A model generated the notes under the pieces. The model searched no databases. It saw nothing but the letters and a program-made list of their open reading frames with translations, and was not told the origin of the DNA. A stretch of DNA of 64,000 nt from Methyloceanibacter methanicus (GTDB taxonomy: Bacteria > Pseudomonadota > Alphaproteobacteria > Rhizobiales > Methyloligellaceae), in the NCBI RefSeq assembly GCF_001723285.1, contig NZ_LPWG01000013.1, positions 1 to 64,000 of the forward strand. The letters are read 5' to 3'. Shown in pieces: positions 1 to 64,000 of this stretch; within the stretch, counting starts at the first letter, position 1; each line of letters begins with the position of its first letter. Made by a program: the position numbers and the translations under genes.

Positions 1-2
1 GC

Positions 3-804
3 AAGACGGCCGCGCGGAAGACCGCCAAGCGGAAGACCGTGGCGCGCAAGACAACGGCCCGCAAGTCGGCCGCGCGCAAGACAGCCGCGCGCAAGACAAC
101 GGCCCGCAAGTCGGCCGCCCGCAAGTCGGCGGCCCGGAAGACGGTCAAGCGCAAGACCGCGGCTAGAAAGTCGGCGCCCAAGAAGTCTGCACGAAAGGCG
201 CCGGCTCGAAAATCGGCTGCCAAAAAGGCGGCTGCAAAGAAGAGAACCGCCAAGAAGACCGTCGCCAAGAAGAAGTCCGCTGCCCGCAAGGCTCCGGTAA
301 AGAAGTCGGCGGCGAAAAGGACGGCTGCCAAAAAGAAGGTCGCGAAAAAAAACGACGGCGAAGAAAACGACGGCCAAGAAGGCGGCCGCCAAGAAAACGG
401 TCGCGAAGAAAACAGTCGCCAAGAAAACAGTCGCCAAGAAAGCGGCTGTGAAAAGGGCCGCTCCGAAGAAGGCCGCCCCGAAAAAGGTCGCTGCGAAGGC
501 CGCCGCCCCGGCGCCACGGCCCGCCGCACCGGCACCAAGGCCCGCCGCTCCGGTGAAGCCACCCATGGCACAACCGGCGCCGAGGCCCCCCGTGGCTCAG
601 CCGGCTCCGCGGCCGCCGTTGGTGAAGCCGACGCCGTCGCAGCCCCCGTCTCCGGGTTTGGGCGGTTCCGCCCCCCGGCCGGGTGGACCTGGGAGCGCTA
701 TTCCCGGGTATACGCCGCCGCGGCCGCCAATGCCTGGAAGCACACCAGGACCGGCGCCCACGCCGATGCCCTACCGTCCGCCCTGGGAGCGGGACGACGA
801 TTAG
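3..804 (+). CDS. Histone H1-like Lys/Arg/Ala-rich DNA-binding protein, 5' partial, frame break
   Basis: The gene is cut by the left edge of the window, so its start is not visible. The first part is a tandem array of short basic units of the type KTAARKS and KKTVAKK. The C-terminal third (about 502 to 804) is rich in Pro and Ala and ends in an acidic WERDDD tail. This layout resembles bacterial H1-like proteins (AlgP/HC2 type) that bind DNA non-specifically. The frame changes at a run of eight A at 345-352: with seven A the KKTTAKK repeats would continue without a break. The change is either a sequencing error or slippage. Function is inferred from composition only. Confidence 0.75.
345..352 (+). 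other. A8 run at the frame change of the H1-like gene
   Basis: Eight consecutive A join the upstream Lys/Ala frame to the downstream frame that keeps the same repeat pattern. One A fewer makes a single continuous protein. Runs of this length are prone both to polymerase slippage in the cell and to sequencing error. Confidence 0.6.
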
Positions 805-830
805 GCCGTCTCTTCGCCAAGAGAGAACAC

Positions 831-862
831 GAAGGGCCAGCACCGGTGCTGGCCCTTCTTTT
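831..862 (+). terminator. Rho-independent terminator after the H1-like gene
   Basis: A perfect palindrome (GGGCCAGCACC followed by its exact reverse complement) is followed by CTTCTTTTTA. It lies 27 bases after the stop codon of the H1-like gene. Confidence 0.85.
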
Positions 863-999
863 TATCGAGGGCCTTCCAAGTTATCGAAGGCCTTTCAAAT
901 CAGCGAAGGCCGTCCAAGACGCGGCCCGCGGCGCCGCCCGAAAGCGGATGAATGTCCGGTCCGCGATGGCCGAAGACGCCGTCCTTAAAGGGCGGAGGG

Positions 1000-1170
1000 T
1001 CAGACCCCTCTGAAAATGTTGCCGCAGGCAAGGATCACATAGGCTGCGATCGCGACCCAAAACTTGTACTCGCCGACGACCGGCAGCGGCATGAAGGTGC
1101 TGAGAACCGCAAGGATCGCCAAAACGATCGAAACGACAAAGACCAAGGTGGTCGGTGCAGATAGATTCAT
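1000..1170 (-). CDS. Small two-helix membrane protein (56 aa)
   Basis: The protein begins MNLSAPTT and has two hydrophobic helices at about residues 8-27 and 34-50, so it should be an inner-membrane miniprotein. A GGGAGGG ribosome binding site about 6 bases upstream of this ATG supports it over a longer upstream start. It is divergent from the SRPBCC gene across about 135 bp. I do not recognise the family and infer no function beyond membrane location. Confidence 0.6.
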
Positions 1171-1305
1171 TGTCAAACCCTCCCTCATGTTGACGTTTAA
1201 ACTGTAATCGTTTTCTGTGACTTTGCGAGCGCGGAACCGTGGCGCTAGGGTCACAGTATCGGCCGTTCGTAGGGGCTTTTCGCCAAGAATGTAGGAGACG
1301 TTGGT

Positions 1306-1976
1306 ATGGCGCCGATGATGCGGCTCGTCCTTGGGCTTGGTGTTCTTGTTCTTATTTTGTCGGCAGTCGCGCTTGGGCTTCCGGCCTATGTCACGGCCAC
1401 GCGGTCGGTGGTGATCAATGCGCCGGAATACGTGGTCTTCCCGTACGTGAACAATGTGCGGCGCTATCAGGAATGGGCGCCTTGGTCCGACAAGGACCCC
1501 AATATCAAACTGACCTATTCGGGACCGCCGGAAGGCAACGGCGCCAAGGCCGAGTGGGTCAGCGACGTGCCCGCCGTGGGCAATGGCAGCATCCAGATCA
1601 TGGAGTCCAAGCCGTCGAGCAGCGTGACCCTCGCGGCGGACGCAAAGGGATCCAAGGGACCAGCTACTTCGATTTGGCGCCGTCGGGCGCGGGATCCAAG
1701 GTGACCTGGTCGTTCGGCTTCGAGACCGGCTCCAGCCCGATCAAGCGCTGGAAGGGCCTGATGCTCGATGGCTATATCGGCGAGGTTTACGAGGTGGGTC
1801 TGGCGAAGCTGAAAAAGACCGTCGAAGCAACCCGCGCGCCGACAACGCCTCAGCCCGCGCCTATGGCGCCCGCAGCGCCGGCGGAAGCCCCCGCGGGCGA
1901 GACGCCGGACGGTGGCGAGGCGCCGGACGGTGGCGAGACGGTCGTGCCGGAGCAGGCTCCCCCGGCGCAGCCGTAA
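1306..1976 (+). CDS. SRPBCC (START/polyketide cyclase-like) family protein, one frame break
   Basis: The N-terminus is a single membrane anchor (residues about 5-27), followed by a domain opening with SVVINAPEYVVFPYVNN and EWAPWSDKDP, typical of SRPBCC ligand-binding proteins. Near 1640-1655 the frame changes by one missing base. The second part continues with SYFDLAPSGAGSKVTWSFG and the terminal helix of the fold, then a Pro/Ala/Glu-rich tail. A GGAG site precedes the ATG. It is probably a membrane-tethered protein of unknown ligand. A second gene after the break is unlikely because the two parts complete one domain. Confidence 0.65.
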
Positions 1977-2109
1977 GAGCGCGCCCGCCGGTGGATCGCT
2001 AGGAACACGTGCTTGGCCGAGTTTTGGGCGCGCGGGCCGGCAACGGCTCTACGAGGTCCAGAGCTTCGGCCTTTCAGCCGTCGCGCTTTCGGCCCTCAAG
2101 CTTTCGACC

Positions 2110-2775
2110 TTAGAGTTTGCGCTGGTTGTCCGCGGGCCGTGGCGCAGGGACGTTCTTCCGCGCCTGTTGGGTCGCCCGCAGGATCAGGCTGTCCAGCGGG
2201 CTGCACTCGAACAGTCCGGCTTCGCCTTGAGCCCCTTCCGCTTCGCCCGATGCCAGATGCGGGTCCACGACCGGGCGCCCCGTGACGCGGTAGACGCAGG
2301 TCGCGCCGTCGCTCGCGGTGAAGGTGATGCTGTCGCCAATGCCGACCGTGCCGGACCCGACATCGCCGAGCGCAACGTCACCCTCCATCGATCGGGCGAT
2401 GGCGTCGCTCTGTTTCGCCGGGGCGGCGCCGGCAGGGCTGAGAGACACGGCTTGCGTCGCCGTGTCCGTCGCGTCGCGCAACGACGCGCTGAGCCCGAGG
2501 CGTCGCACCGGGGCCGAAGGCAAGCGGGACATGCGTGCCGAAACGTTCTGCCACGGCCAGTCCTGGGCGGTAGCGTGACCGGACAGGGCCTTGGTCCAGG
2601 CGCTCTGGCGCAACGACTGAGCCAACCCGCCCTCATCGACCGCCGGAAAGACGTCCCGGACCTCCGAGGCCGCCAACAACGCGGCGAACGCGGCACAAGC
2701 GCCGAGACCGGCCTTGGCCACGATGCGCCGGCGTCCTTTCGGCCGCGCACCCTGCATCGATCCCTCCAACTGCAT
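2110..2775 (-). CDS. Hypothetical membrane-anchored protein, faintly sortase-like
   Basis: 221 residues: a basic N-terminus, a membrane segment at about 23-40, then an extracytoplasmic domain. The end of the domain has the spacing GDSITFTASDG..CVYRV followed by VVDPH and LFECSP, which recalls the last strands and Cys of class GN/F sortases. No catalytic His or clear Arg partner is visible, so this may be a degenerate relative or a coincidence. The ATG overlaps the stop of the upstream small membrane gene (TAATG), indicating translational coupling. Confidence 0.45.
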   Translation of the reverse strand: MQLEGSMQGARPKGRRRIVAKAGLGACAAFAALLAASEVRDVFPAVDEGGLAQSLRQSAWTKALSGHATAQDWPWQNVSARMSRLPSAPVRRLGLSASLRDATDTATQAVSLSPAGAAPAKQSDAIARSMEGDVALGDVGSGTVGIGDSITFTASDGATCVYRVTGRPVVDPHLASGEAEGAQGEAGLFECSPLDSLILRATQQARKNVPAPRPADNQRKL

Positions 2776-2894
2776 TAGCGCTTCCTCGCGTTCCGTCGCT
2801 GAGCGACTTTCGCGCGCAAGGGCTGCGACCGCACGGACAGTGCGATCGTGCCGAGCGATCCAAGCAGTAGAACAACCAGTGCCAAGGTTTCCAT
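2775..2894 (-). CDS. Small single-helix membrane protein (39 aa)
   Basis: The sequence METLALVVLLLGSLGTIALS forms one transmembrane helix, followed by a strongly basic tail (RAKVAQRRNARKR) that should face the cytoplasm. The stop codon overlaps the ATG of the next gene, so the two are probably co-translated. The start was chosen as the Met directly before the helix; only a weak GGGA site precedes it. The family is not recognised. Confidence 0.4.
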   Translation of the reverse strand: METLALVVLLLGSLGTIALSVRSQPLRAKVAQRRNARKR

Positions 2895-3449
2895 TGTTCC
2901 CAAGGGTCCTGTCCCTTTCCGTCCCGTCACGTTCCCGTGGCGTCTTCGCTCCTGCGTCTCAGGTCCCGCGCCTCGCGGTCCCGATTCCCACGCAGTGTGC
3001 AACTTTACCATAGAGTCGCGCGGCCGAAAGAGGTCTTGAAGAACCTGCCGTTGTATCGAATCGGGCCCCTGTGGCCGAATTTTCAAGGACCGAACGGGGC
3101 CCAGTGCCAAAATATATCGGTAAATATCAATAAGTTGTAATATCAGGACATCCCCTCTCGCCCCGCCATCCGGGCCAAGCGGCTCGCGCCGTCCACACGC
3201 AAAAGTGGCGCGGGCGGTGCAATATTCCGGCCCACCGGCCCGCCGGCACGGCGGACGCCGGGCATGTCTATGGGGCCCGATCCGGTGCTTTTGTGCGTCT
3301 CCGCCGCCGATTTCGCCGCATGGGCCAATCGATCCGGGCAAATCCATGCTGCAATGCACTTGCGGCAAAACAGGCGCACGCATAGGGTTGCCGGGATTTC
3401 CGGATGCGCTTGCTTTATTGCAGTCCTCAGAACTTTTCAGGAGCACTTC
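2895..3449. other. Intergenic region, no gene seen
   Basis: 555 bp between a leftward small membrane gene and the rightward aminotransferase gene. It contains an AT-richer patch around 3108-3145 that could hold promoters. I see no convincing coding frame. Confidence 0.4.
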
Positions 3450-4649
<1,200 letters not shown>

Positions 4650-4699
4650 GCCACTTCGAGGTGTGTTGGAGACGAGACGACAAATTGTAGGGGGGAGCC

Positions 4700-4936
4700 A
4701 TGTCCGAAGAACATACGATGAAGTTCTCCAAGCTCAGCACCGCGAACCAGATCGCGGGAAAGATCATGGAGATCCGAAAAGGGGCCGTGACGGCCATCGT
4801 CTACGTGCAGATCGCCGGCGACACGATGGTGGAAGTCAGCGTCACCATCGCGTCCCTGGAGACCCTGAAGCTCTACGAGGGCAAGTCGGTCACGTTGATC
4901 ATCAACCCCGTCGACATCATGATCGGCTGCGAATAG
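4700..4936 (+). CDS. Molbindin-like Mop/TOBE domain protein
   Basis: 78 residues forming a single Mop domain: KLSTANQIAGKIMEIRKGAV, then a beta-rich core, then SLETLKLYEGKSVTLII. Free-standing Mop proteins bind molybdate (or tungstate) in oligomers and buffer it in the cytoplasm. A GGGGGGAG site precedes the ATG; an internal ATG six codons in is an alternative start. No molybdate transporter genes are adjacent, so a storage or sensing role is inferred from the family. Confidence 0.8.
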   Translation: MSEEHTMKFSKLSTANQIAGKIMEIRKGAVTAIVYVQIAGDTMVEVSVTIASLETLKLYEGKSVTLIINPVDIMIGCE

Positions 4937-5040
4937 CGCCGGATCCCGGTCTGTGAGCTGGACGGCCGCGGCCCGCGCGGGCGCCGTATGCGGCACGGCT
5001 ATTGCATATCAGCTCTAAGCAGTACCAACACCGAAAGATC

Positions 5041-5979
5041 ATGGACAAACACGTCTTGGACGACCCCGATACAATCGCCGACCGCTCCACGCGCGTGCTG
5101 CAGCTCGCGGACGGGCGGCGCATCGGCTATGCGGAATACGGTGCGCCCGACGGCCACCCGGTCGTCGTGCTTCACGGAACGCCGGGCTCGCGGACGTTGT
5201 TTGCGAGTACAACCGATGTTGCCCGTAAGATGGGGTTCAGAATCGTCGCGCCGGACCGCACCGGCTACGGCTTGTCCGATTACCACCGCCACGACACGCT
5301 GACCGATACCGCCTACGACATCCAGGCGCTGGCCAACGGGTTGGGGATCAACCGGTTCTTCCTCGTGGGTTTCTCGGGCGGCGGGCCCCATGCTTTGGCT
5401 GCGGCGCTTCTGATGAAGGACCGCATCCAACAGGTGGCGTTGATCTCGCCGGTCGGGCTCGTCGGCGAGGCCGAGCACGTGTCGATGACCAGCCTCCAGC
5501 ATTTCATCTTCTCGTATCTCGGGCATTCCCAGATGGCGGCGCGCGCCTATTTCCACGGCGTGCGCGCGATGATCGAGTGGGTCCCCCACAGTGCGGAGCT
5601 GCTGGTGACTCAATACGCGACGGCCACGGACCGTGCCATTCTGGATCAATACGGCCTGCGCCATTCCCTCGGAGCGAGCATGCGCGAGGGCCTGAGCCGG
5701 TCCGTCGAAGGCGCGGTTCAGGACTTGCGCCTCTATTGCGGCCCGTGGGGCCTGGCGCTGGACAAGCTGCAGACGCCCGTGTCCATTTGGCAGGGAAGCG
5801 ACGACACGATCGTGCCGCCGCAAGCGGCCTATCGTCTTGCGGATGTGCTGCCGAATTGCCGGCTCGAAGTGCTCGAGGGCATGGGGCACTATTGGCTCTT
5901 CGGTTCGTTCGAACGAATCCTGGACCGGATCCGGACAAAGCCGCCGCGCCGCAATCGTGCAACGCGGGCCGCCTCTTAG
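5041..5979 (+). CDS. Alpha/beta hydrolase
   Basis: 312 residues with the canonical fold: the oxyanion loop HGTPGSR, nucleophile elbow GFSGGG (Ser at about 112), the acid in GSDDTIVP (about 254-255), and the catalytic His in MGHYW (about 283). A TTG 39 bases upstream is in frame, but the ATG at 5041 is the better start. The substrate is unknown. Similar proteins are esterases, haloperoxidase-like or lactone hydrolases; nothing in the neighbourhood narrows it. Confidence 0.8.
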   Translation: MDKHVLDDPDTIADRSTRVLQLADGRRIGYAEYGAPDGHPVVVLHGTPGSRTLFASTTDVARKMGFRIVAPDRTGYGLSDYHRHDTLTDTAYDIQALANGLGINRFFLVGFSGGGPHALAAALLMKDRIQQVALISPVGLVGEAEHVSMTSLQHFIFSYLGHSQMAARAYFHGVRAMIEWVPHSAELLVTQYATATDRAILDQYGLRHSLGASMREGLSRSVEGAVQDLRLYCGPWGLALDKLQTPVSIWQGSDDTIVPPQAAYRLADVLPNCRLEVLEGMGHYWLFGSFERILDRIRTKPPRRNRATRAAS

Positions 5980-6043
5980 CCTCCCGCCGGCCTTTCGGCC
6001 AGCCCTACGAAGTTCCTCCCGTTTGTGGTCCAATGCCGTCACG

Positions 6044-6451
6044 ATGACGGTGGCATTCACCCATTGCGCGCTTCAGGCCGCGGACCTCGATGAGTCCATC
6101 GATTTCTATGCGCGCTATTGCAGCATGGAGATCGTCAAGGAACACGGCGAGGGCGACAAGCGCGTGGTATGGCTCGCCAGCCCCGGGGCCGGGGACCGGT
6201 TCGTCCTGGTGCTGCTCGGGGGCGGCGCGGTCCGCGATCAGGCCGAAGACGATATGACCCATTACGGGTTCGGCGTCGCCACACGCGAGGAGGTGGACAG
6301 GATCGCCGCGCTCGCGAAACGGGACGGGTGCCTGCACTGGGAGCCGCGCGAATATGCTCGGCCTACGGGCTATCTCTGCGGGGTAAAGGACCCGGCCGGT
6401 TACATCGTCGAATTCTCGTACGGACAGCCGCTCGGGCCGCACGCGGCGTGA
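6044..6451 (+). CDS. VOC/glyoxalase-fold family protein
   Basis: 135 residues. It begins with FTHCALQAADLDESIDFYAR, the usual first beta-alpha unit of vicinal oxygen chelate proteins, and ends with GVKDPAGYIVEFSYGQPLG, where the Glu of VEF is a usual metal ligand. An early His (FTHCAL) and THYGF may complete the site. It is probably a metal-dependent lyase, dioxygenase or isomerase. The substrate is not identifiable. It follows the hydrolase by about 65 bp on the same strand. Confidence 0.75.
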   Translation: MTVAFTHCALQAADLDESIDFYARYCSMEIVKEHGEGDKRVVWLASPGAGDRFVLVLLGGGAVRDQAEDDMTHYGFGVATREEVDRIAALAKRDGCLHWEPREYARPTGYLCGVKDPAGYIVEFSYGQPLGPHAA

Positions 6452-6461
6452 ACGCGGCGCG

Positions 6462-7049
6462 TCAGTTCTGGCTGTAGATGCGACAGCAGCAATCCTTCAG
6501 CCCATCGGCCCGGAACTCGCAGACGAGCTTTTCCTGCGCGCTGCGGCAAACTTGCGGCGCGGCATTGGCCGCGAGCCCCCGGGTGCAGGTCTGCTTGTAG
6601 GGGATGCAGTGGCCGCCGAGGCGCTCGGTATTGGCCGGGCAGCCGCCCGCCGCTGCGCGCCGCTCGCCGCCGCTCCCTGCCGAGGGGGCGGCCGCCGGAG
6701 CCTCGTCCTTGTTGCCGCCCCAAAGCGATCCGCCGCCCCACAGTCCGCCGCCGCCCCAGGGGGCGTTTCCGGACGTGCCGTCCGATGGCGCGCTCGGCCC
6801 GCTGTCCGGGATCTTCGGCATCTTGCCACGGCGGATGGCGCCGCCTTCGCTGCGGCAGCGATAGCCTTCCGGCGTGTCGCCGCACACGATCTTCGCGCGC
6901 TGCACGTCCGTCGCGCCCGGCAACGGCCGAGCGGCAAGGTACTGGGCGGAAAAGGCCAGGGCGGAAAATGCCAAGGCGCGATCCTGTCCGATGGACAGCG
7001 GCGACAGTGCAACGACAACCAGCAGCGCGAACGCGGTGACGAGACGCAT
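6462..7049 (-). CDS. Secreted cysteine-rich protein of unknown function
   Basis: 195 residues with a signal peptide (MRLVTAFALLVVVALSPLS). After it come a Gly/Trp-rich linker (WGGGGLWGGGSLWGG) and a C-terminal domain with about nine Cys (CPANTERLGGHCIPYKQTC, DCCCRIYS) that must form disulfides in the periplasm. An AAGGGG site precedes the ATG. The family is not recognised. It converges with the VOC gene. Confidence 0.6.
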   Translation of the reverse strand: MRLVTAFALLVVVALSPLSIGQDRALAFSALAFSAQYLAARPLPGATDVQRAKIVCGDTPEGYRCRSEGGAIRRGKMPKIPDSGPSAPSDGTSGNAPWGGGGLWGGGSLWGGNKDEAPAAAPSAGSGGERRAAAGGCPANTERLGGHCIPYKQTCTRGLAANAAPQVCRSAQEKLVCEFRADGLKDCCCRIYSQN

Positions 7050-7250
7050 GAGAAACCCCTTGCAGCGATGGCGACACCATACTGTCTGAATTGGCAGATC
7101 AGAAGAGGCGAGGGCGCCGCGCCGCGGAGTTCTAAGACGCGGCCCTTGCCAGAGCCGGTTTCCCTTGTCACGATGGTGTCGTAAAGGCTCGCGGGAGGAC
7201 GAAGGGCCGGAAAAACGGCCCACCTTGCGCGTTTGCCAAGGGAGGAAGAT

Positions 7251-9299
7251 ATGGGCCAAGCGCAGGGCCAACCAGCCCGCAGCGCTCGCTGCATCGCACT
7301 GGTTGGCCCCTATCTCAGCGGTAAGACGACACTTCTCGAAGCTATTCTGGCGCGGACCGGCGCCATCGACAGGCAGGGTACGGCGGCAGCCGGCAATACG
7401 ACCGGCGATGCCTCCGAGGAAGCCCGCCATCACGGTATGAGCGTGGAGCTCAATGCCGCCACGGTCGACTATCTCGGAGACGCGTTCACATTTCTCGACT
7501 GTCCGGGCTCGATCGAGTTCCAGGCCGACGCGGCCAACGTGCTCGCGGCCTGCGACGCGGCGGTCGTCGTGTGCGAGCCGGACCCGAAGAAGGTTCCCGC
7601 GCTGCAACTGATCCTGAAGCAACTCGAGGATCGCGGCATTCCCCATTTCCTGTTCCTGAACAAGATCGACAAGGCCGAAACCCGGGTCCGCGACATCATT
7701 CCGATGTTGCAGCCGGCCTCGACCGTTCCGCTCGTGCTGCGGCAGATCCCCATCTGGGAAGGCGGCATTGTCAGCGGCTACGTCGATCTCGCCCTGGAGC
7801 GGGCCCATGTCTATCGCGAGCATGCCACGTCCGAGGTCATCGACATTCCCGATGCGCTGACCGCGCGGGAACAAGAGGCCCGGTTCTCCATGCTGGAGCA
7901 ACTCGCCGATTACGACGACGAGCTGATGGAGCAGCTCCTGGAGGACGTGCCGCCGCCGCGGGACAAGGTCTTTGACGATCTGGCCCTGGACCTGCGCGAA
8001 GGGGTGATCTGTCCGGTGCTTCTGGGCTCGGCGGAGAACGGCAACGGCATTATGCGGCTTCTGAAGGCGCTCCGGCACGAGGCGCCCTTCGTGGAAGCGG
8101 CTGCCGAACGGCTCGGTGTCGCCGATGCCAAGTCCTGCGCCTTCGTGGTGAAGACGATCCATACGGCCCATGCGGGCAAGCTGTCGCTGGCACGGGTTTT
8201 CGCGGGCACGTTCGCCGACGGGGACGCCGTCTTCGGCGGGGAGGCCGAGGAGCGCATCGCCGGGACCTTCGACGTCCTGGGGCAGGAGCCCGTGAAGCGC
8301 GGGCCCGCCAAGCCCGGCGACACGGTGGCCTTCGGGCGCCTTGAAAGCGTGAAGACCGGGGATACTTTGTCGACCGAGAAGGGTGCCGTTCCGGCCATCG
8401 AGCGGGCGGTCATGCCCGAACCCGTGTTCGGTCTGGCGCTCGTCGCCAAGGAGAAGAAGGACGAGGTGAAGCTGACCACGGGGCTTGCGAAGATCGTCGA
8501 GGAGGACCCCTCGATCGCGATCGCCCACGACCAGGACATGGCGCAGATGGTCCTGTGGGGGCAGGGGGAGATGCATTTGCGCGTCGCCCTGGAGCGCCTG
8601 ATCCGCAAATACGGCGCGGCCGCGGCGACCTATCCGCGGGAGGTTCCCTACAAGGAGACGATCCGGAAGCCGACGCAGGTGCGCGGGCGGCACAAGAAGC
8701 AGTCGGGCGGGCACGGCCAGTTCGGCGACGTGGTCCTCGACATCAAGCCGCAAGCCCGAGGCGGCGGTTTCACGTTTTCCGAGACCATCACCGGCGGCGT
8801 GGTGCCGAAGAACTACATCCCCTCCGTCGAGCATGGCGTCCGCGATTATCTTCACGCTGGGCCGCTGGGTTTTCCGGTGGTGGACGTGGCGGTCTGCCTG
8901 GTCGACGGGTCGTACCACTCGGTGGACAGCTCCGACATGGCGTTCCGGCAGGCCGGCCGGCTGGCGATGTCAGAGGGCCTGCCGCAGTGCCAGCCCGTGC
9001 TGCTCGAGCCCATCATGGCCGTGGAGATCGCGATTCCCTCGGAGGCGACGCCTCGGGTGAATTCGATCGTCTCGTCCCATCGCGGGCAGATCCTCGGCTT
9101 CGACGCCCGTCCGGGCTGGCCCGGCTGGGACGTGGTCCAGGCCCATATTCCGGAAGCCGAAATCCAGACCCTGATCGTGGAGCTGCGGTCGGCGACGGCG
9201 GGCGTGGGCACGTTCCAGGCCCGGCACGACCACTTGTCCGAGCTGGTGGGCAAGGCCGCCGATCAGGTTCTGTCCCACCGCAGCGACCAGGCGGCCTGA
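7251..9299 (+). CDS. Elongation factor G-like translational GTPase (second EF-G)
   Basis: 682 residues. The G domain shows G1 GPYLSGKTTL, G3 DCPGSIEF (instead of the usual DTPGH) and G4 NKID. EF-G domains II to V follow, including a region with QSGGHGQFGDV and PSVEHGVRDYLHAGPLGFP. GGAGGA four bases before the ATG fixes the start. The G3 change and the lone location away from rps/tuf genes mark it as the EF-G paralogue common in alphaproteobacteria, not the housekeeping fusA product. Its role may be in ribosome rescue, recycling or back-translocation, but this is not established from sequence. Confidence 0.85.
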   Translation: MGQAQGQPARSARCIALVGPYLSGKTTLLEAILARTGAIDRQGTAAAGNTTGDASEEARHHGMSVELNAATVDYLGDAFTFLDCPGSIEFQADAANVLAACDAAVVVCEPDPKKVPALQLILKQLEDRGIPHFLFLNKIDKAETRVRDIIPMLQPASTVPLVLRQIPIWEGGIVSGYVDLALERAHVYREHATSEVIDIPDALTAREQEARFSMLEQLADYDDELMEQLLEDVPPPRDKVFDDLALDLREGVICPVLLGSAENGNGIMRLLKALRHEAPFVEAAAERLGVADAKSCAFVVKTIHTAHAGKLSLARVFAGTFADGDAVFGGEAEERIAGTFDVLGQEPVKRGPAKPGDTVAFGRLESVKTGDTLSTEKGAVPAIERAVMPEPVFGLALVAKEKKDEVKLTTGLAKIVEEDPSIAIAHDQDMAQMVLWGQGEMHLRVALERLIRKYGAAAATYPREVPYKETIRKPTQVRGRHKKQSGGHGQFGDVVLDIKPQARGGGFTFSETITGGVVPKNYIPSVEHGVRDYLHAGPLGFPVVDVAVCLVDGSYHSVDSSDMAFRQAGRLAMSEGLPQCQPVLLEPIMAVEIAIPSEATPRVNSIVSSHRGQILGFDARPGWPGWDVVQAHIPEAEIQTLIVELRSATAGVGTFQARHDHLSELVGKAADQVLSHRSDQAA

Positions 9300-9460
9300 T
9301 CGCGCGCGGCACGGGCGGGCACGGGGTGATTCGTTCTGGGTCGTCTGGTAGGTTTGGAGCTACCAAATTTTGGCCCTGCCCCTTGCCCCGCCCGTCCTGG
9401 CCCGCTAGACGAAGGGGCCGAATTCCAAGTCTGTTGACTGTCAGATAGAGGGTTTTTCCG

Positions 9461-10689
9461 ATGACCGTATTTCCGCAGCTCGATATTCCAGAGACACTTG
9501 CCGCCGGCCCCGGGCCTGGCAACACCGATCCGCGCGTGCTGGAGCGCTTCGCCAAGACCGGCGTCGCCGACCACATGCAGGCGGACGTGCTGCGCGGCAT
9601 GAAAGAGGCCAAGCTGATGCTGCGCGAGCTGTGGGGGACGAAGAACGTCTACACCTACGGCGTGGCCGGCACCGGCTTCTCGGGCCTCGATTGCGTGCTC
9701 AGCCTGATCCTGCCCGGCGACAAGGTCGTGGCCTTCCCGAACGGCACGTTCTCGGGCATCGACAGCCTGACCATCCGCATGAAGGCGTCCACGGCCGAGG
9801 AACTGGCCGCGGATTCGCTCAATCCGAAGCCGGCCAGCGTGACCGTCGTCGAGACGGCGCACGGGCACCGGTCACCGGCGAGATCGTCGATGCGGCGCTT
9901 GCCGAGCACAAGCCCATGTGGGCCTTCATGGCCCATTGGGAGACGGGCTCGGGCCGCGTGAACGACGTCAAGGGCTTCTCCGATGCCTGCCTGAAGCACG
10001 GCGTGATGGGCATTTGCGATGCCGTCTCGAGCCTCGGCGTCGGCGATTTCAACATCGACGACTATCCGGGCATCGTGGCCTGGGCGTCCTGTCCGCAGAA
10101 GGGCGTGCTGTCTTTGCCGCTGACCTACGCGCCGGTGAGCTTCACCGACAAGGCCATCGAGATGGTCAAGAAGCGGGGCTGCCGGACCTATGTCCACCAC
10201 CCGATCCTCGACGCCCGCCATTGGGGCATCGTGGACGGTAAGGACGTGGACGCGCCCGGCTATCACCAGACCCATTCCTGCTACGCGGTCGCGGCCTTCC
10301 ACGAGGCGCTCCGCATCATCCTGGGCTATGGCCGCGCCCGTAAGGCGTCGGACTACAAGTACCACGAAGCCGCGCTGCGCCAGGCCGTCGAGGCCATGGG
10401 CTGCGAGGTCACCTCGGACATGCCGAGCCTCGTGGTGCTGAACCTGCCCGGCAAGCTGGCCGGCAAGGAGAAGGAGCTGGTGCAGGGCGCCCGCGCCCAG
10501 GGCTTCGGCATCTGGCCGACCCTGTCGGAGCCGGTTCAGGTCCGCATCGGGATCCTCAACCAGCTCAGCCCCGAGCAGATCACCGAGATCGTCAGCCGCT
10601 TCGCCGACGCCATGCTGGCCATGGGTGCGGAGTTCGACAAGGCGCAGGTGATGAACCAGCTGAAGTCCTACTACGCCAAGGCCGCGTAG
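9461..10689 (+). CDS. Class V aminotransferase (alanine/serine-glyoxylate type), one frame break
   Basis: This PLP enzyme has the AGXT-family layout: GPGNTDPRVLERF at the start, GVAGTGFSGLDCVLS for cofactor phosphate binding, CDAVSSLG for the PLP aspartate, and the lysine in SCPQKGVLSLP for the Schiff base. One G is missing from the GGG at 9863-9865; restoring it joins VVETAHG to APVTGEIVDAALAEH and gives about 410 residues. Related enzymes use glyoxylate as amino acceptor. In a serine-cycle methylotroph this could be serine-glyoxylate aminotransferase, but the sequence differs from typical SgaA, so the substrate is open. Confidence 0.8.
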
Positions 10690-10743
10690 GACGGGATCGG
10701 GCGGGACGCGCTGCGTCCCCTGCGGTCTAAGAGGACTTGAAAG

Positions 10744-10780
10744 TGGCCGGTGCCCGAATGGGTGCCGGCCATTTGTTTTT
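10744..10780. terminator. Terminator between convergent genes
   Basis: A 12-bp stem (TGGCCGGTGCCC with GGGTGCCGGCCA, two G-T pairs) with a GAAT loop is followed by TTTGTTTTT. It lies between the rightward aminotransferase and the leftward nuclease gene. Confidence 0.75.
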
Positions 10781-10788
10781 GCGGGCGG

Positions 10789-11387
10789 CTAGTCGGTGCG
10801 CGGGTTGTTCTCGCGCCATTCGCCGGGGCGCTGGAACGTTCCGGCCCAGATGCCCTTGCCGGCGGCGCGGGCTTCGCTTTCGACGCCGGCATAGGCGAAG
10901 CCGGTCTTTCGGCCGAGATCGATCGCATAGCCTTCGCGTACCATGGTCTCGCCGATGTCGGGCACGCCCTTGGCGCGACACTGGGCGACGTTCCGGCCGT
11001 ATTTGTCGGTCGCCTTTTCGACGCAAGACACGTCCCCGCTTCTGATGAGCTTGGCGAGCGCGGTCTTGGCGGCGCGGCCGCAATCCCATTCCTTGCCCTT
11101 GGCGTCGGTGCAGGTCTGATGCAGCTCCGGCGCGTCGATGGCGAAGATCCGGTACTCTTCCCCGTTACTGGCGCGCAGGGAATCGCCGTCCACGGCCACG
11201 AGCTTCGCGCTGGGCCGATCATCTCGGACTCCAGGCCGCAATAGCGATTGAGGAGCAGGACCAGAATCAGGACGATCAGCAGCGCGATGGCTTTGCCCAG
11301 TTGCTGGGCCAGCGTCTGCTTGGCCGACGTGGAGCGCCGCCGGCTGGTGGTGCTCTTGCTGCGCGATCTGGTTGGCGTGCGGGCCAT
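10789..11387 (-). CDS. Membrane-anchored staphylococcal-nuclease-like protein, one frame break
   Basis: A basic Ser/Thr/Arg N-terminus and one transmembrane helix (AIALLIVLILVLLLN) precede an SNase domain with KLVAVDGDSL, YRIFAIDAPEL and ATDKYGRNVAQC, the usual Asp/Arg-bearing strands. One base is missing in the C run matching plus-strand 11212-11214; adding a C joins SEMIGP to SAKLVAVDGD. The ATG overlaps the TGA of the upstream transglycosylase, so the two are co-translated. It probably degrades nucleic acid at or outside the inner membrane. Confidence 0.75.
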
Positions 11388-12193
11388 CAGCCGCCGTCGA
11401 TCTGGGCGCCGACGATGGCGATGGTCTGCTGGTAGACGCCGGCCGCGTTCCAGCCCTGGATCGCCCGGTAGTTGGGTTGACCGGGTTGATAGCCGGCGCC
11501 TGGGCGCCAGCCGTGACCGCGCAGGAAGTTGGCGGTGGAGGCGAGGGCGTCGGACTTGTTGTTGAGGTCGACGCGTCCGTCGCCGTTGCCGTCCACGCCA
11601 TAGAGCAGCACGTTGCGCGGCAGGAACTGGGTGTGTCCCACTTCTCCATGCATGGCCCCGACTTGGCTGGGGCTCAAGGCGCCGCGGTCGACAAGCTGGA
11701 GCGCGGCGTAGAGATGCGGCGTGAAGAACTCCGGGCGGCGGCAGTCATAGGCGAGGGTGGCGACGGCCGAGAGCGTGTTCTGCCGGCCCATGTAGCGGCC
11801 AAAGCCCGTCTCCATGCCCCAAATGGCGATCAACGGGCCGGGCGGCACACCGTATCGGCGTTCGATGGCGTTGAAGAGCGCCGCGTTCGAGCTCTTGTAG
11901 CGCCGGCCTTGCGAGGCGATGGCCGAGGCGCCGCGCTTCTTCATGAACTGATCCAAGGACAGTTTGAAGCTGTGCTGACCGCGGTCGGCCTTGATGGTGC
12001 CGTAGGCGTATTGCGTCCCCATCAAGGCGTTGATGCCGCGCTTGCCGATGCCGTTGGCCGCGGCCTCTTGCGCGAAGGAGCGCTTCCACTTGTCGAAACC
12101 GGATGCGTTGTTGCCGCAGCGCGCGGCGAGCGCCGGGGCGGTGGCAAGCATAAGAAGGGCGCTCGCGAGCGCGATCAGTCGGGTATACGCCAT
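11387..12193 (-). CDS. Lytic murein transglycosylase, MltB family
   Basis: 268 residues with a signal peptide (to about residue 23). The catalytic Glu lies in IAIWGMETGFGRYMG, HTQFLPRN is the substrate-groove motif, and an EF-hand-like loop, DGNGDGRVDLNN, is known in this family. It cleaves the MurNAc-GlcNAc bond of peptidoglycan with 1,6-anhydro product formation in the periplasm. No lipobox is present, so it is likely soluble. It is the first gene of a two-gene unit with the anchored nuclease. Confidence 0.88.
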   Translation of the reverse strand: MAYTRLIALASALLMLATAPALAARCGNNASGFDKWKRSFAQEAAANGIGKRGINALMGTQYAYGTIKADRGQHSFKLSLDQFMKKRGASAIASQGRRYKSSNAALFNAIERRYGVPPGPLIAIWGMETGFGRYMGRQNTLSAVATLAYDCRRPEFFTPHLYAALQLVDRGALSPSQVGAMHGEVGHTQFLPRNVLLYGVDGNGDGRVDLNNKSDALASTANFLRGHGWRPGAGYQPGQPNYRAIQGWNAAGVYQQTIAIVGAQIDGG

Positions 12194-12495
12194 CAGGGCC
12201 TTCCATCGTTGTCAAAGGCGCCGGGCGAGACCGTCGCGCCAAGCCGCCGTCCTTGCCTGTCTTGCACTTGCGCGTTCTTCGTCCGCGCAAGCTTGTCAAG
12301 CCGTGCTCCGTTCCCCGCGGGAGCCCTTGTAGCGTGAGGATTCCTTGCTTGGCAATCGGCCGTTGATGCTAGAGGGCGCAATTTCCATCGACACCGCCGC
12401 GCGGCCTCAGGCGCAACCACCCGGCCGCCGAGGCGGCGTCCACCGGACATGGCGCGTTCAAGGTCTTTGCCTTGGGCCCGCAAGCGCTTGACTGT
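12194..12495. other. Intergenic region, no gene seen
   Basis: About 300 bp between the phasin stop and the transglycosylase start, both leftward. It should hold the transglycosylase promoter. No coding frame or strong hairpin was recognised. Confidence 0.35.
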
Positions 12496-12879
12496 CTACG
12501 GCTTCGAACGACCCGACTGCATGTTCTGCAGGGCGTCCGCCATCAACCAGGACAATTGCTGTGCCTGGATGCCGAAGGTCTGCATCTGCGTCTGCACATA
12601 ACGGCTTTGAAGCGTCATGACCTGTTGCAGATCGCGGGCCTGGGCCAACTCGCTGGCCAGGGCGAAAGAGCGCTCGGCGTTTTCCTTGGCGAAGCCGACG
12701 GCGCGATCCTGAATGGCCTTGAAGTTCTTCGCTTCCGGCACGCCGGACGCGGACCAGGCATTCATCGCTTGGCTCATGAACTCCATGAATTGGCCATAGG
12801 CCACGCGCGCTTGCTCGACGTTCTTCTCGGCCAAGTCGCGCATGTCTGTCGGAAATTCGAACATTTGCTTCTTATTCAT
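12496..12879 (-). CDS. Phasin family protein
   Basis: 127 residues, almost entirely helical and amphipathic, with the phasin pattern of FPTDMRDLAEKNVEQARVAYGQFMEF, then FAKENAERSFALASELAQARDLQQVMTLQ and SRYVQTQMQTFG. Phasins coat polyhydroxyalkanoate granules and control their size and number; some act as general stress-related surface proteins. No PHA genes are nearby, so involvement in storage is inferred from the family. Confidence 0.85.
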   Translation of the reverse strand: MNKKQMFEFPTDMRDLAEKNVEQARVAYGQFMEFMSQAMNAWSASGVPEAKNFKAIQDRAVGFAKENAERSFALASELAQARDLQQVMTLQSRYVQTQMQTFGIQAQQLSWLMADALQNMQSGRSKP

Positions 12880-13095
12880 GGGGTCCCCTTCAGCCCGGGT
12901 CTATCCTTCAAAGAGTTCTGAGCCCAACTCCATAGGCACTGTAGAATACAGCATATCCGCCCACGAAAGCTATGGCATGGGCCTTAAGGAACGCTTGCCA
13001 TGGGGCGGGCCCCGGCCCCGCGCTTCGAGCCTTTTCGGCGTTTTTGCCAGTTCCCGCTTGGTGAGGGGACGTGTTCGTGGCAGTTAGCTCAACAC

Positions 13096-14838
13096 ATGGC
13101 GGGGATCCACGACACCTTCACGACGGGTGCGGCGGCCAAGGCGGAGGCGGGGCCCTCGCAGCGGGAATTGACGCCGCGGGCTCTTGCCACCGGGCTGATC
13201 CTCGGCGCGCTTCTCGCCCCGTGCAACGTCTATTCAGGGCTGAAGATCGGCTGGTCGTTCAACATGTCGATCACCGCCCTTCTGCTGGCCTTCGCGTTCT
13301 GGGCGCCGGTCTCAAAGCTTTTCGGGCGGCCGTCCTGGGGCATGCTCGAGAGCAATATCAACCAAACGACGGCTTCGGCGGCGGCGGCCATCACCTCGAG
13401 CGGCCTCGTGGCGCCCATTCCGGCTCTGGCCGTGCTCACCGGCGGGAACATGCCCTGGGGCACGTTGACGGTCTGGGTCTTCTCCGTGAGTTTCCTCGGC
13501 GTCTGGATCGGCTGGTTTCTGCGGCCGCGGCTCATTGAAAAATCCGAGCTGGTGTTTCCCGCCGGCATGGCGACGGCGCAGACCATGCGGGACATGTTCG
13601 CCCACAAGGACGAGGCCATGGGCCGGGTCAAGGTGCTAATGTCGTCTCTCGTCGGCGCGGTGCTGTTCAACGTCGTCGACAAGCTCGTCTGGCATCTCCC
13701 GCGGGTCGGGCCCTCGCTGACGGCCTCGAAGCTCACCTTCGTCTTCGATCCGTCGCTACTGCTGCTCGGCTTCGGCGGGATTATCGGCTTGCGCGCCGGT
13801 CTCGGTCTTCTGGTGGGGGCCATCGTGGCGTGGGGGCTGATCGGCCCGGCCTTGATCGATCGCGGGATCGTCGCCGTCTCGTCCGGGGAGACGAACTGGT
13901 TCGAACCGCTCGTCGGCTGGCTCCTCTGGCCCGGCGTCACCCTGATGGTGGCGGCGAGCCTCACGAGCTTCGGCGCCTCGCTGATCGAGTCGACGAAGCC
14001 GCATCCGCACCGGCCCGCCCACGCCCACGCGCCCGAGAGCGGGTGGCTGCAATTCGCGGGGTTCGTGGCCGCCGCCGCGCTCGCCATCGTGCTCCAGATC
14101 GTCCTGTTCGACGTGCATTGGACCATGGCGCTTGCGTCCATTCCGGTGGCGTTCGCGCTGGCCACGGTGGCGGCGCGGGTGGTGGGCGAGACCTCGGTGG
14201 CGCCCATCGGCGCCATCGGCAAGGTCTCTCAACTGACCTTCGGCGTGATGGCGCCGGGCCAGCCCGTCACCAATCTCATGACCGCGAATGTCGCCGGCGG
14301 CGCGGCGGGTCAATCGGCGGACCTCCTCAACGATTTCCGCGCGGGCTACGAGGTCGGCGCCCATCCCACCCGTCAGGTCGTCGCCCAGTGCGCCGGGATC
14401 GTGGTCGGCAGCCTTGTCAGCAGTCTCGTCTATCTGATGTTGATTCCCGATCCCGCCACGCAGCTCTTCACGCCGGAGTGGCCGGCGCCCGCCGTCGCCG
14501 TTTGGAAGGCCGTGGCCGAAGCGCTCAGCGACGGCCTCGGCGGCATCGCGCCGTCGGCGCTCGCTGCGATGGGCGTCGGCGCGGTGCTCGGCGTGGGTCT
14601 GGCGCTGGTGGAACGCCAGCTCGACCCGAAGCACCTCCTGATCGTGCCGAGCGGGGCGACGCTCGGCCTTGCTTTCGTGATCCCCGCCAGCACGTCGTTG
14701 ATGCTGTTCGCCGGCGCGGCCCTGGCGGCGCTGGCGCACAGATTCGCGCCTAATTGGTCCGCGCGGTTCCTGCTCAGCGTGGCCGCGGGGCTGGTGGCGG
14801 GCGAAAGCCTGTTCGGGGTGGCGTCGGTCTGGTTCTGA
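13096..14838 (+). CDS. OPT family oligopeptide transporter
   Basis: 580 residues with about 14-16 hydrophobic segments. OPT signatures are PCNVYSGLKIGWSFNMSI near the N-terminus, NINQTTASAAAAITSSG, and FPAGMATAQTM. These proton-coupled carriers import oligopeptides or, in the YSL branch, metal chelates. The ATG at 13096 was chosen because conserved sequence begins about 25 codons later, but the ribosome site is weak and the frame stays open upstream. Confidence 0.85.
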   Translation: MAGIHDTFTTGAAAKAEAGPSQRELTPRALATGLILGALLAPCNVYSGLKIGWSFNMSITALLLAFAFWAPVSKLFGRPSWGMLESNINQTTASAAAAITSSGLVAPIPALAVLTGGNMPWGTLTVWVFSVSFLGVWIGWFLRPRLIEKSELVFPAGMATAQTMRDMFAHKDEAMGRVKVLMSSLVGAVLFNVVDKLVWHLPRVGPSLTASKLTFVFDPSLLLLGFGGIIGLRAGLGLLVGAIVAWGLIGPALIDRGIVAVSSGETNWFEPLVGWLLWPGVTLMVAASLTSFGASLIESTKPHPHRPAHAHAPESGWLQFAGFVAAAALAIVLQIVLFDVHWTMALASIPVAFALATVAARVVGETSVAPIGAIGKVSQLTFGVMAPGQPVTNLMTANVAGGAAGQSADLLNDFRAGYEVGAHPTRQVVAQCAGIVVGSLVSSLVYLMLIPDPATQLFTPEWPAPAVAVWKAVAEALSDGLGGIAPSALAAMGVGAVLGVGLALVERQLDPKHLLIVPSGATLGLAFVIPASTSLMLFAGAALAALAHRFAPNWSARFLLSVAAGLVAGESLFGVASVWF

Positions 14839-14862
14839 GGCTGCTCGTTCGCGGGGAGCCCG

Positions 14863-15927
<1,065 letters not shown>

Positions 15928-16893
15928 TTATCCCCTCGATTCAAGTCCCAGCGCCTTGCGGATCGGGGCGGCGACGGCCTCGGTGTCGTTGACCGGTGCA
16001 TAGTCGAAGGGCTCGATCCGTCCTTCGAAGGGCCGTGTGGCGCCGCGTTCGCGCATCAAGGCGTGGAACCGGGCAAGGCGCGTGGACCGGCCCGGCAGGG
16101 CCTGAACGTAGACCGGCTTTCCGGTGCCCGTGGCCTCGGTGACCATGTTGACCGAATCCTCGGTGACGACGATGGCATCCGCGAGCGACAGGAATGCGAA
16201 ATAGGGGTTTTCGCCGGTTCCGTCCCAGACCATATGCGGCACGTCTTTCACGGCTTCGGCCACGGCCTTCAGCGTCTCCGGGCCCGTGCGGCGCGACGGG
16301 GTGATCAGAAGCGAGCCCCCGCACCCGCGGGCGAGGTTCGCGAGCGTCTCGCCGAAGCGCGCGCCGACCTCTGGCGGAAAGCTGAAGGCGCGGCTGTTCC
16401 CGCCCAGCAGCACCGCGATCCGGGGGTGGGGCAGGCCGGCGATCCGGGGGGCGAAGCGCGCCCCGGCCTCGGTCAGGCGGTCGGCGGTCACGCTGTGGAC
16501 GGCGCCGAAGGTGCTGATGACGTTCGGGGCGGTGAAATCGTCGTGCACGGGCGCGGCAATCAGGTCGAACAGGCGGGCCGGGACCTTCGGGTCCTGGATA
16601 TGCAGCCCGTAGGCGCCGCCCAGCCGTTTGATGGCGAGGGCAAGCGGGACGCTGCGGCGCCCGATGGAGATGACGAGACGGGGCCAGGGCGGGGCGAGCG
16701 GGGAACTCGACTCCGAGGCCGCGATGCGCCCTTTTGCCGGCACAAGATGTTGAAAGCGGGTGGGAATCAGCCGGATCGGCCCGGCGGGCCTGACGCGTTT
16801 CAGGATGTAGGGCAGGCCTACCGCCTCGGCCACGGCGATGCCTTGCGCCTCCATGCCCACCGCGCCGTCGGTGACGATCCAGGTTTCCGGCAT
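15928..16893 (-). CDS. Mitochondrial fission ELM1-like family protein
   Basis: 321 residues: MPETWIVTDGAVGMEAQ at the start, GLHIQDPKVPARLFDLIAAPVHD in the middle, and AVLLGGNSRAFSF with TEDSVNMVTEATGTGKPVY late. This is the two-lobed ELM1 family (GT-B-like fold), named for a plant mitochondrial fission factor and widespread in alphaproteobacteria with unknown bacterial function. It is divergent from the Lrp gene across about 180 bp. Confidence 0.8.
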   Translation of the reverse strand: MPETWIVTDGAVGMEAQGIAVAEAVGLPYILKRVRPAGPIRLIPTRFQHLVPAKGRIAASESSSPLAPPWPRLVISIGRRSVPLALAIKRLGGAYGLHIQDPKVPARLFDLIAAPVHDDFTAPNVISTFGAVHSVTADRLTEAGARFAPRIAGLPHPRIAVLLGGNSRAFSFPPEVGARFGETLANLARGCGGSLLITPSRRTGPETLKAVAEAVKDVPHMVWDGTGENPYFAFLSLADAIVVTEDSVNMVTEATGTGKPVYVQALPGRSTRLARFHALMRERGATRPFEGRIEPFDYAPVNDTEAVAAPIRKALGLESRG

Positions 16894-17070
16894 GGTTTCC
16901 TTTAAATCCCGCTCAAGAAAATTTCCAGAATGGAAAATGCTCAATTTGTTTCCGATTCTGTTGTGTTGGCGGCACAAATATGTGCAAAACTTCCCCGCCG
17001 AACGTCAGTGCCTTGCCATCGCGCCTTCTACCGCGATGGGCCCGCTACCGTCCAGGGAGGATGGGGCCCA

Positions 17071-17580
17071 ATGCGTGCCACCCGACTTGATTCCACGGAT
17101 TGGCTCATTTTGCGTGAGCTCCAAGCCGATGGGCGGATTACCAATATTGAATTGGCGCGCAAGGTCGGCATTTCGGCCCCGCCCTGCCTGCGCCGCGTCC
17201 GCGCGCTCGAGGAGGCCGGGATCGTCCGGGGCTTCACGGTCCTGCTCGACGACCGGGCGCTTGGCTTCGACGTGTCCGCGTTCGCCATGATCAAGCTGCA
17301 CAGCCAGGCGGAGCCGGATCTGACCGCCTTCGAGGACTGGGTCGCCGACAGTCCCGTGGTTCGCGACTGTCATATGCTCTCGGGCGAGATCGACTTCCTG
17401 CTGCGCTGCATCGCGCCGGACCTCGGCACCTTCCAGGACTTCATCATCCACGACCTCACCGCCGCCCCCCATGTGGAAAGCGTCAAGACCTCGCTCGTGA
17501 TCCGGACCTCGAAGCAGGCGCCGGGCGTGCCGACGGAACTGGTGTCGGACCACGCGGAGCCGGTGCGGCGCGCGGACTAG
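17071..17580 (+). CDS. Lrp/AsnC family transcriptional regulator
   Basis: 169 residues: an N-terminal winged helix (LILRELQADGRITNIELARKVG, SAPPCLRRVRALEEAGIV) and a C-terminal RAM domain (AFAMIKLHSQ, DCHMLSGEIDFLLRCIAPD). These proteins form octamers and sense amino acids. GGAGG ten bases upstream of the ATG at 17071 fits; a nearer ATG at 17061 is out of frame. It overlaps the stop of the convergent Tat protein gene by four bases. Its own promoter region is shared with the ELM1-like gene. Confidence 0.88.
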   Translation: MRATRLDSTDWLILRELQADGRITNIELARKVGISAPPCLRRVRALEEAGIVRGFTVLLDDRALGFDVSAFAMIKLHSQAEPDLTAFEDWVADSPVVRDCHMLSGEIDFLLRCIAPDLGTFQDFIIHDLTAAPHVESVKTSLVIRTSKQAPGVPTELVSDHAEPVRRAD

Positions 17581-18969
17581 CGCACCACGTTGGCGTAGAC
17601 CGCGAGGTTGCGGTAGGACTCCGCGCTTTCCAGGCCGAGATCGGGGCCGATGGGCGTCGGCCCTTTCATCGCGCGGATCGCCCCGTCCTGGGCCCCGTCG
17701 ATGAGATTGTCGGTGATGAGCGCCGTGCCGGCGCCGGCATTCGCGGCCACGCCGATGCCGATATGGCTCTTGCGGATCACGTTGCCGGTCACGGCCACGT
17801 CGCGCAGGTATGCGCCCCAGCCGACGATGATGCCGTAGGCGGGCGCCCCTTCCACCACGTTGCCCGAGACCGTGGTGTCCGCTTCCACGGCGATGCCGTT
17901 GCCGCGCACTTCGCCGGTTTTGCGGAAGAAGATGTTGCGGATGATGTTGCCTTGGACCACGGCGAGGCGTCCGCCCTCGTTGAAATTGGTGACGGAGATG
18001 CCGGTCGCGGCGGTGTCCACGATGTTGTTGGCGATGACCGCGCCTTCGAAGCCGAACTCGGCGTAGAGCGCGACCTCCCCGAGACGGGAGCACGAATTGG
18101 CGATCATCTGGCAGTTCGAGCCCGCATTGCTGCGGATGGCCGAGTACGCGCAGTCGGCGATGCGGTTCTGCGTCACCAGCACGGAGCCGGCGCGGAACAC
18201 GTTCACGCCGTTCCCGTTCTGGCCGCTGCCGCCGCTCCGCGCGGCGATCCGTTCGATGCGGTTGCCGCTCACGAGCGTGCCGTCTTCGCCCATGTCCGAG
18301 CGCCAGACGAGGATGCCGTTGTCGCCGCAATCGTGAAGGTGATTGCCGGTGATCTCGAGGCCGCTTGCGTCTTCGCTGAACAGGGCCGCCCGCGCGATAT
18401 TGCCGAAGGTGCAGTTGGCGATGCGGCCCGCGCATTTGCGCAAGTTCACGCCACCGCCGCCGCTGTTGACGAAGCGGCAGTCCGACACGTCGAGGCTTGA
18501 GGCCTCGGTCGCGGTCATCAGGCGCCGTCCTCGCCGAGCGGGATGCCGCCGCCGTCGAGAACGAGGCCGGAGAGGCGCACATTGTCCGCGCCCGGGACGT
18601 CGAGCATCGGTTCGCCGCCCGGCTCAGGATCGTGCGGCCCGGGGCGCCGTGCACGTGCGTGCCGGACTTCAGTGTCAGCGTATCGGTCTTGTAGGTGCCG
18701 GCGGGCAGGAAGAGCGGCACACCCGTTCTGGCCGCGTCGTCGAGGGCTTCTTGCAGCGTTGCGGTCTGCGCGATCGCCCCGCCGGCAGGAACGATGCCGC
18801 GGTCGTTGGAGACGCTTGCCTCTCGTGCCAGCGCCGCGTGCGGGGCCCACGTGCCGAGGCCGGCGCCAAGTCCTGTGCCGAGTCCTGTTCCAAGTCCTGC
18901 CAGCAGCGCGTCGCGGCGGCCGATTTGCGTGGCGCCACGGGCGCGCGGGTCTTTCGGTGCGCGCGTCAT
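17577..18969 (-). CDS. TIGR03808-type Tat-exported right-handed beta-helix repeat protein, two frame breaks
   Basis: The N-terminus carries a twin-arginine signal (GRRDALLAGLG, with LGTGLGAGLGT) and then DNRG.VPAGG..A and FLPAGTYKTDTL, the pectate-lyase-like entry strand. The rest is parallel beta-helix repeats of the type ISGNxIxx (TGNHLHDCGDNGILVW, VSGNVVEGAPAYGIIVGWG). Single missing bases near 18625 and 18520 split it; filling them gives one protein of about 465 residues. It is expected in the periplasm. The function is unknown; the fold suggests a polysaccharide partner. The ATG overlaps the TGA of the peptidase gene. Confidence 0.78.
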
Positions 18970-19643
18970 GAGGACTCCACCGCCGGGCCATCGATGTCGG
19001 TGGAGAGCTTGCTTTGCAACTGTATCGCGTGAAGCGCCTCGCGCAGGATCGCTTCTGCGGCCAACAACAAGGTCCGTCTGCTGAGGAGATGCGTTTGCGG
19101 CACGTGGACGAAGAGCGCGTCCGCGCCGTTCTGCTCGGCCCAATGGAGCGAGCGATAATAGAGGTCGTTGCAGAGATAGCGCCCGCACGACTGGGAGGTT
19201 CGGGCCGGGACCTGTTCGTCCTGCAGCCGGGCGGCGAGCGCATCGACGGGCAGGTAGGTTTCCAGCGTGCCGTCGCATCCGGAAATCACGTCGTGGCGTC
19301 CCGGATGCGCGCCGCAGGCATCGGGGCGGTGATCGACCTCGTTGTGGGCCCTGCACTCCAAATGAATCTCCGTCGCCTCGAGCTGGACGCCGAAATGGAT
19401 CATGAGGCGCGGGCGGATGGACTGATGAAAATAGGCCGCGCGGCTCGCCACGGCGCCCCACTCGGTCGGAAACACGGCGCGATAAAGCGTGCAGTCGTCG
19501 GGGGTCGCGGCGGATGCCACCGTTTCGGCCAGCCAGCCGGACGGGTTCTCGGCGACGCCGGGGAAGGGGCCAAACCCCGTGAGCAGACGCGCGGCCTTGC
19601 CAACACTTTTGCCATGCCTCTGGCTTAGCTCCGCCGCGGCCAA
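18966..19643 (-). CDS. Pyroglutamyl-peptidase I-like cysteine peptidase (family C15)
   Basis: The protein has LLTGFGPFPGVAENPSGWL (C15 N-terminal signature with the substrate loop), the nucleophile in SCGRYLCNDLYY, and the His in LFVHVP. C15 enzymes remove N-terminal pyroglutamate from peptides in the cytoplasm. The only start in this frame is TTG. An ATG at 19615 in the next frame would give MAKVLARPR leading into LLTGFG if one base were missing near 19590, which is a plausible true start. It is co-transcribed with the Tat repeat protein gene. Confidence 0.75.
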   Translation of the reverse strand: MAAAELSQRHGKSVGKAARLLTGFGPFPGVAENPSGWLAETVASAATPDDCTLYRAVFPTEWGAVASRAAYFHQSIRPRLMIHFGVQLEATEIHLECRAHNEVDHRPDACGAHPGRHDVISGCDGTLETYLPVDALAARLQDEQVPARTSQSCGRYLCNDLYYRSLHWAEQNGADALFVHVPQTHLLSRRTLLLAAEAILREALHAIQLQSKLSTDIDGPAVESS

Positions 19644-19683
19644 GAGGGAAGGGGGTATCGCCCGCGTGGTTGACGGCGAAAGG

Positions 19684-20723
19684 CTACTCGGCGTCTTTCA
19701 GCCCGACCAGTTCGGCGAGCGCGTCGGCGCGCGCTTCGGCGGGGCTGAGCCGCCCCTCGCGCACCTGGTCCTCGATGTCCTGGTAGCCGCGCGCGGCCTT
19801 GCGTCCGCCCTTGAAGGCCGCGAGCAGGCGCTGCTCGAAAATCTCGCGCATCCAGGTTGCCGCCTGCTCGGCGCGGCGTTCGTCGAGGACGCCCGCCTCT
19901 TCGAGCTGCGCCGGCATTCGCCGATCTTCTGCCACAGCGTATCGAGGCCCGTATTGTCGCGCGCCGACATGGTGAGCACGGCGGGCTGCCAGGCGGCGTT
20001 GCCGGAGGCGAGAATGTGCAGGGCCGCGCGATATTCCGTGGCCGCGCGGTTGGCGCGTTCCACATTGTCGCTGTCGGCCTTGTTCACGGCGATGATGTCG
20101 GCGAGCTCGAGGAGGCCGCGCTTGATGCCTTGCAGCTCGTCGCCCGCGCCGGGGATGGCCACGACCACGAACACGTCGACCATGTTGGACACGGCGGTCT
20201 CCGATTGGCCGACGCCGACCGTCTCCACCAGCACCACGTCGTACCCGGCCGCCTCGGCGATGGCGATGGTCTCGCGCGTGGTCTTGGTGACGCCGCCGAG
20301 GCTGGAGCCCGCCGGCGAAGGCCGGATGAAGGCATTGGCTTCAGATGCGAGCCGGCCCATGCGCGTCTTGTCGCCCAGAATGGAGCCGCCCGTGCGGGAC
20401 GAGGTCGGGTCGACCGCCAGCACAGCCACCTTGTGGCCCGCCGCGATCAGATTGAGCCCGAACTGATCGATCAGCGTGGATTTTCCGGCCGCCGGCACGC
20501 CGCTAATGCCGATCCGGATCGCCTTGCCGGTGTCGGGGAGAAGCATCTTCAGCAGCGCGCGCGCCCGGGCCTGGTCCTCGGGCCGCGTGCTCTCGATCAG
20601 GGTGATGGCGCGCCCCAGCGCCACCCGGTCGCCCTTGCGGACGCCGGCGGCGATTTCGTCAAGGCCCGGCTGGGGTCTTTGCGCAACCCCGGCGCCCAGG
20701 CCGCTCGAACGTGCCGCACTCAT
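19684..20723 (-). CDS. meaB: Methylmalonyl-CoA mutase-associated GTPase MeaB, one frame break
   Basis: A G3E-family GTPase that gates cofactor B12 loading and protects the mutase. It shows Walker A GVPAAGKST, AVDPTSSRTGGSILGDKTRM, ETVGVGQSE, and NKAD. One base is missing near 19920, where LWQKIGE passes into MPAQLEEAGVLDERRAEQ; the joined protein has about 346 residues, normal for MeaB. The ATG directly follows the stop of scpA, so the genes form one operon. Confidence 0.92.
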
Positions 20724-22874
<2,151 letters not shown>

Positions 22875-24710
22875 TTAAGCCCCCAAATGCTCGTAGGCGC
22901 CGGTCAATGTCTCCAGCGCGTTGCCGCCCGCCGCGACGAAGCTCTCGACGCCCGCTTCATCGAGCGCGTTCTTGAGTTCGCCCGGCTTGCCGGCCAGATA
23001 GACATGGGCCGCGCCCGCTTCCTTGAGCGCGCGCGCGGCCGCTGGCCCAACGGCGGCGTAGACGGTGTCCGAGGAACACAGGCACGCGAGCGAAGCGCCC
23101 GACGCGCGAAAACCGTCCAGCACCTCGGTCAGGGTCTGGGCGCTGCTCGCCGCAATCGCCTCAATGCCGCCCGCCTCGAACAGGCTCTTGGCGAAGGCCG
23201 CGCGGGTGTTGAAATCGGCGGGGCGCCCAAGACAGGCGAGGAAGATCTTCGGCCGCGCGCCGCTCTTCGCGAGCACCGCGTCGCTGCGGTCGCGCAAGGC
23301 TTCGAACGGCGCGCCGAGCCGCATGGGCGCGAGCGGCGTCACGGTTTGCGTTCCGCGCTCAACGGTCGCGGGCGCTACGTCCATCACGGCGAGATCGTCC
23401 TCCCCGAGATCGGGAAAATCCGATGTGCCGATCAGCGATTCCTTCCGCCGCGCCATGGCCGTCTCGCGGACGGCGCGGGATGCGGTCACGGCACTTTGGA
23501 TGAGACCGACTTCGAGGGCCTTCCCGGCCCCGCCGACGGCCTCGATGCCCTGGAACAGTGCCCAGGCGGCCGCGCAGAGATCGTTGGTGAGGCTTTCCAG
23601 CGCGCCGGACCCGGCCGACGGGTCGGCCACGCGATAGAGATTGGATTCCTCCAGCAGCACCGTCTGGGTGTTCCGGGCCACGCGGCGCGCAAACGCCTCG
23701 GGAAGGCCGAGCGCAGCGGTGTAGGGCAGAACCGTGATGGCGTTGGCGCCGCCCACGGCGGCGGCGAGCGTGGCGATGGTCCCGCGCACGATGTTTCCTT
23801 GGGCATGGCGCTTGGTCATCATGCGCCAGGCGGTTTCGCCGGCAACGAAGGCCGGCTCCGGGGTCAAGCCGCAGGCTTCTTCCACGCGCGACCAGAGCTT
23901 GCGTAAGCTACGGAACTTGGCGGTGGTCAGGAACTGGTCCTGATCGGCGGCGAGGCGGAAGAAGATCATCCTGCGCGCGTCGTCCAGGGCGATGCCCGCC
24001 GCCTCGAAGGCGCGCAGATAGGCCACCGCGGCGGCGAGGGCGAAGGCCAGTTCCTGGGCCTCGGTGCCGCCCGCATCGTGCACGGGGCGGCCGTCGGCGG
24101 CGGCGAAGGGGCCTTCGAAGCCATGCGCGGACAGGTCCTTGGCGAGCCCGGCGACATCGTCCGGGGTTGCGTCGCTCCAGCCATAGGCGGCCAGCGTGCC
24201 GATGGGATCGAAGCCGAACCGGATCTTGGTGTGGTTCGCGGCGATGCCGCGCGCTGCGACGAGGTCGGCGACCATGGCGGCGACGGCTCTTTGCGTTGGG
24301 GCCGAGCTGGAGTTCGACCGGCACGCCCCATTCCAGGTGGACGCCTTCGAGTGCGGCCTTGAGCGCGCCGGCGTCGGCCGGGAGCGCATAGCCGCGGTCG
24401 CCACGGCGCCTTGGAAGAGAAGCGCGATGCCCGAGGCGCCGCTGTTCAGATCGTCGAGAATCTGGCCGTTGGCCAGCCCGGCATCGGCGATTTCGATGCG
24501 CTGGGTGATCTCCCAAGGGGTTCCCGGATCGCGCCCGGGGATGACCGCGCCGCTTTCGGCCGGCGGATAGAGCGGCTCGATGGCCGCGCCATCGTAGGTC
24601 TTTGATTCCAGTACGGAAAACGGGACGCCTTTGAGCGCCTTTTCGACCAGCGCCTTCCATGCGGCATCTTCGGCCTTGGGGAAGGCGGATACGAGTGACA
24701 GATCTGACAT
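22875..24710 (-). CDS. mutA: Methylmalonyl-CoA mutase small subunit, two frame breaks
   Basis: 611 residues in one open frame, but about 35 residues around 24290-24400 are read out of frame. The neighbouring frame there gives the proper sequence (YALPADAGALKAALEGVH, then EWGVPVELQLGPNA). A base is missing near 24400 (GG for GGG) and one is gained near 24295, probably in a C run. Other parts match the family: FPKAEDAAWKALVEKALKGV, ADPSAGSGALESLT and FLACLGRPADFN. The C-terminal domain lacks the cobalamin His motif, as usual for the non-catalytic subunit. First gene of mutA-scpA-meaB. Confidence 0.88.
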   Translation of the reverse strand: MSDLSLVSAFPKAEDAAWKALVEKALKGVPFSVLESKTYDGAAIEPLYPPAESGAVIPGRDPGTPWEITQRIEIADAGLANGQILDDLNSGASGIALLFQGAVATAAMRSRPTPARSRPHSKASTWNGACRSNSSSAPTQRAVAAMVADLVAARGIAANHTKIRFGFDPIGTLAAYGWSDATPDDVAGLAKDLSAHGFEGPFAAADGRPVHDAGGTEAQELAFALAAAVAYLRAFEAAGIALDDARRMIFFRLAADQDQFLTTAKFRSLRKLWSRVEEACGLTPEPAFVAGETAWRMMTKRHAQGNIVRGTIATLAAAVGGANAITVLPYTAALGLPEAFARRVARNTQTVLLEESNLYRVADPSAGSGALESLTNDLCAAAWALFQGIEAVGGAGKALEVGLIQSAVTASRAVRETAMARRKESLIGTSDFPDLGEDDLAVMDVAPATVERGTQTVTPLAPMRLGAPFEALRDRSDAVLAKSGARPKIFLACLGRPADFNTRAAFAKSLFEAGGIEAIAASSAQTLTEVLDGFRASGASLACLCSSDTVYAAVGPAAARALKEAGAAHVYLAGKPGELKNALDEAGVESFVAAGGNALETLTGAYEHLGA

Positions 24711-24901
24711 GCGTGTAAGCCTAGATTGGTTCTGGATTTTCTCCTAGCACGAAGCCCGCGCGGCAAGAAACCCAAGGTGGGTGGGGCCGATGGCAGCTCC
24801 CTGCGGGGTAAATGGCCGTCTTGGCGGAATGCGCGTGTGGAAGTTAGAGTGCCGCGACGGGATCGGGGCGCGAAGACGGCGCGCGCATGAGGGAGATCGG
24901 G

Positions 24902-26617
24902 ATGGCACGGCGGACCAAGGCGAAGAGCACGGATACCAAGAGCGAAAAGCCGGCCGAGGACAGTGCCGCCGAAGAGGCGCCCGTGGAGCCGATCGAGATT
25001 CCCGACGATTGCGTCTTCATCGGCAAGAGCACCAAACCCGAATACATCCTTCTGAAGCTCGCAAACCGGCACGGCCTCATCACCGGCGCCACCGGCACCG
25101 GCAAGACCGTGACGCTCCAGGGGCTCGCGGAGAGTTTTTCCGACGCGGGCGTGCCCGTGTTCTGCGCCGACGTGAAGGGCGATTTGTCCGGCGTCGCCGC
25201 CATGGGCAAGGCGAAGCCTTGGATCGAAGAGCGCGCGGCCATGATCGGCTACGATGTGAAGTTCACCGCCCATCCCGTGATCTTCTGGGACCTGTTCGGC
25301 GAGCAGGGGCACCCGGTGCGCACCACCGTTTCGGAGCTCGGGCCGCTGATGCTGTCGCGCCTGATGGATCTCAGCGAGGCCCAGGAAGGCGTGCTGAACA
25401 TCGCCTTCCGCATCGCCGACGACGAGAAGCTGCCGCTACTGGACCTCAAGGACTTGCAGTCGCTGCTGGAGGACCTCGCGCGCGCGCCAAAGACCTCAAC
25501 CACCAAATACGGCACGGTCAGCAAGGTCTCGATCGGCGCCATCCAGCGTCAATTGCTGGTGCTGGAGCAGCAGGGGGGCGATCATTTCTTCGGCGAGCCT
25601 GCCCTCGACGTGGGCAAGGACCTGATGCGCACCGACGACGAGGGGCGCGGCTATATCGGGGTGCTTGCCGCCGACAAGCTGATGCAGAGCCCGCGCCTCT
25701 ACGCGACGTTCCTGTTGTTCCTCCTGTCGGAGCTGTTCGAGGAACTGCCCGAGATCGGCGATCCGAAGAAACCGAAGCTGGTCTTCTTCTTCGACGAGGC
25801 GCATTTGCTGTTCCGCGATGCGCCCAAGGCGCTGCTTGAAAAGGTCGAGCAGGTGGTGCGCCTGATCCGGTCCAAGGGCGTCGGCGTCTATTTCGTGACG
25901 CAGAACCCGCGCGACGTGCCCGACACGGTCTCGCGCCAGCTCGGCAACCGGGTGCAGCATGCCTTGCGCGCTTTCACGCCGGCGGAGCAGAAGGCGACCA
26001 AGTCGGCGGCCGAGACGTTCCGGCCCAATCCGGACCTCGATACGGAACAGATGATCATGTCCATGGGCATCGGCGAGGCGCTGGTTTCGACGCTCGACGA
26101 GAAGGGCCAGCCCAGCATGGTCCAGCACACCTACGTCAAGCCGCCGTCCTCGCAGGTGGGGCCGATCGCGCCGGAGGAGCGCGAGGCCCTCATGGAGAAG
26201 GACCCGGTCGCCGGCAAGTACGACGAATCGGTGGACCGGGAGTCCGCCCACGAGATCCTGCAGAAGCGGACGGAAGAGCGGGCCAAGGCGGCGGCCGAGG
26301 CGGAGAAAGCCGAGCCCGCCAAGAAGTCGTCCGGCGGGTCGCGCGGCGACGGCTTTTGGACGGCGCTTGGCAAATCCGTGGTGCGCGCGGTGGTGCCCAT
26401 GGCGACGCGCGTGCTGGAAGACGCGATCCGGCGCAACGCGCTCGGGGGGCAGTCGCGTGGTGGTTACAAGCTCCTCGATGCGGGCGAGGACAACCGGCTT
26501 GAATCGACTGAGAAGGAAGAAAAAGAGAGCGACAACAAGGACGACGATGGCTCGGGCTATGAGCCGTTTCAGACAATTCCGCCAGCCCAGGGTGCCTCGC
26601 GCATCCGAAAACGTTGA
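24902..26617 (+). CDS. HerA-like ATPase (DUF853 family)
   Basis: 571 residues. A charged N-terminus leads to the P-loop [27 protein letters not shown], the Walker [13 protein letters not shown], a sensor-like [10 protein letters not shown], and an arginine-finger region in [17 protein letters not shown]. This group (E. coli YjgR-like) belongs to the HerA/FtsK motor family; its substrate is unknown. GAGGGAG seven bases upstream supports the ATG at 24902 over one 15 bases earlier. The C-terminal 100 residues are charged and coiled-coil prone. Divergent from mutA. Confidence 0.85.
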
Positions 26618-26655
26618 CGCTCGGTCTGCCACTGCCGATGTGCTAAACGGGCGCC

Positions 26656-28572
26656 ATGTTCACGCTCGATGCCATCACTTTGCGTCTCGGCGGCCATGTC
26701 ATTCTGGACCGGGCCTCCGTCGCCATGCCGCCCAAAGCCCGCGTGGGGCTCGTGGGCCGCAACGGCGCGGGCAAGTCCTCGCTGCTCAAGATGATCGCCG
26801 GGATCTACGAGCCCGACGAAGGGCGTATCGAGGCGCCGGCGGGCACGCGCATCGGCTATCTCAAACAGGATGCGCCGGGCGGCAGCGCCACGCCGTTCGA
26901 GACGGTGCTGGCGGCCGCCGAAGAGCGCGCCGCGCTGCTGGACGAAGCCGAGATGGCCACCGACGCGCACCGCATCGCCGAGATCCACGAGCGCCTCAAC
27001 GCGATCGACGCCCATGGCGCGCCGTCGCGGGCCGCGCGCATTCTGGCCGGGCTGGGTTTTCCCGAGGAGGCCCAGCACCGGCCGCTCGACGAGTTCTCCG
27101 GCGGCTGGCGCATGCGCGTGGCGCTTGCCGCGCTGCTGTTCTCCGAGCCCGACCTGCTGCTGCTCGACGAGCCGTCGAACCATCTCGATCTGGAGGCGGC
27201 GCTGTGGCTCGAATCCTTCCTCAAGGCCTACCCCGCCAGCCTGATCGTGGTGAGCCACGAGCGCGACATGCTGAACACGGTCGCGAGCCACATCGTGCAT
27301 GTGGACCACGGCAAGACCACGCTCTATGTGGGCAATTACGAGCAGTTCGAGCGCCAGCGCCGCGAACGCCAGGCGCAGGACGCGGCCATGCGCGCCAAGC
27401 AAGAGGCCAAGCGCCAGAAGCTGCAAGCCTATGTGGACCGCTGGCGCTACAAGGCCCATACGGCGCGCCAGGCCCAGAGCCGCCTGAAGGCGCTTGAGCG
27501 CATGGCGCCGCAAGCCGAAATGTTCGACGACGCCTCGCTCGTGTTCGACTTTCCCTCGCCCAAGGAGGTGAAGCCGCCGCTGGTGATGCTGGACGACGTG
27601 GCGGTCGGCTACGTGCCCGGCCACCCGGTGCTGTCGCATATCGATCTGCGCATCGATCCGGACGACCGGATCGCGCTCGTGGGCCGGAACGGCAACGGCA
27701 AGACCACGCTCGCCCGCGCGCTTGCGGGACAGGTCGGGCCCAATGGCGTGCAGATTATGGACGGGCGCATCAAGAGAAGCGGCAAGCTCAATGTCGGCTA
27801 TTTCGCGCAGCATCAGATCGAGGAGTTGGTGCCGGAGGACACGCCGCTCCAGCACATGGAGCGCGCGATGCCGTACGCGAAGCCGGGCGAGGTGCGGACC
27901 CATCTCGCGCGCTTCGGCTTCTCGGGCGACAAGGTCGGCGTCCAGATCAGTGCGCTGTCGGGCGGGGAGCGCGCGCGGCTGTCGCTGGCGCTGGTGACGC
28001 GCGATGCGCCGCATATCCTGATCCTCGACGAGCCCACCAACCATCTCGACGTGGATGCGCGCGAGGCGCTTGTGCAGGCGCTGGCCGGGTTCGGCGGCGC
28101 GGTCATCGTGGTCAGCCACGACCGGCATCTGCTGAGCCTCATCGCCGACCGGCTGCTGCTGGTCGACGGGGGTACGTCCCGCGCGTTCGACGGCACGCTC
28201 GAGGATTATCGGGACAGCGTGCTCGGCGCGGCGCGCTCCGGCAAGCGCAACGGCCGCGGCAAGGTGCAGGCTGAAGCGCCGAAGGCGCCGGTGCCGAAGG
28301 TGGACCGCAAGGAGAAGCGCAAAGCCGCGGCGGACGCGCGCGAGCGCACCAAGCCGTTGCGCAAGGCGGTCGCGAAGGCCGAAGCGGACATGAAGGCGCT
28401 CGCGGCCAAACGCGACGCGGTCGATGCGAAGCTGATCGAGGCGGCACCGGCGCAAGCGAGCGATCTCATGAAGGAGCGGGGCCGGATCCTCCGCGAGATC
28501 GAAGAGGCCGAGGCGCGCTGGCTGGACGCGAGCGAGGCCGTCGAGACCGCCATGGCGGACGCGGAGGCTTAA
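26656..28572 (+). CDS. ABC-F family ATPase
   Basis: 638 residues with two ABC domains and no membrane helices. Walker A motifs are GRNGAGKSS and GRNGNGKTT, signatures FSGGWRMR and LSGGERAR, and Walker B LLLLDEPSNHLD and ILILDEPTNHLD. The ABC-F linker (YEQFERQRRER... and KLQAYVDRWRYKAHTARQAQ) lies between them, and a C-terminal coiled coil follows (about 540-638). These proteins act on the ribosome E site (Uup, YheS, EttA groups); length and coiled-coil tail favour the Uup/YheS side. Confidence 0.9.
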   Translation: MFTLDAITLRLGGHVILDRASVAMPPKARVGLVGRNGAGKSSLLKMIAGIYEPDEGRIEAPAGTRIGYLKQDAPGGSATPFETVLAAAEERAALLDEAEMATDAHRIAEIHERLNAIDAHGAPSRAARILAGLGFPEEAQHRPLDEFSGGWRMRVALAALLFSEPDLLLLDEPSNHLDLEAALWLESFLKAYPASLIVVSHERDMLNTVASHIVHVDHGKTTLYVGNYEQFERQRRERQAQDAAMRAKQEAKRQKLQAYVDRWRYKAHTARQAQSRLKALERMAPQAEMFDDASLVFDFPSPKEVKPPLVMLDDVAVGYVPGHPVLSHIDLRIDPDDRIALVGRNGNGKTTLARALAGQVGPNGVQIMDGRIKRSGKLNVGYFAQHQIEELVPEDTPLQHMERAMPYAKPGEVRTHLARFGFSGDKVGVQISALSGGERARLSLALVTRDAPHILILDEPTNHLDVDAREALVQALAGFGGAVIVVSHDRHLLSLIADRLLLVDGGTSRAFDGTLEDYRDSVLGAARSGKRNGRGKVQAEAPKAPVPKVDRKEKRKAAADARERTKPLRKAVAKAEADMKALAAKRDAVDAKLIEAAPAQASDLMKERGRILREIEEAEARWLDASEAVETAMADAEA

Positions 28573-28659
28573 ACGCGAAGCCCAAAAGAAAACGGGCGCC
28601 CGCCTTCGACCATGGGATCTTGGGGACGCCCGCTTCGATAGACGGAACGCAGGTCTATG

Positions 28660-29265
28660 CTACGCGCCGGGTGCCTGGGCGTAGAGCTCTTCGACATGGT
28701 CCCAGTTGATGAGATTGTCGAACCAGGCTTCCAGATATTTCGGGCGCGCGTTGCGGTAGTCGATGTAATAGGAGTGCTCCCACACATCGCAGCCGAGCAG
28801 CGGCCAGCCGCCATGGACCAGCGGGTTCTCGCCGTTGGGCGTCTTGGTCACTTCCAGCTTGCCGTCCTTCAGCGTCAGCCAGGCCCAGCCGGACCCGAAC
28901 TGGGTCGCGCCGGCGGCAAGGAAGTCGGCCCGGAACTTGTCGAAGCCGCCGAGGTCGCGGTCGATCAGCGCCAGGATCGCGCCCGGCACTTTCTTGCCGC
29001 CGCCGTCCTTGGTCATCCAGGGCCAGAAATGGATGTGGTTGAAGTTCTGCGCGGCGTTGTTGAAGACGCCCGCGTCCTTGCCGAAGCTTTCCTTGATGAT
29101 GGTCTCGAGGTCCTTGCCCTCGTAGTCGGTGCCTTCGATCAGCTTGTTGAGATTGTCCACGTAAGCCTTGTGGTGCTTGTCGTGGTGGTACTCGAGCGTT
29201 TCGGCCGACATATAAGGCTGTAGGGAATCGTATGCGTAGGGGAGGGGTGCGAGTTCGAATGCCAC
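28660..29265 (-). CDS. sodB: Superoxide dismutase, Fe/Mn family
   Basis: 201 residues. Metal ligands are visible in LEYHHDKHHKAYV (first His), NHIHFWPWM (second His) and CDVWEHSYYIDYRN (Asp and His). The region with GATQFGSGWAWL and the Gln-bearing loop is of the iron type. It dismutates superoxide in the cytoplasm. The start is GTG, with GGAGA upstream. Confidence 0.95.
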   Translation of the reverse strand: MAFELAPLPYAYDSLQPYMSAETLEYHHDKHHKAYVDNLNKLIEGTDYEGKDLETIIKESFGKDAGVFNNAAQNFNHIHFWPWMTKDGGGKKVPGAILALIDRDLGGFDKFRADFLAAGATQFGSGWAWLTLKDGKLEVTKTPNGENPLVHGGWPLLGCDVWEHSYYIDYRNARPKYLEAWFDNLINWDHVEELYAQAPGA

Positions 29266-29605
29266 TTTCGGTCTCCGCGAACTAGGGGGTGAAAAGAATA
29301 CCGGACGGCGCGAAGCTAAAGCGTGCGGCAGGCCGAAGCAACCGGGCGCGTCGAAGGGCGACAGGCGCCCTTGAGCGTCCCGGGCGGCAAGGCCCTAGCG
29401 GCTTCAATTGTCTTGGAAAACGGGGGTGGGCGTGGAGCCCCTGAACTCCACGCCCGGTGCCGAGGAAGGTTCGCTACATCAGCTACAGGGATCTGACGCG
29501 TATGAGATTGCGATTTTCCACCTGAACGTAAGCTGAACCGGAAATGCAGGGTCCGTTCAGGAACCTTAACGTCGCTTATCCGGGGCGGGAGAAGGGCACG
29601 ACACC
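29266..29605. other. Intergenic region between divergent sodB and GNAT genes
   Basis: 340 bp with no coding frame that I can support. It must contain both promoters. Confidence 0.35.
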
Positions 29606-30216
29606 ATGACGAGCGATGCGGCACTGCGAATAGTCCCCGCCAACGAGGCGCGTTGGAGCGATTTGAGGGCGGTGTTCGGCCGGCGCGGGGAGGCGGCCAG
29701 GTGCCAGTGCCAGCGGTACAAGTTGCGCCCGCGCGAATCCTTCGGCTCGTTTCCGGCCGAGGTCCGGGCCGAGCGGCTGCGGAGCCAGACCAATTGCGGA
29801 CGCCGGGGGGCAAGCGGCACCAGCGGCCTCGTCGCATATCTCGATGGCGAGCCCGTCGGCTGGTGCGCCGTCGAGCCGCGCACGTCCTATGCGGGTCTGT
29901 TGCGGGTGTACCGCGTTCCCTGGCTGGGCCGGGCAGAGGACAAGACCGACGGAAGCGTCTGGGCCGTGACCTGCGTTTTCACGCGCGCGGCTACCCGCCG
30001 CCGGGGTGTCAGCCGCGCACTTGCCGCCGCGGCGGTCGATTTCGCCCGGACGCGCGGCGCGCGTGCGCTCGAAGCTATCCCATGGTCACGCGCCCGGGTC
30101 AGGACGTTCCCTGGGGAGAGCTCCATGTCGGCAGCCGTAGCATCTTCGCCGCGGCCGGTTTCACCGAGGTCTGCCGGCCGACGCCCAGGCGGGCCGTGAT
30201 GCGGATCGACTTCTAG
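29606..30216 (+). CDS. GNAT family N-acetyltransferase, one frame break
   Basis: The first part includes LVAYLDGEPVGWCAVEPR, then WAVTCVFTRAATRRRGVSRALAAAAVDFAR, which holds the acetyl-CoA pyrophosphate loop (RRRGVSRAL). After one missing G near 30079 the frame continues as YPMVTRPGQDVPWGELHVGS and FAAAGFTEVCRPTPRRAVM, the usual end of this subgroup. The full protein has about 204 residues. It probably acetylates a small molecule or a protein N-terminus; the acceptor is unknown. Confidence 0.78.
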
Positions 30217-30236
30217 GGCGCCCGGAGAGGGACGCG

Positions 30237-30791
30237 CTATTTGACCAGCGCCTGGAGCGCCTTGAACTCGGGCGTGCCCGCGCGCTCCATCCACTCGAAG
30301 AGCACCATTTCGGAGTCCACCACGTCGACGCCGGACCGCTGCAGGCGCGACAATGCGAGCTTGTAGCTGCTCTTGGAACGCGATCCCACCGCGTCGGCGA
30401 CCACGAAGGCCTCGAACCCTTGCGCTTCGAGGTCCATGGCCGTCTGGGTCACGCAGACATGGGCCTCGATCCCGCCGATCACGACCTGAGAGCGCCCGTC
30501 GCGGCGAAGCGTGTGGAGGCGGTCCCGCAACATGTCGTTGCGCATGCAGGAGAACTCGGTCTTGTCGGCGAGGAAGCCGTCGTTGGCGAAGGCGTCGCGG
30601 ACCGAATCGTGGGTCGGGCCCAGTCCTTGCGGGTATTGCTCCGACAGGGTGATGGGGATGCCGAGCTTGCGGGCGGCGAGCACGAGCCGCACGCAGCGGT
30701 CGACGACCTTGTCCGCCCCCGAAATGGCTTTCAGGAGCTTGTCCTGGACGTCGACGATGAGGACTTGGGATTTTTCGCGGGAGAGCAGCAT
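30237..30791 (-). CDS. Isochorismatase-family hydrolase (YcaC-like)
   Basis: 184 residues. Catalytic Asp in LIVDVQDKLL, Lys in DKTEFSC, and Cys in GIEAHVCVTQTAMD form the family triad. This branch is close to YcaC-type hydrolases, whose natural substrates are uncertain. The start MLLSREKS was chosen where family similarity begins; longer in-frame starts exist up to 30860. Confidence 0.85.
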   Translation of the reverse strand: MLLSREKSQVLIVDVQDKLLKAISGADKVVDRCVRLVLAARKLGIPITLSEQYPQGLGPTHDSVRDAFANDGFLADKTEFSCMRNDMLRDRLHTLRRDGRSQVVIGGIEAHVCVTQTAMDLEAQGFEAFVVADAVGSRSKSSYKLALSRLQRSGVDVVDSEMVLFEWMERAGTPEFKALQALVK

Positions 30792-30872
30792 GGGCGGCAC
30801 TGTCGCATAGATGGCCCGCGTCCGACTAGGGCATGCCGGCGGAGAATCGCATCCATGCAAGACGCGACTGCC

Positions 30873-31547
30873 TTAGATGTCGATCACGGTGAAGGCTTCC
30901 GATTTGTATTCGCGGCGGTAGACGATGACTGTCACCAGCGCGCATCCAATCGCGAACAAGATCGGACTCACGAACCAAGCGAGACCGGCGATCGCAAAAT
31001 AGATCGTCCGTAGCCCCGAATTGAGATGGCGGCCGGACAGCGCGACGAGCTGCGCCGTCTTTTTGGCATGGATCTTGGCTTCCTCGGTGTCGGCGTCCGG
31101 ATGCAACGGCAAGGCGCCGAACATGGTCCCGACATAGTGCGTAAGCCGGAACGCCCAGGCAAAGGCGAAGAACGCCATGATCATCAGTCCCATGAGGAAC
31201 AGGATCTTGAACTCCCACGAGACGAGAGGTGCGTCCGTGACGAAAGGAAGCTGCTCGAGGCGGGTCTTCACGTCGTCCGCGGAGCCGAGCATGGCCGTGA
31301 GGCCGCCCAGGACGAGCACCGACGTGGAAGCAAAGAAGGCGTTGCCGCTCGAAAGCGAGGTCAGGAGCTGCGAGTCCATGATCCGGATGTCGCGCCTGAG
31401 CGCCGTCTCCATCCATTGCAGGCGGCGGTCGTTGACGGCGGCAACCAGCCCGCGCCGCGATTTCAGCGGGCCGTAGCTTACGGCCCAGGCATAGCCGAAG
31501 TAGCACAGGCAAAACCAAACAAACGCCAAGATATCGAGAAGGTCCAT
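30873..31547 (-). CDS. DUF599 membrane protein
   Basis: 224 residues with four transmembrane segments: at about 5-25, 75-95, 115-135 and 185-215. Family features are the N-terminal LLDILAFVWFCLCYFGYAW and RHLNSGLRTIYFAIAGLAWF near the C-terminus. DUF599 proteins have no known function. An in-frame extension running up into the repeat at 31673-31750 is not believed. Confidence 0.8.
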   Translation of the reverse strand: MDLLDILAFVWFCLCYFGYAWAVSYGPLKSRRGLVAAVNDRRLQWMETALRRDIRIMDSQLLTSLSSGNAFFASTSVLVLGGLTAMLGSADDVKTRLEQLPFVTDAPLVSWEFKILFLMGLMIMAFFAFAWAFRLTHYVGTMFGALPLHPDADTEEAKIHAKKTAQLVALSGRHLNSGLRTIYFAIAGLAWFVSPILFAIGCALVTVIVYRREYKSEAFTVIDI

Positions 31548-31672
31548 GGTCGGGCGCCCGTTCGTCGACTGCTGCCCGACCATCTTGGGTCCAAGATGGT
31601 AAGGCCCGCAAGGCTTTAGGTCATTGGCCCGCCATGGCGGTGGGATGCGGAAAGTGCCGGCGCCAGTTATGC

Positions 31673-31750
31673 CGTCATGGCCGGACCCGCGCTCAAGTAG
31701 CGAAGCGGTAGCGCATTGGAAGTGTCCGGGCATGACGAGTCAGAATGTAG
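31673..31750. repeat. 78-bp direct repeat, copy 1
   Basis: 77 of 78 bases match the copy at 32205-32282. It contains a nested structure: outer arms CGTCATGGCCGGAC and GTCCGGGCATGACG, and inside them a second hairpin whose arms are GCGCT and AGCGC (31689-31714). Confidence 0.9.
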
Positions 31751-31782
31751 GACGCTGACATCGATAGTTTCTCAGTGTTGTC

Positions 31783-31805
31783 ATGGCCGGGCTTGACCCG
31801 GCCAT
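31783..31805. repeat. RPE-type palindromic repeat
   Basis: Arms ATGGCCGGG and CCCGGCCAT flank the loop CTTGA and are followed by CCACG. It lies just past the 3' end of the GIY-YIG gene. Confidence 0.75.
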
Positions 31806-31813
31806 CCACGTCT

Positions 31814-32104
31814 TCACTGATTGAGCGATACGTAGAGATCGTCCCAATCGGGATTGTCCGCCAGAATGAGCCGCACCTTCCAGGCGCGGGACCAATGCTT
31901 GATGTTTTTCTCCCTCTGGATCGCCGCGGTGATCGTCTCATGGTGTTCGCACCACACAAGTCGCTTCAGGCCGTAGCGACGTGTGAATCCTGGCGCCACA
32001 CCGTCTCTATGCTCGAACGCTCGTCGCGCGAGGTCGCGCGTGACGCCCGTGTACAGAATGCCGTTGGGCTTGTTTGTGAGGATATAGACCCAGCCACCGC
32101 GCAT
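31814..32104 (-). CDS. GIY-YIG nuclease family protein (YhbQ/UvrC-N-like)
   Basis: 96 residues. GWVYILTNKPNGILYTGVT is the GIY-YIG strand pair (here VYI and YTG), followed by the catalytic Arg/His/Glu region DLARRAFEHRDGV and YGLKRLVWCEHHETITAAIQREK. Single-domain proteins of this kind are small DNA endonucleases of uncertain role and are often present in many copies. The frame extends upstream into a PGLDPGIH-coding palindrome; the start at MRGGW just inside it is preferred. The gene is bracketed by two palindromes and, outside them, by 78-bp direct repeats. Confidence 0.85.
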   Translation of the reverse strand: MRGGWVYILTNKPNGILYTGVTRDLARRAFEHRDGVAPGFTRRYGLKRLVWCEHHETITAAIQREKNIKHWSRAWKVRLILADNPDWDDLYVSLNQ

Positions 32105-32126
32105 GGGGCGAGTCTGCAAATCGTGG

Positions 32127-32149
32127 ATGCCCGGATCAAGTCCGGGCAT
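32127..32149. repeat. RPE-type palindromic repeat upstream of the GIY-YIG gene
   Basis: Arms ATGCCCGGA and TCCGGGCAT flank TCAAG. On the minus strand it reads MPGLDPGIHD, the peptide typical of this repeat family in alphaproteobacteria. Confidence 0.8.
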
Positions 32150-32204
32150 GACGAAGTAAGTGGCGTGGTGCGGAATTGGGCACCCTCAAGTTCGTCCGTT
32201 TCCT

Positions 32205-32282
32205 CGTCATGGCCGGACCCGCGCTCAAGTAGCGAAGCGGTAGCGCATTGGAAGTGTCCGGGCATGACGAGTCAGAGTGTAG
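32205..32282. repeat. 78-bp direct repeat, copy 2
   Basis: Second copy of the 31673-31750 repeat with one substitution (A to G near its end). The two copies lie in direct orientation and enclose the GIY-YIG gene and its palindromes. Confidence 0.9.
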
Positions 32283-32319
32283 CGAAAACACACAAGACCC
32301 CCAAGCTGGTGCGGCGCTG

Positions 32320-34416
32320 TTAAGCCTCGGCGCGGTCCGCCAGCTTCAACGCAAACGCATAGGACAGCGCGACCTCTTTCAGCCGGTCGAAGCGGCCGGA
32401 GGCGCCGGCGTGGCCCGCCTCCATATTCGTCTTCAGGAGCAGGAGATTGTCGCCCGTGCTCACTTCGCGGAGCTTGGCGATCCATTTCGCGGGCTCCCAA
32501 TAGGTCACACGCGGGTCCGTGAGCCCGGCCAGCGCCAGGATGTTGGGATAGTCTTGCGCGCGCACATTGTCGTAAGGCGAATAGGCGGCGATGGTCTTGT
32601 AGTCGTCGGCGCTTTCGATCGGGTTGCCCCATTCGGGCCATTCGGGCGGGGTGAGCGGCAGGCTCGCATCGAGCATCGTCGTCAGCACGTCCACAAAGGG
32701 CACTTCGGCGATGATGCCGAGGAACAGATCCGGCGCCATGTTGGCGACGGCGCCCATCAGCATGCCGCCGGCGCTGCCGCCATGGGCGACGATCTTGCCG
32801 CGCGAGGTGAAGTTCCGGTCGGCCAGATATTCGCCCGCCGCGATGAAATCCGTGAAACTGTTCAGCTTCTTCGCGCGCTTGCCGTTCTTGTACCAGGCAA
32901 AGCCCTTGTCCTTGCCGCCGCGAATATGGGCGATGGCGTAGACGAAGCCGCGATCGACGAGGGACAGCGCGTTGGTCATGAAGCCCGCCGGAATGGTCAT
33001 GCCGTACGAGCCGTAGCCGTAGAGCAGCAGCGGCGCGGTGCCGTCGAGCGGCGTGTCCTTCCGGTAGAGCAGGGACACGGGGACGGTCTCGCCGTCCTTG
33101 GCCGGAGCGAAGACGCGGCGCGTCACGTATTGGCTCGGATCGTGGCCGCTCGGGATCTCCTGCGTCTTGCGCAAGGTCCGTTCGCGTGTCGCCATGTCGT
33201 AGTCGTAGGTCTGGGACGGCGTCGTCATGGATGCGTAGGTGAAGCGCAAGCTCGTCGTGTCGTATTCGTAGCCGGCGCTCATGCCGAGCGCGTAGGCCTC
33301 TTCGTCGAAGGCGATCTCGTGTTCGGTGCCGTCGGCGAAGCGGCGGATGACGATGCGCGGCAGACCGTTCTCCCGCTCGAGCCGCACGAGGAAGTCCTTG
33401 AAGGCAATCACGTCGAGGATCAGCCGCCCGGGCCGGTGCGGCTCGATCTCCACCCAGTTCGCGGGCGCCGGATCGTCGGCGGGCGCTTCGACGATGCGGA
33501 AGTCTTCGGCGCCGCCGGAATTGGTCAGGATGATCAGGCGGCCCTCGTGGTGGCACACGGAGTATTCGTGCTCGGGCTCGCGCCGGGCGATGAGCCGGGG
33601 CGCGGCGTAAGGGTCGGTCGCGTCGATCAGGCTGACCTCGGAGGTCTCGTGGTCGTGGGTGCCGAGCAGGAGGTACTTACGGTCCTGGGTCAGGTCGATA
33701 TCGAGAAACAGGCCCGGATCGGTCTGGTCGTGGATCAGACGATCCGCGCCGTCCGCGCCGATCCCATGACCGAAGAGCTTGCGGGGCCGGTGCTCCTCGT
33801 CGAGCCAGACATAGAGCAGCGTCTTGCTGTTCGCGGCCCATTCGAGTCCCCCGCAGGCATCGGTGATCGCGTCGTCGACGGTGGCGCCGGTTTCGGCGTC
33901 GATGACCTTGGCTGTGAAATATTCCGAGCCCTTGGTGTCGACGGCGTAGGCGATGAATTTGTGGTCGGGGCTGTGCGCCACCTGCGCGATGCGGAAATAG
34001 GCGTGGCCTTCGGCGAGCGCGTTTCCGTCGATCAGGACGGTCTCTTCGCCGCCGCCGCGCGGGCGCCGGCAAAACAGCGGCTGCTGCCCGCCGGTCACAT
34101 AGCGAACGTAGTAGTCGAACGGGCCGTCGGGCGCCGGCACGGAGGAATCGTCTTCCTTGATCCGCCCCTTCATTTCCGCAAAGAGCGTCTCCTGAAGGGC
34201 CTCGGTATCCCCCATCACAGCCGCCGTATGGGCGTTCTCCGCCTCAAGATGCGCGCGGATATCCTGGGGGAGAACGGCGGGGTCGCGCATCACCGCCTGC
34301 CAGTTGTCGGCGCGCAGCCAGGCGTAGTCGTCTTCGCGGTCGATGCCGTGATGGTGCGCGTGAGAGGGGCGGCGGGGCGCTATGGGGCCGCGCCTGGCGA
34401 TGTCGGGTTTGTTCAT
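32320..34416 (-). CDS. ptrB: Oligopeptidase B (S9 family serine peptidase)
   Basis: 698 residues. An N-terminal seven-bladed propeller domain is followed by the alpha/beta-hydrolase domain. The nucleophile lies in GGSAGGMLMGAVANMAP, and LLYGYGSYGMTIPAGF and YSPYDNV are S9A marks. The His is in TNMEAGHAGASGRFDRLKE. Oligopeptidase B cleaves peptides shorter than about 30 residues after Lys or Arg in the cytoplasm. The start MNKPDIARRG matches the usual length. It converges on nothing; the direct repeat lies 37 bp past its stop. Confidence 0.92.
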   Translation of the reverse strand: MNKPDIARRGPIAPRRPSHAHHHGIDREDDYAWLRADNWQAVMRDPAVLPQDIRAHLEAENAHTAAVMGDTEALQETLFAEMKGRIKEDDSSVPAPDGPFDYYVRYVTGGQQPLFCRRPRGGGEETVLIDGNALAEGHAYFRIAQVAHSPDHKFIAYAVDTKGSEYFTAKVIDAETGATVDDAITDACGGLEWAANSKTLLYVWLDEEHRPRKLFGHGIGADGADRLIHDQTDPGLFLDIDLTQDRKYLLLGTHDHETSEVSLIDATDPYAAPRLIARREPEHEYSVCHHEGRLIILTNSGGAEDFRIVEAPADDPAPANWVEIEPHRPGRLILDVIAFKDFLVRLERENGLPRIVIRRFADGTEHEIAFDEEAYALGMSAGYEYDTTSLRFTYASMTTPSQTYDYDMATRERTLRKTQEIPSGHDPSQYVTRRVFAPAKDGETVPVSLLYRKDTPLDGTAPLLLYGYGSYGMTIPAGFMTNALSLVDRGFVYAIAHIRGGKDKGFAWYKNGKRAKKLNSFTDFIAAGEYLADRNFTSRGKIVAHGGSAGGMLMGAVANMAPDLFLGIIAEVPFVDVLTTMLDASLPLTPPEWPEWGNPIESADDYKTIAAYSPYDNVRAQDYPNILALAGLTDPRVTYWEPAKWIAKLREVSTGDNLLLLKTNMEAGHAGASGRFDRLKEVALSYAFALKLADRAEA

Positions 34417-34513
34417 AGGAATACGTCTAATCTGAGCGTAATCGGGCCATAGTTGAGTACGGCATGCGCCCCCCGCGCGAAGGGCGCATGAGGGCACATG
34501 CCGCTTTCGGAAA

Positions 34514-34954
34514 CTAGCCCGACGTGTTGCCGTCCGCGCCGCCCGTGTCAAGCGCGAGGGCGCAGCCGTTGATGCAGTAGCGCAAGCCCGTATCCCCTGG
34601 TCCGTCCGGAAAGACGTGCCCCAGATGGGCGTCGCAGGACGCGCAGCGCACCTCGACACGGCGCATGCCGTAGCTGTTGTCCTCGTGTTTCGTCACCGTA
34701 TCGGCGTCGGCGACGTCGGTGAAGCTCGGCCAGCCGGTGCCGGAATCGAACTTCGTGTCGGAGCTGAACAGCGGCGCGCCGCAGCAAACGCAGCGGTACA
34801 TGCCGGTGCGCTTCTCCTGATGATAGGGATGGCTGAAGGCGCGCTCGGTGCCGTGTTCGCGCGTCACGTGGAACTGCTCGGGCGTGAGGCGCTCGCGCCA
34901 ATCCTCGTCGGTCGTGGGATTTGTCGAGCCGGTCTTGTTATCGGTGTCGCTCAT
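34514..34954 (-). CDS. msrB: Peptide-methionine (R)-S-oxide reductase
   Basis: 146 residues. Two zinc CxxC pairs ([24 protein letters not shown]), the substrate motif [10 protein letters not shown], and the catalytic Cys in GLRYCING. It repairs methionine-R-sulfoxide in proteins, using thioredoxin. It lies about 100 bp upstream of the oligopeptidase B gene on the same strand. Confidence 0.94.
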
Positions 34955-35410
34955 GGGGTGCCTTTTCCATCGATCGTTTTGGTGCTCACCGGAGAATATA
35001 GGGTGGCAGGCCCATGTCCCTAAGAGGTGTCACGCAAGCTTGATTCAGCAACGCCTATCCGTGACCTCCCTCTTTCTGGGTCATCTTCAGGTTACCGGCA
35101 ATGCAAACGAACTCAGCGGCCAATCAGCGCAGACAAAATTGCAAATCTGCGGCTGATGGTGCACTTTTCCACAGTCTTCGCGAGAAATGGTGCGTTGCTA
35201 TTCCAGCTGAAGGTGCTATACGAAGCAAATCGCTGGAACTAAACCCACACAAGGGCATTTAGATTCCGTAGTTTCGAAGTTTCTGGCCACAAAAACGGCG
35301 CAATTTGGTGACTTTCAAATAGCGCATGATTGTAGGAAACGCGTGTTGAGTCGCAGAATCGCTGTTTTGGACGTTCAAATCCGGACGGGGACGGCATAAG
35401 GAGCCAAATC
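34955..35410. other. Long regulatory region upstream of mucR
   Basis: 456 bp, AT-richer than the surrounding genes, especially 35090-35400. No convincing gene was found (the longest frames are under 75 codons with no ribosome site). MucR family genes are usually autoregulated through AT-rich upstream DNA, which fits. Confidence 0.4.
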
Positions 35411-35818
35411 ATGGACGCAGTGGTGGATAAGGACGAGCTTGTTGAACTGACGGCAGAGATTGTTTCGGCCTATGTCAGCAACAACACTGTCGTGGCCACG
35501 GACTTGCCGGCCCTTATCAACAACGTGTTCGATGCCTTGAAGAAGGCCTCCAGTTCTGGCGGCCAGCCCGTCAAGGAAGAGCTCCGGCCCGCCGTTCCGG
35601 TCAAGAAGTCCGTGACGTCGGAATATATTATCTGCTTGGAAGACGGCAAAAAGTTCAAATCGCTGAAGCGCCATCTGCGGACCCACTACGATCTGTCGCC
35701 CGAAGAGTATCGGGAGAAGTGGGGCTTGCCGCACGACTATCCGATGGTTGCGCCGAACTACGCCGCGGCCCGTTCGGATCTGGCCAAGCGCATGGGGCTC
35801 GGTCAGCGCCGCCGCTAG
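35411..35818 (+). CDS. mucR: MucR/Ros-family zinc-finger transcriptional regulator
   Basis: 135 residues. The prokaryotic zinc finger lies in [18 protein letters not shown] and [18 protein letters not shown], the nearly invariant MucR core. The N-terminal half ([18 protein letters not shown]) is the oligomerisation region. MucR binds AT-rich DNA in an H-NS-like manner and controls exopolysaccharide, motility and cell-cycle genes in Hyphomicrobiales. The ATG has only a weak ribosome site (GGAGCC ten bases upstream). Confidence 0.95.
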
Positions 35819-36177
35819 CGCGGAACGCGTTTCCAAGACGCGCCTTCGGGAAGACCCCCGCAGGGCCGAGCGTTAAGGCCCATCGCCAAGGCCCGTCGCA
35901 AAGACACGGCTCCAAGGTCCTCCTTCAACACGCCCCCACAAGACCACGGCTGCGGCGCTTCTGGCGCGGCGTGGCTGTCATGATTCCGCAAACGGTATCC
36001 CCGGCCCCGGGCGCCGCGCCGGCTCTTTCGGGGCTGGATCGCAAGATCGGGTGTGTCCGCGCCGTATCGGCACAACTCCTTGTGATGTTTGGGGAAATCG
36101 ATCGGCTCTCTTGCATGTGACGGCGCAACGCGCCCATAGTCGGAGGGCGGGCCGATTCGATTTTGCGAGGGGGAAAG
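35819..36177. other. Intergenic region, no gene seen
   Basis: 359 bp after mucR. Open frames on either strand lack ribosome sites and protein-like composition. Confidence 0.35.
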
Positions 36178-36708
36178 ATGCTGTCCGATTGCGCCTTCCG
36201 GGCACAGTTGGCGCTGCCGGAACAGCGTGTACTTTTCGCGTACTGGCACGAAATCGCTGATGGACGGGCGATGCCGGCGCGGGCGGATTTCGATCCGCTG
36301 AAATTTCCCCATCTCCTGCCGCATCTCGGTCTGATCGATCTCCGCGAAGGTTTCGATCGCGGCTATTACCGGCTTGCGGGCACACGTTTGCGGGACATTT
36401 ACGGGCAAGAGATCACGGGCCTGCGGCTGCCGGAGGTGTTCGCGGGGCGCTGGGCCACGCCCTGGTACGGCATCCATTCGCGCATCGCGACCGAGGCCGT
36501 TTGCGCTCAAGGCGTGGTGCGCGGGCCGACAGACGATCGCGAACACGTGGTGCTTTCCTGGCTGCGGCTGCCCTTGTCGGACGACGGCGTTCGCGTCGAT
36601 CGCATTCTCTGCCACGACATGGACACGGGCGAGGCCGACACCGGAATGGCAACCGAGTTCACGGCGTATTACGCCGCCCTGCAAGAGCCGGAGGCAGCCC
36701 GCGCCTAG
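36178..36708 (+). CDS. PAS_5-domain protein
   Basis: 176 residues. ARADFDPLKFPHLLPHLGLID followed by YYRLAGTRLRDIYGQEITG is the start of a PAS_5 sensory domain, common in alphaproteobacterial single-domain proteins. No output domain is present. GAGGGGGAAAG directly before the ATG sets the start. Ligand and partner are unknown. Its 3' end overlaps the convergent DUF6477-like gene by 50 bp. Confidence 0.75.
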   Translation: MLSDCAFRAQLALPEQRVLFAYWHEIADGRAMPARADFDPLKFPHLLPHLGLIDLREGFDRGYYRLAGTRLRDIYGQEITGLRLPEVFAGRWATPWYGIHSRIATEAVCAQGVVRGPTDDREHVVLSWLRLPLSDDGVRVDRILCHDMDTGEADTGMATEFTAYYAALQEPEAARA

Positions 36709-37108
36709 GGCGCAAGGCGCGACCTTGGGCGCGCGCGCCAATCCTCGAAGGCCAATTCCTCGAAGGCCAGATCCCGAAGCGGGCGAAGTCCTCCCGTTCC
36801 CTCTTCAGGGCGCGGAACAGGGCGAGATGCCGGTTCAGGTCGTAGTCCGTCTTCCCGGCCATGGCGCGCCGGCGCTCCGCCTGCATGGCGCGAGACAGGT
36901 GCGAAAGAACGCGCAGCCGTCCCGCGCGCGAGCCATCCCGGATCTCGTGGGGCCAGAGCGGCACCAAGCGAGGAAGATCCCGCTGTCTCTCATAAGCTGG
37001 CACGTTCGCCAAGCCATCCCCGAAGCCGTCTCCGCGATAAATCTTCCCGAGCCGCCAGGGTCTGTTCTCAGGGGGCTCGCCCGCTTCTCCGCTCGTCTCC
37101 AACCGCAT
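36659..37108 (-). CDS. DUF6477-like hypothetical protein
   Basis: 149 residues. The middle part (YERQRDLPRLVPLW, then LSHLSRAMQAERRRAMAGKT and YDLNRHLALFRALKRER) fits my memory of DUF6477, a small helical family in Hyphomicrobiales. The start at 37108 has GGAGAG five bases upstream. It is the left partner of a once divergent pair with the DnaA-like gene at 39865; a transposon now separates them. Confidence 0.5.
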   Translation of the reverse strand: MRLETSGEAGEPPENRPWRLGKIYRGDGFGDGLANVPAYERQRDLPRLVPLWPHEIRDGSRAGRLRVLSHLSRAMQAERRRAMAGKTDYDLNRHLALFRALKREREDFARFGIWPSRNWPSRIGARAQGRALRPRRGLPPALAGRRNTP

Positions 37109-37246
37109 GGCACTCTCCAACCTCGTCGCTAGCGCAGAAGCATGCACGCCTTTGACGGCCGGGGAGTTTCGCGGGCACAGGCGGTCGGCCCGACGGTGAC
37201 CGGGCGGCTTTCCTATCCCCGCCGTTGTGTTCGCTCTTAGAGTGTA

Positions 37247-37260
37247 TAGGACGATATTCC
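37247..37260. promoter_or_regulatory. Left copy of the interrupted palindromic site
   Basis: TAGGACGATATTCC, 14 bp identical to the right copy at 39823-39836. Eight of the bases (37251-37258) are the duplicated target of the transposon. It sits upstream of the DUF6477-like gene. Confidence 0.55.
37251..37258. other. Target-site duplication, left (ACGATATT)
   Basis: Identical to 39827-39834, directly outside the right inverted repeat. Eight bases is the known duplication length of the IS1595 family. Confidence 0.9.
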
Positions 37261-37282
37261 CATTTATATGGATGACAAAGCA
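37259..37282 (+). repeat. Left inverted repeat of the transposon
   Basis: Begins CCCATTTATATGG and continues ATGACAAAGCA. It matches the right end at 21 of 24 positions. The ATG of the first passenger frame lies inside it. Confidence 0.88.
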
Positions 37283-37510
37283 GATAAGAGCGAGTTAGAT
37301 TCGGACCTGCGTGACAGGCTGGTTGCTTACGATTGTGAGCGTCTGAAGATTGCTGCTTCGTGGTTAGATCGCTGGGCGAATGGCGACCATGAATCTCTAG
37401 CCGTTGAACTCGGGATCGAGGACCAGGACGAGATGTTTACTTCTCTGCCGGTTCTGAAGAAGGCGGTTGAGTTTCTGGCTGGAAGCCTTGAGACCAAGCG
37501 TGGAGGGTGA
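37268..37510 (+). CDS. Passenger protein 1, hypothetical (80 aa)
   Basis: A small acidic helical protein (MDDKADKSELDSDLRDRL, ASWLDRWANGD, VLKKAVEFLAGSLETKRGG). Its first seven codons are encoded by the left inverted repeat, and no ribosome site precedes the ATG, so translation would depend on a message starting in flanking DNA. Its last 74 bp overlap the convergent HEPN-like gene. The family is not recognised. Confidence 0.45.
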   Translation: MDDKADKSELDSDLRDRLVAYDCERLKIAASWLDRWANGDHESLAVELGIEDQDEMFTSLPVLKKAVEFLAGSLETKRGG

Positions 37511-37982
37511 ACGGAGCAAGCCTTTGTAGAAGGTTGTTTGTCTCAATCAACAGCGTCTCCAAATCCTTCTTTTCGACCTTGAATCTTCGGTAAAGCGTTC
37601 TAGGTCCGTCCTGCTTGTAATGGATGCCTGACGCGGCGGTGTCAGAGCCACTGAATCCAATAACCGCATGGATGAGTGGGTTTCGTTTTTGGGACAGCGC
37701 TACTGCGTCGTCCGCGAACTTGAGAGCCCTGGATTGCCTTCCAGATACCTCCGGAAGCGTTTGGTATAGCTTTCTCCAGAGCTTGATCTTCCGCTTAAAT
37801 GATACCGGAATTTCACGTGGTCGAATGTCTGCTGCCGAAGGTAGCGCGGCCAGTTCAACGAGCACATATTCCAAGGTACTATCGAGCCGACCCCACAAGA
37901 CGGCGCAACGACCAAAGAGTTCGTAGAACTCTGGCGCATCTGGCGGTTCCGTCCCGAACGGTTTTAGGTACAGCTTGAACAT
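37437..37982 (-). CDS. Passenger protein 2, helical protein with HEPN-like R-x4-H motif (181 aa)
   Basis: Mostly helical: FGRCAVLWGRLDSTLEYVLVEL, then FKRKIKLWRKLYQ, then FADDAVALSQKRNPLIHAVIG, then KKDLETLLIETNNLLQRL. The motif R-N-P-L-I-H fits the R-x4-6-H active-site pattern of HEPN ribonucleases, in the usual place at the end of a long helix. The rest cannot be matched by eye, and RNxxxH also occurs in non-nuclease relatives. It starts on the same CATG as the divergent 54-aa frame. Confidence 0.55.
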   Translation of the reverse strand: MFKLYLKPFGTEPPDAPEFYELFGRCAVLWGRLDSTLEYVLVELAALPSAADIRPREIPVSFKRKIKLWRKLYQTLPEVSGRQSRALKFADDAVALSQKRNPLIHAVIGFSGSDTAASGIHYKQDGPRTLYRRFKVEKKDLETLLIETNNLLQRLAPFTLHAWSQGFQPETQPPSSEPAEK

Positions 37983-38145
37983 GGCTAAACCCCGAAAATC
38001 TCAAGACGAGAAAGACCTAGAGAAGCTGGCCAAGACGCTCTTGTCCACGCCTCCTAAGCCGCGTGAATCAGACAAACGTCACGACACAAAAGAGAACTCA
38101 AGACGCGACGCAGGCCAGCCGCGTAGAGCCAAAAAACAGGGGTAG
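37981..38145 (+). CDS. Passenger protein 3, very small basic protein (54 aa)
   Basis: MAKPRKSQDEKDLEKLAKTL leads into a Lys/Arg-rich tail ending RRAKKQG. It is likely disordered apart from one helix. Its ATG overlaps the start codon of the divergent HEPN-like gene (shared CATG), and its stop lies three bases before the ATG of the membrane protein gene, suggesting co-translation. No known function. Confidence 0.5.
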   Translation: MAKPRKSQDEKDLEKLAKTLLSTPPKPRESDKRHDTKENSRRDAGQPRRAKKQG

Positions 38146-38148
38146 CAT

Positions 38149-38649
38149 ATGCTGTCGGACCAACAGTTGCAGTTTGCAATTGATGACGCGCGGCAACGCC
38201 ATGCCGCCCTCACTGAACTCATCTATTTTACAGACTCGCAGGCAATGGCATTGCTCCGGCTCTACAGCACCGTTGGCATCGCTATGGCGTCGGCATCGGC
38301 GGCCCTATTTGCTGCTGACCCGCCGGTTTCGACTGCTCTTGCTTGGGCGTTGGCAAGTGCGACGGTAGTGTTGGTTATAGGTGCCGTTTTTTGTTGGCTC
38401 GCGATGCAAACCCTTCAGGTTAGTTTGCCGGGGCGTGGCGCTGAGTTTTGGCTTTGGGCGATGGATGCCAGGGTTACGGCTGCTTCGGCCTTCACCAAAT
38501 ATCTCGAGAACTTAGAGAAAGAGAGCGTGTGGAATCGCGAGGTTAATGACACCACGTCCCAACATCTTATGGCGGCCAAGATAGCGGGAGTTTTGGCGCC
38601 GGCGTTTGCCTTTGGTGCAGGACTCCTAGCGGCACAATACGGCGGCTAG
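38149..38649 (+). CDS. Passenger protein 4, three-helix membrane protein (166 aa)
   Basis: A soluble N-terminal helix (SDQQLQFAIDDARQRHAALTE), two close transmembrane helices at about 36-57 and 62-85, a cytoplasmic helical stretch, and a third membrane helix at about 143-163. This layout is like small effectors such as SLATT or Pycsar membrane proteins, but no signature confirms it. It follows the 54-aa frame by three bases. Confidence 0.6.
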   Translation: MLSDQQLQFAIDDARQRHAALTELIYFTDSQAMALLRLYSTVGIAMASASAALFAADPPVSTALAWALASATVVLVIGAVFCWLAMQTLQVSLPGRGAEFWLWAMDARVTAASAFTKYLENLEKESVWNREVNDTTSQHLMAAKIAGVLAPAFAFGAGLLAAQYGG

Positions 38650-38765
38650 CGGTCCTTCTCCTTTTTGCCCTGCGGTTTCGGGGACACATTAGCCCCCTTC
38701 TTTCCTCGCCAATCAGCCGGTGGTTCAGGCGCCTTGTCCTCATCCTTCTCCTGTTCGTCGGTCAT
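38646..38765 (-). CDS. Passenger protein 5, very small charged protein (39 aa)
   Basis: MTDEQEKDEDKAPEPPADWR is followed by GKKGANVSPKPQGKKEKDR. A GGAGA site eight bases upstream supports translation. It is unlikely to fold. The stop overlaps the convergent membrane gene by four bases. The family is not recognised. Confidence 0.4.
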   Translation of the reverse strand: MTDEQEKDEDKAPEPPADWRGKKGANVSPKPQGKKEKDR

Positions 38766-38803
38766 TCTGTTTTCTCCAACATAGGAAATGCCTCGCCTTC
38801 TGC

Positions 38804-39757
38804 TTAGGCGTTTTTGGCTTCACCAATCCGCCGATAGGTCAGACGGCGGCCAGCGGCCTGTTCGATGATCTTGGCGGTGCGCTCCGTGTCTTCGACACCG
38901 AGTCCCGAGCGATTATTGTAGCGGAAATCGAACTCTGCAACGTAGCGGTGTAAATGCGCTTCTCCACAGTGCTGGTAGACCCCTTTCATGCCGCGCTTGA
39001 AGATCGAGAAGAAGCCTTCGACCGTGTTTGTGTGGGTATCACCGCGAACGTACTCGTTGGCGGTGTGGCGCACCGTTTTGTGCCCTGCGAACTCTTTTCC
39101 GACTTCCGTGTAGAGGCGGCTTTCATCCGTGTTCAGAACTGTATCGCGTGACACGTTGCGAACGATGACTTCGCGGACATTCTCAGCGGTCGCGTGCTGG
39201 ACGTGGAACGTGCGGGACTTACCGCCGCGCTCGACAAGGGAAACAACGGCGCGCTTGCCACCGGGACCAGCCTTGCCCCTTTTGGTGTAGGGACGGCCCT
39301 TGCGTTGCTTTGAGGGCAGCGGCGTTTCGCGCTTGCCGAAATAGGTTTCGTCAACTTCGACGGTCTCACCGCCACCGCCCATAGGGCCGGATTTGTCGTT
39401 GCTCATTGCTTCGCGGATGCGATGCGAGAGGAACCAAGCCGACTGGTAGGTGATGCCAAGAACGCGGTGCAGTTGGTGGGCGCTAATGCCCTTCTTGCTG
39501 GACGCCATGAGGCGCATAGCCAGGAGCCACTTGTTTAGTGGGATCTTGGAACGCTCCATGACGGAGCCTGTCGTGACAGTGAATTGCTGGCGGCAATCGT
39601 TGCACTGGTAGACGCCGGGACGATGGGCTTTGCCCTTCAAAGGGGTCACAGAGAATGACCCACAATGAGTGCAGTGCGTGCCGTTCGGCCAACGCTGCAA
39701 TTCCAACCATTCGCGAGCCTTATCAGGGTCTTGGAAACGAGGGTCTGTGAGGTTCAT
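38804..39757 (-). CDS. IS1595-family transposase
   Basis: 318 residues. The N-terminal zinc ribbon is CTHCGSFS and CNDCRQQFTVTTGSVMERS, then a helical region, then an ISXO2-like DDE domain with VEVDETYFGKRE, LNTDESRLYTEVG and HTNTVEGFFSIFKRG. The start MNLTDPRF has GGGAG upstream; the frame also opens at an ATG in the right inverted repeat (39817) without a ribosome site. It catalyses movement of the surrounding element. Confidence 0.93.
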   Translation of the reverse strand: MNLTDPRFQDPDKAREWLELQRWPNGTHCTHCGSFSVTPLKGKAHRPGVYQCNDCRQQFTVTTGSVMERSKIPLNKWLLAMRLMASSKKGISAHQLHRVLGITYQSAWFLSHRIREAMSNDKSGPMGGGGETVEVDETYFGKRETPLPSKQRKGRPYTKRGKAGPGGKRAVVSLVERGGKSRTFHVQHATAENVREVIVRNVSRDTVLNTDESRLYTEVGKEFAGHKTVRHTANEYVRGDTHTNTVEGFFSIFKRGMKGVYQHCGEAHLHRYVAEFDFRYNNRSGLGVEDTERTAKIIEQAAGRRLTYRRIGEAKNA

Positions 39758-39802
39758 CGGCTTTGCTCCCGTCCGTACCCTTGACAAATGGGGACTGACA
39801 TA

Positions 39803-39826
39803 TGCTTTGTCAACCATATAATTAGG
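39803..39826 (-). repeat. Right inverted repeat of the transposon
   Basis: On the minus strand it begins CCTAATTATATGG and continues TTGACAAAGCA, matching the left end at 21 of 24 positions. Confidence 0.88.
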
Positions 39827-39838
39827 ACGATATTCCTA
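39823..39838. promoter_or_regulatory. Palindromic site upstream of the DnaA-domain-like gene
   Basis: TAGGACGATATTCCTA, arms TAGGA and TCCTA. The first four bases come from the transposon end and the rest from the target, so the insertion rebuilt the site. It lies 27 bp before the start codon of the downstream gene, where an autoregulatory operator would be expected. Confidence 0.5.
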
Positions 39839-39864
39839 AATTGTGCGGAGAGGAGAGCGAGTTC

Positions 39865-40253
39865 ATGAGTGCGTTGGGGAGTGAGCGGATTCAGGACGTG
39901 CTGGGTCGGATCGAGCTGCGCTATGGCGCTCAAGGCCGGTTGCGCCAAGTGATCGATCCGGCAGTGGCGCTGGTCTTTGAAGTGGACCCGAAGGAGCTTG
40001 GCGCTGCGACCCGCCGGTCGCGCGCGCCGCATTCGCCCGGCAAGTGGCCATGTACCTGACGCACGTGGTGTGCGGGCTGAGCATGACGGAAGTGGGCGCC
40101 CTTTTTTCGCGGGATCGAACGACCGTGGCCCATGCTTGCGAGGTCGTCGAGGACCGGCGGGACGACCCGGACTTGGACAAGCGCGTGGAACGCTTGGAGT
40201 GCGCCGTGGCCGCGCTGGCCGGCGCGCTCGCCTGGCGTGGGAGGTGCTCGTGA
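39865..40253 (+). CDS. DnaA domain IV-like helix-turn-helix protein, one frame break
   Basis: The N-terminal part (MSALGSERIQDVLGRIELRY) leads to RQVAMYLTHVVCGLSMTEVG followed by ALFSRDRTTVAHACEVVEDR, which resembles the DnaA C-terminal double-strand binding signature (DRTTVAHA). One base is missing near 40024. The joined protein has about 129 residues and lacks the ATPase domain, so it is a DNA-binding regulator rather than an initiator. Its stop overlaps the GTG of the next gene. Confidence 0.75.
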
Positions 40254-41113
40254 GCGCGCGAGGGCAGGCGAGGGGGCTGGAGCGGCGGGCCGTGGCCGAA
40301 CTCAAACGTCTTCTGGATCGACTTGCGGGCGGCGGCGCCATTACCGAGGATAGCGAAGGCGGATTCCGCGTCGTAGGCGGGCCCGGGCGCGGTGCCGTCG
40401 CCAATACCGTAAGCCGTCAGGTGATGGAGGCCTGTCTTGCGGGCGATCTGCTCGAGCGGGAGGCTCGAGGCTGGGTGCTGAGCGATGCCGGTTACGCACG
40501 TGTCCGGCGAAACGAAGCCGGGGGCGATGAGCCCTTCCGCGCCCAACATCAGCGCCGAACGCGCGATTTGCGCGACGTCGGCGGGGCCCGCCGGACCGTC
40601 CTCGTGAATGACGGCGAAAGCCCGCTTGGCTGGCTTCGCAGCCGGAAGGACCGTTCCGGCCGGCCGTTGATCGGGCCGGAGCAATTCGACGCTGGCGAGC
40701 GTCTGCGCGCGGACTATTGGTTCGCGCAGATGAGTGCGCGCGTGACTGCCAATTGGTCGGCCCCGGCGCCTCATGACCGCGCCAGGCGGGGGGCGTCCGC
40801 CAATGGCGCCGGCCTCCGCGACGAGGTCCTGGCGGCCAAGGACCGAGTCATGCGCGCGCTTGCCGCCGTTGGGCCGGAGGTCTCCGGCGTCCTTGTCGAT
40901 GTCTGCTGTGAGCTGAAAGGCCTCGAAGAGGCGGAGAAGAAGAACGGTTGGCCGCAGCGCGCGGGCAAGGTCGTTCTTCAGATCGCCCTAACGCGGCTTG
41001 CGAAGCACTACGGCCTTATCGTCGATGGGAAGCGGCGGAAACTCCGCCATTGGGGCGATGCCGGCTACCGGCCCCGCATCGGCACCGAGCCGGAGGAGCC
41101 CAACCGGTCCTAA
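40250..41113 (+). CDS. DUF6456-like protein
   Basis: 287 residues starting at GTG, with GGGAGG five bases upstream and a four-base overlap with the preceding stop. The N-terminal half looks like a winged-helix (LKRLLDRLAGGGAITED). The C-terminal part has GPEVSGVLVDVCCELKGLEE and GWPQRAGKVVLQIALTRLAKHYGL, matching my memory of DUF6456, found beside DnaA-like HTH genes in Hyphomicrobiales. Function unknown; probably a DNA-associated regulator. Confidence 0.7.
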   Translation: MSARGQARGLERRAVAELKRLLDRLAGGGAITEDSEGGFRVVGGPGRGAVANTVSRQVMEACLAGDLLEREARGWVLSDAGYARVRRNEAGGDEPFRAQHQRRTRDLRDVGGARRTVLVNDGESPLGWLRSRKDRSGRPLIGPEQFDAGERLRADYWFAQMSARVTANWSAPAPHDRARRGASANGAGLRDEVLAAKDRVMRALAAVGPEVSGVLVDVCCELKGLEEAEKKNGWPQRAGKVVLQIALTRLAKHYGLIVDGKRRKLRHWGDAGYRPRIGTEPEEPNRS

Positions 41114-41129
41114 ACTTCGCGCCAGGGCG

Positions 41130-41579
41130 TCAGCCGGCGGCCGCGCGTGCTTTCTCCGCATCGCCGCGAATGCGCGTCACCATCGCCATGAGCCCGTTGG
41201 AGCGTTGCGGCGTGAGGTGTTCGTTGAGGTGGAGTTCGCCCAACGTCGCCACGGCGTCGACGTCGAGAATCTCGTCGGCCGTCTTGCCGGAATAGATCGC
41301 GAAGAGAATGGCGACCAGTCCACGAACGATATGCGCATCGCTGTCGCCCACAAAGGTGAGCCGCGGGACGCCGTCGGGATGAACCGTCGTCGAGAGCCAG
41401 ACTTGGCTGACGCAGCCCTGGACCTTCGTTTCAGACGTTCGAAGTTCGTCCGGAAGCGGTTCCAGTTTCTTCCCGAGCTCGATGACGTAGCGGTAGCGAT
41501 CCTCCCAGTCTTCGAGAAGTTCGAAGTCCGCGAGAATGTCCCCGAAAGAGGGGAGGTCTGTCTTCGTTGCAGTGTCCAT
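41130..41579 (-). CDS. sufE: SufE family cysteine desulfuration protein
   Basis: 149 residues. The sulfur-accepting Cys lies in TKVQGCVSQVWLS; LEDWEDRYRYVIELGKKLEPLP and RGLVAILFAIYSGKTADEI are family blocks. SufE takes persulfide from SufS and passes it to the SUF scaffold for Fe-S assembly. It stands apart from other suf genes, as in many alphaproteobacteria. It converges with the DUF6456 gene. Confidence 0.93.
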   Translation of the reverse strand: MDTATKTDLPSFGDILADFELLEDWEDRYRYVIELGKKLEPLPDELRTSETKVQGCVSQVWLSTTVHPDGVPRLTFVGDSDAHIVRGLVAILFAIYSGKTADEILDVDAVATLGELHLNEHLTPQRSNGLMAMVTRIRGDAEKARAAAG

Positions 41580-41785
41580 ACCCCAACTATAGTTCCGCTC
41601 GGCGCAAGCTGCGAGAGGATAGCGGGCAGGAGCGGCAAAGGAGCGCGCAGCGGATGGTCCCGCGGGGAGGAACCGTTCCGGCTGCGCGCTTTGGTGGCAG
41701 CGGGGGACTGCCGGGGGAATTTCGGCGCTCCCAGCGAAGGAAGCGCGGGCTGATGCCGCTTTGCGGGGTGCGGCCGGGCACGTCG

Positions 41786-42247
41786 TCAGACGTTCGGGCC
41801 GCTCCACTCCTCTTCAAGGTCCCGAGGGCTCAGAGTGTTCTGGGGATCGCTCTGCACCCAGGGCGTGGGCTCGATCGGCACGGCCGACGGCACCGGCATC
41901 ATGGCGTTGTCGGTGGACGCGGCCGTTGCGCCAGGCTGACTTTCGCCAGCGGCCAAACCCACCGCCGCCGCCTGGTTCAGACCTGCGGCGAGACCGGGAC
42001 CAAAGCCGTCAGCGTGATCGGTGACCAGGGCCTGGACCATCCGGGCGCCGTACTGCACCTTTTGCACGAGTGCGTTGACTGCGTATTGGCCCGAAGCGCA
42101 AGTCTCGGGGTTCCGATCGCAAAAACTGCCAATGTCGGCCACCGCAGTCTGCGCCATGCCGTAGATTTTCTTCTGTTGCGCCCCATCCGTCGGGATCAGA
42201 AGGATGAGCACCATCAGCCAAAAGGCCGATCTCATCAGGAACATCAT
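41786..42247 (-). CDS. DUF5330 small exported or membrane protein
   Basis: 153 residues starting MMFLMRSAFWLMVLILLIP, a membrane or signal segment typical of DUF5330, followed by a helical region with two Cys (SFCDRNPETCASGQYAVNAL) and a Pro-rich disordered tail. GAGGG precedes the start. Function unknown. Confidence 0.65.
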   Translation of the reverse strand: MMFLMRSAFWLMVLILLIPTDGAQQKKIYGMAQTAVADIGSFCDRNPETCASGQYAVNALVQKVQYGARMVQALVTDHADGFGPGLAAGLNQAAAVGLAAGESQPGATAASTDNAMMPVPSAVPIEPTPWVQSDPQNTLSPRDLEEEWSGPNV

Positions 42248-42617
42248 TTGTTTGCCCTCACTGTCGATGGCGGCACTGTTTTTTCGCCGCTCATTGCCCT
42301 GCTGCTTTCTGCAGATGAGGGAACTATAGATCAAACGAAATAACACCCCTTCTCAAAAGCCTGTAAATTTTTACTGGAGCCATAAGTCTTCTCTTTTCGC
42401 TTTTCGGCTCAATTGTAAGTAACCAGTTAGTATACCCTGTTCGATGACTTTGAATTGAATTTGTCTAAAATTTTAGACAAATCGTACCAGTTGCCCAGCG
42501 GCCCGTCGTCTCGGCTGCGCCCAGCGCTGGCGCTTTATGCTTTCCTTAAGTGGGAGGCGGGAATAATGCGCTGCCATAAGAAGATACGAGGACGCAGCGG
42601 TCGCGGGCCGCTCCGAG
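42248..42617. other. AT-rich intergenic region between divergent DUF5330 and kinase genes
   Basis: 370 bp without a supported gene. It contains an AT-rich block (about 42350-42485) and a perfect 24-bp palindrome, listed separately. Confidence 0.5.
42459..42482. promoter_or_regulatory. Perfect 24-bp palindrome, candidate operator
   Basis: ATTTGTCTAAAA is followed immediately by its exact reverse complement, with no spacer. It is about 135 bp upstream of the kinase and 210 bp upstream of DUF5330. The AT-rich arms and the absence of a T-run beyond it fit a regulator site better than a terminator. Confidence 0.55.
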
Positions 42618-44386
42618 TTGCGAGTGTTGAGTCGAGAGAGTGTTCGCGGGCTTTCCGCCTATTTTGAATCGCTGGTCCACGAGTCGGCGCGCGGCGATGC
42701 GCTGACTTTGGCGCGCCATCAGACATTTATTGCCTCGCGTCTCTTGGGCGGCGCCTTGGCACTCTGCGTGTTCCCGATCTATTTGGTCGTCGGCGGCAAG
42801 CCGTCATTCCTGAGCGCCTTGGCCTTCCTGTGGCTGTTGTCCCCGATCGCAATTGCGATCTACCTGTCGCGGACGGGCCAGTTTGCGATCGCCCATCGGG
42901 TCTCGGCGATCAATTTCGCCGGCCTCATCACCTATTGTGCCTGGCTCACCGGCGGCCTTGCCTCGGCACTGTTGCCCTGGCTCGTCGCGGTCCCGCTCGA
43001 AGCCGGGCTCAGCACCGACCGGCGGAGCGTTGTCTGGGCCGTCGGGGCCGCTAGTGCGGGCCTTGTCGGTCTCGCCGCGTTGGGGGCGACCGGCTACAAT
43101 CCGTCGCCCTTGACACTCCCGATGTCGCCAGCAGCCTTTGCCTTCCTCGGCGCCGCGAGCGCCATGGCCTATGCCGCCGGGCTCGTGGTCACGCTTCAAT
43201 TGGTTCACAGGCAATCCGAATACGCGATCGAAGCGAGCGAGGAGCGCTATCGCCTGCTCGCGGAGAACGTGAACGACATGATCACGCTTCACGACCGGCG
43301 CGGGCGCGTGGTGTTCGCCTCGCAAGCCGCCCGGCAACTCCTTGGCGCATCGGCCCCCGCGGTTCTCGGGGACGGCTTCTTCGAGCATGTCCATGTGGGC
43401 GATCGTCCGGCTTTCCTTTCGGCGCTCAATCGCTGCCGCGCGAGCAACGAGCCCATGTCCGTGGAATTCCGCCTGCGCGGTGGGGCGCCACCGACAACGC
43501 CTACTACGCGTGGGTCGAGATGCGGTGCCGCCCCATGCCCCAGGGCGATAGCTTCGGTGATTCCGGGGTTGTCGCCGTCACGCGGGACATCTCGCAGCAC
43601 AAGGAATCCGAGGCCAGTCTCGTGCGCGCGCGCGGCGAGGCCGAAGGGGCCAGCCGCGCCAAGAGCCAGTTCCTCGCCAGCATGAGTCACGAGCTCCGGA
43701 CACCGCTCAATGCGATTATCGGGTTCTCCGAGATTTTGGAGCGGGAACTTTTCGGTCAGCTCGGCGAAGAGCGCTATCGCGACTATGCGCGCCTGATCCA
43801 TGAAAGCGGCGAGCACTTGCTGGGCGTCGTCAACGGCATTCTCGACATGTCGAAAATCGAAGCGGGCAAATTCACCATTGTGCGGGAGCCGTTCGGCGTC
43901 GGCGCTCTGGTGGAGTCGTGCTGCGAGATCATGCGGCATACGGCAGAGACCAAGGGGTTGACGCTCACGACCGAAGTCGCCGCGGACCTGCCCGAGCTCG
44001 CCGCCGACAAGCGTGCCTGCAAGCAGATGCTGCTCAACGTGATCTCCAACGCGGTCAAATTCACCGAGACTGGCGGCTGGGTCAAAGTCGCCGCCTCGGT
44101 CGAGAACGGCAATGTGGTTTTCGCCGTGTCGGACAATGGTATCGGCATCGCCGAAAAAGACCTGCCGCGCCTAGGCAACCCATTCGTGCAGGCCGCGAGC
44201 TCCTACGACCGGAGCTATGAAGGCGCAGGCCTTGGCCTTTCGGTGGTTCGGGGGCTTGCGCAGCTCCATGGCGGCTCGCTCGAACTCGACAGCACGCTGG
44301 GGCAGGGCACGACCGTGCGGATCGTTCTCCCCCTCGATGCGGGCGAGGATCCTGCTGCGAGCGGGGCGCGGGCGGCCGCGGCATAG
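42618..44386 (+). CDS. DivJ/PleC-type PAS sensor histidine kinase, one frame break
   Basis: An N-terminal cytoplasmic stretch (LVHESARGDALTLARHQTFI), about six membrane helices (residues 35-195), a PAS domain (ERYRLLAENVNDMITLHDRRG), HisKA with SMSHELRTPLNAIIGFSEIL, and HATPase with NVISNAVKFTE, DNGIGI and GAGLGLSVVRGL. One G is missing from the run near 43490, where FRLRGG passes into ATDNAYYAWVEMRCRPMPQG. The architecture matches DivJ-like kinases acting on the cell-cycle response regulator DivK. The start is uncertain: only TTG or GTG codons precede the conserved N-terminus. Confidence 0.8.
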
Positions 44387-44505
44387 AGGCCCTGAAGCGT
44401 TTAGTAACTCTTTAGCTTCCGACGCCAAGATGCGTTAGGGGAGGGGCGTGGTGCTTTTTCCGATTCGGGGGGCAAAGTCTCTTCAGGCATGATTCTGTGG
44501 GCACA

Positions 44506-45261
44506 ATGGGCGTAGTCACCGCGCGGCTCTTGTTTTTGGCCTTCTTGGCCCTGACCGCGACCATCACGTACAACGCGCTCTACTTGCAGGCGCAGCCGCC
44601 GCACGGCATGGCCGATGCGACGCCGGCCACGCCCGTAGGCTATGCCACGACGCGGGTCATCGGCATCGCGCCGCCCGGCGCCGATGCGGGCGCGAGCACG
44701 CAGATGGCCAGTGCCTATGAGAAGACGCCCACGTCCGACGCCGTCGGGCCCGCGGTCACCGATCTGCCGGCACAAGCGCCGGGCGGCGGCGAATCTCAGC
44801 TGGTCGTGAGAGCCATTCAGCGGGAACTCTCGTTGCGGGGCTACGATGTCGGCGAGGTTGACGGACAATTGTCCGACAAGACCCGCAAAGCGATCTCCGC
44901 GTTCCAAATGCGCGAAGGGCTTGCCGTCACCGGTCTTCCAAGCGACGACGTTTTGCGTCAGATCCTGCTTGGGGACACCATTGCCACGTCCGATGCGACC
45001 GGTTCGGTCCCGGCTGTGGATAGTATCGCGGCGCATACGGCCGAGAACGGCACCGTCATGCGTGTGCAACAGGTTCTTGCCGAACTCGGCTACGCGCCCG
45101 GGACGATCGACGGCGCCTGGGGTCAGAACACGGCGGATGCGGTCAGTGCGTTTCAGCGCGACCGCAACATGACCGTCACCGGGACGATCACCCCTGAGCT
45201 CCTCGCGGAGTTCCAGCGCGTGACGGGACGCGATTTCACGCGAACGGCGGCTCGTCGCTAA
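44506..45261 (+). CDS. Membrane-anchored protein with two peptidoglycan-binding domains
   Basis: 251 residues. An N-terminal anchor (RLLFLAFLALTATITYNALYL), a low-complexity linker, then two PG_binding_1 domains: AIQRELSLRGYDVGEVDGQ with TRKAISAFQMREGL, and VQQVLAELGYAPGTIDGAWG with TADAVSAFQRDRNM. It should tether the membrane to the cell wall. No catalytic domain is present. A GTG nine bases upstream is an alternative start. Confidence 0.8.
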   Translation: MGVVTARLLFLAFLALTATITYNALYLQAQPPHGMADATPATPVGYATTRVIGIAPPGADAGASTQMASAYEKTPTSDAVGPAVTDLPAQAPGGGESQLVVRAIQRELSLRGYDVGEVDGQLSDKTRKAISAFQMREGLAVTGLPSDDVLRQILLGDTIATSDATGSVPAVDSIAAHTAENGTVMRVQQVLAELGYAPGTIDGAWGQNTADAVSAFQRDRNMTVTGTITPELLAEFQRVTGRDFTRTAARR

Positions 45262-45302
45262 ACGGTCCGCCGCGGCGTCCGAGCAACCGAGAGGGCCGTC
45301 CG

Positions 45303-45650
45303 ATGCGCTTGAAAAGCGGGATCTGGGTGAGCGCTTATCTGCGCAGATGTGCCGTCGAAGACGTCCCCGCGATCGTGGTCCGGCGCGGTCATGCCGACGC
45401 CGGTGCGATCTTCATCGCCGTCGACCTGCTCGACGGAACGCTCAATCTCTACGAACCCGCACCCGCGGGCCTCGCTGTCACCGATTCCGAACGCCGCTGG
45501 ATTGCATGCTTCGCCGGCCAGCCGGCGATCGAGGAGAAGGTCAACGCCTATCTGGCGCGGCAAGCGGAGTTCGACCCGGATCTATGGGTGATCGCGGTCG
45601 AGGACAAGCACGGACGCCATTTTCTCGGCGAAGCGCTGACAGCCGCCTAA
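45303..45650 (+). CDS. DUF1491 family protein
   Basis: 115 residues: RLKSGIWVSAYLRRCAVEDV at the start, VVRRGHADAGAIFIAVDLLD in the middle and FDPDLWVIAVEDKHGRHFL at the end, all typical of DUF1491, a small alphaproteobacterial family without known function. It follows the peptidoglycan-binding gene by about 40 bp and may be co-transcribed. Confidence 0.85.
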   Translation: MRLKSGIWVSAYLRRCAVEDVPAIVVRRGHADAGAIFIAVDLLDGTLNLYEPAPAGLAVTDSERRWIACFAGQPAIEEKVNAYLARQAEFDPDLWVIAVEDKHGRHFLGEALTAA

Positions 45651-45768
45651 CCGATGAAGCGCGGTGCTTTAGGGGTTCGTTAACCTTAACGGGGGCCTAA
45701 TTCGGGAAAGGCGCGTTGTGCGCGGGACACGTTTGCGCATCGCGTGAGGCAAGCCGTGGAGACCTGAG

Positions 45769-45960
45769 ATGGCGACCATATTGGAATTCCGCGTGACTGA
45801 GTATGACGGCGCCCGAAAGGGGGTGCCGATCGAGGGCGCGCTCGGTGAGATCATTATCTTCCCGGGTGTGCGTATTGAGCGCCATGGTACCCCAGGGCCG
45901 ACGCTGGCCACTTCCGATGGCGAACTGTCGGCGGAAGCCCGCACGAAATCACGGATTTGA
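45769..45960 (+). CDS. Small hypothetical protein (63 aa)
   Basis: MATILEFRVTEYDGARKGVP followed by GALGEIIIFPGVRIER. Probably beta-rich. GGAG ten bases upstream supports the start. Its end overlaps the convergent DUF1254 gene by 12 bp. Not recognised beyond being typical of small conserved proteins in this order. Confidence 0.5.
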   Translation: MATILEFRVTEYDGARKGVPIEGALGEIIIFPGVRIERHGTPGPTLATSDGELSAEARTKSRI

Positions 45961-46572
45961 CGGCGCGGGCGCGGGTCGAGGGGGTGCCTGCGGGGCCCCT
46001 GCGGCAGGGGGTGCCGCAGCGGTCTGCCGGCCGCAATAGGTGGCTTTGAGCGCGCGTTCGGCCTCGCCGCCGCGGCTCGGTCCGGCCAGCGGCGCGCGGA
46101 TCAAGGCGATCCCACTTTTGACGGGTGAATTCACCACCACCAGGTTTTCAAGGGCTTCGGGAGAGTCGCCCGTGGCGTCCGTGACGGCCTGATCTTCGGT
46201 GGTGACGATCAAGTCCACATTGCCTCGCTTCATGTCGGCCCCGATGACCGTATAAAAGTTCTCGCCAATCGGCGTATAGAACGCGATCAGCCAGAGTTCG
46301 TCGGGAATGTTCGCGCGCAGGCGGACGGGCCCGTCGGAGAGATCGAACAGACAGGCTGCGTAACGCACGTCCGGCGCCATGTTCGGCATGACCTGCTGTC
46401 CGGGGGTCGCCGCCGGCAACTGAATGATGGTGTTCGCGGGGCCGAGCGCCGCGAGTCTGGCATGGGCATCACGCGGTGCCAGCACCGGCAGTGTGAGGAC
46501 CGCAATCACGTGAATCAGACCGGCCAAGACGACCGCCAGGGCGATATAGAGTCCGGGAAGCCTTACCCGCAT
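45949..46572 (-). CDS. DUF1254-like membrane-anchored protein
   Basis: 207 residues with an N-terminal anchor (LYIALAVVLAGLIHVIAVL), then RYAACLFDLSDGPVRLRANI and ELWLIAFYTPIGENFYTVIG, a DUF1254-type beta domain, and a Pro/Ala tail. It overlaps the upstream DUF1214 gene by ten bases. DUF1254 and DUF1214 commonly occur together, as two genes or one fused protein, with unknown function in the periplasm. Confidence 0.75.
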   Translation of the reverse strand: MRVRLPGLYIALAVVLAGLIHVIAVLTLPVLAPRDAHARLAALGPANTIIQLPAATPGQQVMPNMAPDVRYAACLFDLSDGPVRLRANIPDELWLIAFYTPIGENFYTVIGADMKRGNVDLIVTTEDQAVTDATGDSPEALENLVVVNSPVKSGIALIRAPLAGPSRGGEAERALKATYCGRQTAAAPPAAGAPQAPPRPAPAPSNP

Positions 46573-47153
46573 CGTATGAGCTCGATCTTTGGCAGGCTTT
46601 CGGCTGGAATCTGACCGATCCCGCTGACATCGGTGTCGCGGGGGCCGTAGATGCGCAGCAAAAGCGTGAGGTTTCGATCCGGGTCGACTCCGCTGGGGAG
46701 CCAGTTCCCCGGGCGTGCCGTCTGCGAAACATGAACTTCATAGCTGCCGTCCGACCGGCGAATGGCCTCTTCGCTGTTGAAGCTATACCGGTTGGATGGG
46801 TTGGGAATGATGGACCCGTGCGAATCGTATAGCGCGAGCGACCACCAGCGGGCGTTCAAGGGGGCGCCGGCGATCGCGTATTCGCACGCCGCACTCAAAC
46901 GGTCGCCGCTCGAGTCCGTGTTGGCCACGAAATAGCGGGCGGCGGTCGACGTAAGCGGCAGGCGCCCGCTGCGGGCGAGATGGGCGCGCGTGTAGGGGTC
47001 CGCGTTGGGGTTGCCTTCGCTGAGCCAGCTCGTCCACGGCCCGATGCGCGTGGTTGTCAGCATGGATCCTCGCTCGATCATGTACCACGCCGACCCGATA
47101 CCCAGGATCAACGCCACGGCAAAGGCGCCGATGAAATAGCCCAGCGCGCGCAT
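46563..47153 (-). CDS. DUF1214-like membrane-anchored protein
   Basis: 196 residues. One anchor (LGYFIGAFAVALILGIGSAW) and the DUF1214 core: YFVANTDSSGDRLSAACEYA, ARWWSLALYDSHGSIIPNPS, and NLTLLLRIYGPRD. The start MRALGYF was chosen because the anchor follows directly. It forms a two-gene unit with the DUF1254-like gene. Confidence 0.8.
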   Translation of the reverse strand: MRALGYFIGAFAVALILGIGSAWYMIERGSMLTTTRIGPWTSWLSEGNPNADPYTRAHLARSGRLPLTSTAARYFVANTDSSGDRLSAACEYAIAGAPLNARWWSLALYDSHGSIIPNPSNRYSFNSEEAIRRSDGSYEVHVSQTARPGNWLPSGVDPDRNLTLLLRIYGPRDTDVSGIGQIPAESLPKIELIRCG

Positions 47154-47267
47154 GGACGTGCCGCCTTCGTCGCGCCAGAGGCTGTTGTGGGTCTGCGAGC
47201 CGGAGACCGGCATGTCTGGGAGGACTGTCACGCGAGCATCGTCTTTCGATCTAGGCGCAACGCGGTC

Positions 47268-49541
47268 TTACTGGCGGCCGGTGCTGGCTGTGCGTGCCGC
47301 CCGCTCCGCGTTTCGATTCGCGACCGGCTTGGGTGGGGGCGTGTTCCGGACCGCCGATGCCACGTTCGATTTGGGTTTGTTGCCGGTGGGCTGCGTTGCC
47401 CGGCTCTGCTGGCCAGGTTTGCGCGGGCTCACGGGCGGCGCCTTCTGCAACAGCGTCGCGATGTTCCCGAGAACTTGGCGGGTCGCCTTCGACATGTCCT
47501 TGGAGGTGTCGATTGGCGGCGGCACAGGAAGTTCCGCCGTGGTGTTCTGCTGCATGACGGCGGCCAGGCGCTGCCGCTCGGCGATCTGCCGCGGATGCGG
47601 CGTGACGCCCGGCGCCGTGGGAATGTTGTCGCCGTCATAGGCCGCGTCCATGAAAGTCTTCCAGGTCTGCGCCGGGAAGCTGCCGCCCGTCACGCGTCCC
47701 ATGGGGGAGAAGTTGTCGTTGCCGTACCAGACGCCGGTGACGTATTGACCGGTGAAACCCATGAACCAGGCATCGCGATAATTGGAACTCGTTCCGGTTT
47801 TCCCGGCGGCGTTCGTGTAGTCGAGCCTCGCCCGGCGACCGGTACCGGCATCGACGACGGTCTGCAGCATGTTGTTGAGCGTTTCGACCGCCTCCCGCTT
47901 GAATATCTGCTGCGGCTTGGGCTCGTCCCGGTCATGGTTGTAAAGAAGCTGGCCGCCGATCGTGCTGATTTCCTCGATGCCGTAGGGGCGGATGGACAGG
48001 CCGCCGGACGCGAAGACGGCCCAGGCGCCTACATGTTCAAGCGGTGTCATGCCGTTATCGCCAAGCGCCAACGAGCATGTCTTTTTCAGGTGCTTGATGC
48101 CCATCTTGTCGAGGTCATCGAGCACGGTCTGACGGTCCACTTCGAGCGACAGCTTAACGGCCACGGTATTGATCGACTTGGCAAGTGCCGTACGCAACGT
48201 CATGGCGCCCCGATAGCCGCCGGAATAGTTCTTCGGCGACCAACGTCCGCAACTCACATAGCCGTCCACGACCCGTCTGTTGGGCGTGTAGCCGAGGTGC
48301 TCGATGGCTGAAAGATAGACATACGGTTTGAACGAGGAGCCGGGCTGCCGGTAGGCATGCGCTGCGCGGTTGAACTGGCTAACGCCGTAATCCTTGCCGC
48401 CGACCATGGCGCGCACGGCGCCGTTGATCTCCATGGAGACGAGGGCACCGGCATTGAAGTTCCGCGAGCGCCCGAATTGCGAGATCGTGTCCTCGACGGC
48501 GGTTTCGGCCGTCTTCTGAAGACCAAGATCCACCGTCGTCCGCGCGACGACGATGCGGATTGGGTCTGTCGCCCATGATCCGCTGCACCTCTTCGAGGCC
48601 CAGTCGAGGAAGTAGTCCGGCGTATTCGAATCGCCGCGCTCGACGACGCGCGCCGGATTGAGCCGGGCACCGTAGACCTGGCCCTCGCTGAGATAGCCGG
48701 CCTCGACCATGTTGCTCAGGACCTCGTTGGCCCGGGCGCGCGACGCGGCCAGATTGACATGGGGCGCGTAGCGGGTCGGCGCCTTGAACATGCCGGCGAG
48801 CATGGCCGACTCGGCCAGGGTCACGTCGCGGATCGACTTGTTGAAGTAGTACTGCGCGGCCGCCTCAACGCCATAGGATCCGCCGCCCAGATAGGCGCGA
48901 TCGAAATAGAGCTTGAGGAGTTCCGGCTTGGTGTAGTGGTTTTCGAGATAGATGGCGATAAACGCCTCTTTGATCTTTCTCGTGATGGCCCGCTCGGGCG
49001 AGAGGAACATGTTCTTGGCGAGCTGCTGTGTCAGCGAGCTACCGCCTTGCACCACCGTGTCGGCGCGGGCGTTCTGCACCAGCGCGCGCATCGTGCCCAT
49101 GATGTCGATGCCGAAATGATCGAAGAAGCGGCGGTCCTCGGTGGCGAGGGTCGCCTTGATCATATGGTCGGGAATTTCCTCGAGGGGGACGGAGTCGTCG
49201 CGCAAGAGGCCGCGCTTGCCGATTTCGTTTCCGTAGCGATCGAGGAAGGTGACGCTGAACTCGTCCGACAGGTTGATCTTGCCTTGGGCAATTTCGAACG
49301 ACGGCAACGCGAAGGCCAACACGACGAGGAGCCCCGCCACGCTTAGCGATAGGCCGTCGCAGACCAGTTCGTTGCAAGCCCGCCAGAAGCCCTTGATCTC
49401 GAAGCGGCCGAAGAACGACGAGTACGCACCCCACCAGTCGCGGAAGCTCGTCAACGCGGAGTACAGCCCCGAATCGATCCACGAATCGATTTTGAGCCAG
49501 TCGATCAGCTTGCCGCGATTATTGCCCTGGATGTCCCGCAA
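47268..49541 (-). CDS. Class A penicillin-binding protein (PBP1A type), two compensating indels
   Basis: 757 residues. A membrane anchor near 68-88; glycosyltransferase motifs TEDRRFFDHFGID, GGSSLTQQLAKN and EAFIAIYLE; transpeptidase motifs SSFK (nucleophile Ser), KSIN and KTGTS. A Lys/Pro-rich C-terminal tail follows. It polymerises and crosslinks peptidoglycan. The only usable start is TTG (in-frame TAA just upstream, GAGG nine bases before). Near 48565-48605 about 13 residues are out of frame: restoring one T and removing one C gives DWAFEEVQRIMGDRPIRIVV, the family sequence. Confidence 0.92.
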   Translation of the reverse strand: MRDIQGNNRGKLIDWLKIDSWIDSGLYSALTSFRDWWGAYSSFFGRFEIKGFWRACNELVCDGLSLSVAGLLVVLAFALPSFEIAQGKINLSDEFSVTFLDRYGNEIGKRGLLRDDSVPLEEIPDHMIKATLATEDRRFFDHFGIDIMGTMRALVQNARADTVVQGGSSLTQQLAKNMFLSPERAITRKIKEAFIAIYLENHYTKPELLKLYFDRAYLGGGSYGVEAAAQYYFNKSIRDVTLAESAMLAGMFKAPTRYAPHVNLAASRARANEVLSNMVEAGYLSEGQVYGARLNPARVVERGDSNTPDYFLDWASKRCSGSWATDPIRIVVARTTVDLGLQKTAETAVEDTISQFGRSRNFNAGALVSMEINGAVRAMVGGKDYGVSQFNRAAHAYRQPGSSFKPYVYLSAIEHLGYTPNRRVVDGYVSCGRWSPKNYSGGYRGAMTLRTALAKSINTVAVKLSLEVDRQTVLDDLDKMGIKHLKKTCSLALGDNGMTPLEHVGAWAVFASGGLSIRPYGIEEISTIGGQLLYNHDRDEPKPQQIFKREAVETLNNMLQTVVDAGTGRRARLDYTNAAGKTGTSSNYRDAWFMGFTGQYVTGVWYGNDNFSPMGRVTGGSFPAQTWKTFMDAAYDGDNIPTAPGVTPHPRQIAERQRLAAVMQQNTTAELPVPPPIDTSKDMSKATRQVLGNIATLLQKAPPVSPRKPGQQSRATQPTGNKPKSNVASAVRNTPPPKPVANRNAERAARTASTGRQ

Positions 49542-49712
49542 TGGAGTCCGACCTCTTTAGGGGGGTGTGCGATCCGCCCACGCGAAATCCGGCCGCCCCG
49601 ATGGGGCGACCCGAATTTTTAAGTATACACCGAATACGGCCATTTATAGAGCTTGCGCGCGGTGCGGCGAGCAAAATCTGGCCGGTTCTGTCTCCGGCCG
49701 CATCGGCCCGCT

Positions 49713-50018
49713 TCAAGTCCTATTCGAGCTCGGCGAAGCCTTGGCTTCCATACACTCCACGTAGTCGGATTCGGAGATCTTGCCCTTGAACAGCAAGATG
49801 CGGGTGACCGACGAGATCCCCTTGCGGCGGGCCCGCTCGAGGCAGGATTCCTTGGCCGACTCGAACGCGGCCTTCTTGTCCTCGGCCTTGACGGCGGCGG
49901 TCGGCAGGAAGGAGACGTCGGGCGCGGGATCACGGCGGCTGCAAGCGCCAAGGGGCGCGGCCACGACGGCCGCCACCAGCAATGCCACACACAACCTTAC
50001 CACGGTCGCACTTACCAC
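49713..50018 (-). CDS. Small lipoprotein
   Basis: About 101 residues. A signal segment (LCVALLVAAVVAAPLGAC) ends in a lipobox LGAC, so the mature protein starts at Cys and is lipid-anchored. Then AFESAKESCLERARRKGISS and RILLFKGKISESDYVECMEA, a helical domain with two Cys. Several GTG starts are possible; the one at 50018 has GGGAAG about eight bases upstream. Family not recognised. Confidence 0.6.
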   Translation of the reverse strand: MVSATVVRLCVALLVAAVVAAPLGACSRRDPAPDVSFLPTAAVKAEDKKAAFESAKESCLERARRKGISSVTRILLFKGKISESDYVECMEAKASPSSNRT

Positions 50019-50510
50019 GGTCGCAACTTCCCTTTTCGGCGCCCAGCCCGGAACACGCCGTATGCGCAACGCCACTGCCAATCCGTTCGCCAGGAGTCCC
50101 GAACAGCCCAGCCGGCGGCAAGCCCCCTCAAGGTCGCAGCTTGATGGTCGCCCGCCCGCACGATCGCCCTTTTCGCGTCCACCCAACTCAATACGGTCTC
50201 AAGCCTGCCCCAAGCAACGCCTTGTTCTGCAACCTTTGCGGTAAATAAAGTCGTTATCAAGAACATATGCGCGACCCAACGCCTCACATCGCGCGCTTGG
50301 CCATCAAGCGAGGCGGTGCCCAGGGGTTGCGCGCCCGCCATGCTTGAATCTCCCGGAAAGGCCGGGAAGAATGCCGCTTCAGGCTGCAGAAACATTCCAG
50401 CAAGAGCAAGACATCGAGCAGGACCACGACATCCAGCAAGACGACGGCAACCAAGCGGAAACAAGACAGCCGATTGAGAACAAGGGTCACGGGGAGGGAG
50501 TGTGCCGGCC
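50019..50510. other. Intergenic region, no gene seen
   Basis: About 490 bp between divergent genes. It contains a 15-bp tandem duplication overlapping the lipoprotein start (about 49999-50028) and an AT-rich patch near 50240. No convincing coding frame. Confidence 0.35.
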
Positions 50511-50879
50511 ATGCAGAGCTTTGCCTTGAAGACGATCGTCGCAATCGCCGCCGCTTTGGGGCTGATGACATTGACGACCGGGGCGTTCGCGCAAGACGAC
50601 GCCTTCGATCTGTCCGTGCCGAAGCCGGATGCCGAGGTCGGGGGGGCGGCGGATCTCGAATGCGGCACCGAGATGATCTCGGGCAGCGGGCCGGGCTTCA
50701 CCGCCGATCGCGACCAGGCCGAGAACGTGGCCATCGAGGATTGGACGGAGAAGGCCACGAAGATCTACCCGGACGCGGATTTCGATCTCGCCAAGGACTC
50801 CAATCTCAGCTGCGCCGTGCAGGGGCTCTACTCGAAGTGCTTCGCCGACGGCATTCCCTGTAAGCCGAAGGCGGAGTAG
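50511..50879 (+). CDS. Small secreted protein (122 aa)
   Basis: A signal peptide (IVAIAAALGLMTLTTGAFA, cleavage before QDD) and a mature part with CGTEMISGSGPGFTADRDQA, EDWTEKATKIYPDADFDLA and three further Cys. GGGGAGGG lies 12 bases before the ATG; a GTG nine bases earlier is possible. Periplasmic; family not recognised. Confidence 0.6.
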   Translation: MQSFALKTIVAIAAALGLMTLTTGAFAQDDAFDLSVPKPDAEVGGAADLECGTEMISGSGPGFTADRDQAENVAIEDWTEKATKIYPDADFDLAKDSNLSCAVQGLYSKCFADGIPCKPKAE

Positions 50880-51001
50880 GGGCCCCGGAGCTGCGCGCCA
50901 TAGCCAGTTCCTGCAAGACGGATGGGCGGCTCCGCGCCTAAAGCTAGGCGGTGCGCATTTGGCGCGGCTGACTTGCGAGACCGGTTGTTGGGAGACTTGA
51001 C

Positions 51002-51274
51002 GTGAAGCGGATTGAAATCGCGATGGCGTGCGCGGCGATGGCCGTGTGCGTTGGGTTTGCGGCGCCGGCGGGCGCCGAAGAGGCGGCGCCCGTCTGCAAA
51101 CGGGCCGAGGTGAACCCGGTCACCGGCCATGTGCTCTGCGTCGATCCGCTCGGCGCGCCGGTCGCGCCCGCGCCCAAGGCCGATCCGTGCAAGACCGGCG
51201 CGGAAGCCCCGGACCCGTCCCAGGACGCCGACTTCACCTGGCGGCCCACCTGCATGGACGAGAAGAGCAGCTAG
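51002..51274 (+). CDS. Small secreted Cys-containing protein (90 aa)
   Basis: GTG start with GGGAG eight bases upstream. The signal peptide is MKRIEIAMACAAMAVCVGFA, and the mature part is short, Pro-rich and has four Cys (APVCKRAEVNPVTGHVLCVD, DPCKTGAE, RPTCMDEKSS). Likely periplasmic. Family not recognised. No ribosomal or mobile context. Confidence 0.55.
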   Translation: MKRIEIAMACAAMAVCVGFAAPAGAEEAAPVCKRAEVNPVTGHVLCVDPLGAPVAPAPKADPCKTGAEAPDPSQDADFTWRPTCMDEKSS

Positions 51275-51296
51275 GGCACGCCTCTTCGCACCCACC

Positions 51297-51315
51297 TGTA
51301 TCATAACGTGATACA
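51297..51315. promoter_or_regulatory. higBA operator 1
   Basis: TGTATCA-N5-TGATACA, a perfect dyad just upstream of a possible -35 element. A second copy lies 40 bp downstream, centre to centre. Confidence 0.75.
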
Positions 51316-51320
51316 TTTTC

Positions 51321-51349
51321 TTGACCGCGCCGCCGATGTATCATACGGT
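51321..51349 (+). promoter_or_regulatory. Candidate higBA promoter
   Basis: TTGACC (51321-51326) and a weak -10 TACGGT (51344-51349) with a 17-base spacer. Operator 2 overlaps the -10, so repressor binding would block transcription. Confidence 0.45.
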
Positions 51350-51355
51350 GATACA
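51337..51355. promoter_or_regulatory. higBA operator 2
   Basis: TGTATCA-N5-TGATACA, same arms as operator 1, 15 bp before the toxin start codon. This fits autoregulation by the HigA antitoxin. Confidence 0.75.
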
Positions 51356-51369
51356 GGAAAGGCGCGCGC

Positions 51370-51657
51370 GTGATCCGCTCCTTCAAGGACAAACGGACCG
51401 AGACGGTCGCGAGCGGAAAATGCCCGAAGGGCTTCCCGCCGGACCTGGTGCGAAGCGCGGTGCGCAAGTTGACCATGATCGTGGCGGCGCATGTCCTGGA
51501 CGATCTCCGCAGCCGCCCGGCAAACCGTCTGGAGGCGCTGAAAGGAGACCGGGACGGCCAGCACTCGATCCGGATCAACGATCAATGGCGGATCTGCTTC
51601 GTGTGGACCGATGCCGGCGCCGAGGCGGTCGAGATCGTGGACTATCACGGAGGCTAA
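51370..51657 (+). CDS. higB: HigB/RelE-family toxin
   Basis: 95 residues, GTG start with AGGAAAGG upstream. IRSFKDKRTETVASGKCPKG, then KLTMIVAAHVLDDLRSRPAN, HSIRINDQWRICFVWTDAGA and EIVDYHGG match HigB-type RelE mRNA endonucleases, which cut translated mRNA at the ribosome. The stop is 11 bases before the antitoxin start, in the toxin-first order typical of higBA. Confidence 0.92.
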   Translation: MIRSFKDKRTETVASGKCPKGFPPDLVRSAVRKLTMIVAAHVLDDLRSRPANRLEALKGDRDGQHSIRINDQWRICFVWTDAGAEAVEIVDYHGG

Positions 51658-51668
51658 GGAGAACGGGC

Positions 51669-51971
51669 ATGGCCAAGATGCTGCCCCCGGTTCACCCGGG
51701 CGAAATCCTGAAGCACGAGTTCCTTGCCCCGCTGGGCCTCAGCGCCGGCGCGCTCGCCCGGCGCATCGGCGTGCCGCGCACGCGCATCGAGCGCGTGGTG
51801 AAGGAGGAGACTCCGATCACGACGGACACGGCGCTGCGCCTCGCCAAGGTGTTCGGCACGAGCCCTGAGTTCTGGGCCAATCTGCAGAGCCTCTACGACC
51901 TCAAGATCGCCGAGAAGGCGATGGCGTCCGAGCTTGCCCACATCGAGACCCTTGAGGGGACGGCAGTTTAG
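51669..51971 (+). CDS. higA: HigA antitoxin
   Basis: 100 residues. PPVHPGEILKHEFLAPLGLS and ALARRIGVPRTRIERVVKEE form the HTH of the HigA/VapI group, then TDTALRLAKVFGTSPEFWAN. It neutralises HigB and should bind the two upstream dyads. AAGGAGAA precedes the ATG. Confidence 0.94.
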   Translation: MAKMLPPVHPGEILKHEFLAPLGLSAGALARRIGVPRTRIERVVKEETPITTDTALRLAKVFGTSPEFWANLQSLYDLKIAEKAMASELAHIETLEGTAV

Positions 51972-51996
51972 GGGCGTTGTTCTAGGAAAATAATCC

Positions 51997-52025
51997 TTGA
52001 CAGCGTGACGCTGATGGGCTAGGTT
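51997..52025 (+). promoter_or_regulatory. Candidate sigma-70 promoter
   Basis: TTGACA, a 17-base spacer and TAGGTT. No gene starts downstream before a hairpin at 52127-52155, so it may drive a small RNA. Confidence 0.5.
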
Positions 52026-52031
52026 TCCTCT

Positions 52032-52160
52032 ACAACGCGACAGTTGGGCAAGAGGGCTGGGCCCTTTGGGGCACGGCCCCTTGTGGGGGTTTTCCCCTCC
52101 GAGTTCCGCGTCGCTGTCGTGTTTAGAACGCCGCTTCCAGAAATGGGGCGGCGTTGTTGG
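52032..52160 (+). ncRNA. Candidate structured small RNA
   Basis: Between the promoter at 51997 and a terminator-like stem (AACGCCGC with GCGGCGTT, 52127-52155) lies a GC-rich stretch. A long-range pair (CGACAG 52038-52043 with CTGTCG 52114-52119) encloses inner hairpins such as GGGGC-ACG-GCCCC. No known RNA family is recognised. The poly-U tail is weak. Confidence 0.3.
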
Positions 52161-52206
52161 TTTCAGGGGCCGGGTTTCTTAATTTGCGCTACCTGCCATT
52201 TTGCTT

Positions 52207-52232
52207 GCCCTACCGCTTCGCTGCTTGAGGGC
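52207..52232 (+). repeat. GCSCTA-type hairpin repeat
   Basis: Outer arms GCCCT and AGGGC, centre ACCGCTTCGCTGCTTG. In other copies the arms are GCGCT and AGCGC, so the change is compensated on both sides. Confidence 0.75.
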
Positions 52233-52284
52233 GGCGGCGCCTACTTGAGCGCATGTAAATTTGCGCTATCGGCCACGTTTTGGT

Positions 52285-52314
52285 GCCCTATCGGCCTTCG
52301 GCCTACTTGAGGGC
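52285..52314 (+). repeat. GCSCTA-type hairpin repeat
   Basis: Outer arms GCCCT and AGGGC around ATCGGCCTTCGGCCTACTTG, in which CGGCC and GGCC can pair internally. Confidence 0.75.
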
Positions 52315-52348
52315 GGGCCTGCTTGAGCGCGCCGGCTTATTCATCGTC

Positions 52349-52371
52349 ATGCCCCGGCTTGACCGGGGCAT
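52349..52371. repeat. RPE-type palindromic repeat
   Basis: Arms ATGCCCCGG and CCGGGGCAT around CTTGA, followed by CCAGTAACCACCG. The same arrangement recurs at 54390. Confidence 0.8.
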
Positions 52372-52489
52372 CCAGTAACCACCGTTCTTCGTGGTCCACG
52401 AGGTTGCCTTTACTGGATCGCCCGCTCGCGGGCATGAGGGAGTGCGCGTGCTCCCACTCTGACTGTTCGATTTCCAGAAATAGGTGCCA

Positions 52490-53092
52490 ATGACGCAGTC
52501 CGGTTCCCACGACCCGAGCGGCGATGGCACTTGCGGCAAGCGAGGAGGGGACGGTGCCGAAGCCCGACGGGCCGAGGCTCCCCACGCCGCCGGCCCGATC
52601 GACTGGGAGGCGGTGCGCCACGACTTTCTCCATAGCGGCATGTCGCTGCGCCGTATTGGCCACAAGCACGGGACGACCTCGGCCAATGTGGCCAAGCATC
52701 GGGACGAGGGCGGTTGGGAGCGCGTGGCCCCAATGGTGCCGCTGCCGACGCGGCGGCTGCCACCGGAAGACGGTTTGCCGCCGACACCCACTCAGGAGCG
52801 GCGCGGGCGGATCGTGAAGCGGCTCTACAATCTGCTGGATGCGAAGATGAGCGAGATCGAGACACGCATGGCCGAAGCCGACGGACGCCCCATGAGCGCG
52901 GCGGATGCGGAGCGCGAAGCGCGCAACCTCAACTCCCTGGCGCGGCTTTACGCCAAGCTCGTGGAGATGGACGAGGCCAAAGCCGCGCGCAGTGGGGCGG
53001 ACGACAAGAAAACACAGGACGGTGCCGATGCGGACAGACTCCGCCGCGACCTTGCGGGCCGCCTTGCGCGACTCCAGCCCGGAGACGATTGA
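52490..53092 (+). CDS. Gene transfer agent small terminase-like protein
   Basis: 200 residues. A charged N-terminus, then an HTH (DWEAVRHDFLHSGMSLRRIG, HKHGTTSANVAKHRDEGGWE) of the kind found in terminase small subunits, and a coiled-coil region (LLDAKMSEIETRMAEADGRP, NLNSLARLYAKLVEMDEAK). It overlaps the large terminase gene by 65 bp. Position as first gene of the cluster corresponds to RcGTA g1. It would recognise DNA and regulate packaging. Confidence 0.7.
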   Translation: MTQSGSHDPSGDGTCGKRGGDGAEARRAEAPHAAGPIDWEAVRHDFLHSGMSLRRIGHKHGTTSANVAKHRDEGGWERVAPMVPLPTRRLPPEDGLPPTPTQERRGRIVKRLYNLLDAKMSEIETRMAEADGRPMSAADAEREARNLNSLARLYAKLVEMDEAKAARSGADDKKTQDGADADRLRRDLAGRLARLQPGDD

Positions 53093-54419
53093 GCGATTCC
53101 TTTCGAGGCTTTCGCCGTCCGAGCTGACGGCGCTCCACTACGATTTCGAGATCTGGGCGCGCGACGACCAACTGCCGCCCGAATCATCTTTACACGGATC
53201 ATCTGAGAGCCGTCCGCCCTGGACCACCTGGCTGATGCTGGGCGGGCGCGGGGCCGGCAAGACGCGCGCCGGCGCCGAATGGGTGCGGGCCCATGCGGGG
53301 GCCGCGAACGATGCGCGCATCGCGCTCGTCGGCGAGACCCTGTCGGACGCGCGCGCCGTGATGGTCGAAGGCGTGTCGGGGCTGCTCGCGGTGCATCCGC
53401 CGGGGGCGAAGCCTCTGTTCGAGCCGTCGAAGCGGCAGCTGCGCTGGGGCAACGGCGCGGTGGCGCAACTGTTCTCGGCGGAAGACCCTGAAAGCTTGCG
53501 CGGACCCCAATTCAGCGCGGCCTGGTGCGACGAGCTCGCCAAATGGCGGCGCCCGCAAGAGACCTGGGACATGCTGCAATTTGGCTTACGCTTGGGGCTT
53601 GCGCCCCGGCAGGTGGTGACCACCACGCCGCGGCCGATCCCGTTGATCAAGGCGCTGCTGGCGGACGCCCGGACGGTTCTGACGCGCGTGGCGACCTCCG
53701 CCAACGCGGCGAACCTGGCGCCGTCCTTTTTGGACGCGATCGTCGGGCGCTATCGCGGCACGCGGCTCGGGCGGCAGGAACTGGACGCGGAACTGCTCGA
53801 AGACCGCGCGGACGCACTGTGGCCGCGTGGGGTGATCGAGCGGCACCGCGTGACCGCGCCCGCGCTCTTGGTCCGTGTCGTCGTGGCGGTCGATCCGCCG
53901 GCGAGTTCGGGCCCGCGCGCGGACGCGTGCGGCATTATCGTGGCGGGTCTCGGCGAGGACGGGCGCGCTTACGTGCTCGCGACGGCGACGCTGCAAGGCG
54001 TGCGCCCGCTCGATTGGGCCCGGGCCGTGACGGCCGCCTACCGGCGTTACGAGGCGGACCGCATCGTCGCCGAGGTGAACCAGGGCGGCGAGCTGGTCGA
54101 GACCGTGTTGCGGCAGGTGGACCCGGCCGTGCCGGTGCGGAGCGTGCGTGCCATGCGCGGCAAGGTGCTGCGCGCCGAGCCCGTGGCCGCGCTCTACGAG
54201 CGGGGCCTCGTGTCCCATGTTGGCGCGCTGCCGGCGCTGGAAGACGAGATGTGCGATTTCGGCCTCGACGGCCTGTCCGGCGGCGGCAGCCCCGACCGGG
54301 TGGACGCGCTGGTCTGGGCACTGACGGATTTGTGTTTGCGCGGGCAAGGCGAGCCTCGCGTGCGGGGTTGTGTGATGGCCCTCATTGTCATGCCCCGGCT
54401 TGCCCGGGGCATCCAGTAA
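53028..54419 (+). CDS. Gene transfer agent large terminase
   Basis: 463 residues. Walker A in MLGGRGAGKTRAGAEWVR, the Walker B-like FSAAWCDELAKW, and a nuclease domain with VVAVDPPASSG and DRIVAEVNQGGELVETVL, with SPDRVDALVWALTDL near the end. It powers DNA translocation into heads and cuts DNA. The last residues (IVMPRLARGIQ) are encoded by an RPE palindrome at 54390-54412, so the natural C-terminus has been extended by the repeat. Confidence 0.9.
   Translation: MRTDSAATLRAALRDSSPETIERFLSRLSPSELTALHYDFEIWARDDQLPPESSLHGSSESRPPWTTWLMLGGRGAGKTRAGAEWVRAHAGAANDARIALVGETLSDARAVMVEGVSGLLAVHPPGAKPLFEPSKRQLRWGNGAVAQLFSAEDPESLRGPQFSAAWCDELAKWRRPQETWDMLQFGLRLGLAPRQVVTTTPRPIPLIKALLADARTVLTRVATSANAANLAPSFLDAIVGRYRGTRLGRQELDAELLEDRADALWPRGVIERHRVTAPALLVRVVVAVDPPASSGPRADACGIIVAGLGEDGRAYVLATATLQGVRPLDWARAVTAAYRRYEADRIVAEVNQGGELVETVLRQVDPAVPVRSVRAMRGKVLRAEPVAALYERGLVSHVGALPALEDEMCDFGLDGLSGGGSPDRVDALVWALTDLCLRGQGEPRVRGCVMALIVMPRLARGIQ
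54390..54412. repeat. RPE-type palindromic repeat inside the terminase 3' end
   Basis: Arms ATGCCCCGG and CCGGGGCAT around CTTGC. It supplies the last codons and the stop of the terminase gene and is followed by CCAGTAACCACCGGTC, as at 52372. Confidence 0.8.
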
Positions 54420-54582
54420 CCACCGGTCTTCGCGACCACGAATTCCGGCCATTACTGGATCGCCCGGATCATCGAGCTTGTGCCCGGGGCGGCAAAGCCG
54501 GACCCGGGTGCCGGGCGATGACGAGAGGGATCGGTTGGCGCCGGTCTTTCGTGACTCTTCTGCGACTTCTGAAAGGTGATTC

Positions 54583-55800
54583 ATGACAACGGGTTTACGG
54601 GCTCAGTTGCGGCGATTGTTCGGCCTCGAGGCGAAGGCGAGCCAGACGGCGAAGCTGGTCGCCTGGGCCACGGGCGGGCATCCCGTCTGGACCCCGCGCG
54701 ACTATGCGAGCCTGGCGCGCGAAGGCTTCACCAAGAACCCGATCGTCTACCGTTCGGTGCGCATGATCGCCGAAGCCGCGGCCTCCGTGCCGCTCTATCT
54801 GTTCGACGGCGCCAAGGAGGTGGACGAGCATCCGCTGCTCGCGCTTCTCAATCGGCCGAACCCGATGGCGTGCGGTCCGGACCTGCTGGAGTCGTTCTTC
54901 GGACACCTGATCGTGGCGGGCAATGCCTATCTGGAAGCGGTTTCGGTCGACGGCACCGTGCGCGAGCTCCATACGCTGCGGCCCGACCGCATGAAGGTGG
55001 TGCCGGGGCCGGACGGCTGGCCGGAGGCCTACGAATATTCGGTCGCGGGGCAGAGCATGCGCTTCGACCAGGACGGGCCACCCGTGCGGCCCATTCTGCA
55101 CATGGCGCTGTTCCATCCGCTCAACGACCATTACGGCATGAGCCCGCTGGAGCCGGCGGCCGTGGGGCTCGATCTGCACAACGCGGCGGGCGTCTGGAAC
55201 AAGGCGCTGCTCGACAATTCGGCCTGCCCCTCCGGCGCGCTTGTCTACACCGCGAAAGACGGGCAGCTGTCGCCGGAACAATACGAGCGGCTGAAGACCG
55301 AGCTCGAGGACGGGTTCGCGGGCGCGGCCAACGCAGGCCGGCCGCTGCTGCTCGAAGGCGGGCTCGACTGGAAGGCCATGGGCCTCAGCCCCCGCGACAT
55401 GGATTTCATCTCCGCGAAGCACGTGGCCGCGCGGGAGGTGGCGCTGGCGCTGGGCGTGCCGCCCATGCTGCTGGGCATCCCCGGCGACAATACTTATGCG
55501 AACTACGCGGAGGCCAACCGGTCCTTCTGGCGGCAGACCGTGCTGCCGCTGGTGGCGCGCACGGCCAAGGCGCTGTCGGCCTGGCTTGCGCCCGGGTTCG
55601 GTCTCAATGCGGGGCCGGATGCGCCGGCGCTGGAGCTGAAGCCGGATCTCGACGCGGTCGAGGCGCTCTCCACCGAGCGCGAGGCGCTCTGGGCGCGGGT
55701 TCAGGCGTCCGACTTCCTGACGATCAACGAAAAGCGCGCGGCCGTCGGCTACGGTGCCATCGATGGTGGCGACGCGTTGTCCGGCGCGCCGCCGCCGTAA
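54583..55800 (+). CDS. Gene transfer agent portal protein (HK97 type)
   Basis: 405 residues. NPIVYRSVRMIAEAAASVPL, HPLLALLNRPNP, FHPLNDHYGMSPLEPAAVGL and EVALALGVPPMLLGIPGDNT are HK97-family portal blocks. Twelve copies form the DNA entry ring (RcGTA g3). GAAAGGTGATTC precedes the ATG. Confidence 0.94.
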   Translation: MTTGLRAQLRRLFGLEAKASQTAKLVAWATGGHPVWTPRDYASLAREGFTKNPIVYRSVRMIAEAAASVPLYLFDGAKEVDEHPLLALLNRPNPMACGPDLLESFFGHLIVAGNAYLEAVSVDGTVRELHTLRPDRMKVVPGPDGWPEAYEYSVAGQSMRFDQDGPPVRPILHMALFHPLNDHYGMSPLEPAAVGLDLHNAAGVWNKALLDNSACPSGALVYTAKDGQLSPEQYERLKTELEDGFAGAANAGRPLLLEGGLDWKAMGLSPRDMDFISAKHVAAREVALALGVPPMLLGIPGDNTYANYAEANRSFWRQTVLPLVARTAKALSAWLAPGFGLNAGPDAPALELKPDLDAVEALSTEREALWARVQASDFLTINEKRAAVGYGAIDGGDALSGAPPP

Positions 55801-55874
55801 GCTGGGCGGTTGCCACCGCGCATGCTAGCCTCCTGCCGGGACTCACTTGATGAGAATCGGCAAGGAGAGGGGCT

Positions 55875-56075
55875 ATGGCAATCCGACTGACACCACCGAC
55901 CAAGAACGTCTTCTATATTTCCGTCATCTGCGCCGTCGTTGCGTTCGTGCTCTATGTGCTCGGCGTGCTCGGCGTTATCGACGGGGGCTTCGCGACCGTT
56001 TCGCATTTCGCCTTTTGGGCGGCCATGCTCGGCTGGGGCATGATGACGGCGGGCGTCGCCATGAAGGGCGTCTGA
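55875..56075 (+). CDS. Small two-helix membrane protein in the GTA cluster (66 aa)
   Basis: MAIRLTPPTKNVFYISVICA, with two membrane helices at about 12-34 and 40-62. A GGAGAGGGG site precedes the ATG. A small membrane gene at this place occurs in other GTA clusters (g3.5 position), but its role in particles is not known. Confidence 0.6.
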   Translation: MAIRLTPPTKNVFYISVICAVVAFVLYVLGVLGVIDGGFATVSHFAFWAAMLGWGMMTAGVAMKGV

Positions 56076-56157
56076 CACAGTTTCAAGCGTGACCCTTGGT
56101 CTTCCCTTTGTTGGGCTAGTCCTTCGGGTGGCGCGCCCAACGGGAAAGACCATCACC

Positions 56158-56757
56158 ATGCTGCAACGCTTTGGCGAGCTCGCGCCGGAGCGCGAGGTCA
56201 AGTTCGCGCCCGTCAATCTGCAGACCGTCGAGGCGGACGGCACCTTTTCCGGCTATGCGAGCGTGTTCGGCCAGGTGGATCTCGGCCAGGACCTCGTCAT
56301 GCCCGGCGCGTTCCGGGAGAGCCTTGCAACGCGCGGGGCACGCGGCGTGAAGCTGCTGTTCCAGCACGACCCCAACGAGCCCATCGGCGTGTGGCTGGAG
56401 CTGGCCGAGGACGCGCGCGGGTTGTTTGCCAAGGGCCGGCTGATGCCGGAAGTGACGCGCGCGCGCGAGGTGCTGTCGCTCATGCGGGCCGGGGCGCTGG
56501 ACGGGCTGTCCATCGGCTTCCGCACGGTGCAAGGGCGCACGGACCCGGCGAGCGGTGTGCGCCGTCTCGACAAGATCGATCTGTGGGAAATCTCCGTGGT
56601 GACGTTTCCCATGCTGCCGGATGCGCGGGTGAGCGCCGTGAAGCGGCACGCGGCCTCGCCGCTTCCTGACACGCGTCCCCGGCTCCGGGCGCCCGACAAT
56701 CTGCCCGCCTTCGCCCGGGCCCTGCGCCGCGGCACGCGCATGATGCGCGGATATTAG
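56158..56757 (+). CDS. Gene transfer agent prohead protease (HK97 family)
   Basis: 199 residues. TFSGYASVFGQVDLGQDLVM, the catalytic His in LLFQHDPNEPIG and Ser in LDGLSIGFRTV, then LWEISVVTFPMLPDARV. It cleaves the capsid N-terminal scaffold segment during maturation (RcGTA g4). The start MLQRFGEL was chosen over an upstream in-frame ATG because GGGAAAG precedes it. Confidence 0.93.
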   Translation: MLQRFGELAPEREVKFAPVNLQTVEADGTFSGYASVFGQVDLGQDLVMPGAFRESLATRGARGVKLLFQHDPNEPIGVWLELAEDARGLFAKGRLMPEVTRAREVLSLMRAGALDGLSIGFRTVQGRTDPASGVRRLDKIDLWEISVVTFPMLPDARVSAVKRHAASPLPDTRPRLRAPDNLPAFARALRRGTRMMRGY

Positions 56758-56852
56758 TCCGCCGACGGACCGCTGACACGGCAATCGAATGGTTTGACCG
56801 AGAGACCGGCATGTCCTGTGCCGGCGCCTGACAGGCGTTCGGTCTTTTCGTC

Positions 56853-56881
56853 ATGCCCGGCCATCGTGCCGGGCATTTTTA
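56853..56881 (+). terminator. Terminator-like hairpin between protease and capsid genes
   Basis: ATGCCCGGC and GCCGGGCAT with a six-base loop, followed by TTTTTA. It may reduce readthrough inside the GTA cluster, or be an RPE variant acting as terminator. Confidence 0.65.
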
Positions 56882-56884
56882 TGT

Positions 56885-56955
56885 GCGCTAACGGCCTAGC
56901 GATCTGCTTGAGCGCTTGTTTGTTTGCGCACCCGCGCGTCGCGCAACTTGAGCGC
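56885..56955 (+). repeat. Two GCSCTA-type hairpin repeats
   Basis: Copy 56885-56915 has arms GCGCT and AGCGC around AACGGCCTAGCGATCTGCTTG. A degraded copy at 56926-56955 begins GCGCACCCG and ends CAACTTGAGCGC. Confidence 0.65.
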
Positions 56956-57063
56956 GGTTTCATTTTCCACCAGCCCCTGACGGTGTCGTCCGTGGTGCGT
57001 TTTCCGCGCCGCGGCGTTGCCGCATGGGGCGCTTTCCCGCCCCTGAGAAACAGAGGACTGACC

Positions 57064-58584
57064 ATGGACGAAATGCACGAAAGATTTGCGCCTGAAGACT
57101 TGAAGACCGGGGCCTCGGCGCCGGAGGTGCTGGAGACGAAAGCGGTGCTCCGCGCGCCTGAGCCTGACGAGGACCGTGACGACGGCCTGGAGACAGCTTC
57201 GCTGGAGACTTCATCTCTGGAGACAGCGTCGTTCGAGACCGCGTCTCTGGAAACCCCTTCGCTCGAAACAAAAGGCCGTTACGGCAAGATGGATGTCGTG
57301 GACCCCGGCGCCCTCGGCACCACCATGCCCGCCACCACCGTGGTGACCGCGACGCCGGGCGGCACCGGCGACGACGTGGCGCTTGCCTTCGAGCGCTTCC
57401 TGCAGTCCTTCGAGATCTTCAAGCAGGAGAACGACGAGAAGATCCGGGCGCTTCAGCAGGGCATATCCGTCGATGTGGTGACCACCGACAAGATCGACCG
57501 CATCAACCAGGCGCTGGACGAGCAGAAGGCGCTTGTGGACCGGCTGACCCTGAAAGGCGCGCGCCCGCGCTTGTCCCATTCGCCGCATTACTCTTCCGGC
57601 GCCTCGCTGCAGCACAAGGCCGCGTTCGACGGCTATATGCGCCGGGGCGAGGCGGGCGGCTTCTTGCGCTCGAGCAGAAAGGCTCTGGCGATCTCGACCA
57701 ATGACGGCGCCGACGGCGGCTATCTGGTGCCGCCGGAAGTGGAGGCGGCGGTGCTGCGCGGCGTGAAGGAGATCTCGCCGATCCGCGCCATCGCCGGCAA
57801 CCGCACGGTGAGCGCGTCGGTCTACAAGAAGCCGTTCTCCGTCACCGGTCCCGCGACCGGCTGGGTGGCCGAGACCACCACGCGCGACGAGACCAACTCG
57901 CCGACGCTGGCCGAGCTCGCCTTCCCGACCATGGAGATCTACGCCATGCCGTCGGCGACCCAGAGCCTGCTCGACGATTCGGCCGTCAATATCGACGAGT
58001 GGCTGGCCGAGGAAATCCAGGTGGCGTTCGCTGGGCAGGAAGGTGCGGCCTTCGTCTCCGGCGACGGCAACAACAAGCCCCGTGGCTTCCTCGACTACGA
58101 CAAGATCGACAACGGCTCCTGGGCCTGGGACAAGATCGGCTACGTGGCCACTGGCAACGACGGCGCCTTCGACGCCTCGCACCCGAGCGACGACCTGATC
58201 GACTTCATCTATACGCTGAAGTCCGAATACCGCGCCAACGCCCATTGGGTGATGAACCGGGCGACCCAGGCGACGATCCGCAAGTTCAAGGACACGGACG
58301 GCAACTATCTGTGGCAGCCGCCGGAGCGCGCGGACCTATCGCCGACGCTGATGAACTATCCCATTGCTGAAAGTGAAGACATGCCCGACATCGGCACGGA
58401 CACGTTCTCGATCGCCTTCGGCGACTTCGGCCGCGGTTATCTCGTGGTCGACCGGGCGGGCATCCGCGTGTTGCGCGATCCGTTCTCGGCCAAGCCTTAC
58501 GTCCTGTTCTACACGACCAAGCGCGTGGGCGGCGGCGTGCAGGACTTCGACGCCATCAAGCTTCTGAAGTTCGGCGAGTCGTAG
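57064..58584 (+). CDS. Gene transfer agent major capsid protein (HK97 fold)
   Basis: 506 residues. The HK97 core begins near residue 180: DGGYLVPPEVEAAVLRGVKE, then SATQSLLDDSAVNIDEWLAE, FVSGDGNNKPRGFLDY, HWVMNRATQATIRKFKDTDG and GDFGRGYLVVDRAGIRVLRD. The N-terminal scaffold region is unusually long and contains six five-residue repeats of the LETAS type (residues 42-71) before the predicted coiled coil (AFERFLQSFEIFKQENDEKI). AGAGGA precedes the ATG (RcGTA g5). Confidence 0.93.
   Translation: MDEMHERFAPEDLKTGASAPEVLETKAVLRAPEPDEDRDDGLETASLETSSLETASFETASLETPSLETKGRYGKMDVVDPGALGTTMPATTVVTATPGGTGDDVALAFERFLQSFEIFKQENDEKIRALQQGISVDVVTTDKIDRINQALDEQKALVDRLTLKGARPRLSHSPHYSSGASLQHKAAFDGYMRRGEAGGFLRSSRKALAISTNDGADGGYLVPPEVEAAVLRGVKEISPIRAIAGNRTVSASVYKKPFSVTGPATGWVAETTTRDETNSPTLAELAFPTMEIYAMPSATQSLLDDSAVNIDEWLAEEIQVAFAGQEGAAFVSGDGNNKPRGFLDYDKIDNGSWAWDKIGYVATGNDGAFDASHPSDDLIDFIYTLKSEYRANAHWVMNRATQATIRKFKDTDGNYLWQPPERADLSPTLMNYPIAESEDMPDIGTDTFSIAFGDFGRGYLVVDRAGIRVLRDPFSAKPYVLFYTTKRVGGGVQDFDAIKLLKFGES
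57187..57276 (+). repeat. Six tandem 15-bp units in the capsid gene
   Basis: The units encode LETAS, LETSS, LETAS, FETAS, LETPS and LETKG. Codons vary between units, so the peptide pattern, not only the DNA, has been kept. Confidence 0.75.
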
Positions 58585-58999
58585 GCCTCTCTGACGTCAC
58601 CCCTCGATCGTCATGGCCGGACTTGGCTTGAGCCTGCGCCCGGGCCGGCCAAGCCGGACCCGGGTGGCCATCCACGACTTTCGTCGCTGAGAGTCCCGCG
58701 TGGATGCTCGGGTCAAGCCCGAGCATGACGAGGTTCTTGGTCTGGCATCGCGCCTCATCGGTACGAGTCCAGGCCACGCCCGAGAGTCTGAGTTGTGCCC
58801 GGCCGGCCGGCGGCCGCTTCGCGCGCCCACCCCCTCCCTCGCGTGAGCGGCCGCCACTTCTTTATTTGCCCTATCGCCTAGCGGCTACTTGAGCGCTTGT
58901 TTCGTTGCGCTACCGGCCTAGCGGCCTGCTTGAGCGCTTGTTTCGTTGCGCTACCGGCCTAGCGGCCTGCTTGAGCGCTTGTATCTCCGAAGGCATGTC
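58585..58999. other. Repeat-filled intergenic region in the GTA cluster
   Basis: About 415 bp without a gene. It holds RPE-type palindromes (about 58609-58678 and 58699-58731) and three hairpin repeats in tandem (58868-58978). Confidence 0.6.
58868..58978 (+). repeat. Three tandem GCSCTA-type hairpin repeats
   Basis: Copies at 58868-58896, 58907-58937 and 58948-58978 with a 41-bp period. The last two are identical (arms GCGCT and AGCGC, inner GGCCTAGCGGCC). The first is variant, with arms GCCCT and AGCGC. Confidence 0.85.
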
Positions 59000-59573
59000 A
59001 TGGCACTTGTGATGACGGCTGCGCCGGCCGCCGAACCCATCGGCCTGGCCGAGGCCAAGGCGCATCTGCGCGTAGATGCATCCGACGAGGACACGTTGAT
59101 CTCCGCGCTGATCGTGGCCGCGCGCCTGCTGGTGGAACGGACCTTGGGTCTCGCACTCATCACGCAGAGCTGGTCGCACTTTCTCGACGCGGTGCCGCAG
59201 CGGGGCTGCGTGGCCTTGCCGCTCGCGCCGGTTCAGTCCGTAAGCGCAGTGACCGTGCGACGGTCGGCGGCGCGCGACGGAGGTCGATGCGGGCGGCTAC
59301 AGCGTGGACGTGCTGTCGGATCCGGCGCGCATCGTGCTGACCGCCATGGTGCCGTCGGTCGGCTTCCGGCCCTTCAGCGGGTTCGAGGTTGCCTTCGTCG
59401 CGGGCTTCGGCGATGCGGCGGCGGACGTACCGCAGCCCATCCGCCAGGCGCTGCTGCTGCTCGTGGCCCATTGGTTCGAGCGGCGCGAGCCGGTGGAGCT
59501 CGGTCCCGGTCCCCAAGGCGTGCCCGCCGTCGCGGCGGGACTGCTTCAGCCCTATCGCCGGGTGCATCTGTGA
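59000..59573 (+). CDS. Gene transfer agent head-tail adaptor (g6 type), one frame break
   Basis: About 191 residues. EPIGLAEAKAHLRVDASDED, ISALIVAARLLVERTLGLAL and, in the second frame, VDVLSDPARIVLTAMVPSVG and QPIRQALLLLVAHWFERREP form the phage connector fold. The frame shifts near 59258, best explained by loss of a CG pair. It attaches the tail to the portal. Its stop overlaps the GTG of the next gene. Confidence 0.8.
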
Positions 59574-59894
59574 CGAGCCCCGGCGATTTGCGGCACCGGC
59601 TGACGCTCGAAGAGGTGCAGCGCGTTGGCGACGGGGGCCGGCGGCTTCACCACGAGCTGGGCCGGCGTTGCCGATCTGTGGGCGGCGCTGACGCCCACCG
59701 GCGGGTCCGAAGGGGTCGAGGCCGGCCGGATCGCGGGGAAGCGCGCCTACGAGATCGTGCTGCGTTACCGGGCGGGCGTCCGGCCCGCCATGCGGTTTCG
59801 TCTGGGGTCGCGCATCTTCGAAATCTTGACCGTGACGGACATGGGCGAGCGGCACCGTTGGCTGCGCTGTCTGTGCGAGGAGCGGGACCTGTGA
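59570..59894 (+). CDS. Gene transfer agent head closure (stopper) protein, one frame break
   Basis: About 107 residues, GTG start overlapping the previous stop. SPGDLRHRLTLEEVQRVGDG joins to GGFTTSWAGVADLWAALTPT when one G is removed from the run of five near 59635. ARIAG-like and RYRAGVRPAMRFRLGSRIFE are SPP1 gp16/head-tail joining features (RcGTA g7). Confidence 0.75.
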
Positions 59895-60240
59895 CCGCGG
59901 TGACGGTCACCGGTCTTGCGGCGCTGCGGCAGCGTCTGACCGCCAAGGGGCTCGATGAGGCCCTGGGGCGGACGCTTGGCAGCGAGGCCGAGGGAATCGC
60001 GGCCGGGGCCGCGCGGGCCGCGCCCGGCCGGCTTGGCGAAACGCTGGAGACGGTTGACGAAAGCAAGGCGACCGGCTGACATTCGCGATCGGCACGCCCC
60101 ACAGGGCCGGGCGTTTCTTGGAGTTCGGGACGCGTCACATGCGGGCACGGCCGTTTCTTTGGCCGGTTTTCCGGGCGCGTTTACCGCGCATTAAGCAAGA
60201 GATCACAAATTCTTTACGTGCGCGCTTGGCGAAGCAATGA
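59891..60240 (+). CDS. HK97 gp10-like tail component, one frame break
   Basis: About 117 residues, GTG start overlapping the previous stop. First part AVTVTGLAALRQRLTAKGLD and AAGAARAAPGRLGETL. After one missing G near 60077 the frame continues TFAIGTPHRAGRFLEFGTRH, then MRARPFLWPVFRARLPRIKQ and ends at TGA 60240. The EFGT and ARPFL pattern is the HK97 gp10 signature (head-tail or tail assembly). Confidence 0.72.
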
Positions 60241-60307
60241 GGCCAACCATTGCATTCGGCACTGGCGTCCCTACATGCCTGTTAACGTTTTTCCGTGGAG
60301 GACAGCA

Positions 60308-60730
60308 ATGACTGCCGCAAGTTGGGCTCTCCAACGCAGCATCTATCAGACGCTTTCCAACGCGCCCGCGCTGACGTCGCTGCTCGGCGGAGCGGCCATC
60401 TACAGCAAGGCCCCGCAAGGGCAGGCGCTGCCTTACATCACGCTCGGTCAGACGGTGACTCTCGACTGGAGCACCGGCACGGACGACGGGACCGAGCACG
60501 ACCTCACGCTCCATGTCTGGACCGACGCGGACAGCGCCGAGAAGGTCCACGAGATCATGGACACGGTGAAGACGCTGCTGCACGACCGGCCGCTCAGCGT
60601 GGAGGACCACTACCTGGTCAATCTGCGCCATGAGTTCGCCGAGGCCCGGATCGATCCGGACGGCGAGACCATGCACGGCATCGTGCGCTATCGCGCCGTG
60701 ACGGAGCCGCTGCAGCAGGCCGCGGCGTAA
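60308..60730 (+). CDS. DUF3168 tail terminator protein
   Basis: 140 residues. LQRSIYQTLSNAPALTSLLG, QALPYITLGQTVTLDWSTGT and DLTLHVWTDADSAEKVHEIM are DUF3168 marks (RcGTA g8, tail completion). GGAGGA before the ATG fixes the start. Confidence 0.88.
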   Translation: MTAASWALQRSIYQTLSNAPALTSLLGGAAIYSKAPQGQALPYITLGQTVTLDWSTGTDDGTEHDLTLHVWTDADSAEKVHEIMDTVKTLLHDRPLSVEDHYLVNLRHEFAEARIDPDGETMHGIVRYRAVTEPLQQAAA

Positions 60731-60753
60731 GTTTCCGATACAGAATTTCGATG

Positions 60754-60788
60754 CGAAGGCCGGGCTTGTCCCGGCCTTCGTTGTTTTA
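60754..60788 (+). terminator. Rho-independent terminator
   Basis: An 11-bp perfect stem (CGAAGGCCGGG with CCCGGCCTTCG) with a CTTGT loop, followed by TTGTTTTA. It separates the tail terminator gene from the TerB gene. Confidence 0.85.
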
Positions 60789-60860
60789 TAGGGATGCGTG
60801 CGGAAGGACCGCGCTCCGAGGCGCGGCGTCAGGCAACGCGTTTCTCCGGGAGAGTTTTGA

Positions 60861-61325
60861 ATGTCGCTTTGGACCAGGCTGGTGAATTTCGTCGAGGGCG
60901 TCGACGAGGACTCGCAGCTGAAGGATTTGCGCGAAGAGGAACTGCGCATCGCCTCGGCCGCGCTTCTGATCAACGCGGGCAGCATCGACGGCAAGTTCGA
61001 CAGCACCGAGAAGCAGAAGGTGAAGGCGCTGCTGCAGCGGCGCTTCGACCTGACGCCCGACGAACTGAAGCGCCTGTTCCAGGAGGCGAGCGCGGAGGAG
61101 CGCGAGGCGGTGGACCTCTACCGTTTCACCAAGGTGCTCTGCCGCGATCTCGACCAGGACGGCCGCAAGCGCATCGTCGAGATGCTGTGGGAGGTCGTCA
61201 TGGCCGACGGCGTGATCGACGAGTTCGAGTCGAACCTGGTGTGGCGCGTGGCCGAACTGATCGGCGTGTCCACGCGCGACCGGGCGACCTTGCGCAAGAT
61301 GGTCGAGGCGCGCCTGACGGGCTGA
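60861..61325 (+). CDS. TerB-domain protein inserted in the GTA cluster
   Basis: 154 residues, all helical. ELRIASAALLINAGSIDGKF and LQRRFDLTPDELKRLFQEAS, then KRIVEMLWEVVMADGVIDEF with D-x-E acid pairs in both halves, as in TerB metal-binding domains. It is bounded on both sides by terminators (60754 and 61355), so it seems a separate transcription unit between g8 and g9. Alphaproteobacterial TerB proteins of this type have unknown function. Confidence 0.85.
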   Translation: MSLWTRLVNFVEGVDEDSQLKDLREEELRIASAALLINAGSIDGKFDSTEKQKVKALLQRRFDLTPDELKRLFQEASAEEREAVDLYRFTKVLCRDLDQDGRKRIVEMLWEVVMADGVIDEFESNLVWRVAELIGVSTRDRATLRKMVEARLTG

Positions 61326-61354
61326 CGCGCCCCACAACAACACGCGCATTTCTT

Positions 61355-61394
61355 AAGAGCGGTTTTGGAGCGGTCCTTGGGGCCGCTCTTTTTG
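61355..61394 (+). terminator. Terminator after the TerB gene
   Basis: AAGAGCGG and CCGCTCTT form an 8-bp stem with a 20-base loop, followed by TTTGTTTG. Confidence 0.7.
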
Positions 61395-61433
61395 TTTGTC
61401 TCGAACATTCCTGCCAGGACACGAGGAGCCAAC

Positions 61434-61845
61434 ATGACGGCGCAAAAGGGCAAGGACCTCTTGTTGAAAGTGGATAGCGACGGCGGCGGCACCTTCGTCA
61501 CCGTCGGCGGTTTGCGGGCGCGGTCGCTCGCCTTCAACGCGGCCACGGTGGACACGACCGATCAGGAATCCGCCGGGCGCTGGCGCGAGCTGCTGGAGGG
61601 TGCAGGGCTCAAGACGGCGCGGATCAGCGGCAGCGGCATCTTCAAGGACGCAAGTTCCGACGAGACGCTGCGGCAGTATTTCTTCGCCGGCACGGTGCGC
61701 GACTGGCAGGTGATCGTACCGGATTTCGGCACGGTCGAAGGCGCCTTCCAGATCGTGACCCTGGAATATGGCGGGCGCACGACGGGGAGGTGAGCTTCGA
61801 GCTCGGCCTCGAATCCGCCGGCGCGCTGACCTTCACCGCGGCTAA
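61434..61845 (+). CDS. Gene transfer agent tail tube protein (TP901-1 type), two frame breaks
   Basis: About 137 residues. AQKGKDLLLKVDSDGGGTFV, DTTDQESAGRWRELLEGAGL, ISGSGIFKDASSDETLR and FQIVTLEYGG match the TP901-1 major tail family. A missing base near 61777 leads into EVSFELGLESAGALTFTA, the proper end of the family. A second near 61838 would use the TAA at 61843. GAGGAG precedes the ATG (RcGTA g9). Confidence 0.8.
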
Positions 61846-61855
61846 GGGGGCTCCG

Positions 61856-62248
61856 ATGGTCAATCTTCATCGCGGCGAGATCGAAGCCGTCCTGGACGGC
61901 AAGAGCTACCGGCTGTGTCTGACGCTCGGCGCGCTCGCGGAGCTCGAACACGCGTTCGGCGAGGACGACATGCTCGCGGTCGCCGAGCGCTTCGAGGCCG
62001 GGCGCATCGCCGCGGCCGACGCCATACGCATGATCGGGGCGGGGCTGCGCGGGGCGGGCTACGACATCGACGATGGTGCGGTGGGTGCCATGCGGATCGA
62101 GGGCGGTGCCGCGGGCGTCGTCGACATCGTCGCGCGGCTGCTGGCGGCCACCTTCACCGCTTTGCGCGATACCGGCGAGGACGTCGATCACTCAGAAGAC
62201 AACGCCCAATCGGAGGGCGGCCTCCCTTTGGACCGGCAGACCGCGTAA
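61856..62248 (+). CDS. Gene transfer agent g10-family tail assembly protein
   Basis: 130 residues. NLHRGEIEAVLDGKSYRLCL, LGALAELEHAFGEDDMLAVA and RIAAADAIRMIGAGLRGAGY match the GTA gp10 family (tail assembly chaperone-like). AAGGGGG eight bases before the ATG marks the true start, although the frame is open upstream into the tail tube gene because of the breaks there. Confidence 0.85.
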   Translation: MVNLHRGEIEAVLDGKSYRLCLTLGALAELEHAFGEDDMLAVAERFEAGRIAAADAIRMIGAGLRGAGYDIDDGAVGAMRIEGGAAGVVDIVARLLAATFTALRDTGEDVDHSEDNAQSEGGLPLDRQTA

Positions 62249-62280
62249 GCGCCCGCGACCCGTTTTCCTGGCGCACAGCC

Positions 62281-62465
62281 ATGGAGGCGGGGCTCGGCGC
62301 GCTTCGCCTCAGCCCGTGCGACTTCTGGGCCATGACCCCGCGCGAACTGGACGCAGCGTTGAAGGGCGCCTTCGGCCCGCGCGCGCGGTATCCGAGCCCT
62401 TGTCGCGCGGTGACTTGGCCGCGCTGATGCAACGCTATCCCGATGGAGACCCCCATGGCCGATGA
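62281..62465 (+). CDS. Gene transfer agent g10.1-type (rcc01693-like) small protein, one frame break
   Basis: About 62 residues or more. EAGLGALRLSPCDFWAMTPR and ELDAALKGAFGP match the small tail chaperone after g10. A one-base change near 62390 leads to SRGDLAALMQRYPDGDPHGR and the stop at 62463. Conserved residues (DPFSWRTAM) lie before the ATG at 62281, so the start may be upstream. It overlaps the next gene by 11 bases. Confidence 0.65.
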
Positions 62466-63019
62466 TCGCGACGGGCTCTATGTCGTCATCAGCGGCGACA
62501 TCGCGCCTTTGCGGGCGCGCTCTCCGAGGCGAGCCGGCTCAGTTCCAGCTTCGCCGGAAACCTGACGAGCGCCTTCACCGATGCCACCCTGAAGGGCCGC
62601 GAATTGTCGGACGTGGTGCGTTCGCTCGCCCTGTCGCTGTCGCAGGACACGCTGGCGGCCGCGCTCGCACCTCTCAGCAAGACATTCGGCGATGCGCTGG
62701 CCGGGCTTCTCACCGGCGCAGGGCTCGGCACCACCTTTCCCGTGCCGTTTGCCAAGGGCGGGGTGATCACCTCACCCGTGACCTTTCCGCTGGGGCAGGG
62801 CGGCGGCCGCGGGCTTGCGGGCGAGGCGGGGCCGGAAGCCGTGCTGCCGCTGGCCCGCGGGGCCGACGGGCGGCTTGGCGTGAAGACCCAAGCGCGGCCG
62901 GGGGCGTGCATGTGACGTTCAACGTTACCACCCCGGACGCGGAGAGTTTCCGGCGCTCCGAAGGGCAGATCGCGGCGCTGCTCTCGCGCACGGTGGGCCG
63001 GGGTCAGCGCAACCTATAG
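62455..63019 (+). CDS. Gene transfer agent tape measure-like protein (g11), two frame breaks
   Basis: About 188 residues. MADDRDGLYVVISGDIAP joins FAGALSEASRLSSSFAGNLT after a missing T near 62508, then LSLSQDTLAAALAPLSKTFG, VITSPVTFPLGQGGGRGLAG and EAGPEAVLPLARGADGRLGV. A break near 62895 leads to VHVTFNVTTPDAESFRRSEG and SRTVGRGQRNL. The short length fits the short GTA tail. Confidence 0.78.
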
Positions 63020-63049
63020 CGGCACGGCATTTGAGCGGAGTACGGACGA

Positions 63050-63683
63050 ATGGCCTTTCACAATGTGCGCTTTCCGAGTGCGGTGGCGCGCGGCGCCCGC
63101 GGCGCCGGAGCGGCGGACCGAGATCGTGGTGCTCGGCTCCGGGCACGAGGAGCGCAACAGCCGCTGGGCGGATTCCAAGCGCCGGTACGACGCGGGCTAT
63201 GGCATCAAGAGCCTGGACGATCTGCACGCTGTCATCGCCTTTTACGAGGAACGGCGCGGACGGCTGCATGCGTTCCGCTGGAAGGACTGGAGCGACTGCA
63301 AATCCTGCGCGCCGACGGCGGCACCGTCCGCGCTCGACCAGTTCATCGGCACAGGTAACGGCAGCACCGCATCGTTTCAGCTGAAGAAGACCTATGGCAG
63401 TGCCTATGCGCCCTGGACCCGCACGATCTTGTTGCCGGTCGCAGGGACCGTGAAGATCGCCGTCGGCGGGGTGGTCCAGGACGCGGGCGACTTTGGGGTC
63501 AATACGGCCACCGGCCTCGTCACCTTCGTGCCCGGGGCGGTGCCGCCCATGGCTGCGCCCGTGACGGCGGGGTTCGAATTCGACGTGCCCGTGCGGTTCG
63601 ACACGGACCGGCTCGAGATCGACCTCAGCGATTTCGAGGCGGGATCGATCCCGCAAGTTCCGATCGTGGAGGTGCGCCTGTGA
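63050..63683 (+). CDS. Gene transfer agent distal tail protein (DUF2460/TIGR02217, g12), one frame break
   Basis: About 210 residues. MAFHNVRFPSAVARG, then after a shift near 63105 ERRTEIVVLGSGHEERNSRW, DAGYGIKSLDDLHAVIAFYE, HAFRWKDWSDCKSC and FDVPVRFDTDRLEIDLSDFE, all TIGR02217 blocks. The stop overlaps the GTG of the next gene. Confidence 0.88.
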
Positions 63684-64000
63684 GGACGCTGGCGGCGGGG
63701 CTGCAGGACCATCTCGACTCGGGCGCCACCACGCTGTGCTGGTGTTGGCGCATCACGCGCAACGACGCGGTCGCTTTCGGGTTCACTGATCACGACCGCG
63801 ACCTTGCCTTCGACGGCACCACATTCGAGGCCGCGAGCGGCTTCACGGGCTCTGAGATTTCCGGCGCGGTGGGGCTCAACGTGGACACGCTCGACGTGGA
63901 CGGCGCGCTGAAATCCGACCGGCTGAACGAGGCGGATCTCGCCGCAGGCCTGTTCGACAACGCCCTCATCGAGATCTATCGCGTGAATTGGGCGGACCCG
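63680..64000 (+). CDS. Gene transfer agent hub protein (DUF2163/TIGR02218, g13), 3' partial
   Basis: 107 residues visible, cut by the window end. GTG start overlapping the previous stop. RTLAAGLQDHLDSGATTLCW, WRITRNDAVAFGFTDHDRDL and EISGAVGLNVDTLDVDGALK are typical of the DUF2163 N-terminal domain. In RcGTA this protein is part of the baseplate hub with iron-sulfur binding. Confidence 0.88.
   Translation, partial: MRTLAAGLQDHLDSGATTLCWCWRITRNDAVAFGFTDHDRDLAFDGTTFEAASGFTGSEISGAVGLNVDTLDVDGALKSDRLNEADLAAGLFDNALIEIYRVNWADP

Follow-up and report, generated by a model that had tools for sequence, protein, structure and literature searches.

An IS1595-family cargo transposon with a divergent small-protein and HEPN-like gene pair

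The analysed stretch of Methyloceanibacter methanicus DNA (64,000 nucleotides; hereafter the window) contains an ISXO2-like transposon of the IS1595 family in which the genes for a small basic protein (p54) and a HEPN-like protein (p181) start head-to-head on a shared CATG (Table 1). We propose, with a probability of about 0.5, that the element represents a cargo-transposon lineage carrying a regulated RNase-type module of toxin- or defence-like character. Cargo is the rule in its close relatives and not peculiar to the window element: each of 71 delimited elements, that of the window included, holds 690–3,685 bases outside the transposase match. As judged from sequence, the two genes form a recurrent divergent module, and the type-A small protein, to which p54 belongs, is the hallmark gene of the lineage.

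Table 1. Features of the element, in window coordinates.
Feature	Position	Strand	Remarks
Left target duplication, ACGATATT	37251..37258	.	
IS1595-family (ISXO2-like) cargo transposon, 2,568 bp	37259..39826	.	Inverted repeats and 8-bp duplication; uninterrupted congener sites
Left inverted repeat	37259..37282	+	21/24 identical to right repeat
80-aa frame	37268..37510	+	ATG inside inverted repeat; overlaps 3' end of HEPN-like gene on other strand
181-aa HEPN-like protein (p181), Csx1-like by relatives, motif R100-N-P-L-I-H105	37437..37982	-	
CATG, overlapping head-to-head start codons of p54 and p181	37980..37983	.	Recurrent in relatives
54-aa small basic protein (p54), type A, LxTPPKP motif, Lys/Arg-rich tail	37981..38145	+	Relatives in sister elements
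166-aa membrane-like protein (p166), 3 bp downstream of 54-aa gene	38149..38649	+	
39-aa frame	38646..38765	-	Unsupported
Transposase, 337 aa counted from ATG within repeat	38804..39817	-	Pfam, NCBIfam
Right inverted repeat	39803..39826	-	
Right target duplication, ACGATATT	39827..39834	.	Target TAGG-ACGATATT-CCTA

The element and its relatives

The end scan returned inverted repeats matching at 21 of 24 positions and a target duplication matching at 8/8 bp, in agreement with the preliminary description of an intact IS1595-family transposon with exact duplications, and a 14-bp direct repeat, TAGGACGATATTCC, is found both at 37247 and at 39823. With a target of TAGG-8-CCTA and element ends of CC..GG, the window copy alone does not fix the placement of the 8-bp duplication; its length is backed by relatives with other flanks, and 70 elements give a target preference of AGG-8-CCT(A). 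The element is single-copy, with one match in its own 3.14-Mb genome (G000). A search for empty sites had been suggested as a check, and an uninterrupted homologous site, TAGG..CCTA, is present in five congeners (G001, G004, G005, G013 and G015; congeners resolved in part), which indirectly suggests that the element has moved in the past.

The transposase, described earlier as a full ISXO2-type enzyme, is indeed full length, with Pfam matches to DDE_Tnp_IS1595 (2.3e-35) and Zn_ribbon_IS1595 (5.4e-9) and an NCBIfam match over the cut-off to the IS1595 model NF033547 (3.4e-60). Among 62 aligned transposases, the zinc-ribbon residues C49, C52, C72 and C75 are kept in no less than 97%, and an N-terminal zinc ribbon is described for every IS1595 group but IS1016 (PMC8101967). 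By eye, the motifs DETYFG, NTDE and NTVEGFF can be recognised, which are comparable with the catalytic pattern of an IS1595 relative given in PMC12561309; also by eye, a start at MNLTDP (39757) is likelier than the ATG in the repeat. The element thus combines the ISXO2-like DDE domain, N-terminal zinc ribbon, 8-bp duplication and terminal inverted repeats of the IS1595 family.

The 71 elements comprise 58 of the 80 loci of a genome-contig search together with genus, family, class and window sets, and were delimited by at least 18/24 inverted-repeat matches, 8/8 duplication bases and a transposase preceded by less than 400 bp; another 14 scan results, two of which were duplicates (L023 and L030), were discarded. 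Further loci gave no ends, in part because the re-fetched flanks were only 1.5 kb long. The lineage is found mostly in Alphaproteobacteria, with a median element size of about 2.5 kb. The cargo frame set (A1) holds 113 frames, where the automatic pick for L014 was swapped by hand for an opposite-strand frame. Domains that occur in the cargo of sister elements, scored for occurrence only, are DUF3800, PIN, NYN, GmrSD, methylase, Vsr and Panacea.

The divergent gene pair

Relatives of the small protein are present in 50 of the 71 elements, 34 of them being type A. With the A3 profile, 27 of 30 loci adjoin IS1595 transposase sequence (24/27 when the seed loci are set aside, in convergent orientation throughout). 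Neither Pfam nor NCBIfam returns a match for the 54-aa protein, and no recognised antitoxin family could be assigned to it. HEPN-like relatives occur in 23/71 elements, always on the strand of the transposase and in divergent orientation to a type-A small gene, and are thereby present in most type-A elements.

The CATG junction recurs in 21/34 type-A elements, counting that of the window, and in 14/27 further loci, for which the start search covered a slightly wider range, as compared with 32 of 1,083 control frames (3%). Upstream of both starts, Shine-Dalgarno-like pairing is stronger than in random sequence (-4.45 and -3.46 versus -1.86 kcal/mol; p = 1.5e-5 and 6e-4; 21 pairs), and the ribosome-site-like signals of each pair member fall inside the opposite gene. 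The open-access literature matches listed for divergent or head-to-head overlapping starts contained nothing relevant.

The RxxxxH motif of p181 has an invariant R and H in the 23-member cargo family, and both residues are also invariant in 47 relatives that are 9–21% identical to the window protein. The motif agrees with the Rx4-6H pattern of HEPN proteins, the polar residue after R being N101. In the AF2 model (pLDDT 88), helices span residues 16–45, 62–75, 77–104, 138–158 and 160–166, and R100 and H105 close the third helix with beta strands following directly, so that the predicted fold is a helical bundle with the motif in the HEPN position; PMC3710099 reports the same arrangement for both HEPN and Csx1. 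At E ≤ 0.1, a PADLOC Csx1 model matches 11 of the 47 relatives (best E, 7.2e-5), and further Csx1 and CARF-HEPN models give matches as well. The invariant motif upholds the HEPN-motif protein that had been listed among the cargo.

As a single query, p181 found one match in 296 other genomes of the order, so that a profile was needed, which matches in 67 of 297 genomes, its own included. For 39 HEPN loci with flanks, taken from roughly 80 profile-match places, 5 lie in delimited elements, 12 near partial-transposase-profile fragments and 22 without either, and the HEPN-like gene is thereby ruled out as a constant marker of the IS1595 element. Neither p181 nor p166 has a tblastn match in 72,556 plasmid records.

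Proposed role, alternatives and known systems

In the RNase-module reading, the HEPN-like protein would act as a metal-independent endoribonuclease, cleaving RNA of the cell or of phages in response to some trigger. It would be restrained, or both genes regulated, by the small protein and by the antisense overlap at the 5' ends of the pair. The pair would pay for the element through toxin/antitoxin-like retention or through defence against phages or mobile elements, and the partner slot may have been re-filled over time with other nuclease-like genes. The cargo domains of the sister elements and the changed partner of the G009 element described below speak for this reading as well. More tentatively, a new transposon core can be envisaged, in which the lineage-specific small basic protein is combined with a HEPN-like or other gene that can be exchanged. 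The CATG would then be both regulatory switch and partner-exchange border, and the element would serve as a compact vehicle for RNase-type genes of defence or addiction that can replace one another; since the first codons of each gene would encode the ribosome-binding site of the other, the two messages would be mutually antisense at their starts.

The nuclease assignment could be mistaken if p181 carries the motif within a different helical domain that binds RNA or protein. The protein itself has no HEPN family match in Pfam, PADLOC or NCBIfam; its 47 relatives have none in NCBIfam, and their Pfam matches are weak and mixed (HEPN_Cthe2314 in 5, WD40_alt in 5 and HTH_30 in 4). An hhalign comparison with a PF05168 set (10 alphaproteobacterial matches) gave no match, and this set is a poor yardstick because its members, by eye, mostly are without RxxxxH; PF18730 gave one sub-threshold match in 96 genomes. 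A Foldseek search against the PDB and viral sets found nothing at E ≤ 0.001 (best viral E, 4e-3). Weak motif-aligned PDB matches to ApeA and a HEPN toxin ranked below designed proteins and disappeared with a larger profile. The invariant R and H at the HEPN-defining position, their predicted fold context and the Csx1 matches among relatives nevertheless argue for a HEPN protein, and make a different domain improbable.

It is also conceivable that the pair, and above all the small protein, belongs to the machinery of transposition or to its control and is core content rather than host-benefiting cargo: the Lys-rich tail might bind to the target or to the AT-rich ends, while transposase expression might be tuned by the partner gene. 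The type-A protein adjoins the transposase at most non-seed loci whatever the partner, and stays with it on partner change, as in the G009 element, where the small protein is kept (60% over 40 aa) next to a 251-aa partner at the same CATG that has no detectable similarity to p181. In a mirror-tree analysis of 20 pairs, the distances of the small protein correlate best with those of the transposase (Mantel 0.22, p = 0.045; HEPN partner 0.13, p = 0.08), both correlations being weak, and two of the 34 type-A members (L035 and L060) contain RGRP, which we take to be an AT-hook-like motif. However, no small protein was detected in 21 of the 71 delimited elements, the 16 small proteins on the other strand mostly differ in sequence from type A, and more than half of the flanked HEPN loci are without an IS1595 transposase nearby, and we consider a machinery role rather unlikely. 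Random passenger capture, with no functional tie among small protein, HEPN-like gene and transposon, would fit the scatter of cargo classes over the transposase tree (62 of 71 sequences, those with stops or shorter than 281 aa being left out), where four classes require 19 changes (shuffled mean 33.2) and the type-A plus HEPN class 13 (shuffled mean 16.5; 16 of 500 shuffles as low). This explanation is already disfavoured and very improbable, as strand and position, the CATG junction and the pairing of ribosome-site signals all recur across different elements.

Among insertion sequences, those that bring passenger genes along are generally regarded as the exception. The IS1595 family has members with passengers, and our elements resemble these in transposase domains, 8-bp duplications and the carriage of passengers. 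They differ in that all 71 delimited relatives carry cargo, often around a minimal pair formed by the hallmark small protein and a HEPN-like partner that shares its start. The Csx1 model that matches 11 of the 47 relatives invites comparison with the CARF-HEPN RNases Csx1 and Csm6 of type III CRISPR systems, but a CARF sensor domain would not fit into 181 residues, and p181 is transposon-borne. Csx1-like proteins frequently need a ligand for activation. HEPN-MNT type II toxin-antitoxin pairs are co-directional; they share the HEPN RNase motif and an adjacent partner gene, whereas the partner here is a small basic protein and not a nucleotidyltransferase, and the divergent genes with overlapping starts depart from the co-directional two-gene operon of type II systems. 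The Tn3 family offers a parallel in a transposon family that repeatedly has RNase-type genes beside its transposition genes: according to PMC7157771, integral toxin-antitoxin pairs with RNase-type toxins (PIN, HEPN) were acquired several times. The antitoxins there are recognised ones and the single HEPN case in that text is a co-directional HEPN-MNT pair (PMC7157771), whereas the genes here point apart from overlapping starts and include no MNT.

Should the HEPN-like protein prove to be a toxin or a defence RNase, the elements would rank as very small units of defence or addiction that can move by themselves. The shared CATG raises the directly testable question of mutual antisense control, and the small-protein profile provides a search handle for unknown nuclease-like genes across many genomes.

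The remaining frames

Five passenger frames had been proposed as a possible cargo module. All five are open, but only the p54 and p181 genes have support as genes beyond openness; the pair recurs, also with such transposases at other loci, whereas the full five-frame set does not, the 166-, 80- and 39-aa frames being without relatives in the other 70 elements. The 80-aa frame is probably not a gene. The cargo set had been called unfamiliar, and a search of the open-access literature, which did not extend to ISfinder or the founding IS1595 paper (Siguier, Gagnevin and Chandler 2009), likewise found no description of it: ISXO2 with HEPN returned nothing, and IS1595 with HEPN only papers unrelated by title. 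The 166-aa gene is possibly an operon partner of the 54-aa gene and accessory cargo. Its single-sequence AF2 model (pLDDT 57.5) was not used; the protein has weak matches only, in 6 of 239 other genomes of the class, and two hydropathy segments over threshold.

Ends, target site and delimited relatives

The intact IS1595-family transposon of the preliminary description is real: 21 of the 24 terminal bases of its inverted repeats are identical, the end scan gave an exact 8-bp duplication, and its transposase lies well above cut-off in the Pfam and NCBIfam IS1595 models. A 14-bp direct repeat, TAGGACGATATTCC, flanks the element on both sides, and the element ends are the inverted repeats. The element has one match in its own 3.14-Mb genome, and empty sites of the kind proposed for checking do exist, since the homologous site is uninterrupted in five congeners (G001, G004, G005, G013 and G015), where it lies upstream of a conserved gene and reads TAGG....CCTA. 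Among 70 elements the duplication flanks favour AGG...CCT(A), the left three bases at 56–57% each and two right C at 63–64%. The congener G016 has a different element at the homologous site, with a transposase 59% identical; a further one (57%) is found in G009, within the same intergenic region and with homologous genes on its flanks. We observed that this one region carries a separate IS1595 element in each of three congeners; the three elements differ from one another and in cargo, and all occupy TAGG-8-CCTA sites.

By eye, the right end read outward contains TATAAT immediately before the duplication. The element, which interrupts a palindrome upstream of the downstream gene, may provide that gene with a -10 box. 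A repeat includes ATGG(A/T)TGACAAAGC in the window element, in the G009 element (L014 ends) and in one element of genome G428, and frames can therefore start inside the repeat; p80 does so, overlapping the HEPN-like gene. The same repeat position differs in most relatives from the end scan, e.g. TATACTTGAC, with no such ATG (by eye).

A scan of 80 genome contigs of the closest transposases, and of genus, family and class genomes, looked for inverted repeats of 24 bp accompanied by a duplication of 8 bp and yielded 71 accepted elements. Of these, 58 of the 80 contigs supplied 59, the class sample seven and the genus four; the last is the one in the window. Their lengths are 1,623–4,627 bp (median 2,477), whereas Ralstonia IS1595 elements are listed at 700–1,287 bp in the tabulation of PMC7371123; sequence outside the transposase match amounts to 690–3,685 bp (median 1,554). 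No bare IS was found among the 71 accepted elements, a count outside which the 22 contigs without accepted ends fall. Cargo is the rule in delimited relatives of the window element. One contig (L048) carries two different delimited IS1595 elements about 40 bp apart.

Coordinates of features and lists of loci
Feature	Sequence	Position (strand) or loci
Transposon	window	37259-39826
p80	window	37268-37510 (+)
p181, HEPN-like protein	window	37437-37982 (-)
p54, small basic protein	window	37981-38145 (+)
p166, membrane-like protein	window	38149-38649 (+)
p39	window	38646-38765 (-)
CATG overlap	window	37980-37983
ATGG(A/T) repeat motif	window	37268 and 39817
TATAAT	window	39817-39822
Elements in shared intergenic region	window	37251-39834
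	L015	3181-5747
	L016	1954-4150
Adjacent elements	L048	3599-6220 and 6259-7881
G428 element with ATGG(A/T) motif	L197	408-2458
Type B elements		L017, L041, L050-L052, L055, L064, L070, L072, L080, L089, L102, L106
HEPN-like gene near DDE-less frame (six genera by label)		L162, L164, L166, L171, L173, L174, L179, L180, L183, L184, L193

The small protein and its divergent partner

An iterated HMM search with lenient inclusion, starting from the 54-aa frame, placed relatives of the small protein in 50 of the 71 elements. The genes of 34 elements are type A: they run on the strand opposite the transposase and encode a Lys/Arg-rich tail as well as an LxTPPKP motif. The other 16 genes share the transposase's strand; 13 are type B, with the common sequence KFxEAARELxxDExxxFDxxLxKIAKxPPP, and two are A-like in appearance. 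Type B partners checked in Pfam include DUF3800 (L050), PIN (L070, weak) and DUF1829 (L106) proteins.

The type A profile matches 32 of 297 genomes of the order, own genome included. IS1595 transposase sequence lies within 1.5 kb of the type A gene in 27 of 30 loci examined, some matches being partial (in L219 and L226, and where the locus edge truncates the match), and the two genes are convergent in every such locus. With three seed-identical loci removed, 24 of 27 still adjoin transposase sequence, which makes the type A small protein a marker of the window element's transposon lineage. For type B the proportion is 13 of 18 loci.

The p54 and p181 start codons overlap on CATG. Counting partner frames of 100 aa or more, 21 of the 34 type A elements (window included) have this ATG/ATG overlap, as do 14 of 27 other loci, where 12 of the 14 partners contain R[N/H]xxxH; among other frames of 45–110 aa in the same elements, a CATG-type junction is found in 32 of 1,083 (3.0%). 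Mean CCUCCU pairing upstream in the 21 pairs is -4.45 kcal/mol for the partner and -3.46 for the small gene, stronger than the -1.86 of random stretches (p 1.5e-5 and 6e-4, respectively), and the presumptive ribosome site of each gene would therefore lie within the other's first codons, although a strong site is not present in every pair. We infer that, unless they are leaderless, the two transcripts have 5' ends antisense to each other.

The HEPN-like partner

Relatives of p181 were found by iterated search in 23 of the 71 elements, every one sharing the transposase's strand and diverging from a type A small gene. Sharing of the cargo by other elements, raised in the preliminary description, is confined to the p54 and p181 families: p166, p80 and p39 have no relatives in the other 70 elements. 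The p166 frame, which matched weakly in 6 of 239 other genomes, starts 3 bp after p54 and may be co-transcribed with it.

Identity to p181 in the alignment of 23 is 10–21%, with R100 and H105 invariant; both are again invariant in a set of 47 proteins, in which G24, W30 and E34 reach at least 90%. The search profile itself favours the RxxxxH motif, and independent support therefore comes from strand, position and CATG junction. A similar motif was seen by eye in several partners outside the model (L035, L037, L043, L107). In an AlphaFold2 model from 23 sequences (mean pLDDT 88), the motif ends the third helix and is followed by beta strands, then more helices; in the account of PMC3710099, the HEPN Rx4-6H motif ends helix 3, its following residue is typically polar (N, D, H), and Csx1 proteins have a beta-hairpin directly after it.

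Of the 47 relatives, 11 are matched by a PADLOC Csx1 model at E<=0.1, the best with 7.2e-5; further Csx1 and CARF-HEPN models each match one to three. Pfam gave weak matches to HEPN_Cthe2314 (5 of 47), WD40_alt (5) and HTH_30 (4); NCBIfam gave no HEPN family for the relatives, profile comparison with PF05168 no match, and Foldseek nothing at E<=0.001 in PDB and viral sets. Weak PDB hits that aligned the motif, to ApeA (E 0.53) and to a HEPN toxin (E 0.63), came below designed proteins in rank and disappeared with the larger profile. The earlier label of HEPN-motif protein holds for the invariant motif and the fitting model, but p181 alone matches no HEPN family in Pfam, PADLOC or NCBIfam. We name p181 HEPN-like and probably Csx1-like, with membership in the HEPN superfamily likely.

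Proposed function and variety of the cargo

The best-supported reading is that, in the cargo-transposon lineage, the HEPN RNase-type gene paired with the small basic protein would yield a retention or defence benefit, and that the small protein would probably regulate this gene; the chief alternative makes the small protein a transposition factor. Distance correlations over 20 pairs are weak for transposase and small protein (0.22, p 0.045), 0.13 for small and HEPN-like proteins (p 0.08) and 0.12 for transposase and HEPN-like protein (p 0.12). The retention or defence reading would resemble in its working the toxin-antitoxin modules of Tn3 transposons, as these are presented in PMC7157771. We do not place the pair among type II toxin-antitoxin systems, whose operon layout and antitoxin families were looked for and not found.

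Passenger-bearing IS1595 elements are already known, and a 2009 IS1595 paper reportedly, from its title, covers such members. With cargo general among relatives, the proposal of an undescribed cargo module narrows to the small-protein/HEPN-like pair, which we provisionally regard as undescribed, no description having been found in the open-access literature (ISfinder and subscription papers lay outside the search).

On a tree of 62 transposases, the four cargo classes require 19 changes, against a mean of 33.2 when shuffled; for the type-A+HEPN class by itself the figures are 13 and 16.5 (16 of 500 shuffles as low), and this class is therefore just loosely clustered. The partner is exchanged in a related element of the congener G009, whose transposase (with a stop) is 64% identical over 237 aa and whose small protein matches at 60% over 40 aa: its partner, of 251 aa, has the same CATG start and no detectable similarity to p181. 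Pfam (E<=0.01), applied to 113 cargo frames of 110 aa or longer, identified 22 families, including DUF3800 (10), PIN (4), NYN (2), PIN_10 (2), Panacea (2) and single matches to cytosine methylase, Vsr, GmrSD, HEPN, HEPN_Cthe2314 and others; by these raw counts within cargo frames, the cargo looks rich in nuclease, toxin-antitoxin and defence domains. At 11 of 39 HEPN loci, the HEPN-like gene (motif RNEFNH, RNELIH or RNELTH) lies 0.5–1.5 kb from a frame that has the zinc ribbon and HTH region of IS1595 but lacks the DDE part; the two look like a domesticated pair that arose from an element of this kind.
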